The notes under the pieces were generated by a model. It worked only from the letters and a program-made list of their open reading frames with translations, was not told where the DNA came from and did not search any database. Positions 1 to 64,000 of a DNA stretch of 64,000 nt are shown piece by piece; position 1 is the first letter of the stretch, and every line of letters starts with the position of its first letter. The stretch comes from Pseudomonas sp. Seg1 (GTDB taxonomy: Bacteria; Pseudomonadota; Gammaproteobacteria; Pseudomonadales; Pseudomonadaceae). A program made the position numbers and the translations under genes. Where the stretch lies: the NCBI RefSeq assembly GCF_018326005.1, contig NZ_AP021903.1, positions 1,366,001 through 1,430,000 on the forward strand, given 5' to 3'.

Positions 1-933
1 CACCGCGTCGAACTTCTCGCGATACAACGCACGGTTGGCGCGTACATGCACTTCATCATTCCACGCAGCGACGCTGGCCAGTTGCGTTTGTACCGGCATC
101 GCACAACCGTGGTAGGTGCGATACAGCAGGAAACCCTTGAGGATGTCGGCGTCGCCGGCGACGAAACCGGAGCGCAGGCCCGGCAGGTTGGAGCGCTTGG
201 ACAAGCTGTGGAACACCACACAGCGTTTGAAGTCCTTGCGGCCCAGTTCGACGCAGGCTGTGAGCAAACCCGGCGGCGGGGTCTGTTCGTCGAAGTACAG
301 TTCGCTGTAGCACTCGTCGGCGGCGATGACGAAGTCGTATTCGTCGGCCAGCGCTATGAGCTTTTTCAGGGTCTCGACCGGGATCAGTGCGCCGGTCGGG
401 TTGCCCGGCGAGCACAGAAACAGGATCTGGCAGCGCTTCCAGATATCCGGCGACACCGCGTCAAAGTCAGGATTGAAGCCGTTTTCATCAAGGCATGGCA
501 GGTAATGCGGCTTGGCTCCGGCGAGAAACGCGGCGCCTTCGTAGATCTGATAGAACGGGTTGGGGCTGACCACCAGTGCGTCGTCGCCACGGTTGACCAC
601 GGTCTGGGTAAACGCGAACAACGCTTCGCGGGTACCGTTGACCGGCAGCACGTTACGCGCCGGATCGATCCAGCCGGTTGGCACGCCAAAGCGGCGTTCG
701 CACCAGCCAGCGATGGCTTCGCGCAGGGCGGGAATACCGAGGGTGGTCGGGTACACGGCCATCTGATCCAGACTGTTCGCCAGCGCCTCGGCGACGAAGC
801 TTGGCGAACGGTGTTTCGGCTCACCGATCGACAGCGCGATCGGACGCTTGTCCGGGTTTGGCGTCACGCTGCCGAGCAGGGCGCGGAGCTTCTCGAACGG
901 GTAGGGCTGGAGCTGGTTCAGAGCGTTGTTCAT
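1..933 (-). CDS. dapC: N-succinyldiaminopimelate aminotransferase (3' end outside window)
   Basis: PLP-dependent class I/II aminotransferase that makes N-succinyl-L,L-diaminopimelate from the 2-amino-6-oxopimelate intermediate, in the lysine and peptidoglycan-precursor pathway. Reading the minus strand from ATG at 933 gives 311 codons without a stop, so the C-terminus lies beyond position 1. The N-terminus MNNALNQLQPYPFEKL, the segment SPNPFYQIYEG, the SPGNPTGA loop and the Schiff-base lysine in SLSKRSNLPG are all typical of the DapC family. It lies downstream of glnD on the same strand, with a palindromic repeat between them; that order is usual in Pseudomonas. Other class I aminotransferases cannot be fully excluded from sequence alone, but the context favours DapC. 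Confidence 0.9.
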   Translation of the reverse strand, partial: MNNALNQLQPYPFEKLRALLGSVTPNPDKRPIALSIGEPKHRSPSFVAEALANSLDQMAVYPTTLGIPALREAIAGWCERRFGVPTGWIDPARNVLPVNGTREALFAFTQTVVNRGDDALVVSPNPFYQIYEGAAFLAGAKPHYLPCLDENGFNPDFDAVSPDIWKRCQILFLCSPGNPTGALIPVETLKKLIALADEYDFVIAADECYSELYFDEQTPPPGLLTACVELGRKDFKRCVVFHSLSKRSNLPGLRSGFVAGDADILKGFLLYRTYHGCAMPVQTQLASVAAWNDEVHVRANRALYREKFDAV

Positions 934-962
934 TTGGGCCTCTTTTAATGTGCAAGAGATTT

Positions 963-1096
963 CTGTAGCGAGGGGATTTATCCCCGATGGGCTGCGGAGC
1001 AGCCCCCAAAACCATGATTGATAGTATGTCTGGCAGACCACTGTTGCAGGTTTTGGGGCCACTTCGCGGCCCATCGGGGATGAATCCCCTCACCAC
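963..1096. repeat. REPIN-like palindromic repeat A (dapC-glnD gap)
   Basis: Two inverted arms flank a short unpaired centre. The left arm begins GCGAGGGGATTTATCCCCGA and the right arm ends with its imperfect complement (CATCGGGGATGAATCCCCTC). Inner GC-rich segments (GGGCTGCGGAGCAGCCC on the left, GGGGCCACTTCGCGGCCC on the right) can form their own hairpins. The same class occurs inside the tailocin locus at 52831-52974. This is a REP doublet (REPIN) as known from P. fluorescens genomes; it may also terminate or stabilise the glnD transcript. Confidence 0.85.
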
Positions 1097-1131
1097 AAGA
1101 AATTCGCTTTCACAGGGGGAAATGGGTGAGT

Positions 1132-3834
1132 TCAGATACTGATGCGCGAAAGCTTGATATCGGGTTCCTGATTGACGCTCAACTGTTCAACGATCGCATC
1201 CTGCAAGCGACTGCACAGCAAGGGGTCGGATAACGGCTGGTTGTGGGCATCAGTGATGAAAAACACGTCCTCTACCCGTTCGCCCAATGTCGCAATCTTG
1301 GCGTTCTGCAGCGACAGGTCGAACTCGAGGAAGATCCCGCCGATTCGCGCCAGCAGTCCCGGGCGATCCGGCGCAGTGAGTTCCAGCACCGTCACCGGTC
1401 GTTGAGCGTCGTTGTGGATCGTCACCTGCGGTGCGAAGGCAAAGTGCTTCAGCTGGCGCGGTACCCGGCGCTGAATAATCGTCGGGTAGTCGTCCGGGTT
1501 GCGCAGGGCTTCGGTCAGGCCCTCGCGGATCTGCTTGATCCGTGCCGGGTTGTCGCCGATGGATTCGCCGTCGTTGTCGAGCACGATGTAGGTGTCGAGG
1601 GTGAATTGGCTGCTTGAGGTAATGACCCGGGCATCGTGAATGTTCAGGTTGAGCTGATCCATTGCGGCCACGGTTACGGCGAAGAAGTCGTGTTGATCCG
1701 GTGCGTAAATGAAGATCTGCGTGCCGCCCTCGAACTCGCGCTGGGTGGTTTCCTTGATCAGCACCAGCGGCCCGCCATCGGCCGGCTGCTGGAGGATCGC
1801 GTCGCTGTGCCAGGCCACATCGCCAGCGGTGTGGCGCAGGAAATAGTCATCGCCCAGTTGCGCCCACAATTGTTCGACATCGTCCGGGTCGGTGCCGCCG
1901 CGCACCAGAATGTCCAGCGCCGCGCTCTGGGTCTGGCGAATCTGCTCTTCGCGATCCACCGGGTTCTCCAGGCCACGGCGCAGGGCACGCTTGGTCTCGG
2001 TGTAGAGCTGGCGCAACAGGCTGGCACGCCACGAGTTCCACAGCGTCGGGTTGGTTGCGTTGATGTCGGCCACGGTCAGCACGTACAGGTAGTCGAGGCG
2101 GGTTTCGTCGCCGACGGCTTGTGCGAAGTCATGAATCACCTGCGGGTCGGACAAGTCCTTGCGCTGCGCGGTGGTCGACATCACCAGATGGTTTTGCACC
2201 AGCCAGACGATCAAGCGGCTGTCCCACACCGGTAATTGATGGCGCTGGCAGAACGCTTCGGCATCGACGGCGCCGATCTCCGAGTGATCGCCATGCCGGC
2301 CTTTGCCGATGTCGTGATACAGGCCGGCCATGTAGATCAGCTCGGGCTTGGGCAGTTTGGCCATGAGCTTGGCGGCCAGCGGGAATTTTTCCGAGACCTG
2401 GGTGTACTGAAGCTTACGCAGGTGCTTGATCAGGTTCAGCGTGTGCGCATCGACCGTATAGATGTGGAACAGGTCGTGCTGCATCTGCCCGACAATGAAA
2501 CCGAACTCCGGCAAATAACGCCCGAGAATGCCGTAACGATTCATCCGGCGCAGGTTGCGGTGGATGCCGATCTTGCACTTGAACAGCTCGATGAACAGGC
2601 TGGTGTTGCGGATGTCATTGCGGAAATTGTCGTCGATCAAATGACGGTTTTCGCGCAGCAGGCGAATGGTGTCGGCGCGCACCCCTTTGATTTCCGGCTG
2701 CTGCGCCATCAGCACGAAGATCTCGAGCATGGCGAACGGCGTGCGGCGGAACACGTTGTCGTTGCGCGCCTCGATATAGCCATCGTGCAACTGGAAGCGC
2801 GAGTTGATTGGCTGCGGCGGCGCTTCGTCCTCAGGGGCGAGGATGACTTCTTCGAAGTGCTGGATGATCAGGTCGCTGAGCTGGGCGATGCTCATCACCA
2901 CGCGGAAATACTGTTGCATGAAGTTTTCGACAGCCTGTTTGGCGTCGTCACCTTCGAAGCCGAGCAGGCCGGCGATGGTGCGTTGATGATCGAACAGCAG
3001 GCGGTCTTCCGAGCGACCGGCAAGCATGTGCAGGGCGTAGCGGACTTTCCAGAGGAATTCCTGAGAGGAGGCGAGAAGGGCGTTTTCGCTCTCGACCAGG
3101 AAGCCTTCGCCAGCGAGGGCGCGCAGGTTCAGGGTGCCGTACTGGCGACGGGCAACCCATAGAATCGTCTGGATATCCCGTAGGCCGCCGGGCGAGCCTT
3201 TGACGTTGGGTTCCAGGTTGTATTCGGTGTCGTTGTACTTGTGGTGGCGAGCTTTCTGTTCGGCGCGCTTGGCCAGGAAAAACTCCTTGGCCGGCCACAT
3301 GTGTGCGGTGCTGGTGACGTCGAGCATGCGTTGGCGCAGGCGCTCGGGACCGCAGATGGTGCGGCTTTCCATCAGGTTGGTGACGACTGTCAGGTCGGCG
3401 CGGGCCTCTTCGGCGCATTCGTCGACCGAGCGCACGCTCTGGCCGACTTCCAGGCCGATATCCCACAGCAGCGTCAGAAAACGCTCGATGGAATCGCGGA
3501 AAACTTCGTGATCGGCGCTGTCCAGCAGGATCAGCAAGTCGATGTCGGAATAGGGGTGTAACTCGCCACGGCCATAGCCGCCGACCGCAACCAGCGCGAT
3601 GTCGGCGTCTTCACTCCAGTTGAACTGCTCCCAGGCCTTTTGCAGGATGTTATCGACGAACCAGGCACGGTCCTCGATCAGCCGACGGATATCACGGCCG
3701 TTGCGAAAACGTGCGTCGAGCACTTCGCGGGCCTGGCGGATCGCCTTCTTGAATGCGGCGATAGGGCTCGCTTTCAGGGCCAGTTCAGCCTGGAACTGGC
3801 CGCGGTCGAAGAGTTCGGGATCCACCTGCGGCAT
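1132..3834 (-). CDS. glnD: bifunctional [protein-PII] uridylyltransferase / uridylyl-removing enzyme
   Basis: GlnD senses glutamine and adds or removes UMP on the PII protein, thereby controlling glutamine synthetase and NtrBC. The 900-residue length is normal. The N-terminal nucleotidyltransferase has GGYGRGEL followed by SDIDLLIL (residues ~85-103). A central HD domain carries [13 protein letters not shown] (around residue 500), and two ACT domains end the protein: one around [15 protein letters not shown] and one around [17 protein letters not shown]. The start ATG at 3834 gives [10 protein letters not shown], the usual start in pseudomonads. It lies 41 bases downstream of map on the same strand and is probably cotranscribed with it. 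Confidence 0.97.
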
Positions 3835-3875
3835 CGATTGGCTTTCCTTCTATAAGGCTGGGAGCGTTCTGGGGG

Positions 3876-4658
3876 TCAGGCCGACATGCGCGGGATGGTG
3901 TCGTCGGCGCGCAGGGTGAAGATCTCGTAGCCGGTGTCAGTGACCAGCAGGGTGTGTTCCCACTGCGCCGAAAGCTTGCGGTCCTTGGTGATCGCGGTCC
4001 AGCCGTCGCCCAATACCTTGGTGTCGGCCTTGCCCTGGTTGATCATCGGCTCGATGGTGAAGGTCATGCCGGCCTTGAGTTCCATGCCGGTGCCGGCGCG
4101 GCCGTAGTGCAGGATCTGTGGCTCTTCGTGGAACACCTTGCCGATGCCGTGGCCGCAGAACTCGCGTACTACCGAGAAGCCGTTCTTTTCGGCGTGCTTC
4201 TGGATCACTTCACCGATGTCGCCCAGGCGGCAGCCGGGTTTGACGATCTCGATCGCCTTGTACATGCATTCCTGAGTGATCTGCGACAGACGCTCGGCCC
4301 AGACCGGCACGGTGCCGACGTGGAACATGCGGCTGGTATCGCCGTGGTAACCGTCCTTGATCACGGTGACGTCGATGTTCAAGGTGTCGCCGTTTTTCAG
4401 CGGCTTGTCATTCGGGATGCCGTGGCAGACCACATGGTTGATCGAGGTGCAGATCGACTTTGGGTAACCTTTGTAGTTGAGCGGGGCAGGGATGGCTTGC
4501 TGCACGTTGACGATGTAGTCGTGGCAGATCTGGTTCAGCTCATCGGTGGTAACGCCCGGTTTGACATGTTCGGCAATCATTTCCAGCACATCGGCGGCCA
4601 GTTTGCCGGCGACACGCATGCCAGCGATGTCCTCGGGGGTTTTGAGGTTGACGGTCAT
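3876..4658 (-). CDS. map: type I methionine aminopeptidase
   Basis: Removes the initiator methionine from nascent proteins in the cytosol. The chosen ATG at 4658 gives MTVNLKTPEDIAGMRVAGKL, 260 residues, with GAGAGAG a few bases upstream; the frame stays open to 4937 but the extra N-terminus looks nothing like the family. Metal-binding and catalytic positions are visible: H in NHVVCHGIP, D in NIDVTVIKDGYHGDTSRM, H in CGHGIGKVFHEEP, E in FTIEPM and E near the C-terminus in SAQWEHTLLV. It is divergent from rpsB, as in most gamma-proteobacteria, so the 373-base gap upstream holds promoters for both. Confidence 0.96.
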   Translation of the reverse strand: MTVNLKTPEDIAGMRVAGKLAADVLEMIAEHVKPGVTTDELNQICHDYIVNVQQAIPAPLNYKGYPKSICTSINHVVCHGIPNDKPLKNGDTLNIDVTVIKDGYHGDTSRMFHVGTVPVWAERLSQITQECMYKAIEIVKPGCRLGDIGEVIQKHAEKNGFSVVREFCGHGIGKVFHEEPQILHYGRAGTGMELKAGMTFTIEPMINQGKADTKVLGDGWTAITKDRKLSAQWEHTLLVTDTGYEIFTLRADDTIPRMSA

Positions 4659-4860
4659 ACAGGCTCTCTCTGCGCTCGGCGGCGCTTGCTGATACGGATA
4701 GGGTGGCAGCTGTGCGTTTTGCGACCCTGAAAAACGCGATTCTACCAGACGGAAGGAGCAAATCCGCGCCTGCGTGTATCGCTTGTCTCTATACAATGGT
4801 GCGCCCAGGGCCGATTCCAAGGGGGCCGAGCCCATGTCCTTGGTGCGATTGCAGATTTCG

Positions 4861-5031
4861 GGTTCCGTTTCTGCCTTCCCTGTGATATAAAATGCGCCGC
4901 TTTCCGGGGATACCCCGAAAGGCTTAAATCCACACACGTGTCGACACGATGACCTGGGTGCTTTTGGCTTTATGCCACTGGTTGGTCATTGGGATACGTG
5001 GAGGCCAAACCCGACTTATTAAGGAACTATC
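4861..5031 (+). promoter_or_regulatory. rpsB promoter and long mRNA leader
   Basis: The map-rpsB gap (4659-5031) holds an extended -10 element, TGTGATATAAAAT at 4881-4893, followed by a GC-rich start region with a hairpin (TTTCCGGGGATACCCCGAAA, about 4901-4920) and a ~100-base leader ending in the SD AAGGAACT before ATG at 5032. In gamma-proteobacteria the rpsB-tsf operon is driven by one strong conserved promoter, and free S2 represses through the rpsB leader. Position and layout fit that; S2 binding here is inferred, not seen. Confidence 0.6.
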
Positions 5032-5769
5032 ATGTCCCAAGTCAACATGCGCGATATGCTGAAGGCCGGTGTGCACTTCGGTCACCAAACCCGTTACTGG
5101 AATCCGAAAATGGGTAAGTACATTTTCGGCGCGCGTAACAAGATTCACATCATCAACCTTGAAAAAACCCTGCCAATGTTCAACGAAGCTCTGACTTTCG
5201 TAGAGCGTCTGGCCCAGGGCAAAAACAAGATTCTGTTCGTCGGCACCAAGCGTTCCGCTGGCAAGATCGTTGCTGAAGAAGCAGCACGTTGCGGTTCGCC
5301 GTACGTCGATCACCGCTGGTTGGGCGGCATGCTGACCAACTTCAAAACCATTCGTGCTTCCATCAAGCGTCTGCGTGACCTTGAAGTTCAGGCCGAAGAC
5401 GGTACTTTCGCCAAGCTGACCAAGAAAGAAGCGCTGATGCGCTCCCGTGATCTTGAGAAGCTGGATCGCTCCCTGGGCGGCATCAAGGACATGGGCGGTC
5501 TGCCAGACGCACTGTTCGTGATCGACGTTGACCACGAGCGCATCGCGATCACCGAAGCCAACAAGCTGGGCATCCCGGTAATCGGCGTTGTCGATACCAA
5601 CAGCAGCCCGGAAGGCGTTGACTACATCATCCCAGGCAACGATGACGCAATCCGCGCTATCCAGCTGTACATGGGTTCGATGGCTGACGCAGTTATCCGT
5701 GGTCGCAACAATGTTGGCGGCGGCACTGTAGAATTCGCAGCTGAAGAAACTCAGGCTGCAGCTGAGTAA
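5032..5769 (+). CDS. rpsB: 30S ribosomal protein S2
   Basis: Structural protein of the small ribosomal subunit, needed with S1 for mRNA binding. It has 245 residues, as usual. The start [20 protein letters not shown] is the family signature, and [45 protein letters not shown] and [18 protein letters not shown] are diagnostic. SD AAGGAACT precedes the ATG by 6 bases. First gene of the rpsB-tsf unit; a strong hairpin terminator lies between it and tsf. Confidence 0.99.
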
Positions 5770-5797
5770 TTAACGCCCTGGCGTTGACTCAGTAAGC

Positions 5798-5823
5798 AAA
5801 AAGGGGGCCTGGCCCCCTTTTTG
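5798..5823 (+). terminator. hairpin terminator/attenuator between rpsB and tsf
   Basis: AAAAAGGGGGCC - TGG - CCCCCTTTTTTG: a GC-rich stem with a tiny loop and a run of Ts, about 30 bases after the rpsB stop. It probably reduces readthrough into tsf, adjusting the S2 to EF-Ts ratio. Confidence 0.85.
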
Positions 5824-5972
5824 CCACCTCGAAAACCGTTGTCGGCGCCCACGTGTGGCAGCGCTCACCCTGCACCTGTAACGTGCAGCGGCTACAACGG
5901 TGGTTCGGGAAGAATTGAACGCCCGTTCGATCGGGTGGAATGGTTGAAAACCTATCCAAGAGGAATTTGAAA

Positions 5973-6836
5973 ATGGCAGCAATTACTGCAGCGTTGGTTA
6001 AAGAACTGCGCGAGCGTACCGGCGAAGGCATGATGGATTGCAAGAAAGCCCTGGAAAAGGCTGACGGCGACATCGAAAAAGCCATTGATGATATGCGTGC
6101 TTCGGGCGCGATCAAAGCTGCGAAAAAGGCTGGCAACGTTGCCGCTGAAGGCGCAATCGCAATCAAGGACGACGGTAAAGCTGCCGTTATCCTGGAAGTG
6201 AACTCGCAGACCGACTTCCTGGCTCTGCAAGACGACTTCAAAAACTTTGTTGCTGCCAGCGTTGAAAAAGCCTTCGCTGACAAGCTGACCGACGCTGCTC
6301 CGCTGATCGCTGCTCAAGAAGCCGCTCGCGAAGCACTGGTTGCCAAAGTAGGCGAGAACGTGAACATCCGTCGTCTGACCCGTATTGAAGGTGACGTTGT
6401 AGGTTCGTACCTGCACGGCAACAAGATCGGTGTGGTTGTGGCTCTGAAAGGCGGTGACGTCGAGCTGGCCAAAGACATCGCGATGCACGTAGCTGCAAGC
6501 AACCCTGAGTTCCTGCTGCCTTCGCAAGTTTCCGATGAAGCGATCGAGCGTGAAAAAGCTGTGTTCCTGCAGCTGAACGAAGAAAAAATCAAAGGCAAGC
6601 CAGAAAACATTGTTGAGAACATGGTCAAAGGCCGTATCAGCAAGTTCCTGGCAGAAGCGAGCCTGGTTGAGCAGGCGTTCGTCAAGAACCCTGAAATCAA
6701 GGTTGGCGAGCTGGCCAAGAAAGGCGGCGCAGAAATCGTTTCCTTCACTTACTACAAAGTAGGTGATGGCATCGAGAAGCCGGTCGACAACTTCGCTGAA
6801 GAAGTTGCTGCCCAGCTGGCTGCCGCCAAGCAATAA
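5973..6836 (+). CDS. tsf: translation elongation factor Ts
   Basis: Guanine-nucleotide exchange factor for EF-Tu. The chosen ATG at 5973 (MAAITAALVKELRERTG, 287 residues) has the SD AAGAGGAA eight bases upstream; an earlier in-frame start at 5940 is unlikely. The N-terminal motif RERTGEGMMDCKKALEKADGD and the core VNSQTDFLALQDDFKNFV are EF-Ts signatures. A strong terminator follows at 6859. Confidence 0.98.
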   Translation: MAAITAALVKELRERTGEGMMDCKKALEKADGDIEKAIDDMRASGAIKAAKKAGNVAAEGAIAIKDDGKAAVILEVNSQTDFLALQDDFKNFVAASVEKAFADKLTDAAPLIAAQEAAREALVAKVGENVNIRRLTRIEGDVVGSYLHGNKIGVVVALKGGDVELAKDIAMHVAASNPEFLLPSQVSDEAIEREKAVFLQLNEEKIKGKPENIVENMVKGRISKFLAEASLVEQAFVKNPEIKVGELAKKGGAEIVSFTYYKVGDGIEKPVDNFAEEVAAQLAAAKQ

Positions 6837-6858
6837 GACGGTTTTCAACTGTCGCCCG

Positions 6859-6895
6859 AAAGAGGCTGCCCGCTCACGCGCGCAGCCTCTTTTCA
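6859..6895 (+). terminator. tsf terminator
   Basis: Perfect 11-bp inverted repeat AAAGAGGCTGC / GCAGCCTCTTT around a 12-base loop, ending in TTTTC. Lies 22 bases after the tsf stop and closes the rpsB-tsf unit. Confidence 0.85.
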
Positions 6896-7045
6896 GATGG
6901 GGTTATCAATTTTTAATTGGTTTCCACTTGGAACTGACTTACAAAGCCATGTTCCGATGGCGCTGAAGCAGCGCCAAGCTAGAGTGAACGCCAGCTGTAA
7001 ACAGCTCGCAAAGAATTTTTAAATACGCCGCAGGAGAGATTCGCA

Positions 7046-7789
7046 ATGGCTCAGCAGGGCAGTGGTTATCAGGCTCGCTATAAACGCATTCTACTCAAGC
7101 TTAGCGGCGAGGCCCTGATGGGCTCGGAAGAGTTCGGGATCGATCCAAAAGTGCTGGATCGGATGGCGCTGGAAGTCGGCCAACTGGTCGGCATCGGCGT
7201 ACAGGTCGGTCTGGTGATCGGCGGTGGCAACCTGTTCCGCGGTGAAGCGCTGAGCAAAGCCGGCATGGATCGGGTTACAGGCGACCACATGGGCATGCTG
7301 GCCACTGTGATGAACGCCCTGGCCATGCGTGATGCGTTGGAGCGTGCCAATATCTCGGCCATCGTGATGTCGGCCATTTCCATGGTTGGCGTGACCGATC
7401 ATTATGATCGCCGCAAAGCCATGCGCCACCTGAACTCCAAGGACGTCGTAATCTTCGCGGCCGGTACCGGCAATCCGTTCTTTACCACGGATTCGGCAGC
7501 CTGCCTGCGTGCAATCGAAATCGATGCCGACGTCGTTCTGAAGGCGACCAAGGTCGATGGCGTCTACACCGCAGACCCGTTCAAAGACCCGCATGCCGAG
7601 AAGTTCGATCATCTGACTTATGATGAAGTCCTGGATCGCAAGCTGGGTGTAATGGACCTGACGGCTATTTGCCTGTGCCGCGACCACAAAATGCCGCTGC
7701 GCGTATTCAACATGAACAAGCCCGGCGCCCTGCTGAACATCGTGCATGGCGGCGCTGAAGGCACTCTGATCGAGGAAGTCCAACAATGA
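7046..7789 (+). CDS. pyrH: UMP kinase
   Basis: Phosphorylates UMP to UDP; hexameric, GTP-activated and UTP-inhibited amino-acid-kinase-fold enzyme of pyrimidine nucleotide synthesis. 247 residues starting [20 protein letters not shown] with SD CAGGAGAG upstream. Signature segments: [34 protein letters not shown] and [15 protein letters not shown]. The stop overlaps the start of frr (ATGA), so the two are probably translationally coupled. A small hairpin (TGGCGCTG / CAGCGCCA at 6958-6976) lies in the 209-base gap before it. Confidence 0.98.
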
Positions 7790-8343
7790 TCAACGAAATC
7801 AAGAAAGACGCTAAAGAGCGCATGACGAAGTCGGTTGAGTCCCTGGCTCACAACTTCGGCCGCATCCGTACCGGCCAAGCGCACCCAAGCATTCTGGAAG
7901 GCGTGATGGTGCCGTACTACGGCTCTGACACCCCGATCAAGCAAGTCGCCAACATCACCGTCAAAGACGCGCGTACCCTGCAAGTTGTCGCGTTCGAGCG
8001 CAACATGCTCGGTGCTGTGGACAAAGCGATCGGCAGTGCAGGCCTGAACCTGAACCCGACCAACCTGGGTGAGCTGCTGCTGATCAGCATGCCGGCCCTG
8101 ACCGAAGAAACCCGTCGCGGTTTCACCAAGCAGGCGCGTGATGTGGCTGAAGACGCCCGTGTTGCCGTGCGCAACATTCGTCGTGATGCCAACAGCTCGC
8201 TGAAGGACCTGGTCAAGGAAAAAGAGATCAGCGAAGACGAAGAGCGTCGCGCCACTGGCGAGATCGACGATCTGACCAAGAAATTCGTGGCTGAAATCGA
8301 CGCGAAGCTGGCAGAGAAAGAAAAAGACCTGATGGCCGTATAA
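7786..8343 (+). CDS. frr: ribosome recycling factor
   Basis: Works with EF-G to split post-termination ribosomes. It has 185 residues, the standard length. Recognisable by [55 protein letters not shown] and the C-terminal helix [20 protein letters not shown] (KDEISEDE-type motif). The ATG overlaps the pyrH stop; uppS starts 14 bases downstream. Confidence 0.98.
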
Positions 8344-8357
8344 GGGTCGAGCTTTAA

Positions 8358-9113
8358 ATGGACAAGACCAAGCAGACTGCGCCGTCCGCGGTGCCGCGCC
8401 ATGTCGCGATCATCATGGATGGCAACAATCGCTGGGCGAAAAAACGCTTTATGCCAGGTGTCGCCGGGCATAAAGCGGGCGTGGATGCTGTGCGGGCCGT
8501 TATTGAGGTGTGCGCTGAAGCCAAGGTCGAAGTGTTGACCCTGTTCGCTTTTTCCAGTGAAAACTGGCAGCGCCCGGCCGATGAAGTCAGTGCCTTGATG
8601 GATCTGTTCTTCAAGGCCTTGCGTCGTGAAGCCAAGCGTCTCAATGACAACAACATCAGCCTGCGCATCATTGGCGATCGTTCGCGCTTTCATCCGGAGC
8701 TTCAAACCGCGATGCGCGAAGCCGAGGCCATGACTGCGGGTGCCAACCGCTTCATCCTGCAGATTGCCGCCAACTATGGTGGTCAGTGGGATATCGCGCA
8801 AGCTGCGCAGCGTCTGGCCCGTGAAGTCCAGGCCGGGCATCTGCGTCCGGAAGACATCACCCCTGATCTGTTGCAAACCTGTCTGGCGACCGGCGATCTG
8901 CCGTTGCCGGACCTGTGCATTCGCACGGGTGGCGAGCACCGCATCAGTAACTTCCTGCTGTGGCAACTGGCTTACGCCGAGTTGTACTTCTCCGACCTGT
9001 TCTGGCCGGACTTCAAACACGATGCCATGCGCAATGCGCTGGCCGATTTCGCTTCGCGCCAGCGTCGCTTCGGTAAAACGAGCGAGCAGGTCGAAGCTGG
9101 AGCCCGGGTTTAA
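8358..9113 (+). CDS. uppS: undecaprenyl diphosphate synthase (cis-prenyltransferase)
   Basis: Extends farnesyl diphosphate with eight isopentenyl units to C55-PP, the lipid carrier for peptidoglycan and O-antigen. 251 residues. Conserved region I HVAIIMDGNNRWAKKR has the catalytic Asp; FAFSSENWQRP and the C-terminal IRTGGEHRISNFLLWQLAYAE with FWPDF are family hallmarks. The stop shares one base with the cdsA start (TAATG). Confidence 0.97.
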   Translation: MDKTKQTAPSAVPRHVAIIMDGNNRWAKKRFMPGVAGHKAGVDAVRAVIEVCAEAKVEVLTLFAFSSENWQRPADEVSALMDLFFKALRREAKRLNDNNISLRIIGDRSRFHPELQTAMREAEAMTAGANRFILQIAANYGGQWDIAQAAQRLAREVQAGHLRPEDITPDLLQTCLATGDLPLPDLCIRTGGEHRISNFLLWQLAYAELYFSDLFWPDFKHDAMRNALADFASRQRRFGKTSEQVEAGARV

Positions 9114-9919
9114 TGCTTAAACAACGAATCATCACTGCGCTGATCCTGCTGCCGATTGCCTTGTGCGGGTTTTTCCTGCTCGAAGGTTCCGCTTTTGCGC
9201 TGTTCATTGGTCTGGTCGTGAGTCTCGGCGCCTGGGAATGGGCGCGTCTGGCGGGCTTCACCGCACAATCGTTCCGCGTCGGCTTTGCCGCTGTCGTCGC
9301 ATTGATGCTGTTCGTCATGTATGTGCTACCCGGTCTTGCGCCTTGGGTGCTCGGTGCTTCGGTGTTGTGGTGGGCCGTGGCAACGTTTCTCGTGTTGACA
9401 TACCCGCGCTCCAGCGAGCATTGGTCCAGTGCGGCCACCAAACTGGTGATTGGCCTGTTGATTCTGCTGCCGGCCTGGCAAGGCCTGGTGCAGATCAAGC
9501 AGTACCCGTTGGGCAACTGGCTGATCATGGCGGTGATGGTGCTGGTCTGGGGTGCGGATATCGGCGCCTACTTCTCGGGTCGTGCATTCGGCAAGCGCAA
9601 GTTGGCGCCTCAGGTCAGCCCGGGCAAAAGCTGGGAAGGCGTTTATGGTGGCCTGGCGCTGAGCCTGGTGATTACCGCCATTGTCGGGCTGGTGCGCGAC
9701 TGGACAGTGGCAGAGTTGCTTAAAGGCCTGATTGGCGCGGCACTGATCGTATTTATCTCGGTCGTCGGTGATCTCACCGAAAGCATGTTCAAGCGTCAGT
9801 CCGGCATCAAGGACAGCAGCAATTTGCTGCCGGGTCATGGCGGCGTGCTTGATCGCATCGACAGTCTGACGGCGGCTATTCCAGTCTTCGCTGTATTGCT
9901 GTGGATGGCTGCACCGTGA
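9113..9919 (+). CDS. cdsA: phosphatidate cytidylyltransferase (CDP-diglyceride synthase)
   Basis: Makes CDP-diacylglycerol from phosphatidate and CTP in the inner membrane, the branch point to all phospholipids. 268 residues with about eight hydrophobic segments. The C-terminal CDP-diglyceride synthetase signature is present: [21 protein letters not shown] then [14 protein letters not shown]. Overlaps uppS by one base and dxr by four. Confidence 0.97.
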
Positions 9920-11106
9920 GCCGCCCGCAGCAGATTACCGTTCTGGGGGCTACCGGCTCGATCGGCCTGAGCACTCTGGATGTGATTGCTCGCCACCCTG
10001 AGCGTTACCAGGTTTTCGCCTTGAGTGGGTTCACTCGTCTGGCTGAGCTGCTGGCCTTGTGCGTACGTCATGTGCCGCAGTATGCCGTGGTGCCGGAAGT
10101 CGCCGCCGCTCGCGGTTTGCAGGACGATTTGCGCGCAGCCGGTTTGCCAACCCGTGTGCTGGTGGGGGAGGAGGGCCTGTGTCAGGTCGCCTCTGCGCCG
10201 GAAGTCGATGCGGTCATGGCTGCGATCGTCGGTGCGGCAGGCTTGCGCCCGACACTGGCAGCCGTCGAGGCGGGCAAGAAGATCCTGTTGGCCAATAAAG
10301 AGGCGTTGGTGATGTCCGGCGCCTTGTTCATGCAGGCGGTACGCAAGAGCGGTTCGGTGCTGCTGCCGATCGACAGTGAGCACAACGCGATTTTCCAGTG
10401 CATGCCACAGGATTTCGCCCGTGGATTAAGCAACGTCGGCGTGCGTCGGATTTTACTCACAGCCTCTGGCGGCCCGTTCCGACAGACGCCCATGAGTGAG
10501 TTGGCGCATGTTTCACCTGACCAGGCCTGTGCGCACCCGAACTGGTCCATGGGGCGCAAGATTTCCGTGGATTCGGCAAGCATGATGAATAAAGGTCTCG
10601 AGCTGATCGAGGCCTGCTGGTTGTTTGATGCCAAGCCGTCCCAAGTCGAGGTGGTGATCCATCCGCAGAGCGTGATTCACTCGCTGGTCGATTATGTCGA
10701 TGGTTCGGTGTTGGCGCAGTTGGGCAATCCCGACATGCGTACGCCAATTGCCAATGCACTGGCCTGGCCGGAGCGAATTGATTCCGGCGTGGCGCCGCTG
10801 GACCTGTTTGCGATCGCGCGTCTGGACTTCGAAGCGCCGGACGAAGAGCGCTTCCCCTGCCTGCGTCTGGCGCGGCAGGCTGCCGAGGCGGGCGACAGCG
10901 CGCCGGCGATGCTCAATGCCGCCAATGAAGTGGCGGTCGCAGCGTTTCTCGACGGACGGGTTCGTTATCTGGAAATCGCGAGTATCATCGAGGAGGTCTT
11001 GAGTCTTGAGCCGGTTGTGGCACTCGGCGATCTCGATGCGGTCTTCACGGCAGACGCCAGGGCGCGAGTCCTGGCGGAACAATGGTTGAAGCGTCACGAC
11101 CGATAG
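9916..11106 (+). CDS. dxr: 1-deoxy-D-xylulose 5-phosphate reductoisomerase
   Basis: Second step of the MEP isoprenoid pathway: DXP to MEP with NADPH. I chose GTG at 9916 ([17 protein letters not shown], 396 residues) because it places the Rossmann motif GATGSIG near the N-terminus and overlaps the cdsA stop as GTGA; an upstream ATG at 9904 in the same frame is possible. [33 protein letters not shown] and the metal-site segment [20 protein letters not shown] confirm the family. ispD and ispF of the same pathway also lie in this window. Confidence 0.96.
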
Positions 11107-11160
11107 ATTTAGAAACACAATGGCTTCACGCGGCACTGAACGGGATTGCGGAGAAAGTAG

Positions 11161-12513
11161 ATGAGCGCGCTCTATATGATTGCCGGCACCCTGATCGCTT
11201 TGGGTGTGCTGGTCACCTTTCACGAATTCGGCCATTTCTGGGTCGCGCGTCGCTGCGGCGTCAAGGTTCTGCGCTTTTCCGTAGGCTTCGGTATGCCGTT
11301 GCTGCGTTGGCACGACAAGCAAGGCACCGAGTTCGTCGTCGCTGCCATCCCGTTGGGTGGTTACGTGAAGATGCTCGATGAGCGCGAAGGTGAAGTGCCG
11401 GTCGATCAACTCGACCAGTCGTTCAACCGCAAGTCGGTTCGCCAGCGTATCGCCATTGTCGCCGCCGGCCCAATTGCCAACTTCCTTTTGGCCTTGGTGT
11501 TCTTCTGGGTGCTGGCCATGCTCGGAAGCGAGCAGGTGCGTCCGGTGATCGGGGCGGTCGAGTCCGGTAGCATTGCGGCCAAGGCTGGTTTGAGCGCAGG
11601 TCAGGAAATTGTTGCGATTGATGGCGAGCCGACCTCTGGCTGGGCTGCTGTCAATCTGCAACTGGTTCGTCGACTCGGTGAGAGCGGCTCGTTGCAGTTG
11701 CTGGTCCGTGAGCAGGGTTCTACTGCAGATTCGCCGCGCGAACTGGCGCTGGATCACTGGCTCAAGGGTGCTGATGAGCCGGATCCGATCCGTTCTCTGG
11801 GTATTCGTCCATGGCGTCCGGCCTTGCCGCCGGTGCTTGCCGAGCTTGATCCGAAGGGCCCGGCTCAGGCGGCTGGCCTGAAAACCGGTGATCGTCTGCT
11901 GACGCTTGATGGCCAGGCACTCAATGACTGGCAGCAAGTGGTGGATACCGTTCGTACGCGTCCTGATACCAAAATCATGCTGCGCGTCGAGCGTGATGGT
12001 GCTCAAATCGACGTCCCGGTGACCTTGGCCGCTCGCGGTGAAAGCAAGTCGCCAAGCGGTTACCTGGGTGCCGGCGTGAAAGCCATCGACTGGCCGCCGG
12101 AGATGATTCGCGAGGTCAGTTACGGGCCGTTGGCCGCAATTGGCGAGGGTGCCCGTCGCACTTGGACCATGAGCATTCTGACGCTCGATTCGCTAAAGAA
12201 AATGCTCTTCGGCGAGCTCTCGGTAAAAAACTTGAGTGGACCGATAACCATTGCTAAAGTGGCGGGCGCTTCTGCCCAGTCGGGCGTCGCTGATTTCCTG
12301 AATTTCCTTGCTTATCTGAGTATTAGCCTGGGGGTTCTGAATTTGCTGCCCATTCCTGTACTGGATGGGGGGCATCTGTTGTTTTATCTGATCGAGTGGG
12401 CGCGTGGTCGTCCCTTGTCGGATCGGGTGCAAGGTTGGGGGATACAGATCGGTATCAGTTTGGTGGTCGGGGTGATGTTGCTTGCTCTGGTCAACGATCT
12501 GGGTCGACTGTAA
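11161..12513 (+). CDS. rseP: RIP zinc metalloprotease, site-2 protease
   Basis: Inner-membrane intramembrane protease that cleaves the anti-sigma factor (MucA/RseA) after AlgW/DegS, releasing the envelope-stress sigma factor. 450 residues. The zinc motif HEFGH is at residues 21-25 in the first TM segment, two PDZ domains are in the middle, and the third metal ligand lies in LNLLPIPVLDGGH. It sits directly before bamA, whose misfolding signals the same stress pathway. Confidence 0.97.
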   Translation: MSALYMIAGTLIALGVLVTFHEFGHFWVARRCGVKVLRFSVGFGMPLLRWHDKQGTEFVVAAIPLGGYVKMLDEREGEVPVDQLDQSFNRKSVRQRIAIVAAGPIANFLLALVFFWVLAMLGSEQVRPVIGAVESGSIAAKAGLSAGQEIVAIDGEPTSGWAAVNLQLVRRLGESGSLQLLVREQGSTADSPRELALDHWLKGADEPDPIRSLGIRPWRPALPPVLAELDPKGPAQAAGLKTGDRLLTLDGQALNDWQQVVDTVRTRPDTKIMLRVERDGAQIDVPVTLAARGESKSPSGYLGAGVKAIDWPPEMIREVSYGPLAAIGEGARRTWTMSILTLDSLKKMLFGELSVKNLSGPITIAKVAGASAQSGVADFLNFLAYLSISLGVLNLLPIPVLDGGHLLFYLIEWARGRPLSDRVQGWGIQIGISLVVGVMLLALVNDLGRL

Positions 12514-12587
12514 CGCTTCGCTGAATTGCGAATCTGCCGCATTTTGCGGCAGTTTGTTTATTGCCAGTTGGAATAAGAAAGGACTTC

Positions 12588-14963
12588 ATGAAACGTCTGC
12601 TGCTAACTGCGGTTCTCACCGTATTGATGATCGCCGAAGTTCACGCCGAGTCCTTCACTATCTCTGATATTCGCGTCAATGGCCTCCAGCGGGTCTCCGC
12701 GGGTAGTGTCTTTGGTGCCTTGCCGTTGAACGTCGGCGAGCAGGCGGATGATCGTCGCCTGGTGGAATCCACTCGTGCGTTGTTCAAAACCGGTTTCTTT
12801 CAAGATATCCAGCTGGGCCGCGAAGGCAACGTTCTGGTAATCACGGTTGTCGAGCGTCCATCCGTCGCCAGTATCGAGATCGAGGGTAACAAGGCGATCT
12901 CCACTGAAGACTTGATGAAAGGCCTCAAGCAATCCGGTCTGGCCGAAGGCGAGATCTTCCAGCGCGCTACCCTTGAAGGTGTGCGTAACGAACTGCAACG
13001 TCAGTACGTTGCACAGGGCCGCTACTCGGCGACCGTTGATACCGAAGTGGTATCGCAGCCGCGTAACCGCGTCGGTCTGAAAGTGAAGATCAACGAAGGC
13101 ACCGTTGCTGCCATTCAGCACATCAACGTGGTGGGTAACACGGTTTTCCCCGAGGAAGACCTGACCGATCTGTTCGAGCTGAAAACCACCAACTGGCTGT
13201 CGTTCTTCAAGAACGATGACAAATATGCCCGTGAAAAACTCTCCGGTGACCTGGAACGTCTGCGTTCCTACTATCTGGACCGCGGCTATATCAACATGGA
13301 TATCGCTTCGACCCAGGTGTCCATCACCCCGGACAAGAAGCACGTCTACATCACCGTCAACGTGACCGAGGGCGAGAAGTACACCGTCCGCGACGTCAAG
13401 CTCAGCGGTGATCTGAAAGTCCCTGAAGATCAGGTCAAGTCCTTGTTGCTGGTGCAGAAAGGCCAGGTGTTCTCGCGCAAGCTGATGACCACCACCTCCG
13501 AACTGATCACCCGCCGTCTGGGTAACGAGGGTTACACCTTCGCCAACGTCAACGGCGTGCCTCAGCCGCACGATGATGACCACACCGTGGACATCCTGTT
13601 TGCTGTCGATCCGGGCAAGCGTGCCTACGTCAACCGCATCAACTTCCGTGGCAACACCAAGTCCGAAGACGAAGTGCTGCGTCGTGAAATGCGTCAGATG
13701 GAAGGTGGCTGGGCTTCGACCTACCTGATCGATCAGTCCAAGACCCGTCTTGAGCGTCTGGGCTTCTTTAAAGAAGTCAACGTCGAGACTCCGGCTGTTC
13801 CGGGTGTCGATGACCAGGTTGATGTGAACTACAGCGTTGAAGAGCAGGCTTCCGGTTCGATCACTGCCAGCGTCGGTTTCGCCCAGAGCGCCGGTCTGAT
13901 CCTCGGTGGTTCGATTACCCAGAACAACTTCCTCGGTACCGGTAACCGCGTCAGCGTCGGTCTGACCCGAAGCGAATACCAGAGCCGCTACAACTTTGGC
14001 TATGTTGACCCGTACTGGACCGCCGATGGCGTGAGCCTGGGTTACAACGCGTTCTATCGCACCACCGACTACAAAGACCTCGACGTCGACGTAGCCAGCT
14101 ATGCGGTAGACAGCCTGGGTGCCGGCGTGAACGTGGGCTACCCGATCAGCGAGACTTCGCGTCTGACCTTCGGTCTGTCCGCGCAGCAAGACAAGATCAA
14201 GACCGGTAAATACACCGTTGACGAGATTTTTGACTTCGTTAACAAGGAAGGCGACAACTACCTGAACTTCAAGGCGTCGGCCGGCTGGTCCGAGTCGACC
14301 CTGAACAAAGGCGTACTGCCAACCCGTGGTCGTTCCCAGAGCCTGACCCTGGAAACCACCATTCCGGGCAGCGACCTGTCGTTCTACAAGCTTGATTACC
14401 GTGGTCAGCTGTTCCAGCCGATCAGCGAAAACTACACCCTGCGTCTGCATACCGAGCTGGGTTATGGCGACGGTTATGGTTCGACTGACGGCTTGCCGTT
14501 CTATGAAAACTACTATGCTGGTGGTTTCAACTCGGTACGTGGCTTCAAGGACAGTACGCTGGGTCCACGCAGTACCCCGAGCCGTGGCACCAACCCGGGT
14601 ACTTCGATAGACCCGGACCAGGACCCACTGCCGTTCGGTGGCAACGTCCTGATTCAGGGCGGCGTGGAAGTTCTGTTCCCGCTGCCGTTCGTCAAGGATC
14701 AACGCTCCCTGCGTACGTCGGTATTCTGGGATGTGGGTAACGTATTCGATTCGCAGTGCAAGGACACCACCAACGCCAATGGCTCGTCGTCGAACACCAA
14801 GTGCAACGACATCAGCCTGAGCAACATGGCCAGTTCCGTCGGTGTTGGTGTGACATGGGTCACCGCACTGGGTCCTCTGAGCTTCGCGTTGGCCATGCCG
14901 ATCAAGAAACCGGATGAAGCTGAAACTCAAGTGTTCCAATTCTCCCTCGGCCAGACGTTCTAA
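12588..14963 (+). CDS. bamA: outer-membrane protein assembly factor BamA
   Basis: Omp85 core of the BAM complex that inserts beta-barrels in the outer membrane. The start ATG 12588 (SD AAGAAAGGA) gives MKRLLLTAVLTVLMIAEVHA, a signal peptide; 791 residues. Five POTRA domains follow (about residues 20-420), then a 16-strand barrel. The barrel loop motif VRGF occurs in GGFNSVRGFKDSTLG, and the protein ends in Phe (FQFSLGQTF), the usual beta-signal. Followed by its helper chaperone gene skp. Confidence 0.98.
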   Translation: MKRLLLTAVLTVLMIAEVHAESFTISDIRVNGLQRVSAGSVFGALPLNVGEQADDRRLVESTRALFKTGFFQDIQLGREGNVLVITVVERPSVASIEIEGNKAISTEDLMKGLKQSGLAEGEIFQRATLEGVRNELQRQYVAQGRYSATVDTEVVSQPRNRVGLKVKINEGTVAAIQHINVVGNTVFPEEDLTDLFELKTTNWLSFFKNDDKYAREKLSGDLERLRSYYLDRGYINMDIASTQVSITPDKKHVYITVNVTEGEKYTVRDVKLSGDLKVPEDQVKSLLLVQKGQVFSRKLMTTTSELITRRLGNEGYTFANVNGVPQPHDDDHTVDILFAVDPGKRAYVNRINFRGNTKSEDEVLRREMRQMEGGWASTYLIDQSKTRLERLGFFKEVNVETPAVPGVDDQVDVNYSVEEQASGSITASVGFAQSAGLILGGSITQNNFLGTGNRVSVGLTRSEYQSRYNFGYVDPYWTADGVSLGYNAFYRTTDYKDLDVDVASYAVDSLGAGVNVGYPISETSRLTFGLSAQQDKIKTGKYTVDEIFDFVNKEGDNYLNFKASAGWSESTLNKGVLPTRGRSQSLTLETTIPGSDLSFYKLDYRGQLFQPISENYTLRLHTELGYGDGYGSTDGLPFYENYYAGGFNSVRGFKDSTLGPRSTPSRGTNPGTSIDPDQDPLPFGGNVLIQGGVEVLFPLPFVKDQRSLRTSVFWDVGNVFDSQCKDTTNANGSSSNTKCNDISLSNMASSVGVGVTWVTALGPLSFALAMPIKKPDEAETQVFQFSLGQTF

Positions 14964-15008
14964 GCGTCTGACCCAAGATAACGACAATGGATTTTGTAGG
15001 AGTGCATC

Positions 15009-15512
15009 GTGCGTAAGTTGACTCAATTGGTTCTCCTGGCCTCCTTGATGGTGGCAGGTCCGGCATTTGCCGACATGAAAATTGCCGTTCTGAACTATCA
15101 GATGGCCCTGCTCGAATCCGATGCGGCGAAGAAGTACGCCGTGGATGCCGAGAAAAAGTTCGGTCCTCAACTGACCAAACTGAAGACTCTGGAAAGCAGT
15201 GCCAAGGGTATCCAGGATCGTCTGATGGCTGGTGGCGACAAGATGCAGCAAGGCGAGCGTGAGCGTCTGGAGCTGGAATTCAAGCAAAAGGCCCGTGACT
15301 TCCAGTTTCAGTCCAAGGAGCTGAACGAAGCCAAAGCCGTTGCCGACCGCGAAATGCTCAAGCAACTGAAGCCGAAACTGGATAGCGCAGTGGAAGAAGT
15401 CATCAAAAAAGGTGGTTTTGACCTGGTGTTCGAGCGTGGCGCAGTGATTGATGTCAAACCTCAGTACGACATCACGCGCCAGGTTATCGAGCGCATGAAT
15501 CAGCTGAAGTAA
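15009..15512 (+). CDS. skp: periplasmic chaperone Skp/OmpH
   Basis: Holds unfolded outer-membrane proteins in the periplasm for BamA. Starts with GTG at 15009 behind SD TAGGAG; 167 residues. The signal peptide MRKLTQLVLLASLMVAGPAFA is followed by KIAVLNYQMALLESD and two long Lys/Glu/Gln-rich helices (coiled-coil tentacles), then FDLVFERGAVIDVKPQYDIT. Lies between bamA and lpxD as in most gamma-proteobacteria. Confidence 0.95.
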   Translation: MRKLTQLVLLASLMVAGPAFADMKIAVLNYQMALLESDAAKKYAVDAEKKFGPQLTKLKTLESSAKGIQDRLMAGGDKMQQGERERLELEFKQKARDFQFQSKELNEAKAVADREMLKQLKPKLDSAVEEVIKKGGFDLVFERGAVIDVKPQYDITRQVIERMNQLK

Positions 15513-15515
15513 CCC

Positions 15516-16571
15516 ATGACCGTGACTATCAAGCTCGGCCAGTTGGCCGAGTTCCTCGGCGCCACCCTGCGTGGCGACCCGGAGAAGCAAATTACTGGGC
15601 TAGCCACTTTGCAAGAGGCTGGCCCAGCTCAGTTGAGCTTTCTGGCAAATCCTCAATATCGTAAATACCTGGCGGGTTCGCAGGCAGCAGCATTGCTGCT
15701 CAAGGACGCGGATGCCGAAGGTTTTTCCGGTAATGCGCTGGTCGTGCCGGACCCTTATCTGGCTTACGCACGTCTCTCTCACTTGTTCGATCCCAAGCCA
15801 AAAGCCACAGCGGGTATCCATCCCACAGCGGTGATTGCTGCAGACGCGGTGGTTGATCCGACCGCCAGTGTCGGGCCTTTCGTGGTGATCGAGGCCGGTG
15901 CGCGGATTGGTGCGCAAGTGACCTTGGGTGCCCATTGCGTGATCGGTGCGCGCAGCGAAATCGGTGAGGGCGGCTGGCTCGCTCCACGGGTGACGCTGTA
16001 TCACGATGTGCGCATCGGCAAGCGGGTGGTGATCCAGTCCGGTGCGGTGCTCGGTGGTGAAGGCTTCGGTTTCGCCAATGAGAAAGGTATCTGGCAGAAA
16101 ATCGCCCAGATCGGTGGCGTGACCATCGGCGACGATGTCGAAATCGGCGTTAATACCGCGATCGACCGCGGCGCCCTGGCCGATACCGTGATCGGCAATG
16201 GCGTGAAGCTCGACAACCAGATTCAGATTGCCCACAACGTCCAGGTCGGTGATCACACCGCGATGGCGGCGTGCGTGGGGATCTCCGGCAGCACCAAAAT
16301 CGGCAAGCACTGCATGCTCGCCGGCGGTGTCGGTCTGGTCGGTCACATTGATATTTGCGACAACGTTTTCCTGACCGGGATGACCATGGTGACCCACTCG
16401 ATTACCGAGCCGGGCGCTTATTCTTCCGGCACAGCCATGCAACCAGCGGCCGAATGGCGCAAAAGCGCGGCACGCATCCGTCAGCTCGATGACATCGCGC
16501 GACGTTTGAAACAGCTGGAAAAGCGCGTAGGGGAAGTGACCCCTGACGGCAATGCTTCATCAGATGGCTGA
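15516..16571 (+). CDS. lpxD: UDP-3-O-(3-hydroxyacyl)glucosamine N-acyltransferase
   Basis: Third lipid A step: N-acylation of UDP-3-O-acyl-GlcN from 3-hydroxyacyl-ACP. 351 residues. The N-terminal uridine-binding domain has [13 protein letters not shown]; a left-handed beta-helix of hexapeptide repeats follows, containing the catalytic-His region [19 protein letters not shown]; a C-terminal helix ends it. Only 3 bases separate it from skp. Confidence 0.97.
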
Positions 16572-16676
16572 TACCATTTCCATATCAAGTGTGCACAGCC
16601 TCTAGACTGCCTCCTTGATTTGCTAGAGGAGTGCGCGTCAGTCGCGCTCCCAATCTTTACATAGGCTTCCCCCGAA

Positions 16677-17117
16677 ATGATGGACATCAACGAGATTCGC
16701 GAATACCTGCCTCACCGTTACCCGTTCCTGCTGGTGGACCGGGTGGTGGAACTGGACACTGAAGGCAAGCGCATTCGCGCCTACAAGAATGTCAGCATCA
16801 ATGAGCCGTTCTTCAATGGTCACTTCCCGGCGCATCCAATCATGCCGGGCGTGCTGATCATCGAGGCGATGGCTCAGGCTGCCGGGATCCTCGGTTTCAA
16901 AATGCTCGACGTCAAACCGGCCGACGGCACCCTGTATTACTTCGTCGGTTCCGACAAGCTGCGCTTCCGCCAGCCTGTGCTTCCGGGTGATCAGTTGATC
17001 CTCGAAGCCAAGTTCATCAGCTGCAAGCGCCAGATCTGGAAATTCGAATGCCAGGCTTCGGTCGACGGCAAGCCAGTCTGCTCCGCTGAAATCATCTGCG
17101 CGGAACGCAAGCTATGA
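16677..17117 (+). CDS. fabZ: 3-hydroxyacyl-[ACP] dehydratase FabZ
   Basis: Dehydrates 3-hydroxyacyl-ACP in fatty-acid elongation and so competes with LpxA/LpxD for substrate. 146 residues, hotdog fold. The catalytic His is in [13 protein letters not shown] and the Glu in [11 protein letters not shown]. Two adjacent ATGs (16677 and 16680) are possible starts. Its stop overlaps the lpxA start (ATGA). The gap from lpxD (105 bases) is the only sizeable one in this lipid A string. Confidence 0.97.
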
Positions 17118-17890
17118 GTTTGATTGACCCTCGCGCAATCATCGATCCGTCGGCCGTACTGGCAGACGGCGTCGAGGTCGGCCCGTGGTCGATCATCGGC
17201 GCAGGTGTGGAAATCGGCGAGGGTACCGTGATCGGGCCGCATGTGATCCTCAAAGGCCCGACCCGCATCGGCAAGCACAATCGCATCTACCAGTTTTCCT
17301 CGGTAGGTGAGGACACGCCGGATCTGAAATACAAGGGTGAAGAAACCCGTCTGGTGATCGGTGACCACAACGTCATCCGCGAAGGTGTGACGATTCACCG
17401 TGGTACCGTGCAGGACCGCTCGGAAACCACGCTGGGCGATCACAACCTGATCATGGCCTATGCCCACATCGGTCATGACAGCGTCATCGGCAATCACTGC
17501 ATTCTGGTCAACAACACCGCATTGGCCGGCCATGTGCACGTTGAAGACTGGGCGATCCTTTCCGGATTCACCCTGGTTCACCAGTATTGCCACATCGGTG
17601 CTCACAGCTTTTCCGGCATGGGTACCGCCATCGGCAAGGACGTTCCGGCGTACGTCACCGTATTTGGCAACCCTGCCGAAGCGCGCAGCATGAACTTCGA
17701 AGGCATGCGCCGTCGCGGTTTCAGCGAAGACGCTATCCATGCGTTGCGCCGCGCATACAAAACCGTTTATCGCCAAGGACTGACGGTCGAGCAGGCTCTG
17801 GCGGAGCTGGTTGAGCCTGCGGCCCAATTCCCGGAAGTTGCGGTGTTCCGCGACTCCATCCAGTCGTCGACTCGCGGCATCACTCGCTGA
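17114..17890 (+). CDS. lpxA: UDP-N-acetylglucosamine O-acyltransferase
   Basis: First lipid A step. 258 residues of hexapeptide-repeat beta-helix ([20 protein letters not shown] and so on) with a helical C-terminal domain. The catalytic-His stretch is [20 protein letters not shown], and the acyl-ruler region and [21 protein letters not shown] are conserved. Coupled to fabZ by ATGA and 2 bases from lpxB. Confidence 0.98.
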
Positions 17891-17892
17891 TC

Positions 17893-19023
17893 ATGGCCAA
17901 TTTGCGTATTGCGCTGGTGGCGGGTGAGGCTTCCGGTGACATTCTGGGCGCCGGTCTTATGCGCGCCCTCAAGGCACAGCATCCGGCGGTCGAATTCATC
18001 GGTGTCGGCGGTCCGTTGATGCAGGCTGAAGGCCTGACGTCTTACTTTCCCATGGAGCGCTTGTCGGTCATGGGTTTGGTGGAAGTGCTTGGCCGGCTGC
18101 GTGAGTTGCTCAAGCGCCGCAAGGATCTGATCGCCACGTTGATCGCCGAGAAACCGGACGTGTTCATCGGTATCGATGCGCCGGATTTCAACCTCAATAT
18201 CGAACTCAAACTGCGTCAGGCCGGGATCAAGACCGTGCACTACGTCAGCCCGTCGGTGTGGGCGTGGCGGCAGAAGCGTGTGCTGAAGATCCGTGAAGGC
18301 TGCGATCTGATGCTCACCCTGCTGCCGTTCGAAGCCAGATTCTATGAAGATAAGGGCGTACCGGTGCGGTTCGTCGGTCATACGCTGGCCGATACCATTC
18401 CTCTGGAAGCTGATCGAGCCGCAGCGCGTGCCGAGTTGGGCTTGCCCGATGGCCCGCTGGTTGCTTTGATGCCCGGCAGTCGCGGCGGAGAAGTCAGTCG
18501 GCTGGGCGCACTTTTCCTCGATACTGCCGAACGTCTGCGTGCCATGCGCCCGGGTTTGCGTTTCGTCATGCCGTGCGCCAACGCAGAACGGCGTGCGCAG
18601 ATCGAGGCGCTGTTGGTCGGCCGCGATCTGCCGGTGACGTTGCTCGACGGCAAGTCCCATCTGGCCTTGGCAGCGTGCAACGCAGTATTGATCGCTTCCG
18701 GCACGGCGACCCTTGAAGCGTTGCTGTACAAGCGGCCGATGGTGGTCGCTTATCGCCTGGCGCCCCTGACGTTCTGGATTCTCAAACGCATGGTCAAGAG
18801 TCCTTATGTGTCCTTGCCTAACCTGCTGGCCCAACGCTTGCTGGTGCCGGAATTGTTGCAGGATGATGCGACAGTTGAGGCACTCGCACAGACCTTGTCG
18901 CCATTGATCGAGGGTGGCGAGGAACAGACGCGCGGCTTTGACGAGATTCATCGCACCCTGCGCCGGGACGCATCCAATCAGGCGGCGGACGCCGTCCTCA
19001 ACCTGATCGGTCAAACACGATGA
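17893..19023 (+). CDS. lpxB: lipid-A-disaccharide synthase
   Basis: Family GT19 glycosyltransferase that joins UDP-diacyl-GlcN to lipid X. 376 residues. Diagnostic stretches: [62 protein letters not shown] and [20 protein letters not shown]. Its end overlaps the start of rnhB by four bases. Confidence 0.98.
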
Positions 19024-19661
19024 GCAAGAAAGATATGCAAATGGGTCTGGATTTCACCTTGGTCGCCGAAGTTGAAGAATTGGTTGCCGGTGTCGATGAA
19101 GTCGGTCGTGGCCCGTTGTGCGGTGCAGTGGTGACGGCGGCGGTGATCCTCGATCCGAACCGGCCGATCCTCGGTCTCAACGATTCGAAGAAACTCACCG
19201 AAGCCAAGCGCGAAAAGCTCTACGACGAGATCATCGAGAAATCTCTCAGTTGGTGCATCGCCCGCGCCGAAGTCGAAGAAATCGACGAGTTGAACATCCT
19301 CCACGCGACCATGCTGGCCATGCAGCGCGCAGTGGCGGGTCTGCACATTCAGCCGAAACTGGCGATGATCGACGGCAACCGCTGCCCGCAACTGCCGATG
19401 CGCGCTGAAGCTGTTGTGCAAGGCGACGGCAAGGTGCCGGCGATTGCCGCTGCGTCGATTCTGGCCAAAGTCAGCCGTGACCGCGAAATGGCCGCGTTTG
19501 AATTGATCTATCCGGGTTACGGCATTGGGGGCCATAAAGGCTACCCGACGCCCGTTCATCTGGAAGCGCTGGTGCGTCTTGGTCCGACGCCGATCCACCG
19601 GCGCTCGTTCGCCCCGGTGCGTCAGGCTTATGAGGCGCTGGAAGGTCTGACGCAGGTTTAG
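19020..19661 (+). CDS. rnhB: ribonuclease HII
   Basis: Cuts RNA in RNA-DNA hybrids and removes single misincorporated ribonucleotides. 213 residues. The catalytic cluster is visible as Asp-Glu in [12 protein letters not shown], with the further Asp in MIDGNRCP and the region [19 protein letters not shown] overlap with lpxB; the start could instead be one of the internal Met codons a few residues later, but coupling favours 19020. A hairpin terminator follows. Confidence 0.96.
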
Positions 19662-19683
19662 TCGCAAGGCTGATGTTTTATTC

Positions 19684-19712
19684 AAGGCCCGGTACAATCC
19701 GGGCCTTGTTGT
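19684..19712 (+). terminator. possible terminator after rnhB
   Basis: AAGGCCCGG / CCGGGCCTT with a 6-base loop, followed by GTTGTCTC. The stem is good but the T-run is weak. Marks the end of the bamA-rnhB string before dnaE. Confidence 0.6.
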
Positions 19713-19737
19713 CTCTATGTAACTGGACAGGATCACT

Positions 19738-22700
19738 ATGCCGGCTTCATTCGTTCATCTACGCCTGCACACTGAATACTCCCTGGTCGACGGGCTGGTG
19801 CGGATCAAGCCACTGGTCAAGGCGCTGACCGCCATGAACATGCCGGCGGTCGCGGTCACCGACCAGAACAACATGTGTTCCCTGGTCAAATTCTATAAAA
19901 ACACCATGGGCGCGGGCATCAAGCCGATCTGCGGTGCCGACCTGTGGCTGTCGAACAAGGATCCGGACGCACCGCTGAGCCGGATCAGCCTGTTGGTGAT
20001 GAACGCCAAGGGCTATCGCAACCTCACCGAATTGATCTCGCGCGGCTTCATCGAAGGCCAGCGCAACGGCATGATCATTGTCGAGCGCGAGTGGGTCGCC
20101 GAAGCCAACGAAGGCCTGATCATGCTCTCCGCTGCCAAAGAAGGCGAGATCGGCATGGCGATGATCGGCGGCAACCCGGCCGAGGCTGAAGCCCTGGCGC
20201 GTGAATGGATGGCAGTGTTCCCGGATCGTTTCTATCTGGAGATCCAGCGCACCAATCGCCCCAACGATGAAGAACAACTGCACGGCGCCGTGGCTCTGGC
20301 CGACAAGCTTGGTGCGCCGCTGGTGGCGACCAACGATGTGCGCTTCATCAAGCAGGAAGACTTCGCCGCCCACGAGACCCGCGTGTGCATCGGTGAGGGC
20401 CGCGCCCTCGACGATCCGCGCCGTTCGAAGAATTACAGCGATCAGCAATACCTCAAAAGCGCCGAGGAAATGGCCGAGCTGTTCAGCGACATTCCTGACG
20501 CTATCGAAAACACCATCGAGATCGCCAAGCGCTGCAACATCGAAGTGAAACTGGGCACGCACTTCCTGCCCAACTTCCCGATTCCCGATGGCATGACCAT
20601 CGACGAGTATTTCCGCAAAGTCTCCTTCGACGGACTCGAAGAGCGACTGGCGGTACTGCTGCCCAAAGACACCACCGAAGACTATGAAGCCAAGCGTCAG
20701 GTCTACGTCGATCGCTTGAATTTCGAGCTGGATATCATCATCCAGATGGGCTTCCCCGGTTACTTCCTGATCGTGATGGACTTTATCCAGTGGGCCAAGA
20801 ACAACGGCGTACCGGTCGGTCCTGGCCGTGGGTCGGGTGCCGGCTCGCTGGTGGCCTACGTGCAGAAGATCACCGACCTTGATCCGCTGGAATATGACCT
20901 GCTGTTCGAACGTTTCCTTAACCCGGAACGGGTATCGATGCCCGACTTCGACGTCGACTTCTGCATGGACGGCCGTGACCGGGTGATCGACTATGTGGCC
21001 GAGAAATACGGCCGCAACGCGGTAAGCCAGATCATCACGTTCGGTTCCATGGCCGCCAAGGCTGTGGTGCGTGACGTGGCGCGGGTGCAGGGCAAGTCCT
21101 ACGGCCTGGCGGATCGTCTGTCGAAGATGATCCCGTTCGAAGTCGGCATGACCCTGGAAAAAGCCTACGAGCAGGAAGAAATCCTCCGTGACTTCATCAA
21201 GGTCGATGAAGAGGCTGCGGAAATCTGGGAGATGGCGCGCAAGCTCGAAGGCGTTGTGCGTAACGTCGGTAAACACGCCGGTGGTGTGGTGATCGCACCG
21301 ACCAAGCTGACCGACTTCTCGCCAATCTATTGCGACGAGGCCGGTGACGGTCTGGTAACCCAGTTTGACAAGGATGACGTTGAGGCCGCCGGTCTGGTGA
21401 AGTTCGACTTCCTCGGTCTGCGGACCCTGACGATCATCGATTGGGCGCTGAAAACCATCAACCGTGACCGCGCCAAGGTCAACGAACCGCCGCTGGATAT
21501 CGCGTTTATCCCGCTCGACGACAAACCGACTTATACATTGCTGCAAAAAGCTGAAACCACAGCGGTGTTCCAGCTTGAATCGCGCGGCATGAAAGAGCTG
21601 ATCAAAAAACTCAAGCCCGACTGCCTGGAAGACTTGATCGCACTGGTAGCGCTGTTCCGTCCGGGCCCGCTGCAATCCGGCATGGTGGACGACTTCATCA
21701 ACCGTAAGCACGGTCGCGCCGAACTGGCGTACCCGCACTCGGACTACCAGTACGAAGGCCTCAAGCCAGTATTGGCGCCGACGTACGGCATCATCCTGTA
21801 TCAGGAACAGGTGATGCAGATTGCCCAGGTCATGGCCGGTTACACCCTCGGTGGTGCGGACATGCTCCGTCGGGCGATGGGTAAGAAAAAGCCCGAGGAA
21901 ATGGCCAAGCAACGCGGCGGTTTCATTGAAGGTTGCGCAACCAACAATATTGACGCTGACCTCGCCGGTAACATTTTCGACCTGGTAGAGAAGTTTGCCG
22001 GTTACGGCTTCAACAAATCCCACTCCGCCGCCTACGGCCTGGTCTCGTACCAGACCGCCTGGCTGAAAGCCCACTACCCGGCGCCGTTCATGGCCGCGGT
22101 ACTGTCGGCGGATATGCACAACACCGACAAGGTCGTGACCTTGATCGAGGAAGTGCGCACGATGAAACTGCGCCTCGACGCGCCGGACGTGAACACTTCG
22201 GAGTTCAAGTTCACGGTGAACGACGACGGCCGCATCGTTTACGGCCTCGGCGCGATCAAAGGTGTCGGCGAAGGCCCGGTGGAAGCGATCACCGAGGCAC
22301 GCCAGGAAGGTCCGTTCAAGGATCTGTTCGATTTCTGCGCCCGGGTTGACCTCAAACGTATCAACAAGCGCACGCTGGACGGTCTGATCCGCAGCGGTGC
22401 GCTGGATCGTCTTGGCCCGTACTTCCATGACGAACAAAAGGCCTACCAGGCCAACATCGACCGCAACCGCGCCGTGTTGCTGGCGGCGATGGAAGAGGCG
22501 ATCAAGGCTGCCGAGCAGACCGCGCGCACCCACGACAGTGGTCACGCCGACCTGTTTGGCGGGCTGTTCGTCGAGGAAGATGCCGACGTTTATGCGAGCC
22601 ATCGCAAAGCCAAGGAACTGACCCTCAAGGAGCGCCTCAAGGGTGAGAAAGACACCTTGGGCCTGTACCTGACCGGTCACCCGATTGACGAATACGAAGG

Positions 22701-23259
22701 CGAGATCCGCCGTTTCGCCCGGCAGCGCATCATTGATCTGAAGCCGGCTCGCGATACGCAGACCGTGGCAGGCATGATCATCGCGCTGCGGGTGATGAAG
22801 AACAAAAAGGGCGACAAGATGGGCTTCATCACCCTCGACGACCGTTCGGGGCGGATCGAGGCGTCGCTGTTTGCCGATGCTTTCCACTCTGCGCAATCGC
22901 TGCTGCAGACCGACGCGATGGTGGTGGTCGAAGGCGAGGTCAGCAATGACGACTTCTCCGGCGGCCTGCGTCTGCGGGTCAAGCGTGTGATGAGCATGGA
23001 AGACGCGCGCACCAACCTTGCCGAAAGCCTGCGTCTGAAGCTGCAAACCCAGGACTTGAAGGGCGATCAGCTACGCTGGTTGGGCGACCTGCTCAAGCGT
23101 CATCGCGGGGCGTGCCCGATTACCATGGAGTACACCAGCCCCGATGCGAAGACCTTGCTGCAGTTTGGCGAGACCTGGCGAATCGACCCGGCGGATGCCT
23201 TGATTCAAGCCCTGCGTGACCAGTTCGGGCGAGACAACGTCTTCCTCCAATACCGTTGA
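19738..23259 (+). CDS. dnaE: DNA polymerase III alpha subunit
   Basis: Replicative polymerase catalytic subunit, family C. 1173 residues. An N-terminal PHP domain begins VHLRLHTEYSLVDGL; the palm has GPGRGSGAGSLVAY and the catalytic aspartates in MPDFDVDFCMDGRDR; FNKSHSAAYGLVSYQTAWLK marks the fingers region; an OB fold lies around MGFITLDDRSGRIEASLFAD. Length and motifs are standard for the DnaE1 type. Confidence 0.99.
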   Translation: MPASFVHLRLHTEYSLVDGLVRIKPLVKALTAMNMPAVAVTDQNNMCSLVKFYKNTMGAGIKPICGADLWLSNKDPDAPLSRISLLVMNAKGYRNLTELISRGFIEGQRNGMIIVEREWVAEANEGLIMLSAAKEGEIGMAMIGGNPAEAEALAREWMAVFPDRFYLEIQRTNRPNDEEQLHGAVALADKLGAPLVATNDVRFIKQEDFAAHETRVCIGEGRALDDPRRSKNYSDQQYLKSAEEMAELFSDIPDAIENTIEIAKRCNIEVKLGTHFLPNFPIPDGMTIDEYFRKVSFDGLEERLAVLLPKDTTEDYEAKRQVYVDRLNFELDIIIQMGFPGYFLIVMDFIQWAKNNGVPVGPGRGSGAGSLVAYVQKITDLDPLEYDLLFERFLNPERVSMPDFDVDFCMDGRDRVIDYVAEKYGRNAVSQIITFGSMAAKAVVRDVARVQGKSYGLADRLSKMIPFEVGMTLEKAYEQEEILRDFIKVDEEAAEIWEMARKLEGVVRNVGKHAGGVVIAPTKLTDFSPIYCDEAGDGLVTQFDKDDVEAAGLVKFDFLGLRTLTIIDWALKTINRDRAKVNEPPLDIAFIPLDDKPTYTLLQKAETTAVFQLESRGMKELIKKLKPDCLEDLIALVALFRPGPLQSGMVDDFINRKHGRAELAYPHSDYQYEGLKPVLAPTYGIILYQEQVMQIAQVMAGYTLGGADMLRRAMGKKKPEEMAKQRGGFIEGCATNNIDADLAGNIFDLVEKFAGYGFNKSHSAAYGLVSYQTAWLKAHYPAPFMAAVLSADMHNTDKVVTLIEEVRTMKLRLDAPDVNTSEFKFTVNDDGRIVYGLGAIKGVGEGPVEAITEARQEGPFKDLFDFCARVDLKRINKRTLDGLIRSGALDRLGPYFHDEQKAYQANIDRNRAVLLAAMEEAIKAAEQTARTHDSGHADLFGGLFVEEDADVYASHRKAKELTLKERLKGEKDTLGLYLTGHPIDEYEGEIRRFARQRIIDLKPARDTQTVAGMIIALRVMKNKKGDKMGFITLDDRSGRIEASLFADAFHSAQSLLQTDAMVVVEGEVSNDDFSGGLRLRVKRVMSMEDARTNLAESLRLKLQTQDLKGDQLRWLGDLLKRHRGACPITMEYTSPDAKTLLQFGETWRIDPADALIQALRDQFGRDNVFLQYR

Positions 23260-23398
23260 CCGGCAGGTGGTATCACAATGCCTGCCCACAACCTGAATTT
23301 TTAATCTCGACCTCAGCGCGCCTCTCCCTTAAGGTAGGGCGCGAATAGACAACCGGCCGGCCCAAGCTCATTTGGGACACGACCCAAGACGGACGCCT

Positions 23399-24346
23399 AT
23401 GAACCCGAATTTTCTAGATTTCGAACAGCCGATCGCCGACCTGCAAGCCAAGATCGAAGAGTTGCGCTTGGTCGGTAATGACAATTCGCTGAATATCGGC
23501 GATGAGATCTCCCGCCTGCAGGACAAGAGCAAAACGCTGACCGAAGACATCTTCGGCAAGCTGACCAGCTGGCAGATCGCACGCCTTGCGCGTCACCCGA
23601 AACGCCCGTACACCCTCGATTACATCGAGCACATCTTCACCGAGTTCGACGAGTTGCACGGCGACCGTCACTTCTCCGACGACGCGGCTATCGTTGGCGG
23701 TATCGCCCGTCTGGAAGACCAGCCGGTGATGATCATCGGTCACCAGAAAGGCCGTGAAGTCCGTGAGAAGGTGCGCCGCAACTTCGGCATGCCGCGTCCG
23801 GAAGGCTACCGCAAGGCTTGCCGTCTGATGGAGATGGCCGAGCGTTTCAAAATGCCGATCCTGACCTTCATCGACACTCCGGGCGCCTACCCTGGAATCG
23901 ACGCTGAAGAGCGCAACCAGAGCGAAGCCATCGCCTGGAACCTGCGCGTGATGTCGCGCCTGAAAACCCCTATCATCGCCACCGTTATCGGTGAGGGTGG
24001 TTCCGGTGGTGCATTGGCCATTGGCGTCTGCGATCAGCTGAACATGCTGCAATACTCGACTTACGCGGTGATCTCGCCGGAAGGCTGCGCTTCGATTCTG
24101 TGGAAAACCGCAGAAAAGGCGCCGGATGCCGCTGAAGCGATGGGCATCACCGCCGAGCGTCTGAAAGGTCTGGGCATTGTCGACAAGGTGATTGGCGAGC
24201 CTCTGGGCGGCGCCCACCGTGATCCGGCCGCTGCTGCTGCGTCGATCCGTGCCGAGCTGAGCTCGCAACTGGCGATGCTGAAGAAGTTCGATAACGAAGC
24301 GCTGTTGAAGCGTCGTTACGATCGACTGATGAGCTACGGCCTCTAA
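23399..24346 (+). CDS. accA: acetyl-CoA carboxylase carboxyltransferase alpha subunit
   Basis: With AccD transfers carboxyl from biotin to acetyl-CoA, the first committed step of fatty-acid synthesis. ATG 23399 gives [20 protein letters not shown], 315 residues; an open extension back to 23372 lacks family similarity. Key stretches: [46 protein letters not shown] (around residue 120), [20 protein letters not shown] and [14 protein letters not shown]. Confidence 0.98.
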
Positions 24347-24363
24347 GTCGAACGCAATACCCC

Positions 24364-24453
24364 TGTAGGAGTGAGCCTGCTCGCGATGAGGGCGTAACAT
24401 TCAACCAATGTGTTGGCTGTCACACCGCTATCGCGAGCAGGCTCACTCCTACA
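24364..24453. repeat. REPIN-like repeat B (accA-tilS gap)
   Basis: Two 24-base arms in perfect inverted orientation: the left arm starts TGTAGGAGTGAGCCTG and ends CTCGCGAT at 24387, and the right arm runs 24430-24453. The 42-base centre is unrelated. The same arm sequence occurs at 31189-31256 (arms swapped, with two changes) and 57566-57655. Confidence 0.9.
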
Positions 24454-24478
24454 TTTGTTTTGGGGCAAAGAGTTAAAT

Positions 24479-25807
24479 ATGGGCCAGTCCATGATTGATT
24501 TGCCTTCCCGGCTTCTGCTGAATCTTGAGCCGTGGCGCAACGCCACTCATTGGCGCATCGCGTTTTCCGGTGGTCTCGATTCCACCGTCCTCCTGCACCT
24601 GCTTGCCGATCTGGCAAAAACCGAATCCCTCCCGACGCTCAGCGCCATCCACATCCATCACGGCCTTCAGGCTGCGGCTGATGCGTGGCCGGCGCATTGC
24701 CAGTCTGTATGCGATGTGTTGGGTATTCCGTTACAAGTGGTGCGGGTGAGTGTGCGGCCGGGAGCCAGTCTGGAGCGGGCGGCGCGGGATGCGCGGTATG
24801 CGGTGTTCAGTTCGGTGACGCAGTTGGATGACGTGTTGCTGACAGGCCAGCACCGTGACGATCAAGCCGAAACCCTGCTTTTTCGTCTGATGCGCGGTGC
24901 GGGAGTGCGCGGTCTTTCGGGGATGCCACAACAGCGTCCGTTGGGGCTGGGGGCTTTGGTTAGGCCGTTGCTCGATGTCACTCGGGCGGAGCTGGAGTCC
25001 TACGCCCACAGTCATCAACTGCGCTGGATCGAAGACCCGTCGAATCAGGATTCGCAATTCTCGCGCAATTATTTGCGCCAGCAAATCACGCCACTGCTGA
25101 CTGAACGCTGGCCGCAAGCACAGGCCAGCATGGCCCGTAGCGCTGCGCATCTGCGCGAAGCGCAAGGTCTGCTCGATGAGCTGGCAAAAATGGATCTGGC
25201 TCAGGCGCAAACCGCGGATGAATTCGCATGGCTGGGGCTGCCCTCGCTGGAACTGGCGCCGCTGGCAGGATTGTCCGCCGCCCGTCAGCGCAATGCGCTG
25301 AGTCACTGGCTCGAACCCCTCACGCGCCTGCCCGACACTGACCACTGGTCGGGTTGGGTAAATCTTTACGAAGCCGCCCAGAGCGCTTCGCCTGTCTGGC
25401 GTCTGGCCGATGGTGAGCTGCACCGCAGCGCCGGTCGTCTGTGGTGGCTAAGCGCCGACTGGCTGCGTGCACCGGTGATCGGCAGCGACTGGCAGGCCCC
25501 GGCGTCACCGCTACGCTTGCCCGATAACGGGCGTGTCATGTTCAGCGGACAGACTCCTCGCGGGCCGCTGCGCATTGCTTATCGGCAGGGCGGCGAAGTG
25601 ATGCATCTGGCCGAGCGGGGTCATCGCGACCTCAAACGCCTGCTCAACGAGCGTGCGGTGCCGGGCTTCGTGCGTGGCAGATTGCCGCTGCTGTTTCGCG
25701 GCGAAGAATTGCTCGCGGTGGCGAACCTGCCGGGTCTTGATGGCAATGCGCAGGGAGGCTGGAAATTGCATTGGCAGCCAATAGACGAAGATCAAGGTTT
25801 GAGCTGA
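24479..25807 (+). CDS. tilS: tRNA(Ile)-lysidine synthetase
   Basis: Adds lysine to C34 of the AUA-reading tRNA-Ile using ATP. The PP-loop motif SGGLDS lies at about residue 30, then HIHHGLQAAADAW, GQHRDDQAETLLFRLMRGAGVRGLSGM and RNYLRQQITPLL; the C-terminal TilS domain includes RDLKRLLNERAVPGFVRGRLPL. I place the start at ATG 24479 (442 residues); ATG 24491 (MIDLPSRLLLNLEPW) is an equally plausible start, as neither has a strong SD. Confidence 0.95.
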   Translation: MGQSMIDLPSRLLLNLEPWRNATHWRIAFSGGLDSTVLLHLLADLAKTESLPTLSAIHIHHGLQAAADAWPAHCQSVCDVLGIPLQVVRVSVRPGASLERAARDARYAVFSSVTQLDDVLLTGQHRDDQAETLLFRLMRGAGVRGLSGMPQQRPLGLGALVRPLLDVTRAELESYAHSHQLRWIEDPSNQDSQFSRNYLRQQITPLLTERWPQAQASMARSAAHLREAQGLLDELAKMDLAQAQTADEFAWLGLPSLELAPLAGLSAARQRNALSHWLEPLTRLPDTDHWSGWVNLYEAAQSASPVWRLADGELHRSAGRLWWLSADWLRAPVIGSDWQAPASPLRLPDNGRVMFSGQTPRGPLRIAYRQGGEVMHLAERGHRDLKRLLNERAVPGFVRGRLPLLFRGEELLAVANLPGLDGNAQGGWKLHWQPIDEDQGLS

Positions 25808-26060
25808 AAGGAGCATTCCGGTAGACTACGCTCCCTTCTTGATACAACTTCTGTGGATTCGCCTGAATTGCAGGAGTTGCCGATTACCAAGCAGTCTTTG
25901 CTGGGCGATTCCAAAAAATGTGTAGCGAGCAACGTACCGGTGTTTCATCTGCCGGTCTGTCCCAACGCGGCGGTTTTTTTGAAAGGTGCACTGTGATTAA
26001 TGCAGGTGATCGGGGGCTTCGGCCTTCCTTCGCTTTCCCCGGCGGCTCGTACCGCTTTAA

Positions 26061-28564
<2,504 letters not shown>

Positions 28565-28582
28565 CACTCATTTCTCCGGTAA

Positions 28583-30010
<1,428 letters not shown>

Positions 30011-30091
30011 GCGGAAACTGATAAAAGGACACCGGATTGTGTCGAAAAAGTCGTGACAGCGATGGATTTGCCACTAATCTGATGCCTTAAC

Positions 30092-30123
30092 AGCACAAGC
30101 CTGGGTCTTCCAGGCTTCGTGCT
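30092..30123 (+). terminator. hairpin in the eno-ftsB gap
   Basis: AGCACaAGCCTGG / CCAGGCTtcGTGCT, a long imperfect stem about 80 bases after eno. A terminator-like shape but no proper T-run follows, so function is uncertain. Confidence 0.45.
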
Positions 30124-30181
30124 ATCAGATGCTTCAAAGTTTTGGCGTGGCTGTCTTTTTTCACTGGATACCTGATATTCG

Positions 30182-30460
30182 ATGCGCAGTCCTTACTGGT
30201 TGTTTCTCGTTTTGCTCTTGCTGCTGGCCGGTCTGCAGTACCGCCTGTGGGTGGGCAATGGCAGTCTGGCGCAAGTTGCCGAGCTGAATCAGCAGATTGC
30301 TGATCAACATGCCGAGAACGAAGGTTTGCTGGAGCGCAACCGGGTGATGGACGCTGAAGTCAGCGAGCTGAAAAAAGGCATGGAGACCGTTGAAGAACGG
30401 GCTCGTCACGAGTTGGGCATGGTCAAGGACGGTGAAACCCTTTACCAGTTGGCCCAATGA
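30182..30460 (+). CDS. ftsB: cell division protein FtsB
   Basis: Bitopic divisome protein that pairs with FtsL and recruits FtsW/FtsI. 92 residues: start MRSPYWLFLVLLLLLAGLQY (TM segment), then WVGNGSLAQVAELNQQIADQ opening a Leu/Glu-rich coiled coil, and the conserved end ARHELGMVKDGETLYQL. The stop overlaps ispD by four bases. Confidence 0.95.
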   Translation: MRSPYWLFLVLLLLLAGLQYRLWVGNGSLAQVAELNQQIADQHAENEGLLERNRVMDAEVSELKKGMETVEERARHELGMVKDGETLYQLAQ

Positions 30461-31164
30461 TCAATTCCCTGCCGGCCTTCTGGGCCGTGATTCCTGCCGC
30501 GGGCGTCGGTGCCCGAATGGCCGCGGACCGTCCCAAGCAATACCTGAAACTGGGCGGACGCACAATTCTCGAACACAGCCTTGGCTGTTTCCTTGATCAC
30601 CCAAGCCTCAAGGGTTTGGTGGTCAGTCTTGCGGTTGATGATCCTTACTGGCCGAATCTGGCCTGCGTCAGCGATCCGCGTATTCAGCGCGTTGAGGGCG
30701 GGGCCGAGCGCTCCGGCTCGGTGCTCAATGCCTTGCTGCATTTGCATGCGCAAGGTGCTGATGATGAGGATTGGGTGCTCGTGCACGATGCGGCACGACC
30801 GAATCTGAGTCGCGAAGATCTCGACAAATTACTGGATGAACTGGCGGATGATCCGGTGGGCGGTTTGCTGGCGGTACCTGCGCGCGACACGTTGAAGCGG
30901 GTCGACAAGCACGGTCGGGTAGTTGAGACCGTGGATCGCAGCGTGATCTGGCAGGCGTATACGCCGCAGATGTTTCGCCTCGGTGCGTTGCATCGGGCAT
31001 TGGCCGATAGTCTGGTGGCGGATGCGGTGATTACCGATGAAGCTTCGGCGATGGAGTGGGCAGGACTGGCGCCGCGTCTGATTGAAGGGCGGGCGGATAA
31101 CCTCAAGGTCACCCGACCGGAAGATCTCGAATGGTTGCGTCAGCGTTGGACTAAGCGCCACTGA
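30457..31164 (+). CDS. ispD: 2-C-methyl-D-erythritol 4-phosphate cytidylyltransferase
   Basis: MEP pathway step 3: MEP + CTP to CDP-ME. 235 residues. The nucleotide-binding loop is PAAGVGARMAADRPKQYLKL, with VLVHDAARPNLS and RSVIWQAYTPQMFR typical. Overlaps ftsB (ATGA). In this genome ispD and ispF are separated by the adhC-fghA group rather than adjacent. Confidence 0.97.
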   Translation: MINSLPAFWAVIPAAGVGARMAADRPKQYLKLGGRTILEHSLGCFLDHPSLKGLVVSLAVDDPYWPNLACVSDPRIQRVEGGAERSGSVLNALLHLHAQGADDEDWVLVHDAARPNLSREDLDKLLDELADDPVGGLLAVPARDTLKRVDKHGRVVETVDRSVIWQAYTPQMFRLGALHRALADSLVADAVITDEASAMEWAGLAPRLIEGRADNLKVTRPEDLEWLRQRWTKRH

Positions 31165-31188
31165 ATTTCTGTGGTGCCTGTTGAATCG

Positions 31189-31256
31189 CCATCGCGAGCA
31201 GGCTCACTCCTGCATTTTGAAATGCGTTCCTCTGTAGGAGCGAGCCTGCTCGCGAT
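31189..31256. repeat. REPIN-like repeat C (ispD-LysR gap)
   Basis: The same arms as repeat B but in swapped order: ATCGCGAGCAGGCTCACTCC first, then TGTAGGAGCGAGCCTGCTCG. It lies between two convergent genes and may end both transcripts. Confidence 0.85.
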
Positions 31257-31281
31257 AGCGCATTTACGGGCAACGCAACAC

Positions 31282-33407
<2,126 letters not shown>

Positions 33408-33472
33408 TCAATCGTGGCGACATGGCCGCAAGTCTCGAAGGCTTGCTGCCGTGACTGCGTAGGAGTCTTTAC

Positions 33473-34318
33473 ATGAGTCTGGAAAATATCTCCTGTCAGA
33501 AGAGTTTCGGCGGCTGGCACAAACGCTATCGCCATCGCTCCGATGTGCTCGGTTGTGACATGGTATTTGCCGTGTACCTGCCGCCGCAGGCAGAGCAGGG
33601 CGGCAAGTTGCCGGTGCTGTACTGGCTGTCGGGTCTGACCTGTACTGATGAGAACTTCATGCAGAAGGCTGGCGCGATGCGCATGGCTGCCGAGCTCGGT
33701 TTGATCATCGTCGCACCGGACACCAGCCCGCGTGGCCCTGATGTGCCGGGTGATCCTGACAATGCCTGGGATTTTGGTCTCGGCGCGGGGTTTTATCTGA
33801 ATGCCACGCAGGAACCCTGGTCCCGTCACTATCGGATGCATGACTATGTCGTGCAGGAATTGCCTTCACTGGTTGAAGCGCATTTCCCGGCGTCCGATAA
33901 GCGCAGTATCAGCGGCCACTCCATGGGCGGCCACGGTGCGTTGATTTGTGCGTTGCGTAATCCGGGGCGTTACCAATCGGTGTCGGCGTTTTCACCGATC
34001 AACAATCCAATGGATTGCCCGTGGGGCCAAAAGGCTTTTTCCCGTTACCTGGGCGAAGACCGTTCGAAGTGGAAAGAATGGGATGCCTGCGCGTTGATTG
34101 CTGAAGCTTCTGAGAAACTGCCACTGCTGGTCGATCAAGGTGATCGCGACGACTTCCTCGCCAACCAGCTCAAGCCAGAAGCGCTGCAACAAGCGGCCAA
34201 ACAGGCAGGCCATCCACTGACGCTGCGCCTGCAACCGGGCTACGACCACAGCTATTTCTTCATCTCAAGCTTCATTGACGACCACTTGCAGCATCACGCA
34301 CGCGCCCTTCGGGATTAA
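33473..34318 (+). CDS. fghA: S-formylglutathione hydrolase
   Basis: Hydrolyses S-formylglutathione to formate and glutathione. 281 residues, alpha/beta hydrolase of the esterase D family. The nucleophile Ser is in [17 protein letters not shown], the oxyanion region is [14 protein letters not shown], and the Asp and His are in DQGDRDDFL and [14 protein letters not shown]. Forms a pathway pair with adhC; a terminator follows directly. Confidence 0.96.
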
Positions 34319-34330
34319 TGCAGGTAGAAT

Positions 34331-34361
34331 CACGCCCTGACAAAAATCGGGGCGTTTTTTT
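34331..34361 (+). terminator. fghA terminator abutting the ispF start codon
   Basis: CGCCC ... GGGGCG followed by seven Ts; the T-run ends one base before the ispF ATG at 34362. The 3' arm GGGGCG is also the only purine-rich stretch at SD distance from that ATG, so terminator and ribosome-binding site may overlap. Confidence 0.75.
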
Positions 34362-34835
34362 ATGCGTATTGGCCACGGCTATGATGTGCACCGTTTCGCT
34401 GAAGGCGATTTCATTACTCTGGGCGGCGTGCGCATTGCACACGGCTTCGGGCTGCTCGCTCATTCCGACGGTGACGTCCTGCTGCACGCCTTGAGCGATG
34501 CCTTGCTCGGCGCGGCGGCGCTGGGCGATATCGGCAAACACTTCCCGGACACCGACCCGCAATTCAAAGGCGCCGACAGCCGCGCACTGCTGCGTCATGT
34601 GGTCGCGCTGATCCATGCCAAAGGCTGGAAAGTCGGCAACGTCGACAACACCATCGTTGCCCAGGCGCCGAAAATGGCTCCGCATATCGAATCGATGCGC
34701 GCGCTGATCGCGGCGGATCTTCAAGTTGAGTTGGATCAAGTGAACGTGAAAGCTACCACCACCGAAAAGCTTGGCTTTGTCGGTCGCGAAGAAGGCATCG
34801 CCGTGCACTCCGTTGCCTTGTTGCTGCGCGCATGA
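34362..34835 (+). CDS. ispF: 2-C-methyl-D-erythritol 2,4-cyclodiphosphate synthase
   Basis: MEP pathway step 5, a zinc-dependent trimer. 157 residues. The family-wide start [12 protein letters not shown] carries the metal ligands Asp and His, followed by [23 protein letters not shown] and [14 protein letters not shown]. The start is therefore firm even though no classical SD is seen; see the terminator that ends immediately before it. The end overlaps truD by four bases. Confidence 0.97.
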
Positions 34836-35877
34836 ACGAACTGCAATTGCTCGGCCCGCGTGCCTATGGCGAATCCCTGGGCAGCGCCGTACTGAAAGCG
34901 GTCGCTGAAGATTTTCAGGTCGATGAAGTGCTCGATATCCCGTTCAGCGGCGATGGCGAACATCTGTGGATCTGGGTGGAAAAGCGTGGCCTGAACACCG
35001 AAGAGGCAGCGCGGCGTATCGCCAAGGCTGCGGGCGTGCCGTTGCGTACCGTCAGCTATGCCGGCCTCAAGGATCGCCAGGCGTTGACCCGTCAGTGGTT
35101 CAGCGTGCAACTGCCAGGCAAGGCTGACCCCGATCTGACGGCAGCGGAAAATGACACGCTGAAGATCCTCAAGACCACCCGCCACAAACGCAAGTTGCAA
35201 CGCGGTGCGCATTCGGCCAACGGTTTCACGTTGCGCCTGACTCAGTTTGCCGGCGACAAAGCTGCCATTGAAGAGCGTCTGCAACTGATCGCCAAACAAG
35301 GCATTCCCAATTATTTCGGCGCCCAGCGTTTCGGCCATGACGGCGGCAACGTCGTTGATGCGCGTTCGTGGGCGGCGCGCAAAGCCTTGCCGGAGCAGCG
35401 CAATGTGCGTTCGCGCCTGCTCTCGACCGCGCGCAGTTTCCTGTTCAATCAGGTGCTCGCGGCGCGGGTCGCCGATGGCACCTGGCAAAAGGCACAAGTC
35501 GGCGATCTGCTCGCATTCACTGATAGCCGCAGTTTTTTCCCGGCCGGTGAAGCCGAGTGCAGCGACCCACGCCTGGCGATTCTCGATCTGCACCCGACCG
35601 GGCCGCAGTGGGGCGAAGGTGACTCGCCCGCCGCTGGCGCTGTCCATGATCTGGAGCAGGGGATTGCCGCCCGTGAAGCGGAGCTGCGTGATTGGTTGAT
35701 TCACGCCGGCATGAGCCACGAACGTCGCATCCTGCGGCTGCCCATTGGCGGGTTGACGTGGCATTATCCCCAGCCTGACATTCTGCAACTGGAATTCGTC
35801 CTCCCGGCCGGATGCTTCGCCACTGTATTGGTGCGCGAACTCGTTGATCTGGTGCCGGTGGGGCAGACGGACAGCCC

Positions 35878-35890
<13 letters not shown>
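34832..35890 (+). CDS. truD: tRNA pseudouridine(13) synthase
   Basis: Makes pseudouridine at position 13 of tRNA-Glu. 352 residues. The catalytic Asp is in [16 protein letters not shown] (about residue 80), with the FxV/F-type start [12 protein letters not shown] and [14 protein letters not shown] in the TRUD insert. Overlaps ispF by 4 bases and surE by 13 bases. Confidence 0.97.
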
Positions 35891-37304
<1,414 letters not shown>

Positions 37305-37517
37305 GCATTTCTTCAAAGGCGCTGAATTCCTTTCGTTCGCCTCGGTCTTACTCCGGCAGCGATGGTTTAAACGCAACAGATTGTCGGCTTGCAAACGTGT
37401 GCGCGAAGCGATTTCGCTTCATTAAAGGTAAAGCCGATTCGGCCCGTTATACTTGCGACACCTCATGCCGAAATGCGGCATTCCGAATTTTTTCAGCCAC
37501 CACAAAGGGAGCGGCGG

Positions 37518-38387
37518 GTGAGTCTCACAGTCATTGCGCAGCGTATGGGTAACACGAGCTTTCAGCGCCTGGTGACTGGCCTTGTCTTGAGCACCTTGCT
37601 GGTGGGCTGCTCCAGCACCAAATCGAGCAACGTCCGGGTAGTCGATCGCAACAGTGCGGCAGCCCAACGTCCTGCCGTCACGACCGGGCAGTATGTAGTC
37701 CGTCCGGGCGATACGATGTTTTCCATCGCATTTCGCTACGGCTGGGACTACAAAGCCCTCGCGGCCCGGAACAATATTCCTACGCCGTATACGATCCACC
37801 CGGGTCAGACAATTCGCTTCGATGGCCGCACCGGATCAACGTCGACAGCGGTGGTGAGCAACGCCAGTTCTTCACCTTCGTCGTCGAGTAAAACAACGGT
37901 AATCCGACGCCAGGCAAATGGCACGACAACCACGACAACCACTGGTTCTGCGGGCGCAGCACCGTCCGTCGCTAACAAGCAAGCGCCAGCTCCACTGCCT
38001 CCACCCGGCCCGGCCCCGACCGGCTGGGGATGGCCATCTAATGGCATTCTTATTGGAAAATTCTCTTCAAACGGTAGTTTGAATAAAGGAATTGATATCG
38101 CCGGGGATTTGGGACAGCCTGTTTTAGCTGCGTCTGATGGGACGGTGGTATACGCCGGGAGTGGCTTAAGGGGCTACGGCGAATTAGTCATCATCAAACA
38201 CAGCGAAACCTACGTCAGTGCTTACGGTCACAACCGTCGGCTGTTGGTTCGGGAGGGACAGCAGGTCAAGGTCGGACAGACAATTGCCGAAATGGGGTCA
38301 ACGGGTACAGACCGGGTGAAACTGCATTTTGAGATTCGCCGCCAAGGTAAACCTGTAGATCCGCTGCAGTTCCTGCCAAGACGTTGA
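37518..38387 (+). CDS. nlpD: lipoprotein NlpD (LysM + degenerate LytM domain)
   Basis: Outer-membrane lipoprotein that activates the amidase AmiC-type enzymes at the septum. The start is GTG 37518 with SD GGGAGCGG; 289 residues. A signal peptide and lipobox are seen in GLVLSTLLVGCSS, then LysM (residues ~55-100, YVVRPGDTMFSIAFRYGWDY), a Ser/Thr/Pro-rich linker, and a C-terminal M23/LytM domain. Two catalytic His positions are replaced: LNKGIDIAG where HxGxDx is expected, and KLHFEIR where HxH is expected, so it should be a regulator rather than a hydrolase. Its 3' part is where the main rpoS promoter lies in pseudomonads. Confidence 0.93.
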   Translation: MSLTVIAQRMGNTSFQRLVTGLVLSTLLVGCSSTKSSNVRVVDRNSAAAQRPAVTTGQYVVRPGDTMFSIAFRYGWDYKALAARNNIPTPYTIHPGQTIRFDGRTGSTSTAVVSNASSSPSSSSKTTVIRRQANGTTTTTTTGSAGAAPSVANKQAPAPLPPPGPAPTGWGWPSNGILIGKFSSNGSLNKGIDIAGDLGQPVLAASDGTVVYAGSGLRGYGELVIIKHSETYVSAYGHNRRLLVREGQQVKVGQTIAEMGSTGTDRVKLHFEIRRQGKPVDPLQFLPRR

Positions 38388-38493
38388 TTTGTAAGCCAGC
38401 CTGTTCCGTCTCGTAGAGGGGACAGGCTCCAGCGCTGCCAAGGATAAAGGCGTCGCTTGAGCTTGGGGTCGAACTCACCAAAGGACTATAACA

Positions 38494-39504
38494 ATGGCTC
38501 TCAGTAAAGAAGTGCCGGAGTTTGACATCGACGATGAGGTTCTCCTTATGGAGGCCGGCATCGATTCGGAATCTTCGATGTCGAATGATGAAGGGGCTGC
38601 TCCACCTTCCGTTCGTTCCAAATCCAAACACTCCGCTTCACTTAAACAACATAAGTACATCGACTACACGCGTGCACTTGATGCCACGCAGTTGTATCTC
38701 AACGAAATCGGCTTTTCCCCACTGCTCTCCCCGGAGGAAGAAGTTCATTTTGCGCGTTTGTCGCAAAGTGGCGATCCCGCCGGACGCAAGCGCATGATTG
38801 AAAGTAACCTGCGGCTGGTGGTCAAAATCGCCCGGCGTTACGTCAATCGGGGGCTGTCGCTGCTGGATCTGATCGAAGAGGGCAACCTCGGCTTGATCCG
38901 TGCGGTGGAAAAGTTCGATCCCGAGCGCGGCTTCCGCTTCTCGACCTACGCAACCTGGTGGATTCGTCAGACCATCGAGCGTGCAATCATGAATCAGACC
39001 CGGACCATCCGGTTGCCGATCCATGTGGTCAAGGAGCTCAACGTGTACCTGCGGGCTGCACGGGAGCTGACGCAAAAGCTCGACCACGAACCTTCACCCG
39101 AAGAAATCGCCAACCTGCTGGAAAAACCGGTGGGCGAGGTCAAGCGCATGCTGGGCCTGAATGAACGGGTTTCTTCGGTCGACGTCTCGCTGGGTCCGGA
39201 TTCGGATAAAACCCTGCTGGACACCCTGACGGATGATCGTCCTACCGATCCATGCGAACTGCTGCAGGACGACGATCTGTCGCAGAGCATCGATCAATGG
39301 CTGTCCGAATTGACCGACAAGCAGCGTGAGGTGGTGATACGTCGCTTCGGCCTGCGCGGTCACGAGAGCAGCACGCTGGAAGATGTAGGCCTGGAGATCG
39401 GCCTGACCCGGGAACGGGTAAGACAGATCCAGGTGGAAGGCCTCAAGCGCCTACGGGAAATTCTCGAGAAGAATGGCCTGTCGAGCGAGTCGCTGTTTCA
39501 GTAG
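38494..39504 (+). CDS. rpoS: RNA polymerase sigma factor RpoS
   Basis: Stationary-phase and general-stress sigma factor. 336 residues. After an acidic N-terminal stretch, region 1.2/2 has [21 protein letters not shown], then [39 protein letters not shown] and [20 protein letters not shown] (regions 2.1-2.4); region 4.2 is [21 protein letters not shown]. The 106-base gap after nlpD is its leader. A strong terminator follows at 39522. Confidence 0.98.
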
Positions 39505-39521
39505 GCGCCTCCAACGCCCGC

Positions 39522-39549
39522 AAAAGCCCCGACTGGTTCGGGGCTTTTT
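39522..39549 (+). terminator. rpoS terminator
   Basis: AAAAGCCCCGA - CTGG - TTCGGGGCTTTTT, a perfect stem with a T-run, 17 bases after the rpoS stop. Confidence 0.9.
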
Positions 39550-39582
39550 GTTGCTCGCTATTTAGTGGCTCAACGATACGCC

Positions 39583-39661
39583 TGTGGCGAGGGAGCTTGC
39601 TCCCGCTGGGCTGCGCAGCAGCCCCAAACGCACTCAAGCGGGAGCAAGCTCCCTCGCCACA
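39583..39661. repeat. REPIN-like repeat D (rpoS-rsmZ gap)
   Basis: Arms TGTGGCGAGGGAGCTTGCTC and its complement ending at 39661 (GAGCAAGCTCCCTCGCCACA), around a short centre with GGGCTGCGCAGCAGCCC, itself a hairpin. A different arm class from repeats A, B and C. Confidence 0.88.
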
Positions 39662-39711
39662 CGTTTAGTGCTCGACTTTCGATCGGTGTCAGTACCTTTG
39701 TAGTCTCGAGA

Positions 39712-39729
39712 TGTAAGCCTTTACTTACT
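39712..39729 (+). promoter_or_regulatory. GacA upstream activating sequence of rsmZ
   Basis: TGTAAGCCTTTACTTACT, matching the GacA-box consensus TGTAAG-N6-CTTACA at all but the last position. It lies about 190 bases before the rsmZ start, the spacing known for P. fluorescens rsmZ. The surrounding 39663-39840 is AT-rich and holds no gene. Confidence 0.88.
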
Positions 39730-39865
39730 CTTTCGTAAGTGTTCGTTATTTTTACAATGCGGTAGACGTCCATTCGCCACTTTCATCATATTTAACTTAT
39801 TGATTTACTTATTTATTTTCTAATATGAAGTGCTTATGACAGCGCCTCAAAGCGTATTCGGCCCG

Positions 39866-39893
39866 TTGCTCCTGGCGGGGAACTCTTTAGTAT
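39866..39893 (+). promoter_or_regulatory. rsmZ core promoter
   Basis: TTGCTC (39866-39871), a 16-base spacer and TAGTAT (39888-39893), placing the start at about 39901-39902, where the conserved rsmZ 5' end TGTCGACGGA begins. Confidence 0.65.
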
Positions 39894-39901
39894 CAGGGCT
39901 G

Positions 39902-40030
39902 TGTCGACGGACAGACACGCCCTTCAAGGATGAGGGGAATGGACATCGCAGGACGCGATTCATCAGGACGATGAAAAGGAACACAGGGAATAGGGAAAAA
40001 ATGTGGGCGGGTCAAACCGCCCCTTTTTTT
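39902..40030 (+). ncRNA. rsmZ: small regulatory RNA RsmZ
   Basis: GacA-activated RNA that sequesters the translational repressors RsmA/RsmE through many GGA motifs. The 5' end TGTCGACGGACAGACACG forms the known first hairpin; nine GGA triplets are seen between 39909 and about 39997, several in hairpin loops (CATCGCAGGACGCGATT, CATCAGGACGATG). It ends in a perfect terminator GGGCGGGTCAAACCGCCC followed by eight Ts. The position between rpoS and fdxA is the canonical Pseudomonas locus. Confidence 0.93.
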
Positions 40031-40060
40031 TGTCTGTAGAAAAGCAAAATGCAGAAAAAC

Positions 40061-40085
40061 AAAAAAGGCCCCGAAGGGCCTTTTT
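40061..40085 (-). terminator. fdxA terminator (bidirectional shape)
   Basis: AAAAAAGGCCC - CGAA - GGGCCTTTTT. On the minus strand the stem is followed by TTTTTTGTTTTTC, ending fdxA; on the plus strand it could back up the rsmZ terminator. Confidence 0.8.
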
Positions 40086-40102
40086 ATCGAACGCGCAACA
40101 AA

Positions 40103-40426
40103 TCAGCGTTCGAGGTCTTTGATCTTGCCTTTGACGCCATCCCACTCTTCAGCGTCCGGCAGCGATTCTTTCTTCTCGGTGATGTTTGGCCAGATCTCGG
40201 CCAACTCAACGTTCAGTTGAATGAACTCCTGCATCTCTTCCGGAACTTCGTCCTCGGAGAAAATGGCCACGGCCGGGCATTCCGGCTCGCACAGGGCGCA
40301 GTCGATGCACTCATCCGGGTGAATCACCAGGAAGTTCGGGCCTTCGTAAAAGCAGTCCACCGGACAGACTTCTACGCAGTCGGTGTACTTGCACTTGATG
40401 CAGTTGTCGGTGACGACGAAGGTCAT
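40103..40426 (-). CDS. fdxA: 7Fe (3Fe-4S/4Fe-4S) ferredoxin FdxA
   Basis: Small electron-transfer protein. ATG 40426 behind AGGAGAAAAT gives [20 protein letters not shown], 107 residues. The cysteine patterns [18 protein letters not shown] and [12 protein letters not shown] match the Azotobacter-type 7Fe ferredoxin. It precedes mutS in genome order on the same strand but is 163 bases away, so it likely has its own promoter. Confidence 0.95.
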
Positions 40427-40589
40427 TTCTAATTTTCTCCTCAGGCGGCGGCAGCGTTGCCCCTTCACGGTTGGGGTCGCCAGGTTCGGGAGCGATGTCT
40501 GCTGGCCAGGCTATTAGCCAGCAGCATCCCAAACCGCGCGAGATTCTAACAGCTTGAAGCCGTTTGCGTTATATCCGGTTCTTTAGTGC

Positions 40590-43172
40590 TTAGATCCGGT
40601 TCTTGAGTGCATATAACAATTCGAGCGCACGACGTGGCGTCAGATCATCGACATCCAGTTTGGCCAGCTCATCCAGCACCGGGTGTGGCAGGCTCGCAAA
40701 CATGTCGCTTTGCTGCGGAGCGAGCGGTTTGCCTTTGGCGGCAGGCTTCGGCGCCTCATGCGGCAATGCGGTGTCTTCCAGACGGCTCAAGTGCTCACGT
40801 GCACGCACAATGACTTCACTCGGCACGCCGGCCAGTTGCGCCACCGCCAGGCCGTAGCTCTGACTGGCCGGCCCTGGCAACACGTGGTGCAGGAAGACGA
40901 TGCGTTCATTGTGTTCGGTGGCATTGAGATGCACGTTGGCCACCAACGGTTCGGCTTCCGGCAATACGGTGAGTTCGAAGTAGTGCGTAGCAAATAGAGT
41001 ATAGGCACGCAGATGCGCCAGACGCTCGGCGGCGGCCCAGGCCAGCGACAGGCCGTCGAAGGTGCTGGTGCCGCGACCGACCTCGTCCATCAACACCAGG
41101 CTGCGTTCAGTAGCGTTATGCAGGATGTTGGCGGTTTCGCTCATTTCCACCATGAAGGTCGAACGGCCACCGGCCAGGTCATCGCTGGAGCCGATCCGGG
41201 TGAAAATCCGGTCCACCAGTGACAGTTCGCAACTGGCTGCCGGTACGAAGCTGCCGATGTGCGCCAGCAACACGATCAATGCAGTCTGACGCATGTAGGT
41301 GGATTTACCGCCCATGTTCGGACCGGTAATCACCAGCATCCGAGTGTCGTCGTCGAGGCTCAGGTCGTTCGCCACGAACGGCGTGGTCAGGACTTGCTCG
41401 ACCACCGGGTGACGACCCTGCGTGATGCGCATGCACGGCTCGCTGACGAAACGCGGGCAGTTCAGGTCAAGATTCAGCGCACGTTCGGCGAGGTTGCTCA
41501 GCACGTCCAGTTCGGCCAGAGCGCCAGCGGTGTCCTGCAACGGCGGCAACTGGCTGATCAGATCTTCCAGCAGTGCTTCGTAGAGCATCTTCTCGCGGGC
41601 GAGGGCACGGCTCTTGGCCGACAGCGCCTTGTCTTCGAATTCTTTCAGTTCCGGCGTAATGAAACGCTCGGCGCCTTTCAGCGTCTGGCGCCGGATGTAG
41701 TCTGCCGGGGCCGACTCTGCCTGCTTGCTCGGCAGTTCGATGAAGTAGCCATGAATGCGGTTGTAACCGACTTTCAAGTGGGACAGGCCGGTACGAGCCT
41801 TCTCCCGGGCTTCCAGATCGATCAGGAATTGACCGGCGTTTTCGCTCAGCGATTGCAACTCGTCAAGTTCACTGTCGTAACCGGTTTTCAGCACGCCGCC
41901 GTCACGGATCACCGCTGGCGGGTTGTCGATGATGGCTTTTTCCAGCAACGCCGCCAGTTCCGGGTAGGTGCTGGTGGTTGTGGCGAGACGTTGCAGGTGC
42001 GGCGCTTCCAGGTCAGTCATCGCCACTTGCAGTTCGGGCAGCGCGCCGAGGGCGTCACGCAGGCGAGCGAGGTCACGCGGGCGCGCATTGCGCAAGCCGA
42101 TCCGCGCGAGAATCCGCTCGATGTCGCCAATTTCCTTGAGCTGCGGTTGCAGCTTTTCAAAGCGGTAACCGTCGAGCAGGCAAGTGATCGACGTCTGCCG
42201 CGCCAGCAACACCGTCAGGTCGCGCAGCGGACGGTTCAGCCAACGGGTCAGCAGACGGCTACCCATCGCGGTCTGGCAGCGATCAACTACCGATTGCAGG
42301 GTGTTATCGCGGCCACCGGCCAGGTTGGTATCGAGCTCCAGGTTGCGCCGGCTCGCGCCGTCGAGCACCACGGTGTCGTCGAGACGTTCGTGACGCAGGC
42401 TGCGCAAATGGGGCAGGGCGGTGCGCTGGGTTTCTTTCGCGTAGGCCAGCAGGCAACCGGCAGCGCCGATGGCCAGAGTCAGGGTTTCGCAGCCGAAGCC
42501 TTTGAGATCCTGAGTGGAGAATTGTTGGCAGAGGCTCTTCAACGCCGAGTCGCGCTCGAAGTCCCACGGTGCACGGCGACGCACGCCACGGCGTTTTTCT
42601 GCCGGCAGATCTTTCGGCCAGTCATCCGGGATCAACAATTCCACTGGATTGACCCGCTCCAGTTCTGCCAGCAGGTTCTCCCAGCCTTTGATCTCGAGCA
42701 CGGTGAAGTTGCCGCTGGTGATGTCGAGCACCGCCAGACCAAACAGACGTTCATCACCCAGCACCGCAGCGATCAGGTTGTCGCGACGCTCATCCAGCAG
42801 CGCTTCATCACTGACCGTGCCCGGCGTGATGATCCGCACTACCTGACGTTCCACCGGGCCTTTACTGGTAGCCGGGTCACCGACCTGTTCGCAGATCACC
42901 ACCGATTCGCCGAGCTTGACCAGCTTCGCCAGGTAACCTTCCGCCGCATGGTAAGGAATCCCACACATCGGAATCGCCTGCCCCGCCGACTGCCCGCGCG
43001 CGGTCAGGGTGATGTCGAGCAACTTGGCGGCCTTCTTCGCGTCTTCGTAGAAGATCTCGTAGAAGTCGCCCATGCGATAGAACATCAGCTGATCCGGGTG
43101 CTGGTTCTTCAGGCGCCAGTACTGCTGCATCATCGGAGTGTGGGAGGACAGGTCGGAGACGGCTTTATTCAT
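40590..43172 (-). CDS. mutS: DNA mismatch repair protein MutS
   Basis: Recognises mismatches and small loops, then recruits MutL. ATG 43172 gives [20 protein letters not shown], 860 residues; the frame stays open 42 codons upstream but without family similarity. The mismatch-reading Phe-x-Glu is in [13 protein letters not shown] (about residues 36-45), Walker A is [13 protein letters not shown], Walker B is in [16 protein letters not shown], and the helix-turn-helix end is present. In the P. fluorescens group tailocin clusters typically start beside mutS, as here. Confidence 0.98.
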
Positions 43173-43330
43173 CGGATTGTCAGGTAACTCGTTAAAAGAT
43201 GTAGGGCAAAAGCGAGGACTACAGCCCGGCTTTTCCGCGATGGGCGCAAGGTTACCATGGGCAGTCGGCCCGACGCAGGCATGACGGCTCACTGACACTT
43301 TTCAGCCAAATTGTGATTTATGCACGAAAT

Positions 43331-43344
43331 ATGCAAATCAGCAT
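43331..43344. promoter_or_regulatory. operator O1 (ATGC-N6-GCAT) upstream of the tailocin repressor
   Basis: ATGCAAATCAGCAT, an inverted repeat ATGC-N6-GCAT 28 bases before the repressor ATG. Three more copies lie over the divergently placed downstream promoter (44203, 44234, 44257). Suggests autoregulation. The mutS-repressor gap also has further TATGCA/TATGCG half-sites (43319, 43371, 43380). Confidence 0.65.
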
Positions 43345-43371
43345 TTGTCTTCGCGAAAAACTTCAAGCACT

Positions 43372-44115
43372 ATGCGCGTTATGCAAAAACGCAACGTATC
43401 CTCCGTCTTAAGAGCACTGCTCGACCAGCACGGGATCTCCCCCACGGAGCTCCACCGTCGCACCGGCGTGCCTCAATCCACTCTCTCGCGAATTCTCAGC
43501 GGGAAGATCGTCGATCCTTCGGATAAACACATCTCGAAGATCGCCGAGTACTTCAATGTAAGCACCGATCAGTTGCGCGGGCGCGCGGATGTTGCGCCGT
43601 CGGCCGTTGCCGCGCGTGATGACGTACACGCGGAACTCAAGGACATAATGCTGTGGGACGACGACACCCCTGTCGATGACGACGAGGTGTCGGTGCCGTT
43701 TCTTCGCGAGGTTGAATTGGCAGCAGGATCAGGAAGATTCGTCATCGAAGAGAGCGAGCGCTCTAGTCTGCGCTTCGGCAAGCGCAGCCTGCGTCATAAC
43801 GGTGTGCAGTTCGATCAGGCCAAGTGCGTGACCGTGCGCGGCAACAGCATGTTGCCGGTACTGCGTGACGGCGCCACGGTTGGCGTGAACGCAGGCAAGT
43901 GCGGGATCGGCGACATCATTGACGGTGATCTGTACGCGATCAACCACAATGGTCAGTTGCGGGTGAAGCAACTCTATCGCCTGCCTACCGGCATCCGTCT
44001 GCGCAGCTTCAATCGTGATGAGCATCCGGACGAGGACTACAGCTTCCAGGAAATCCAGGAAGAGCAGATCGTCATCCTTGGCCACGTCTTCTGGTGGGGC
44101 ATGTACGCCCGTTAA
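43372..44115 (+). CDS. LexA/CI-type repressor with S24 self-cleavage domain (tailocin regulator)
   Basis: 247 residues from ATG 43372 (ATG 43381 is an alternative; neither has a clear SD). N-terminal HTH of the XRE type: HGISPTELHRRTGVPQSTLSRILSG (residues ~20-50). The C-terminal S24 peptidase has the cleavage-site-like Ala-Gly in VELAAGSGRF, the catalytic Ser in VRGNSMLPVLRDG and the Lys in LRVKQLYRLP. By analogy with PrtR and phage CI it should repress tail and lysis genes until RecA-stimulated cleavage after DNA damage. No PrtN-like activator is seen nearby, so control is probably by direct repression at the ATGC-N6-GCAT sites. Confidence 0.88.
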   Translation: MRVMQKRNVSSVLRALLDQHGISPTELHRRTGVPQSTLSRILSGKIVDPSDKHISKIAEYFNVSTDQLRGRADVAPSAVAARDDVHAELKDIMLWDDDTPVDDDEVSVPFLREVELAAGSGRFVIEESERSSLRFGKRSLRHNGVQFDQAKCVTVRGNSMLPVLRDGATVGVNAGKCGIGDIIDGDLYAINHNGQLRVKQLYRLPTGIRLRSFNRDEHPDEDYSFQEIQEEQIVILGHVFWWGMYAR

Positions 44116-44134
44116 CCACGCCCCTTTCGAATAG

Positions 44135-44160
44135 AACCCGCCCATTGGCGGGTTTTTTTT
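44135..44160 (+). terminator. repressor-gene terminator
   Basis: AACCCGCC - CATT - GGCGGGTT followed by six more Ts, 20 bases after the repressor stop. Confidence 0.9.
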
Positions 44161-44202
44161 CGCCCGTGAAAAACCCTCTACGCCTTGATTTATGCGGCCT
44201 TC

Positions 44203-44216
44203 ATGCGCTCATGCAT
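44203..44216. promoter_or_regulatory. operator O2
   Basis: ATGCGCTCATGCAT, ATGC-N6-GCAT. Its centre lies 31 bases (about three helical turns) before that of O3. Confidence 0.6.
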
Positions 44217-44233
44217 TTCTCGCGCATAAATAA

Positions 44234-44247
44234 ATGCATTTACGCAT
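44234..44247. promoter_or_regulatory. operator O3
   Basis: ATGCATTTACGCAT, ATGC-N6-GCAT; its last base is the first T of the -35 box TTGACT. Its centre is 23 bases before that of O4. Confidence 0.68.
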
Positions 44248-44275
44248 TGACTGGATATGCATACATGCATATTAT
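44247..44275 (+). promoter_or_regulatory. near-consensus sigma-70 promoter of the tailocin late region
   Basis: TTGACT (44247-44252), a 17-base spacer and TATTAT (44270-44275); each hexamer has one mismatch to consensus. The spacer is filled by operator O4 and the -35 box touches O3, so a bound repressor would block polymerase. Predicted start is about 44282. Confidence 0.75.
44257..44270. promoter_or_regulatory. operator O4 inside the promoter spacer
   Basis: ATGCATACATGCAT, extended to a perfect 18-base palindrome ATATGCAT-AC-ATGCATAT (44255-44272). The best copy of the four. Confidence 0.72.
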
Positions 44276-44281
44276 TGCCAC

Positions 44282-44571
44282 CAAGCCGCTCGACAAAGCG
44301 GCTGGAAACGAAAGCTCTTTAGTTCCACAAGAACAGGCAGCGATGAACCGGCCTCAACGGTTCAGAGGGTTGGCAACTGACCCGGGTGTGCAGCGTAAAG
44401 CACCAGAAGCAGTTATCCGGCGGGCAGGGACCGCGGTCGGAAAAACAATTTGAATGGACTCGTACCGCGCCAGTAGCGCCGAACAGTCAGCTTCCTTCTT
44501 GAACACAGGATTTGAAGGAAGGCGAAGGAGCGCATTACTGAAAAGCCCGGCGTTCAAACACCGGGCTTTTT
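44282..44571 (+). ncRNA. predicted structured leader RNA of the tailocin locus
   Basis: No convincing ORF, but dense pairing: AGCCGCT/AGCGGCT (44284-44303); a two-hairpin branch closed by CTCT/AGAG (44315-44367) with GTTC/GAAC and GAACCG/CGGTTC inside; AACTG/CAGTT (44375-44414) enclosing GGTG/CACC; CTTCCTTC/GAAGGAAG (44491-44521); and a terminator at the end. It starts at the repressed promoter and lies upstream of the holin and all tail genes. It could be a regulatory sRNA or an antiterminator leader (put-RNA-like). The functional call is inference from layout. Confidence 0.55.
44541..44571 (+). terminator. intrinsic terminator at the end of the leader RNA
   Basis: AAAAGCCCGG / CCGGGCTTTTT with a 10-base loop. 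It stands between the only strong promoter seen in the locus and the tail genes, so late expression needs readthrough or another promoter. Confidence 0.82.
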
Positions 44572-44673
44572 GGAATGCCTACCTGTCGTAATTGGCGTTT
44601 TCCCCAGTCGCGGTTAACGCAAGGTTGGCAGATGAAAACAACATTTAATGAAACTTCGTAGCAAGGAAATATG

Positions 44674-45099
44674 ATGAATCGATACGTATTTATTGACGCT
44701 TACAGCCCACCTTTCACCCGTGCGGTACAAATTGTGGATGCAGAGGAATCGCCGCAATTTACCCCACCAGGGCCATCTGGTTATTGGGTCCAGGTCTCTA
44801 TCGACACTCCGGTTCAAGTGGGCTGGAAGGGTAATTACGTTGGCAATGGCTGGGTGTTCACTGAGCTGACCTATGAAGATAACGTCGTTGTCCTTGATAT
44901 TCGAGTGCGCCAACTACTGACTCAGGCCGCTAGTTGGCTGACGGTCAATCCTCTGCAGTACAAACTCGACCTGGGTGTTGCCAGCAGTTCCGAGACCGAA
45001 CTGCTGCTTGCCTATAAGCAGTACTGCGTCGCAATCAGTGACATTAAAGACCAAGCTGGTTATCCCTATACAATCAACTGGCCAGTTGCTCCCTTCTAA
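44674..45099 (+). CDS. tail-fibre-assembly-like protein (orphan)
   Basis: 141 residues from ATG 44674 (SD AAGGA 6 bases before; ATG 44671 is too close to it). The C-terminal half resembles phage tail-fibre chaperones: LLAYKQYCVAISDIKDQAGY followed by INWPVAPF, the usual YR..L..I..Q.G.P...WP..P ending. The N-terminal half (PPGPSGYWVQVS, GNGWVFTEL) is also of the kind seen in such proteins. No fibre gene precedes it, so it is either a chaperone acting on a fibre encoded elsewhere in the locus or a remnant. Base composition is less GC-rich than the flanking tail genes. Confidence 0.6.
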   Translation: MNRYVFIDAYSPPFTRAVQIVDAEESPQFTPPGPSGYWVQVSIDTPVQVGWKGNYVGNGWVFTELTYEDNVVVLDIRVRQLLTQAASWLTVNPLQYKLDLGVASSSETELLLAYKQYCVAISDIKDQAGYPYTINWPVAPF

Positions 45100-45129
45100 T
45101 CCACCACTTTGGTAAACCCGATATCGGGA

Positions 45130-45292
45130 TTGCATCATGCAATGGCGCGGCTTTTTAGCCGCGTCTGCAAAGTTGTGCTCAGTCAGACGATCGAAGAACG
45201 GGCAAATACTAAAGCTGTCTTTGCTTTCAGCGGCAAGATCGGTGTCGTCATGATTTTAATGTGTATTCCTCCGGGCATTCCTGTAATGCCCG
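45130..45292 (+). other. palindromes in the gap before the holin gene
   Basis: The 255-base gap 45100-45354 holds the palindrome TTGCATCATGCAA (45130-45142), the hairpin CGCGGCT-TTTT-AGCCGCG (45146-45163) and the hairpin CGGGCATT-CCTGT-AATGCCCG (45272-45292). None has a T-run. A 67-codon open frame here (45109-45312) shows no family features. Regulatory function is possible but unproven. Confidence 0.4.
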
Positions 45293-45354
45293 CTTTCAGA
45301 GATGTCGTTTGAACGGACATAAAAAGCGAATAACTCACTCCCAGGAGGCGTGAC

Positions 45355-45693
45355 ATGACAAACGAGCAACAAGCGTTGGCGGACATGCCGATCTGGCTGG
45401 TCATCCTCCTTGCCATCGTCGGCGGGGTGTCTGGCGAAATGTGGCGCGCTGACAAGGAGGGCGCTCGCGGCTGGCCGCTTTTGCGCCGTCTCGCGCTGCG
45501 CTCCGGCGCCTGCATGATCTGCGGCGTCTCGGCGATCATGCTGTTGTATGCCGCCGGCATGTCGATCTGGGCCGCCGGAGCATTCGGTTGCCTGACCGCC
45601 ATGGCCGGTGCCGACGTGGCCATCGGTCTGTATGAACGCTGGGCCGCCAAGCGCATCGGCGTCTGCGAAGTCCCGCCGCGCGACCAGCCTTGA
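45355..45693 (+). CDS. phage-type holin
   Basis: 112 residues with SD AGGAGG. Hydrophobic segments at residues ~13-30 (IWLVILLAIVGGVSG), ~50-70 and ~70-90 (CMICGVSAIMLLYAAGMSIW and AGAFGCLTAMAGADVAIGLY), with a charged end. Fits the R-pyocin holin family that opens the inner membrane for lysin release. No endolysin or spanin gene occurs in the window; they may follow module 2 beyond the edge. Confidence 0.85.
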   Translation: MTNEQQALADMPIWLVILLAIVGGVSGEMWRADKEGARGWPLLRRLALRSGACMICGVSAIMLLYAAGMSIWAAGAFGCLTAMAGADVAIGLYERWAAKRIGVCEVPPRDQP

Positions 45694-45762
45694 CCTTGAC
45701 TGTTTCCATGCCGCCATTTTGGCGGCAGGGCTTCGCGTGGACGATTGAAAAGGAGGTCATGT

Positions 45763-46284
45763 ATGCCCACACCGATCCAGCAGCCGTCGCAACTGTTCAC
45801 AGCCATCGCGACGACACTGCGCAACACTGCCGGACTCAACCTCAACGTCGGCAATCACGATGATTTTACGCAACCGGGCGATCAGGCCTGGGTGTTGATC
45901 GACTTCGACCGGAATGGATCTGGAATGCGCGCCGCTGATGGGCGAATTGCTCATGTCATGACGGTGTCGTTGCAAGTCGTCCCGGCGCTTAACGCCACGG
46001 CATTTGCAGCGTGCGATCTGATCGCCGTGCTGAAGAACCTGATCACCGACAACCGCTGGAACTTGCCCGGCGATCAATGCGATCTACCGATGAACATTGA
46101 TGGTTTGCCATCATTGCTCATCCGCACCGAGCAGTCATACAAAACCTGGACGTTGTCATTCAACCAGACCCTCTACCTCGGCCCGACCTTGCTCGACGAC
46201 CCGCTGGGTACGCCGAAATTTGCCCGCACCTGGGAAGTCAGCAACATCGACGACCCCGACCAATACACCGCGCTGGAGGCCTGA
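45763..46284 (+). CDS. putative tail completion/terminator-like protein (PA0615-like position)
   Basis: 173 residues; ATG 45763 sits behind AAAGGAGG. The C-terminal half YKTWTLSFNQTLYLG resembles small tail terminator or completion proteins that cap the tube, and the gene lies where R2-pyocin has PA0615, between holin and spike. No catalytic motif. The function is inferred from place and general resemblance only. Confidence 0.55.
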   Translation: MPTPIQQPSQLFTAIATTLRNTAGLNLNVGNHDDFTQPGDQAWVLIDFDRNGSGMRAADGRIAHVMTVSLQVVPALNATAFAACDLIAVLKNLITDNRWNLPGDQCDLPMNIDGLPSLLIRTEQSYKTWTLSFNQTLYLGPTLLDDPLGTPKFARTWEVSNIDDPDQYTALEA

Positions 46285-46287
46285 CCG

Positions 46288-46896
46288 ATGTTCGACGCAA
46301 TACTGCGCATGCAGCTAGGCCCGATCATCGAACGGCTGGCCGAAATGGAAGCGGAAATCGAAGACCTGCACCGCCGCGCCGAAAGCTTTTGCCGGATCGG
46401 CATCTGCCAATCGGTCGATGCCGCCAGCAACACGTGTCAGGTGAGCCACGGTGGATTGCTGACGCCGGCCATCAAGTTTTTCAACCCGAGTGCAGGCGCA
46501 CAGAGCGAGTCGCGCATCCCGTCCGTGGGCGAGCAATGTCTGCTACTCAATTACGGCAGTGGCGAAAGCGGCGCACAAAGCGTGGCGTTGTTCGGCTTGA
46601 ACAGTGATCGCTTTCCGCCAACCTCGACGGTACCGACGCTGACCCGTCGAGTGCATCAGGACGGCAGCGAAAGCGGCTACGACGATGCCGCGCATACCTT
46701 GCATTGGCAAAACGGTCCGGCGACGTTCAACGGTTCTCGCGAATCGTTGCAACTGAGCATCGGCCCGGCACAACTGGCGATGACCCCACAGGCAATCAAC
46801 CTGCAACTGGGCGCCGTCGGCCTGACCATCGACGCTTCGGGCGTGCACTTCAGCGGCCCTTTGGTCGATCACCAGGGCCGCGTCATCAGCCCCTGA
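46288..46896 (+). CDS. baseplate assembly protein V / tail spike
   Basis: 202 residues, P2 gpV family. N-terminal helix MFDAILRMQLGPIIERLAEM, an OB-fold region (RIGICQSVDAASNTCQVSHG, IPSVGEQCLLLNYGSGESG), then a Gly/Leu/Gln-rich beta-helix end (LQLSIGPAQLAMTPQAINLQ, GVHFSGPLVDHQGRV). Forms the membrane-piercing tip under the tube. It starts 3 bases after the preceding stop. Confidence 0.88.
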   Translation: MFDAILRMQLGPIIERLAEMEAEIEDLHRRAESFCRIGICQSVDAASNTCQVSHGGLLTPAIKFFNPSAGAQSESRIPSVGEQCLLLNYGSGESGAQSVALFGLNSDRFPPTSTVPTLTRRVHQDGSESGYDDAAHTLHWQNGPATFNGSRESLQLSIGPAQLAMTPQAINLQLGAVGLTIDASGVHFSGPLVDHQGRVISP

Positions 46897-46910
46897 TTAA
46901 GAAGCCTTCC

Positions 46911-47243
46911 ATGATCGGAATCGATAGAGACAGCGGGGCCACGGTCGACGACTGGCTGCAATTTGTGCAGCGCGCGACCCGGGCCCTGACCACGCCGCTG
47001 GGCACCCGGCAAAAAAGGCCCCTTTATGGTTCGTTGATCCCCACGTTGCTGGGGCAAAACCTCGGTGATGACGTCCTGCTTCTGGCGCAGAGCCACGCAG
47101 CGCAAGCGTTCTACAACAAGCAAAACGGCATCGACGATTTTCAGCCGCAAGTGATCGTCGCCACACGACAGGGCGCCGGCCTGCTGTTGCGTTTCGCCGG
47201 CACCTGGAAAAACCGTCAACAGACTTTCGAGGTAGTGACATGA
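46911..47243 (+). CDS. baseplate wedge protein, GPW/gp25 family
   Basis: 110 residues from ATG 46911 (MIGIDRDSGATVDDW). LTTPLGTRQKRPLYGSLIPTLLG is the gp25/gpW signature, the lysozyme-like EPR-type core of contractile baseplates. Overlaps gpJ by four bases. Confidence 0.92.
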   Translation: MIGIDRDSGATVDDWLQFVQRATRALTTPLGTRQKRPLYGSLIPTLLGQNLGDDVLLLAQSHAAQAFYNKQNGIDDFQPQVIVATRQGAGLLLRFAGTWKNRQQTFEVVT

Positions 47244-48235
47244 GCATGTTGATCCCCGGCCAGAACCAATTGGCCGAACCCGCGCTGATCACCGTCGAAG
47301 CCTTCGAGGACCTGCTCGCCGAGTTCAAGATCTTTGTCATCGAATACGTCGGCGCCCGGTCGCCGGACAGTGCGGTGAAACTCAAAGTCAGTCTGGAAAA
47401 CGAAAGCGAACTGCTGACCCTGGCGCTGGAAGCGTTCTGCGTGCGGTTGCAAACCCACGAACGCAAATACAACGCCCGCATCAAGCAGATGCTGGCGTGG
47501 TGGGCCACCGGCAGCAACCTCGATGCTCGGCTGGCGGACATGGGCCTGGAGCGGCAATTGCTCGACCCGGGCGATCCGGCAGCGTTCCCGCCGGTGCCAG
47601 CGGTTTATGAAAGCGACGACGACGCGCGGTTGCGTTATTACCTGGCGCCGCATGCACCGGCGGCGGGTTCGCGGATGCAGTATCGCCGCGAAGTGTTCAC
47701 CCTCGGCGAGCGGCCGACGGTGAACGTCGAATCCACTGAAGCCGGTGTGGTGAATGTCACTTACACCTTCAACCCGGACGGCTTCGCCGCGCAGGTCAAG
47801 GATGGCAATGGCCGCCGCACCGCGCCGGGCGAAGTGCAGGTCACAGTGTTGTCGCGAGACGGCGATGGCACCCCGTCTGCAGCGTTGCTCGAAGGCGTGC
47901 GTCAGCACTTCGCCCGACCGGATGTACGACCGGAAACCGACCTCGTCACCGTCAAGGCTGCCGACATTCAGCGCTACAAGATCCGCGTCGTCGCCAAGAT
48001 CAATTCCGGACCCGATTCCGGCCTGACCAAAGTCGCCGCGCAGCAACAATTGCAGGCTTACGCCGACAGTTGCCATCGCCTTGAAGGGCGGGTCGATCCG
48101 AGCTGGATCGACTACACGCTGCACAGCGCTGGCGCCGTGCAATTGCAGATTCTCGAACCGCTATTGCCTGTCGTGTGTAGCGCTTTTGAAGCGCCGTACT
48201 GCACGGCGGTTGAAGTCGAGGTGCTGACACTATGA
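47240..48235 (+). CDS. baseplate assembly protein J
   Basis: 331 residues, Baseplate_J family wedge protein. Seen by LALEAFCVRLQTHERKYNAR, the central GVVNVTYTFNPDGFAAQVKD..APGEVQVTVLSRDGDGTPS and RPETDLVTVKAADIQRYKI. Overlaps W and I (ATGA both sides), so V-W-J-I is one translation unit. Confidence 0.94.
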   Translation: MSMLIPGQNQLAEPALITVEAFEDLLAEFKIFVIEYVGARSPDSAVKLKVSLENESELLTLALEAFCVRLQTHERKYNARIKQMLAWWATGSNLDARLADMGLERQLLDPGDPAAFPPVPAVYESDDDARLRYYLAPHAPAAGSRMQYRREVFTLGERPTVNVESTEAGVVNVTYTFNPDGFAAQVKDGNGRRTAPGEVQVTVLSRDGDGTPSAALLEGVRQHFARPDVRPETDLVTVKAADIQRYKIRVVAKINSGPDSGLTKVAAQQQLQAYADSCHRLEGRVDPSWIDYTLHSAGAVQLQILEPLLPVVCSAFEAPYCTAVEVEVLTL

Positions 48236-48867
48236 GTGATCAGAATCAGCGACCGACGCTGTTGCCGGCCAACAGTTCGGCGCTGGAGCGCGGACTGGAT
48301 CTGGGCTTCGGCGCCTTGTTGGATCGCATCGCACCGCCGTTCCCCGAACTGATGAATCCAAGCGAAACGCCGGTCGCGTTCCTGCCATATCTCGCAGCGG
48401 ATCGCGGCGTCGCCGAATGGAGCACCGCCGCACCGGAAACGGAAAAGCGCCTGACCGTCGAACTCGCCTGGCCCACCGCGCGCCAGGCCGGCACTCGCAA
48501 AGCACTGGAAAACGCTGCCAAGGGGTTGCAACTGCGCCCGGAAATCCGCGCCTGGTACGAACAAACGCCGCCCGGCGCGCCCTACAGCTTTTCCGTGCGC
48601 GCCTTCAGCGACCAACCCTACAGCGAAGAAATCGACGCCCGTCTCGACCGACGCCTGGCCGATGCCAAAAGCGAACGGGATGTGCTGTCGGTCTCTGTAG
48701 GCCTGAGCGCATTCGGTACTCATGTCATCGGCGGCGCGACGTTCTGCGGCGAACTGACCACGGTTTATCCGGTGTTCATCGAAGGGCTGGAAACCTCGGG
48801 AGAGGTGTTCATGGCCGCTGGCATGTACACCGTCGAAACATCCACTATTTATCCTCAGGGGGCCTGA
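48232..48867 (+). CDS. tail protein I (baseplate-fibre connector)
   Basis: 211 residues, P2 gpI family. LLPANSSALERGLDLGFGAL and FLPYLAADRGVAEWSTAAPE are typical. Links the wedge to the fibre, whose gene starts directly after the stop. Confidence 0.92.
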   Translation: MSDQNQRPTLLPANSSALERGLDLGFGALLDRIAPPFPELMNPSETPVAFLPYLAADRGVAEWSTAAPETEKRLTVELAWPTARQAGTRKALENAAKGLQLRPEIRAWYEQTPPGAPYSFSVRAFSDQPYSEEIDARLDRRLADAKSERDVLSVSVGLSAFGTHVIGGATFCGELTTVYPVFIEGLETSGEVFMAAGMYTVETSTIYPQGA

Positions 48868-50406
48868 ATGGCTGACTATTACACCCTGCTCACCAACGCA
48901 GGGATTGCCTACGAAACGGCGTGCAAGGCCGCGGGCACGCCGATCAAGTTGACGCAGATTTCCGTCGGCGATGGTGACGGCAAAGTCTACAACCCGGCCG
49001 CAACTGCCACGGCGCTTGCACGTGAAGTCTGGCGCGGGCCACTCAATGCGCTGTTCCAGGACGAGAAGAATCCGAGCTGGCTGCTCGCCGAAGTCACCAT
49101 CCCGCCTGACGTTGGCGGTTGGTATGTGCGTGAAGCGGGGCTGTGGACTGACACCGGGATTCTTTACGCCATCGTCAAATATCCGGAGTCGTTCAAGCCG
49201 GTTCTGGCGACGTCGGGCTCGGGGAAAGAGTTCTACATTCGCTCGATTTTCGAGACCAGCAATGCATCGCTGGTGACGTTGTTGATTGATGACACGGTGG
49301 TTAAAGCCACACGTGCCTGGGTCACGGGGTATGTGACGGATGAGCTTGCCAAGCTGGATGCCAAGCAGTCGGTGCGCGTGGCTACGACTGGCAATATTGC
49401 ATTAAAAGCGGCACAAACCGTTGATGGTGTCGCCGTCCATGCGGGTGACAGAGTGCTGGTGAAAAACCAGACGTTATCGAAAGACAATGGACTGTACGTT
49501 GTTGCAAATGAAGTCTGGGTTCGCGCAAAAGATGCCGACTCAAATCTCAAGGTAACGCCAACTCTGACCGTATCTGTTGAGCAGGGTACAACTCAAGCCG
49601 ACACGATCTGGCAGCTTGTTACCGATGGCCCTGTGCTCCTCGGCACTACTGCTTTGGTGTTTCAAAACATCACCTTCGGCTTGGCACCGCTCAGTTCTCC
49701 GGTGTTTTCCGGCAGCCCGACAGCGCCAACGGCTAGCGTTTTTAGCAATGATGATGTTCTGGCAACTACGAAGTTTGTCCAACGAGCGCTGGGTAGTTAC
49801 GCCGGCCAGACAAACTATGACTCCAACACCCAGTTGACTGTTGCCGACGTCGGGAAACTATCGATCTTTACCACAGCAGGTTTGACGGCGACGCTCCCCG
49901 ATTGGAACAGCGTGCCTCCGGGGGGGATGGTACATCTGACCACCACTGCGGGACTAACAGTCAAAACTCGGTCAGGGGAAACGCTCGGAGCCGTAAATAC
50001 AACCAACTTGACTAGCGTTGTGCTTAAGCCGGGCAGTTTCGCGGTGTTCAGGCGTTTGTTGCTTGGGCCTGGCTGGAGTCTGGATTCAGGGGATTCCGCG
50101 CTGAAGTACTCGCCGATGTTTGAATCTTTGCTAACGGGTTCTAATGGATACAAAAAAGATCCGAGCGGATTAATCGAACAATGGGGCTTTTTGCCTGCTT
50201 ACAACACCGGCGGAACGGTTTCAGTTGTTTATCCTACCGCTTTCACTTCAGCCACTCTTTCAATCATGACTCAACGAATGGACGGGGTTATCACGTCAGG
50301 AACAATCGTAATCAATGGCATGTCGCTTAATGGATTTACCTTTGTGGATACTGGTATGCCTGTCAGTGATGTCAACGCCATATATTGGATTGCAAAAGGA
50401 AAGTAA
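48868..50406 (+). CDS. tail fibre (receptor-binding protein), module 1
   Basis: 512 residues. N-terminal phage tail-collar fibre domain (MADYYTLLTNAGIAYETACK..IKLTQISVGDGDGKVYNPAA, YVREAGLWTDTGILYAIVKY) for baseplate attachment; a middle repeat-like stretch (TVDGVAVHAGDRVLVKNQTL) and SSPVFSGSPTAPTASVFSND; a C-terminal host-reading domain (DPSGLIEQWGF, ending NAIYWIAKGK, gp53-like). Hand counts of single 60-base lines fall from ~63% GC near 48901 to ~42% near 50221, so the tip was probably exchanged horizontally. It determines which strains are killed. Confidence 0.9.
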   Translation: MADYYTLLTNAGIAYETACKAAGTPIKLTQISVGDGDGKVYNPAATATALAREVWRGPLNALFQDEKNPSWLLAEVTIPPDVGGWYVREAGLWTDTGILYAIVKYPESFKPVLATSGSGKEFYIRSIFETSNASLVTLLIDDTVVKATRAWVTGYVTDELAKLDAKQSVRVATTGNIALKAAQTVDGVAVHAGDRVLVKNQTLSKDNGLYVVANEVWVRAKDADSNLKVTPTLTVSVEQGTTQADTIWQLVTDGPVLLGTTALVFQNITFGLAPLSSPVFSGSPTAPTASVFSNDDVLATTKFVQRALGSYAGQTNYDSNTQLTVADVGKLSIFTTAGLTATLPDWNSVPPGGMVHLTTTAGLTVKTRSGETLGAVNTTNLTSVVLKPGSFAVFRRLLLGPGWSLDSGDSALKYSPMFESLLTGSNGYKKDPSGLIEQWGFLPAYNTGGTVSVVYPTAFTSATLSIMTQRMDGVITSGTIVINGMSLNGFTFVDTGMPVSDVNAIYWIAKGK

Positions 50407-50416
50407 GGGACGACCA

Positions 50417-50842
50417 ATGCACTATTCACCGTCTAAAAATGGCTTTTATGATCCGGGTTTTACCGGTCGAGTTCCTATCGATGTAGTACCGATTACTGCA
50501 GAAGAACATCTTCGTTTGCTGGACGGGCAGAGTCGGGGGCTAATAATCGAGGCTGGTCCGCAAGGTTTTCCAATTTTAAAAGCACGGCCTGCACTGACAG
50601 CCGAACAGTTAGCGACCGCCGAACGCTATTGGCGTGATCAGCGCCTGGCGGAAACGGACGGCATTGTCGCCAGGCATCGTGACGAGCAAGAAGAAGGTCA
50701 GAACACGACGCTGGCTCCGGAGGAATATGGTCAGCTGCAGTCTTATCGTCGCACATTGCGTAGCTGGCCGGAGGCGGGGGAGTTTCCGTTGTCGGCACAC
50801 CGTCCTCAAGCGCCTGCATGGCTCTCGCTACTGCCCCTATAA
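50417..50842 (+). CDS. tail fibre assembly chaperone (Tfa)
   Basis: 141 residues from ATG 50417. Begins MHYSPSKNGFYDPGFTGRVP with IDVVPITAEEHLRLLDGQSRG, then a helical middle and the WP-containing end (RSWPEAGEFPLSAHRPQAPAW). This is the usual partner of the fibre just upstream. Its first half shares the lower GC of the fibre tip, as expected for a fibre-Tfa swap unit. Confidence 0.88.
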   Translation: MHYSPSKNGFYDPGFTGRVPIDVVPITAEEHLRLLDGQSRGLIIEAGPQGFPILKARPALTAEQLATAERYWRDQRLAETDGIVARHRDEQEEGQNTTLAPEEYGQLQSYRRTLRSWPEAGEFPLSAHRPQAPAWLSLLPL

Positions 50843-50868
50843 ACGCCCCTTACTCCGGGGCGTTTTCT
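50841..50868 (+). terminator. terminator after tfa
   Basis: AACGCCCC - TTACTC - CGGGGCGTTTTC, immediately at the tfa stop. Confidence 0.8.
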
Positions 50869-50896
50869 TATCCGCAAAAAAACCTCAACACCCGCC

Positions 50897-50925
50897 AAAG
50901 CCCCTCCCCACGAGGGGCTTTCCCG
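50897..50925 (+). terminator. second hairpin before the sheath block
   Basis: AAAGCCCCTC - CCCAC - GAGGGGCTTT, a 10-bp perfect stem with a short T-run, about 20 bases before the next start codon. In tandem with the previous terminator it splits module 1 into two blocks. Confidence 0.7.
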
Positions 50926-50943
50926 TTTATGGAGAAACGAAAA

Positions 50944-51129
50944 ATGGCAACTCGCCAAACCTACACCGTGCTCGTCCCATTCCCCACCGGCGGTGGGCAC
51001 TGGTCGAGCGTCGGTCAAGACCTTGATCTGCTCGACGTCGAGGCCAGTGCTTTGCACACCGCTGGTCGACTGGAACTGAAAACACCTACCACCCAGGCCA
51101 AAAAGGCCGCTGCCAAGAAGGCTGACTGA
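50944..51129 (+). CDS. small conserved-position tail protein before the sheath
   Basis: 61 residues: TYTVLVPFPTGGGHWS, then VGQDLDLLDVEASALHTAGR and a Lys/Ala-rich tail (TTQAKKAAAKKAD). No function recognised. It ends 2 bases before the sheath gene. In module 2 an unrelated 60-residue protein with a similar Lys/Ala tail occupies the same place. Confidence 0.7.
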   Translation: MATRQTYTVLVPFPTGGGHWSSVGQDLDLLDVEASALHTAGRLELKTPTTQAKKAAAKKAD

Positions 51130-51131
51130 AC

Positions 51132-52298
51132 ATGGCTGAGGTTCTGAACTTCGAGCACAACGGCATTACCGTCAATGCCACTGAATCCCCCGAGGCCATG
51201 GGTGGCCTGGGTGACAACGTCATCGGTCTGGTCGGCACCGCGCCGAAGGCCGATCCGCTGATTCCGCGTAACGCCCCGTTCCGCATCAACAGCTTCACCA
51301 CTCACGCGCTGCTCGATCCGACCGGTTCGGAAGAGGGCACGCTGTACCACGCGGTTTACCAGATCCTCAAAGTGGTCAAGGTGCCGGTGTATGTGGTGAT
51401 CGTCGAAGCGGGCGCGACCCCGGCCGACACGGTCAACGCAGTGATCGGCGGTGTTGAGCCGGCGACCGGCCGCAAGCTCGGTCTGGCCGCGCTGGGCAGT
51501 GTCCCGGAAGACCTGACGATCATCGGCGCGCCGGGCTTCACCGGCACCAAAGCGGTGGCCAGCGAGTTTGCCTCGTTCGGCAAGCGCATCAAGGCCCGTG
51601 TGGTGCTGGACGGCAAGGACGCTTCGGTCGCTGACCAAGTGCTGTACAGCCAGGAACTCGGCGGCGCCGATCTCGGTTTCGACCGTTGCCTGGTGGTGCA
51701 CAACATGCCCGCCGTGTACTCGAAAGCTGCGAAGAAAAACGTCTTCCTTGCGCCATCCAGCCTGGCGATTGCCGCGCTGGCCAAGGTCAAGCAGTGGGAG
51801 AGCCCGGGCAACCAGGTGACCTACGCCGAGGACGTCTCGCGAGTGGTCGAATACAACATCCTCGACACCTCAACCGAAGGCGATCTGCTCAACCGCTACG
51901 GCGTCAGCTATTACGCCCGCACCGTGCTTGGCGGCTTCTCGCTGCTGGGTAACCGTTCGATCACCGGCAAGTTCATCAGCTACGTCGGTCTTGAAGATGC
52001 GATCAGCCGCAAGCTGGTCAAGGCCGGCCAGAAAGCCATGGCCAAGAACTTGACCAAGTCGTTCATGGATCAAGAGGTCAAGCGCATCAACGACTGGCTG
52101 CAGACCCTGGTCGCCGACGAAACCATTCCTGGCGGCAGCGTCTATCTGCACCCGGAACTCAACAGCGTCGAGAAGTACAAGAACGGCACCTGGTACGTGG
52201 TCATCGACTACGGTCGCTACGCGCCGAACGAACACATGATTTATCAACTCAACGCCCGCGATGAAATCATCGAGCAGTTCCTGGAGGACGTTCTCTAA
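51132..52298 (+). CDS. tail sheath protein, module 1
   Basis: 388 residues, P2 gpFI/R-pyocin sheath family. Start MAEVLNFEHNGITVNATES, mid LTIIGAPGFTGTKAVASEF, and the C-terminal sheath handshake region GSVYLHPELNSVEKYKNGTW and VVIDYGRYAPNEHMIYQLNA. Contracts to drive the tube into the target envelope. Its stop shares one base with the tube start (TAATG). Confidence 0.94.
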   Translation: MAEVLNFEHNGITVNATESPEAMGGLGDNVIGLVGTAPKADPLIPRNAPFRINSFTTHALLDPTGSEEGTLYHAVYQILKVVKVPVYVVIVEAGATPADTVNAVIGGVEPATGRKLGLAALGSVPEDLTIIGAPGFTGTKAVASEFASFGKRIKARVVLDGKDASVADQVLYSQELGGADLGFDRCLVVHNMPAVYSKAAKKNVFLAPSSLAIAALAKVKQWESPGNQVTYAEDVSRVVEYNILDTSTEGDLLNRYGVSYYARTVLGGFSLLGNRSITGKFISYVGLEDAISRKLVKAGQKAMAKNLTKSFMDQEVKRINDWLQTLVADETIPGGSVYLHPELNSVEKYKNGTWYVVIDYGRYAPNEHMIYQLNARDEIIEQFLEDVL

Positions 52299-52804
52299 TG
52301 TTTACCAACCGCAATCGCCAGGCCATCGCGGCCACCCTGCAAGGCCTGCCGCTGTCGGCGACCGTGGAGGAATTTACCCCGCCGAAAATCGAATTCGACA
52401 TGGAAGAGATGCGCGGCGGTCGCTTCATCGTCGAAGAAATGACCAAGGGCGGCAAAGCCCTTAACGCCAAGCTGACCCTGCAAGGCATGGGCACGGAAGT
52501 GATGCTGGCGCTGGGCGTAAAACTGGGTGACGACATCCTGCTGAACGTGCGTGAAGCCGGCCAGGATCAGGATGGCAACACCTGGTTCACCTACCACACC
52601 GTCGGCGGCAAGCTGAAATCCCTTGAGGAAACCGCGGTGAAGATGGGCGAGAAACCGAAGACCAACCTCGAACTGTCCTGCCGCACCTACAACCGCCTGG
52701 AAAACAGCGTGCCGGTGATCGACATCGACGTGCGCACCCAGAAGTTCGTGCTCAACGGCGTCGACATCCTCGGTGATGCTCGTCGTGCGGTGCTGATGCC
52801 GTAA
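52298..52804 (+). CDS. major tail tube protein, module 1
   Basis: 168 residues, P2 gpFII family. FTNRNRQAIAATLQGLPLSA, IEFDMEEMRGGRFIVEEMTK, and the end VPVIDIDVRTQKFVLNGVDI. Polymerises as stacked hexamers inside the sheath. A REPIN repeat follows. Confidence 0.93.
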   Translation: MFTNRNRQAIAATLQGLPLSATVEEFTPPKIEFDMEEMRGGRFIVEEMTKGGKALNAKLTLQGMGTEVMLALGVKLGDDILLNVREAGQDQDGNTWFTYHTVGGKLKSLEETAVKMGEKPKTNLELSCRTYNRLENSVPVIDIDVRTQKFVLNGVDILGDARRAVLMP

Positions 52805-52830
52805 TCCGGCAAGCACACCGGGCACAAAAC

Positions 52831-52974
52831 CTGTGGGAGCGGACCCCGTGGTGAGGGGATTCATCCCCGATGGCTGCGTAGCAGCCCAAAGTCTGTTTTT
52901 GTAAAACCAGCTTGGGGCCGCTTCGCGACCCATCGGGGATAAATCCCCTCGCCACAACAGCCCGCTCCCACAAG
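52831..52974. repeat. REPIN-like nested repeat E inside the tailocin
   Basis: The outer arms TGTGGGAGCGG / CCGCTCCCACA enclose an inner palindrome of the repeat-A class (GTGAGGGGATTCATCCCCGA ... TCGGGGATAAATCCCCTCGC). Lies between the tube and chaperone genes, where it may lower downstream expression relative to sheath and tube. Confidence 0.85.
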
Positions 52975-53017
52975 GGACTGCAACAACTCCCCCAAAGAAT
53001 CACCAAGGAATTCATTC

Positions 53018-53599
53018 ATGTCGTGGATGCCACCCAAGCATGATTTGTTGTCGCCCATCACTGGCGATGACGGCTCGCAAATCGAACAGATCCAGCTCAA
53101 GCCGCTGTTCTACGCCGCGCAGAAAGAAGCGCTGGAGCGTGCCGGTGATGACGAAGACGATCAGTTCTTCGAACTGGCGCTGCTTGCCACCGGCCTGTCG
53201 GTCAAGGAACTCGACCAGCTCAAACGCCCGGACTACGTGAGCATCGCCCAGTACGTGCACGAGATGTCGACCCGTCCGACTTCGTACTTTCTCGAGCAGG
53301 TCGAGGACGCGGATAAATCCGCAGATCCTGATCAGGTGCAACTGCTGCAACCGCTCGCCGTGACCGGCCGCACCGTGACGTCGCTGTCGCTGGAAATGCC
53401 GGTGCTGCGCGCCACCAAAGTGATGAAGAAACTGAAAACGGCCAAGGAACGCGCCGAGTTCATCACCGCTCATTGCGCCGGCCTGATGATCCCCGATCTG
53501 GCCCAACTGACCGTCCCGGACTGGACGCAATTGCAGGTGCGCATAGACGATTTTTTAAACCAGCCGGCGGCCTACTTTCGGAACGCGACATCGAAGTAA
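53018..53599 (+). CDS. tail assembly chaperone, unshifted form (P2 gpE-like)
   Basis: 193 residues from ATG 53018 (MSWMPPKHDLLSPITGDDGS). The body LKPLFYAAQKEALERAG..FFELALLATGLSVKELDQLK belongs to the tail-assembly-chaperone type that precedes tape-measure genes. Near its end is the slippery heptamer T-TTA-AAC; ribosomes that stay in frame end with NQPAAYFRNATSK. It is the more abundant product in similar phages. Confidence 0.85.
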   Translation: MSWMPPKHDLLSPITGDDGSQIEQIQLKPLFYAAQKEALERAGDDEDDQFFELALLATGLSVKELDQLKRPDYVSIAQYVHEMSTRPTSYFLEQVEDADKSADPDQVQLLQPLAVTGRTVTSLSLEMPVLRATKVMKKLKTAKERAEFITAHCAGLMIPDLAQLTVPDWTQLQVRIDDFLNQPAAYFRNATSK

Positions 53600-53721
53600 T
53601 CCTCGATATCGTCCCGCTCATTTACCCGGTAAGTGAGGCGGAGATTCTGGAATGGGACGCCGAAAAGGCGTTGCGCCGCTACGACATAGCGATCACTCGC
53701 CTTGGCGTGAAACAGGAGTAG
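53018..53721 (+). CDS. tail assembly chaperone, -1 frameshift product (E-E')
   Basis: Joining frame 0 up to AAC at 53558-53560 with the -1 frame from base 53560 gives 181 + 53 residues. The added part PAGGLLSERDIEVILDIVPL continues with acidic and aromatic residues (LEWDAEKALRRYD) and stops at 53719-53721, seven bases before the tape-measure ATG. The -1 extension has no SD-supported start of its own. This matches the E/E' arrangement of P2 and G/GT of lambda. Confidence 0.75.
53554..53560 (+). promoter_or_regulatory. programmed -1 ribosomal frameshift site, module 1
   Basis: T TTA AAC in the zero frame (codons TTA 53555-57 and AAC 53558-60 preceded by T), a perfect X-XXY-YYZ heptamer. The -1 frame is open from here to 53721. 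Confidence 0.78.
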
Positions 53722-53727
53722 AGCGGC

Positions 53728-55908
53728 ATGGCAGATGATAACTATGCGTTGACGTTCGCGAAGATCAATCGAGAGGGGCGGATACCCGACACCACGGCCA
53801 CCCTGAAGTCTGCTGCGATGTCCGCACGAGGCGCCGATTCGGCAGTTGCAGAGCTGACGTTGAAAGCGGATGGCGGGTTTGCCGGGCTGAGCCTGGCGCT
53901 GGCAGATGCCACCGCCGAGCTGCGTCAGTTGACGGCCGAACAGGTTCAGCTCAGGGATGTGCTGGGGTCGATACACACGGTGCTGATGTCACAGCACTCG
54001 CTGCAACAGGCACTGAACGACCGACAATCACAAATGGGCGGTATGGCCCTTGGCGCCGGGCAAAAAACGCCGAGTGAGAATGCCGCCACGGCGCCATATC
54101 AGCCTTTGCAACCGGCCATCAATCTCGACGCCGCGATGGCGAGGCTCGATCTGGTCGTCGGGCTTGAAGGCGACCAACGCAAAACGATGCAGGTCGCGCT
54201 GGAGAAGATGGCCACCGAGGCGAAAGTGGCGGCCGGCGGTACAACTACGGTTGAGCTGGCAAGCATTGGCTACGCTGGCGCCAAGGCCGGGGTCGGCAAT
54301 GATCGGGTGGATGCCAAAGGCAATATCGATCAAGCCGCCAAGCAAAACGACCTGATGGATTTCACCAGAGACACGGCGGTCACGGCGACCGCGTTCGAGA
54401 TGAAACCACTGGATGCCGCGGACCTGTTGATCGGCTGGCGTACCTCGATGAGCCTCAATCGCGCGCAAACCCTGGATCTGGCCGACGCGACCAGTTTGCT
54501 CGACAGTCGATTGGCCGCTTCTGCCGCTGATATCGGCTCGATTCTGGGCACTTACGGCACATCGGCAAAAGGCGCCGGAATGGCGCCCGAGCAAGCCGCG
54601 GCATTTTCTGCGGCGTTGCTTAACGCCGGGGTAAACAAGGCCGATGCGGGCGTAGCGTTCGAAAAAATCACGACGACCCTGGCACTCGGGGATAAAGCTT
54701 CTGCAAGCCAGAAAGCGGCGTTCGCTCAGCTGCAGCTCGACCCCAAGGCCCTGGCCGAGAAAATGAAGGGCGATGCTCCCGGCGCGATCATGGAGTTGCT
54801 GGAGGCGCTGAAGAAACAATCCCCGAATGAGCAATCCGCGCTGTCGACAACGTTGTTTTCGGTCGCCCAACCGGTTCGGCAAATGCTCGAGAATACCGCT
54901 GACGTGCAGCGCGCCTTTGCACTGGTGGCGGATAAAAAACAGTACACAGGGGCGGTTGATCAGACCGCCCTGACACTCGCGGATACTTCGCAGACACGCT
55001 GGAACATCTTCGGCGCCCAGAAGGACCGGCTCTATTCATCCGCCGGCGATACCGTACTGCCAGTCTTTGACTACCTGGTGGAAAAAGTCGGAGGAGCAGC
55101 CGATGGCTTGAGTGAGGTGGCGGAAAAGGCCCCGGCACTTGCTGGCGCGCTGATTCTGATGGCTGCCGGAATGAAGGGCGGCAAACCGCTGGGCGCATTG
55201 GCGTCCCAAGCCGCGACGTGGACAGGCCCGGTAATGGCCAGCATCAGATCCGGGTTGGGCAGCCTCTCGGCCAGTGCCGGATCCCTCGGAACCGCCGCCC
55301 TGAGTCGGGCCAAATTTCTGGTCTCCACTCCAGGGCGCAGCCTGATCAGTCAGGGCGCCCGATTTGGCCGGGTGGCAGGCCCATTGAGCATGCCATTGAC
55401 GATGGTCGAAGCCGGCATGAAAGTCGTCGAAGGCGTGGCCGAGGGCGATACGAAAAAAGTCGCCGGTGGCGTAGGGATGGCAGCGGGCGGCTTGGCCGGT
55501 GGCTATGCCGGCGCGAGCATCGGTGCCACGATCGGTACCTTCATCCTTCCCGGCATCGGTACGATGATCGGTGGTGCATTAGGCGGCGTCATCGGCAGCT
55601 TTTACGGCAGTCAGGAAGGGGAAGCGCTGGGTGAAAAGCTTGCGACACCCGCGCCTGATCGGCTTGCTCCACCGTCAGAAGTCAGCGCCGGCCTGAGCAG
55701 TGTGCAGGCGCAAAATCAGCAGAGCCAGAATGTCACCTACGCGCCCGCTTTTAACTTCAGTGGCGGCGATCTGGTGAGTGCTGAAAAAGTGACCGCCATG
55801 GTCGCGCAGGTCATGCAGTCGCATTTCACTTCTGACTTTACGCCTTTGATAAGCACCAACCCCCTCGCCACCCGCCGCGACGCAGCCCTCACCGATGGAG
55901 TCGCCTGA
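53728..55908 (+). CDS. tail tape-measure protein, module 1
   Basis: 726 residues, P2 gpT-like. Long helical N-terminal part (SAAMSARGADSAVAELTLKA, LSLALADATAELRQLTAEQV), a middle region with LSTTLFSVAQPVRQMLENTA, then hydrophobic Ala/Gly-rich segments (APALAGALILMAAGMKGGKP; GMAAGGLAGGYAGASIGATI, IGTMIGGALGGVIGSFYG) that could insert in membrane on injection. Sets tail length. It ends one base inside the gpU start. Confidence 0.9.
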   Translation: MADDNYALTFAKINREGRIPDTTATLKSAAMSARGADSAVAELTLKADGGFAGLSLALADATAELRQLTAEQVQLRDVLGSIHTVLMSQHSLQQALNDRQSQMGGMALGAGQKTPSENAATAPYQPLQPAINLDAAMARLDLVVGLEGDQRKTMQVALEKMATEAKVAAGGTTTVELASIGYAGAKAGVGNDRVDAKGNIDQAAKQNDLMDFTRDTAVTATAFEMKPLDAADLLIGWRTSMSLNRAQTLDLADATSLLDSRLAASAADIGSILGTYGTSAKGAGMAPEQAAAFSAALLNAGVNKADAGVAFEKITTTLALGDKASASQKAAFAQLQLDPKALAEKMKGDAPGAIMELLEALKKQSPNEQSALSTTLFSVAQPVRQMLENTADVQRAFALVADKKQYTGAVDQTALTLADTSQTRWNIFGAQKDRLYSSAGDTVLPVFDYLVEKVGGAADGLSEVAEKAPALAGALILMAAGMKGGKPLGALASQAATWTGPVMASIRSGLGSLSASAGSLGTAALSRAKFLVSTPGRSLISQGARFGRVAGPLSMPLTMVEAGMKVVEGVAEGDTKKVAGGVGMAAGGLAGGYAGASIGATIGTFILPGIGTMIGGALGGVIGSFYGSQEGEALGEKLATPAPDRLAPPSEVSAGLSSVQAQNQQSQNVTYAPAFNFSGGDLVSAEKVTAMVAQVMQSHFTSDFTPLISTNPLATRRDAALTDGVA

Positions 55909-56291
55909 TGAAACAACAAATGGCACTCGGCAGTTTCATCTTCGGCCTGTCCCGCGAGTTTGCTTACAGCACGCTGGCGCGCAAATCCGATGGTGGCTGG
56001 ACTGAACTGCAGATCCTCACCAGCAAACCCAAGTCCCATCAGACCGGACAGAAGCCCGAAACCCTGACCATCGGCGGCACCGCGATGTACGCCGTGGCCA
56101 TGGAACGGCTCGATGAACTCCGTGCGCTGCAAGCCTTGAGAGTACCGCTGCCGTTGATCGACGGCATCGGTCGCAACTGGGGTTTGTGGCAGATCAACAG
56201 CGTTCAGGAAAACCAGAGCGAGGTCATCGATGACGGCACCGCGATGGTGATCAAGTGGGTACTCGAATTAGCGGAGTTCAACAATGCGTAA
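55908..56291 (+). CDS. tail protein U
   Basis: 127 residues, P2 gpU family: MKQQMALGSFIFGLSREFAY, QKPETLTIGGTAMYAV, then DGIGRNWGLWQINSVQENQS. Probably joins tube and baseplate. Overlaps gpX by 8 bases. Confidence 0.9.
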   Translation: MKQQMALGSFIFGLSREFAYSTLARKSDGGWTELQILTSKPKSHQTGQKPETLTIGGTAMYAVAMERLDELRALQALRVPLPLIDGIGRNWGLWQINSVQENQSEVIDDGTAMVIKWVLELAEFNNA

Positions 56292-56496
56292 GGTCCGAAG
56301 CGTGGCCGGTGATTCGGTCAATCTGTTGCTCTACCGCGAGTCGGGTCGCTCAGACGATCAGGCCGAAGCCGCGTTGTGGAAACTCAATGCGACCCTGGCC
56401 GAACACGGCCCCGTTTTGCCGGCGGGCATCTGGGTGACGCTGCCGGAACTCGACAGCCGACCCGCCGCAATCAAACCGGTTTTGGCCTGGGACTAA
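56284..56496 (+). CDS. tail protein X (LysM-like)
   Basis: 70 residues: DSVNLLLYRESGRSDDQAEA, LWKLNATLAEHGPVLPAGIW and VTLPELDSRP, a LysM-like fold of the gpX family. Lies between U and D as in P2 and R2 pyocin. Confidence 0.88.
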   Translation: MRKVRSVAGDSVNLLLYRESGRSDDQAEAALWKLNATLAEHGPVLPAGIWVTLPELDSRPAAIKPVLAWD

Positions 56497-56505
56497 GGAG
56501 GTTGC

Positions 56506-57534
56506 ATGGCACAGGGATTTACCCCGGCGATCGAAATCTACGGCGCCAACCAGGCCTTGCTGAACCAGCGTCTGATCAGTTGGGAGCACATTGATGCTGC
56601 CGGGATGGAGTCTGATCAGCTGACACTGGTGATCGACCTGGAAGGCCTCGAAGGCTTGCCGACCCTGGGCGGAACCATCGGCCTGCGGGTGGGCTATCTG
56701 GAGTCCGGGCTGGTTGAAAAGGGCCAGTTCAAAGTGACTCGACTGACCCCGACGCTGTTCCCGTTACGCCTGACGCTGGTGGCGACCGCAGCGCCTTTCA
56801 GTGGCAAGGATGAGACCCGATTCAAGGAACGGCGCACGGCCAGTCATGGCCCGACAACCCTTGGCGGACTGTTTCGCGAGCTGGTCTTGCGGCACGGTTT
56901 TTCGCCGCGCGTCGATCCCGAACTGGCGCTGATCAGGATCACCCATGTCGATCAGTCGAACGAAACCGACATGGGCTTTATCACGCGACTGGCAAAGAAG
57001 TACGACGCGGTGGCCAAACCGTTCAACGACCTCTACGTGCTGGCGAAACCGGCGCAGCTGAAAAACCTATCGGGCCAAGTGATACCGGACGTCAGGCTGT
57101 CGGTGACCAGCAACAATCGACCGGGTGATCACGCCTTCATCAGCGCCACACTGGAAGAGACTGCCCGCACCCAGAATCAGGGTTGCAAGACCTGCTGTTG
57201 GGACGCCAATGCCGGCAAGCAGGTGGAGGTGAAAACCGGCAAGGCACCCTACAAAGTCATTCGCCAGAAACAGGCCAATGAAGAAGAAGCCAAAGCCATC
57301 GGCGAAGCCGAAGTGCGCAAGATGCTGCGCGAGAAATACAAGCTGAAGGTCACCTGTCCGGGCGATCCGCTGCTGGCTGCCGAAGGCCTGTTGGTGCTCG
57401 ATGACACCTGGCCAGACTTCATGCGCGGTCGCTGGTCGATCGAAAAGGTCACCGCCAGCGGCAAGCGTGAGGAAAGCTATCGCTGCCTGATCGAGGCAAC
57501 CGGCCTCGACCCCAAGGCGGACGCCAAAGCCTGA
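56506..57534 (+). CDS. baseplate hub, late control protein D family
   Basis: 342 residues from ATG 56506 (SD AAGGAGG). P2 gpD family: FTPAIEIYGANQALLNQRLI, TLGGLFRELVLRHGFSPRVD, MGFITRLAKKYDAVAKPFND, and the end LVLDDTWPDFMRGRWSIEKV. It forms the hub above the spike. The insert NQGCKTCCWDANAGK has three cysteines. Last gene of module 1. Confidence 0.92.
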   Translation: MAQGFTPAIEIYGANQALLNQRLISWEHIDAAGMESDQLTLVIDLEGLEGLPTLGGTIGLRVGYLESGLVEKGQFKVTRLTPTLFPLRLTLVATAAPFSGKDETRFKERRTASHGPTTLGGLFRELVLRHGFSPRVDPELALIRITHVDQSNETDMGFITRLAKKYDAVAKPFNDLYVLAKPAQLKNLSGQVIPDVRLSVTSNNRPGDHAFISATLEETARTQNQGCKTCCWDANAGKQVEVKTGKAPYKVIRQKQANEEEAKAIGEAEVRKMLREKYKLKVTCPGDPLLAAEGLLVLDDTWPDFMRGRWSIEKVTASGKREESYRCLIEATGLDPKADAKA

Positions 57535-57565
57535 TTCTGCGTGACCTCACAGCGACAGATATCCC

Positions 57566-57655
57566 TGTAGGAGTGAGCCTGCTCGCGATTGCGGTGTGTC
57601 AGTCAGCATCGATTCTGAATGTAAGTCCGCCATCGCGAGCAGGCTCACTCCTACA
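57566..57655. repeat. REPIN-like repeat F between the two tail modules
   Basis: Arms of the repeat-B class (TGTAGGAGTGAGCCTGCTCG ... complement ending CTCACTCCTACA) with an unrelated centre. It fills the 160-base gap between module 1 and module 2. Confidence 0.9.
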
Positions 57656-57694
57656 TGAGTCCTGCGGTCACTCCCCTAATTCCGGAACACCACC

Positions 57695-58279
57695 ATGAAG
57701 ATCACCCCGATCCTCACGCAACTGCGTGCGCAATGCCCAAGCCTGGGCAATCACATTGCCGTCGGTGTCGATCTGGCGTTGCTGCAAGGCAACCCTGATC
57801 TGCCGACACCGTCGGCCCACATCACACCGCTGGCCGATCTGGCCAGCAACAGCACCGCGCAAAACCTCACCAGCCAACCGATCCGCGATCGCTTCGACAT
57901 CGTCCTCGCACTTGACGCAACCGACGCTACAAAAGCGCTGGATCTGTTGCATGACCTGCGCGCTGAAATCTGGCGCGCGCTGGTGGGGTTCAAGCCGAGC
58001 AAGGACTACAGCGCCATCGTCTACGACGGCGGCGAACTGGTCTCGATCAACAGCAGCCGCGTCTTTTACCGGCTGCGTTTTTTTGCCGAGTTCCAACTCG
58101 GCCGCAATCTGCCCGGTCAGCCTGCGGAGAGTTGGCACGAACGTGAACTGGACGGTTTGTCGTCCTTTACCGGGGCCACCGTGCGGGTCGATGCGATCGA
58201 CCCGGCCGATCCCAACCTGAAACGCCCGGGCCCCGATGGGCGCGTGGAAATGACTTTCTCTGGAGACGTAACCCCATGA
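57695..58279 (+). CDS. tail terminator-like protein (Mu gp37-like), module 2
   Basis: 194 residues: MKITPILTQLRAQCPSLGNH, then IRDRFDIVLALDATDATKAL and VFYRLRFFAEFQLGRNLPGQ. Matches the family found just before DUF2635 and sheath genes in Mu-like tails. Probably caps the tube or sheath. Overlaps the next gene by four bases. Confidence 0.78.
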   Translation: MKITPILTQLRAQCPSLGNHIAVGVDLALLQGNPDLPTPSAHITPLADLASNSTAQNLTSQPIRDRFDIVLALDATDATKALDLLHDLRAEIWRALVGFKPSKDYSAIVYDGGELVSINSSRVFYRLRFFAEFQLGRNLPGQPAESWHERELDGLSSFTGATVRVDAIDPADPNLKRPGPDGRVEMTFSGDVTP

Positions 58280-58458
58280 GCAATCGCATCACCGTACAGC
58301 CGGCCGCTGGCCGCGCTGTACCTGACCCGGAGGCGGGCGACCTGCTGCCTCTCGAAGGCCGTGAAGTGCTGGACAGCGCCTGGTGGCGCCGGCGTCTGGC
58401 CGACGGCGATATCACTATCAAAACCGCAAAAGCGGCTAAACCACAGGGAGCCAAATAA
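58276..58458 (+). CDS. DUF2635 protein (Mu gp38-like)
   Basis: 60 residues: ITVQPAAGRAVPDPEAGDLL, PLEGREVLDSAWWRRRLADG and the Lys/Ala tail TIKTAKAAKPQGAK. Fits the small DUF2635 family invariably before Mu-type sheaths; its function is unknown. Shares one base with the sheath start (TAATG). Confidence 0.85.
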   Translation: MSNRITVQPAAGRAVPDPEAGDLLPLEGREVLDSAWWRRRLADGDITIKTAKAAKPQGAK

Positions 58459-59954
58459 TGGCGATCGGATTCAGCAACATCCCCGCGGACATTCGTGTTC
58501 CGCTGTTCTATGCCGAAATGGACAATTCGGCCGCCAATAGCGCGAGCTCGTCTCTGCGTCGTTTGATCGTCGCTCAGGTCAACGACAACATTGCCCCGAC
58601 TGAAGTCGGCAAACTGGTGCTGGTTTCCAGCGTTGCGCTGGCCAAGAGCATCGGTGGCCAGGGCTCGATGCTCGCCTCGATGTACGAAACCTTCCGCAAG
58701 GCCGACCCGATCGGCGAGATCTGGTGCCTGCCGCTGCACAACACTGAAGGTGCCATCGCCAAAGGCGTACTGACCCTGACCGGCACCGCCACTCAGGCTG
58801 GCGTACTCAACCTGTATGTTGGCGGCGTGCGTGTGCAAGCCACCGTGGTCAACGGTGCCACCGCGGCACAAGCAGCGACTGCGCTGGCGCAGAAAATCAA
58901 CGCCACGGCCGATCTGCCGGTGAGCGCTGTGGCTGCCGAAGGCGTGGTCACCCTGAACGCCAAATGGACCGGCGATAGCGGCAACGACATCAGCCTGCAA
59001 TTCAATCGCCTGGGCAAGAGCAACGGCGAAGAAACCCCGGCCGGCCTGACCTCCGCAATCACCGCCATGACCGGCGGCGCCGGCGTGCCGGATCAGATCG
59101 CTGCCGTGGCGGCACTGGGTGACGAACCCTTCGAGTTCATCGCATTGCCATGGTCGGATCTGTCGACCCTCAACACCTGGCAAGCCGTCATGGATGACAG
59201 CACCGGTCGCTGGTCCTGGGCCAAGCAACTGTTCGGTCACGTCTACAGCGCCAAGCGTGGCACCGTTGGCACGCTGGTCGCCGCCGGCCAGGCGCGCAAT
59301 GACCAGCACATGACCATTCAGGCGCTGGAGCCGGGCGTACCGCAACCGTTCTGGGTACAAGCTGCAGCACTGGCTGCGCGCACCGCCGTGTTCATCTCCG
59401 CCGACGCCAGCCGTCCGACCCAAAGCGGCAGCCTGCCGGGCGTCGATCCTGCGCCGGCGAGCGAGCGCTTCACCCTGACCGAGCGTCAGTCGCTGCTCAA
59501 CTACGGCATCGCCACCGCTTACTACGAAGGCGGTTACGTGCGCATCCAGCGTTCGATCACCACCTACCAGAAAAACGCCTACGGTCAGGCTGACAACTCC
59601 TACCTGGACAGCGAAACCATGCACCAGTCGGCGTTCATCGTGCGTCGTCTGCAAAGCGTGATCACCAGCAAGTACGGTCGGCACAAACTGGCCTCCGACG
59701 GCACCCGTTTCGGCGCCGGCCAGCCAATCGTGACGCCAGCGACCATTCGCGGCGAGCTGATCGCGCAGTACGCCAAGCTCGAACTGGAAGGCCATGTGGA
59801 GAACGCCGAGCTGTTCGCCGAGCACCTGATCGTCGAGCGCGACGTGCAGGACCCGAGCCGCGTGAACGTGCTGTTCCCGCCGGATTACATCAACGGTCTG
59901 CGTGTGTTCGCACTGCTCAACCAATTCCGTCTGCAGTACGACGACGCGGCTTGA
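58458..59954 (+). CDS. tail sheath protein, module 2 (Mu gpL-like)
   Basis: 498 residues, much longer than and clearly different from the module 1 sheath. MAIGFSNIPADIRVPLFYAE start; DEPFEFIALPWSDLSTLNTW; ITTYQKNAYGQADNSYLDSE; end NVLFPPDYINGLRVFALLNQ and FRLQYD. An inserted domain (residues ~100-200: GVLTLTGTATQAGVLNLYVG..KINATADLPVSAVAAEGVVT) is a typical surface domain of Mu-like sheaths. Confidence 0.93.
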   Translation: MAIGFSNIPADIRVPLFYAEMDNSAANSASSSLRRLIVAQVNDNIAPTEVGKLVLVSSVALAKSIGGQGSMLASMYETFRKADPIGEIWCLPLHNTEGAIAKGVLTLTGTATQAGVLNLYVGGVRVQATVVNGATAAQAATALAQKINATADLPVSAVAAEGVVTLNAKWTGDSGNDISLQFNRLGKSNGEETPAGLTSAITAMTGGAGVPDQIAAVAALGDEPFEFIALPWSDLSTLNTWQAVMDDSTGRWSWAKQLFGHVYSAKRGTVGTLVAAGQARNDQHMTIQALEPGVPQPFWVQAAALAARTAVFISADASRPTQSGSLPGVDPAPASERFTLTERQSLLNYGIATAYYEGGYVRIQRSITTYQKNAYGQADNSYLDSETMHQSAFIVRRLQSVITSKYGRHKLASDGTRFGAGQPIVTPATIRGELIAQYAKLELEGHVENAELFAEHLIVERDVQDPSRVNVLFPPDYINGLRVFALLNQFRLQYDDAA

Positions 59955-59979
59955 TAACCGCGTTTAGCGTCAAGCATTC

Positions 59980-60006
59980 AGCCCACCTCGCGTGGGCTTT
60001 TTTATT
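59980..60006 (+). terminator. terminator between sheath and tube genes, module 2
   Basis: AGCCCAC - CTCGC - GTGGGCT followed by TTTTTT. It would reduce or stop transcription in the middle of the structural genes unless read through. Confidence 0.82.
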
Positions 60007-60021
60007 CAAGGGAGTAACACC

Positions 60022-60369
60022 ATGGGTCAACTGATTGCAGGCACCTGCTACGTCAAGGTCGACGGCGCGCAACTGACTATCAATGGCGGCTGCGAAGCCC
60101 CGCTGATGGCGGTCAAACGCGAAACCGTCGTACCCGGTTTCTACAAGGAAACCGACATCGCGCCGTCGTTCAAAGTGACCGCGCTGCACACCGCCGACTT
60201 CCCGCTGAAGAAGCTGATCGAAGGCACCGACATCACCGTCACCTGTGAATTCAGCAACGGCAAAGTCTACGTGCTGGCCGGTGCCTACCTGGTCGAAGAG
60301 CCGGTTTCCAAGGGCGATGACGCCACCATCGAACTGAAATTCGAAGGCATCAAGGGGACCTGGCAATGA
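60022..60369 (+). CDS. tail tube protein, module 2 (Mu gpM-like)
   Basis: 115 residues from ATG 60022 (SD AAGGGAG). MGQLIAGTCYVKVDGAQLTI, APLMAVKRETVVPGFYKETD, ITVTCEFSNGKVYVLAGAYL, end ATIELKFEGIKGTWQ. Phage tail tube family of Mu-like phages; shorter than the module 1 tube protein and unrelated by eye. ATGA overlap with the next gene. Confidence 0.92.
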   Translation: MGQLIAGTCYVKVDGAQLTINGGCEAPLMAVKRETVVPGFYKETDIAPSFKVTALHTADFPLKKLIEGTDITVTCEFSNGKVYVLAGAYLVEEPVSKGDDATIELKFEGIKGTWQ

Positions 60370-60662
60370 GCGGCGCCGTGAAGCTTCAAGTTGCGATCGA
60401 AGCTCACGGCGAGCCCCTGACCGAACTCGTCCTGCGCCGCCCGACGGTGCAGGAAGTGCGAGCGATCAAGGCGCTGCCGTACAAGATCGACAAGAGCGAA
60501 GAGGTCAGCCTCGACATGGATGTCGCGGCCAAATACATCGCCGTGTGCGCCGGCATTCCGCCGTCGTCGGTCAACCAGCTGGATCTGGCTGACCTCAACG
60601 CGTTGAGCTGGGCCGTTGCGAGTTTTTTCATGAGTGCGGCGTCGGCGCCATCACCGACCTGA
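60366..60662 (+). CDS. tail assembly chaperone, unshifted form (Mu gp41-like), module 2
   Basis: 98 residues: VKLQVAIEAHGEPLTELVLR, RPTVQEVRAIKALPYKI, and the end SWAVASFFMSAASAPSPT. Family of short tail chaperones before tape measures. Contains the slippery heptamer T-TTT-TTC ten codons before its stop. Confidence 0.85.
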   Translation: MSGAVKLQVAIEAHGEPLTELVLRRPTVQEVRAIKALPYKIDKSEEVSLDMDVAAKYIAVCAGIPPSSVNQLDLADLNALSWAVASFFMSAASAPSPT

Positions 60663-60793
60663 TCGCCGTCGCCTATGACCTGGCCTGGTTCTGGAAGGTT
60701 GACCCCGAACAGATGATGGCCAGGCCACTGGATGTGCTCCGCGAATCGCTGGAGCACGCGCAACGGATCAATGCGATGCAGCAGGTGCAGTGA
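60366..60793 (+). CDS. tail assembly chaperone, -1 frameshift product, module 2
   Basis: Frame 0 to TTC at 60627-60629 (88 codons), then the -1 frame from 60629 gives 54 more residues: HECGVGAITDLIAVAYDLAW, FWKVDPEQMMARPLDVLRES, LEHAQRINAMQQVQ, stop at 60791-60793, which overlaps the tape-measure ATG (TGATG). The extension resembles the helical P2 GpE type and has no plausible start codon and SD of its own. Confidence 0.78.
60623..60629 (+). promoter_or_regulatory. programmed -1 ribosomal frameshift site, module 2
   Basis: T TTT TTC in the zero frame (TTT 60624-26, TTC 60627-29), an X-XXY-YYZ heptamer. The -1 frame is open to the stop touching the tape-measure start. Confidence 0.75.
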
Positions 60794-62691
60794 TGGCAGA
60801 CGAAGAAAACAAAGCGAAAACCCCGGTGCTGCTGACGGGCATCGATGAACTGTCGCCCAAACTCGGCGCCCTGCGAGTAAAGGTCGAGAGCTTCAAGAAA
60901 AACCTCGAACAGACCGGCCTCGGCAAACTGGACATCAGCGGTCTGTTCAAGGGCGGCAGCGTGATCACGCCGTTCGTGGACGGCATCAAATCGGCGGCGG
61001 CGTTTCAGGGCAAGTTGACTGAAGTCAGCGAGACGGCGAAAACCGTTGACCTGCCCGCCGCGCCGAAAGTCGCCGCGCAGAACATGAACGTGTTCAGTGC
61101 ATCGATGGAGAAGGTGTCGGGCGCTATCGATACCGCGCTGGCGCCAGCGGTCGCGGCATTGGTCGTCGGGATTGAGCCGATGCTGACTCAGGTTGGCAGC
61201 CTGCTCGCGGACAACCCGCAACTGGTCGAAGGCCTGGCGGCGGGGGCGATGGCCTTCTCCGCGATGCAAACCGCCGTCACCGGGGCGACTCAGGTGTTCG
61301 ACGTGATGAGCATGGTGCTCAAGACCAATCCGATCATGTTGATCGCGATGGGTATCGCCGTGGCGGCCGGTTTGATTTATGCCAACTGGACGCCGATCAG
61401 CGCTTTCTTCAAGGGCCTGTGGGACGGCGTGAAAAACATGGGGGCGAGTGCAATGGCGACGTTGCGCTCGATCCTCGATTGGCGCCCGCTGGATGCACTG
61501 GCGGCGCTGTGGTCACCGATCGCGGGATTTTTCTCCGGGATATGGGACAAGGTCAAAGCCGTCACTGCGCCGGTGATCGACTTTTTCAAATCGGTGTTCT
61601 CGTGGACGCCCGCCGGCATGATCCTGGAAAACTGGGCTCCGCTGACGGGACTGTTTTCGGCGATCTGGGAACTGCTCAAGGCCTTGAGTGTGCCGGTGAT
61701 GGCGTTGCTCAGAAACCTGTTTGATTTCTCGCCGATGCAGATGATCAGCAGTGCGTGGGGCGGTGTTGTCACGTACTTCGAACCGATGTTCGCCGGGCTG
61801 CGAAAAGTGGCGCAGTCGACTAAAGAGTTCTTCGTTTCGTTGTTCGACTTCTCGCCCATGCAGATGATCACCAGCGCTTGGGGCAGTGTCGTTGCGTACT
61901 TCCAGCCGATGTGGGCGGCACTGCAATCGGCCGTGCAAAGCGCCCGAGAGGTTTTGCGGACGTTGTTCGATTTTTTCCCGATGGAAATGATCACCAGCGC
62001 CTGGGGCGGTGTCGTTGGATTTTTCGAACCGATCTGGATGGCTCTGCAAACGTCAGTGCAACAGGTCAAAGGCTTTTTCACCAGCCTGTTCGAGTGGTCG
62101 CCGCTGGAGCAGATTGCGCAGTACTGGCAGCCGATCGGTGAAGTATTTTCGGCGCTGTGGGATGTACTGCTGGCGTTGTCCGCGCCGGTCGTGGATTTTC
62201 TGCACACCCTGTTCGAATGGAAGCCCCTGGATCAGATCATCGAGAGCTGGGGGCCGATCACCGAGTGGTTCGGCGAGTTGTGGCAAAAACTGCAAACGGT
62301 TATCGCGCCGATCAAGGAACTGTTCGACGGTGGTTTCGCCGGGTTGATCGCCAAGGTCACCGGCAAGGTCGAGACCCTGACCCAAGCGCAACGCCAGACC
62401 AATGCCGAAGGCAAAGGTGAGTTGGCCCCAGCGTTTTTTGGCGCAACCCCTCAAGCGCCGTCCACCGGGGCGTTGCAGGGCGGCTCCTTGCCGCAATCTT
62501 CCAGCGCTCTGATCCAGCAAAGCGCCGCCAACAACCGGACGCAACTCGAAGGCGGCCTGACCGTGCGCTTCGAAAATGCGCCGGCCGGACTGCGCACCGA
62601 TCAACCGCAAAGCAATCAACCAGGGCTGGCGCTGTCGTCGCGCATCGGCTATCGCTCGCTATCGGCAGGAGGTTCCAATGAACTGGCGTGA
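60793..62691 (+). CDS. tail tape-measure protein, module 2
   Basis: 632 residues from ATG 60793 (MADEENKAKTPVLLTGIDEL). N-terminal helical region, hydrophobic stretches (LAPAVAALVVGIEPMLTQVG; NPIMLIAMGIAVAAGLIYAN), then tandem 41-residue units rich in Trp, Phe and Met (61351-62334), and a polar tail ending SSRIGYRSLSAGGSNELA. Sets the length of the second tail. It overlaps the next gene by 14 bases. Confidence 0.9.
   Translation: MADEENKAKTPVLLTGIDELSPKLGALRVKVESFKKNLEQTGLGKLDISGLFKGGSVITPFVDGIKSAAAFQGKLTEVSETAKTVDLPAAPKVAAQNMNVFSASMEKVSGAIDTALAPAVAALVVGIEPMLTQVGSLLADNPQLVEGLAAGAMAFSAMQTAVTGATQVFDVMSMVLKTNPIMLIAMGIAVAAGLIYANWTPISAFFKGLWDGVKNMGASAMATLRSILDWRPLDALAALWSPIAGFFSGIWDKVKAVTAPVIDFFKSVFSWTPAGMILENWAPLTGLFSAIWELLKALSVPVMALLRNLFDFSPMQMISSAWGGVVTYFEPMFAGLRKVAQSTKEFFVSLFDFSPMQMITSAWGSVVAYFQPMWAALQSAVQSAREVLRTLFDFFPMEMITSAWGGVVGFFEPIWMALQTSVQQVKGFFTSLFEWSPLEQIAQYWQPIGEVFSALWDVLLALSAPVVDFLHTLFEWKPLDQIIESWGPITEWFGELWQKLQTVIAPIKELFDGGFAGLIAKVTGKVETLTQAQRQTNAEGKGELAPAFFGATPQAPSTGALQGGSLPQSSSALIQQSAANNRTQLEGGLTVRFENAPAGLRTDQPQSNQPGLALSSRIGYRSLSAGGSNELA
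61351..62334 (+). repeat. tandem 123-bp (41-residue) units in tape-measure gene 2
   Basis: Eight units of 123 bases (8 x 123 = 984), starting at 61351 (diverged), 61474, 61597, 61720, 61843, 61966, 62089 and 62212. Each starts F/L-[DES]-[FW]-x-P and has a conserved Trp 13 residues in. Units at 61720, 61843 and 61966 are closest (FDFSPMQMISSAWGGVV, FDFSPMQMITSAWGSVV, FDFFPMEMITSAWGGVV). Confidence 0.9.
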
Positions 62692-63913
62692 CCGTTTGTT
62701 GCCGGCATCCTTTCGCGGTGTCGGCTTCTGGATCGATCAGGCGAAAACCCCGGTCGGTCGCAAAGGTCAGTTGCATGAGTATCCGCAACGTGACCTGCCG
62801 TTTTTCGAGGACCTCGGCCAACAGGCCAAGACTCACGACATCACGGCATTCATCATCGGTGCCGATTGCCTGGAGCAGCGCGACAAGCTGCTCAAGGCAC
62901 TGGAAGCGGGTAGCGGTGAACTGGTGCATCCATGGCTGGGACGCCTGCAAGTCAAGGTCGGCGAATGCGACATGACCCACACCCGCCAGGACGGCGGGCT
63001 GGTCACTTTTACCCTGAAGTTCTATCCCGATAAGCCGTTGCCGTTTCCGACCGCGACGGTCAGTACCCAGAAAGTCTTGCTGGCCAAAGCCGACACGTTG
63101 CTGGGCTCGGCGGTGGCACGCTTCGAGCAGGCGATGACGCTGATCAAGGCTGCGCGGATCGGCATTGCCAATCTGCGCAACAGCCTGACCGGGGTTTACG
63201 AGGTGATCAAGGAACAGCTCAAACCGTTGATCGAGCAGTACCGGCAGATCACCGAACTGGTCAAAGCGGTCAAGGAGTTGCCCAAGGAAGTGGCAGCGGA
63301 ATTCAAGGGCTTGCTCGGTGATATCAAGGAGCTGAAGGCGTTCGCGAAGGAGGGCTATCGTGGCGTGATTGCCGACGTCTCCCAACAACTCGAAGCCATC
63401 CGCAAGGCTGATGCGCCGAAGATCACCACCGGCAAGGACACCAACGCAGCAGCGCAGGCGATGGCCGATCTGGTGCAGGACACGATGCTGGTCAAAGTGG
63501 CGCAATGGGTTGCGTCGATGCCAGTGGCGGCCCCTGCGGTGAAACTGTCGTCGACACCTTCGGTGGCGCATCAGGCGGACCAACCGGTGACCCGTCAGGA
63601 AGTGCCGGTGACCGATGAGATGAAAGCGCTGCAAAAGGCTGTCGGGGTGGCAATCGATCCGATGCTGGACAAGGCCGACCCCAAGCACCACCAGGCAATC
63701 AATGATGTGAAGGAAGCGCTGATTGCGCACCTCAAGGCCGTGGCGTCATCCGGTGTGCGACAGGTCACTAAATCGTTCCAGGAAAGCCTGCCGGCGCTGG
63801 TCGTGGCTTACAAGCAATTTGCCGATGCCACACGGGTGACTCAGGTGACTCAGAGTAACGCGATGAACCATCCGGGCTTTTCACCCAATGACGTGAAAGT
63901 CTCCAGGGAGTAG
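62678..63913 (+). CDS. DNA circularisation N-domain tail protein (Mu gpN-like)
   Basis: 411 residues from ATG 62678 (SD AGGAGG; an open extension upstream lies inside the tape-measure gene). N-terminal DNA_circ_N domain: MNWRDRLLPASFRGVGFWID, RDLPFFEDLGQQAKTHDITA, LEAGSGELVHPWLGRLQVKV and FTLKFYPDKPLPFP. Despite the name it is a tail/baseplate component in Mu-like phages. Helical C-terminal half. Confidence 0.88.
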   Translation: MNWRDRLLPASFRGVGFWIDQAKTPVGRKGQLHEYPQRDLPFFEDLGQQAKTHDITAFIIGADCLEQRDKLLKALEAGSGELVHPWLGRLQVKVGECDMTHTRQDGGLVTFTLKFYPDKPLPFPTATVSTQKVLLAKADTLLGSAVARFEQAMTLIKAARIGIANLRNSLTGVYEVIKEQLKPLIEQYRQITELVKAVKELPKEVAAEFKGLLGDIKELKAFAKEGYRGVIADVSQQLEAIRKADAPKITTGKDTNAAAQAMADLVQDTMLVKVAQWVASMPVAAPAVKLSSTPSVAHQADQPVTRQEVPVTDEMKALQKAVGVAIDPMLDKADPKHHQAINDVKEALIAHLKAVASSGVRQVTKSFQESLPALVVAYKQFADATRVTQVTQSNAMNHPGFSPNDVKVSRE

Positions 63914-63916
63914 ACC

Positions 63917-64000
63917 ATGAGCGACATGGACAACCGCGTCACGCTGACGGTCAACAACCTGGAATACGGCGGCTGGAAAAGCGTGGAAATCACTGCTGAT
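63917..64000 (+). CDS. baseplate hub protein gpP-like, 5' end only
   Basis: 28 codons before the window ends: MSDMDNRVTLTVNNLEYGGW KSVEITAD (split here for length). It starts 3 bases after the gpN-like stop, and beginnings of this type plus position fit the Mu gpP / gp27-like hub. The rest lies outside. Confidence 0.7.
   Translation, partial: MSDMDNRVTLTVNNLEYGGWKSVEITAD

Follow-up and report, generated by a model that had tools for sequence, protein, structure and literature searches.

What does a repressor-controlled tailocin promoter transcribe before it reaches its first gene, and to what effect? In Pseudomonas sp. Seg1 (host genome of 6.6 Mb, Pseudomonas-type), about 290 nt separate such a promoter from the far end of a strong terminator upstream of holin and tail genes, within the 64,000-nt stretch of DNA analysed here (the window). 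A preliminary description had read this interval as a structured RNA of at least five stems, holding no credible protein and corresponding to no described RNA, and had offered three functions for it: an antiterminator acting on polymerase as the put RNA of phage HK022 does, a regulatory small RNA, or a timing device for lysis.

The leader RNA and its conserved core

The interval 44282-44571 is a non-coding leader RNA. The features of the locus, in window coordinates, are as follows:

43345-44115, + strand: S24-type phage repressor gene, HTH and Peptidase_S24 domains (Pfam PF00717, PF01381; phrog_4)
44135-44154: terminator behind the S24-type repressor gene (terminator scan)
44234-44270, no strand assigned: A+T-rich inverted repeats spanning the promoter (repeat from the minus-strand scan)
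44247-44275, + strand: sigma-70 type promoter, TTGACT-17-TATTAT (10/12 match)
44284-44303, + strand: 5' terminal hairpin of the leader (energy fold)
44313-44321, + strand: boxA AGCTCTTTA (8/9 against CGCTCTTTA)
44333-44450, + strand: conserved pseudoknotted RNA core, 118 nt (models R1, R2)
44344-44364, + strand: helix 1 hairpin (44344-44350 with 44358-44364); 6/7 pairs changed on both sides
44367-44383, + strand: helix 2 hairpin (44367-44371 with 44379-44383); 2/5 pairs changed on both sides
44375-44414, + strand: pseudoknot (44375-44378 with 44411-44414); 3/4 pairs changed on both sides
44385-44404, + strand: helix 4 hairpin, loop GCAGCGTAAA (44385-44389 with 44400-44404); 1/5 pairs changed on both sides, in 25 rows
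44416-44441, + strand: helix 5 (44416-44421 with 44436-44441); 6/6 pairs changed on both sides
44467-44479, + strand: GCGC-CAGTA-GCGC hairpin, present in many, not all, copies
44541-44571, + strand: leader terminator AAAAGCCCGG...CCGGGCTTTTT (bidirectional intrinsic terminator at 44545-44566)
44671-45099, + strand: tail fibre assembly-like gene (PF02413), between leader and holin
45355-45693, + strand: holin gene (PF16085)
50842-50864, + strand: terminator within the tailocin operon, with similar ones in relatives
58458-59954: sheath gene of the window
59980-59998, + strand: sheath-tube terminator, about 20 nt ahead of the tube ATG
from 60021: tube gene of the window

The gene on the opposite strand upstream of the repressor gene, named by eye, is presumably mutS-like. 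The inverted repeats at 44234-44270 are presumed operators, and transcription from the promoter that they span is predicted to start near 44282. Further tail genes follow the holin on the same strand; the tail fibre assembly-like gene is variable cargo, carried by only some relatives.

The leader strand folds with an energy of -108 kcal/mol, as compared with a mean of -92.3 (sd 4.9) for shuffled sequences (z -3.2; 0 of 200 shuffles as low). Searching the interval against Rfam returned chance-level matches only, far below gathering scores (E up to 5). Elsewhere in the window, Rfam matches are ordinary (RsmZ at 39900-40030 and t44 at 4913-5010).

The constrained unit of the leader is the core, with the 5' hairpin and boxA ahead of it and the 3' hairpins behind; hairpins resembling GCCGGATAACAACCGGCC occupy the 5' terminal position in phage copies. 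Across 62 aligned cores (62 model hits, 58 distinct), covariation recovers four helices and the pseudoknot, with 98.8% of cells paired and double-sided changes at 18 of the 27 pairs. Shuffling the sequences 500 times, a control that does not preserve their relatedness, never reached any of the five covariation measures. When partners are slid by 1-3 columns, paired cells fall to 27-49% and the covariation score declines from 0.387 to at most 0.094. A 36-sequence alignment gives the same picture, with candidate kissing pairs counted in its tally and left out of the 62-row tally. The larger alignment (A4) drew on 63 sources, 62 of which gave a match (L158 gave none), and a copy with a core deletion (L191) was left out; the smaller (A2) comprises 36 of 44 representatives, the seven false matches and a true copy with a long insertion (L067) having been dropped.

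The pseudoknot, which joins the helix 2 loop to 44411-44414, was absent from the model that built the alignment; its pairs change from AU to CG in 11 rows, from AU to UA in 8, and from UA to CG in 3. Several single-stranded stretches of the core, the helix 4 loop among them, are near-invariant. The stem at 44490-44520 falls outside this core, and the long-range nested helices that the energy fold had predicted give way to the hairpin at 44367-44383 with its loop pseudoknot. What decided against the nested helices was that some rows break pairs 8-38 and 47-80, and that double-sided changes are seen at 35-51 and 38-48. Kissing pairs between the loops of helix 1 (GCC) and helix 2 (GGC) were also rejected: 0 of 3 covary, and their 95.3% of paired cells equals that of shuffles. 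A structured RNA between promoter and terminator, as the preliminary description proposed, is thus borne out by the energy of the fold and by pairing conserved in relatives, and the finding reaches further than first thought; we regard the RNA family as real with near certainty.

No reading frame is conserved in the core. Each of the six frames is interrupted by stops in 24 to 55 of the 62 aligned cores, the length of the core leaves a remainder of 0, 1, and 2 on division by 3 in 36, 16, and 10 rows, respectively, and substitutions are even across codon phases (393/442/411); together, these observations argue against a conserved frame and agree with the absence of a credible protein noted earlier. 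A divergent subfamily (L190, L192, L194, and L196-L200) has the loop GCCTC with a matching pseudoknot partner, as well as a conserved stretch resembling CTGTTGGG behind helix 5.

Distribution and operon contexts

Matches to the leader were found in 178 of 298 genomes of the genus (E up to 1e-3), in up to four places per genome; the weakest of these may reflect the terminator hairpin alone, because the query was the whole leader. In the same genus comparison, 44327-44483 or parts of it retain near 85-93% identity in places that have lost the flanking sequence. Blast identified the leader in 10 phage records and 27 Pseudomonas plasmids. An exact 18-mer of the RNA occurs in at least 120 listed IMG/VR stretches, a viral set that leans to the main subfamily because it was gathered by that exact 18-mer.

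A covariance model built from 36 sequences (R1) matched 114 of the 398 family genomes searched, in 6 of 19 genera, with sequences inspected from three of the six genera. At least one of these matches is a CRISPR spacer (in G670), and a further two have E values above 0.005. Under strict filters, R1 matched 1 of 369 genomes of the class, namely the genome that contains the window. The model R2 matched 18 of 390 genomes of the order: seven matches are strong and come exclusively from the genus, one is the CRISPR spacer of G670, and the other 10 have E values of 3.7e-4 to 8e-3, the four of them that were inspected (L245-L248) looking like chance. A pattern search of genome contigs gave four matches, three of which (L233-L235) had no model match. 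The CRISPR array (L244; G670:C15, around 16880-16995) has 28-nt repeats, which we take to have a type I-F look, with CC presumably its motif; a 32-nt spacer of the array matches helix 4 region DNA in two genomes of the same genus (L197 and L198) at 31 of 32 letters, and CC precedes the protospacer.

Each of 23 phage or tailocin records holds one strong copy of the RNA; further weak matches in four of these records (E 0.04-0.41) were not accepted, and the cro-side operon therefore carries no recognisable second copy. Candidate second copies per phage that were sought with the pattern GGCAGCGAT at seven loci resolve into one true copy (L090) and second matches of unrelated sequence, and weak model matches at E 0.06-0.9 lack most core features in alignment. 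Plasmid PP3 (NZ_LT963394.1) has two more partial copies of the RNA, at 88899-88968 and 90146-90229, besides the full one. Literature listings from the open-licence PMC library did not name the RNA family.

The same RNA heads three unrelated kinds of repressor-linked operon, namely tailocins, phage early operons, and conjugation operons. Tailocin copies comprise that of the window, that of DVM-2008 (behind prtR), and those of 20 relatives with a holin gene. Among phages, the RNA lies beside Cro and cI in Medea1, behind cI in PseuP_224, and beside a repressor-like gene in Orimi01; the operons of Medea1 and Orimi01 lead to an ERF recombination gene, and the first protein behind the RNA in Orimi01 matched only itself in a similarity search. 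The phage class of four further loci rests on a nearby S24 repressor, recognised by Pfam in L190, L194, and L196 and by similarity in L205. Conjugation-operon copies are found on plasmids of the P. syringae group: in PP3 the order is LexA-family repressor, Cro/CI, RNA, lytic transglycosylase, VirB3-family protein, conjugal transfer protein, and VirB5, and in p2_tig3 a regulator, the RNA, and a transglycosylase are broken by IS91. Other loci of the conjugation type have S24, SLT, and VirB4-family genes (L204), S24 and VirB4-family genes (L202), or SLT (L203).

Between classes, the only proteins in common from -3.5 to +8 kb are the repressor and Cro-like proteins (14 loci, three classes); the remaining cross-class protein matches in these loci are ORFs over the RNA itself. 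On this comparison, what travels together is the repressor, the promoter, and the RNA. Holin genes do not follow the RNA in the annotated copies from phages and plasmids, and for this reason the suggestion of a timing device for lysis is disfavoured.

Transcription signals and the proposed function

Scored against the promoter consensus, promoter-like signals occur within 160 bases upstream of the core in 50 of 69 non-redundant copies, as compared with 9.75 expected from shuffles and 1 in a downstream control stretch. About two thirds of the 69 copies place the -10 box close to one of three positions relative to the core (-31, -54, or -95), and the RNA thus appears, from sequence, to sit at the start of the transcript. 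Matches to the boxA consensus CGCTCTTTA lie upstream of the core in 24 of 58 non-redundant copies when one mismatch is allowed (17 of 58 exactly), among them many of the longer leaders; boxA within one mismatch is absent from the other 34 of 58. Neither the opposite strand nor the downstream stretch gave any match (0 in each), and shuffles gave 1 exact match and 18 within one mismatch out of 1160. The boxA of the host 16S leader is CGCTCTTTAACA. Non-redundant sets were drawn by greedy similarity cut-offs, retaining 58 of the 196 copies with enough upstream sequence for boxA, 69 of 213 copies for promoters, and 57 of 100 loci for terminators; L158, which has no model match, is counted among both the 58 and the 69. 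As in the covariation test, the shuffles used for comparison here do not preserve relatedness among the copies.

Polymerase starting at these promoters in tailocins meets terminators. The leader terminator scores at least 13 in 15 of 21 tailocin loci; in seven of the 15 (L216, L217, L226, and L228-L231) the holin ATG lies about 77-118 nt behind it, and no promoter was seen in between. In the window, a promoter-like site behind the leader terminator (44648-44675; 9/12) is no more than chance would give. In all 10 loci that have both sheath and tube, a U-tract hairpin separates the two genes and ends about 20 nt short of the tube start codon, where no promoter fits; DVM-2008 has such a hairpin as well. 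No sheath-tube terminator is seen in six related phages that belong to other genera (four have overlapping genes by annotation, one has no hairpin, and one a hairpin without a clean U run), a comparison confounded by the common descent of Pseudomonas tailocins.

Leader terminators are mainly a tailocin feature, found on the RNA strand in 14 of 69 non-redundant copies versus 9 on the other strand. Within 5 kb, 57 mixed loci have 49 terminators on the RNA strand versus 34 on the other, a weak excess. Phage copies often show a 3' hairpin that continues into the first gene with no U run, and Rho-dependent polarity may be what the RNA acts against in phages and plasmids. In L215, L222, and L214, the leader terminator element occurs again on the far side of the cargo gene that separates leader from holin (at +211 and +801 relative to the core in L215, and at +177 and +769 in L222), as though cargo and terminator copy had entered together. 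A second recurring element precedes the first gene in phage copies (L157, L132, and L102) and consists of TTTCACTGA or GCATCACTGA followed by stem, loop, stem, and TTGGGA; its tailocin counterpart is the U-tract terminator.

The terminators to be passed in tailocins, the boxA of many copies, and the place at the head of three operon types point to a nascent RNA that modifies polymerase. Among the functions first offered, the antiterminator is accordingly the one favoured. From the sequence comparisons above, we consider processive antitermination in cis the probable function of the RNA, which would modify RNA polymerase and thereby allow transcription to reach the end of the long series of genes behind it. 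Loss of the S24 repressor would open the promoter, and the leader, as the first stretch copied by polymerase, would fold while nascent into the pseudoknotted domain. This domain would remain with the elongation complex, assisted by NusB and S10 on boxA where boxA is present, and the modified polymerase would ignore terminators and polarity across the following kilobases. In tailocins it would pass the leader and internal terminators to reach the holin, tail, sheath, and tube genes, and the leader terminator would keep leaky transcription by unmodified polymerase out of the lysis gene; the same RNA cassette would head the phage early and plasmid conjugation operons. In this scheme we infer repressor release, antitermination, polymerase contact, and the role of Nus factors. 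On balance, we lean toward a portable antiterminator RNA cassette shared by Pseudomonas mobile elements, in which one pseudoknotted RNA, with or without boxA, is combined with each element's own repressor and would secure end-to-end transcription of phage early, tailocin, or conjugation operons with no element-encoded antitermination protein.

The same signals could also belong to a trans-acting regulatory RNA, that is, a short RNA ended by the leader terminator that pairs with mRNAs or binds a host protein on induction, the operon being served by other promoters or by leakage. Such an RNA would be expected to have its own promoter and, as in tailocins, its own terminator, and could explain why unpaired parts of the core, the helix 4 loop for one, hardly vary. 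However, the phage 3' hairpin often continues without a U run into the first gene, the place at the operon head is kept across three element types, boxA lies upstream, and no promoter is seen between leader terminator and holin in the seven tailocins named above; we consider this explanation unlikely. An attenuator, or a leader that senses a ligand or protein and switches between terminator and read-through at a signal without staying on polymerase, would fit the succession of folded RNA and leader terminator in tailocins, but most phage and plasmid copies have no terminator, no alternative pairing between core and terminator was noticed (short of a systematic scan), and the genes behind the RNA differ completely among classes, all of which makes it improbable. 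Least probable by our estimate is a 5' stabiliser or translation-related leader protecting a long mRNA, to which the 5' terminal hairpin and compact fold would be suited, but which leaves boxA and the genes behind tailocin terminators unexplained and has no need of near-invariant loops.

Comparison with known antitermination systems

RNA-led processive antitermination is, to our knowledge, known from few systems. If the antiterminator reading is correct, the RNA would constitute a widespread system of this kind in Pseudomonas, and would explain how tailocins, prophages, and conjugative plasmids turn on each of their long silent operons as a whole. The family also adds a new RNA to annotation and a marker for repressor-controlled mobile operons. 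Because natural copies exist with and without boxA, the interchangeability of Nus factors and a polymerase-binding RNA is directly testable.

The boxA of lambda nut sites and of rRNA leaders is bound by NusB-S10, and the Pseudomonas RNA resembles both in that 24 of 58 copies have upstream the motif that the host 16S leader also carries. Unlike lambda nut, its core is not a short hairpin of boxB type, more than half of the copies are without boxA, and no protein gene is common downstream as a candidate shared N (14 loci). EAR RNA contains a pseudoknot. Also known as epsC RNA (RF01735), it is a leader RNA of Bacillales with reported antitermination activity that heads a long operon (PMC2864571); in contrast, the interval gave no RF01735 match up to E 5, and hosts and operons are other ones. 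Pseudomon-2, a Pseudomonas candidate RNA without an Rfam number, was scored as doubtful and not cis-regulatory in its table entry (Weinberg 2010). With no other Rfam family matched, and with Pseudomon-2 compared by that table entry alone, the RNA is classed here as a new family of probable antiterminator RNAs.

Phage HK022 put RNA contacts polymerase at the beta' zinc-binding domain. As reported for HK022, nascent put RNA at an early promoter suppresses termination without a dedicated protein; it is about 70 nt long, forms two stem-loops, and is present in two copies per phage, putL and putR (PMC9378689). The Pseudomonas RNA likewise lies just downstream of an early phage promoter, where it would fold as nascent RNA. 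No dedicated partner protein was seen beside it, only the repressor and Cro-like proteins being common across classes (14 loci). In contrast to put, its core is 118 nt with a pseudoknot, each phage holds one strong copy, and many copies have boxA; R1 found no match in phage HK022 at E up to 10. Since size, fold, and copy number differ and HK022 is without a match, the RNA is not a put, and the likeness drawn in the preliminary description is apt as an analogy and does not extend to membership. By that analogy, the Pseudomonas RNA would work like HK022 put or lambda nut while being unrelated to either in sequence and fold.
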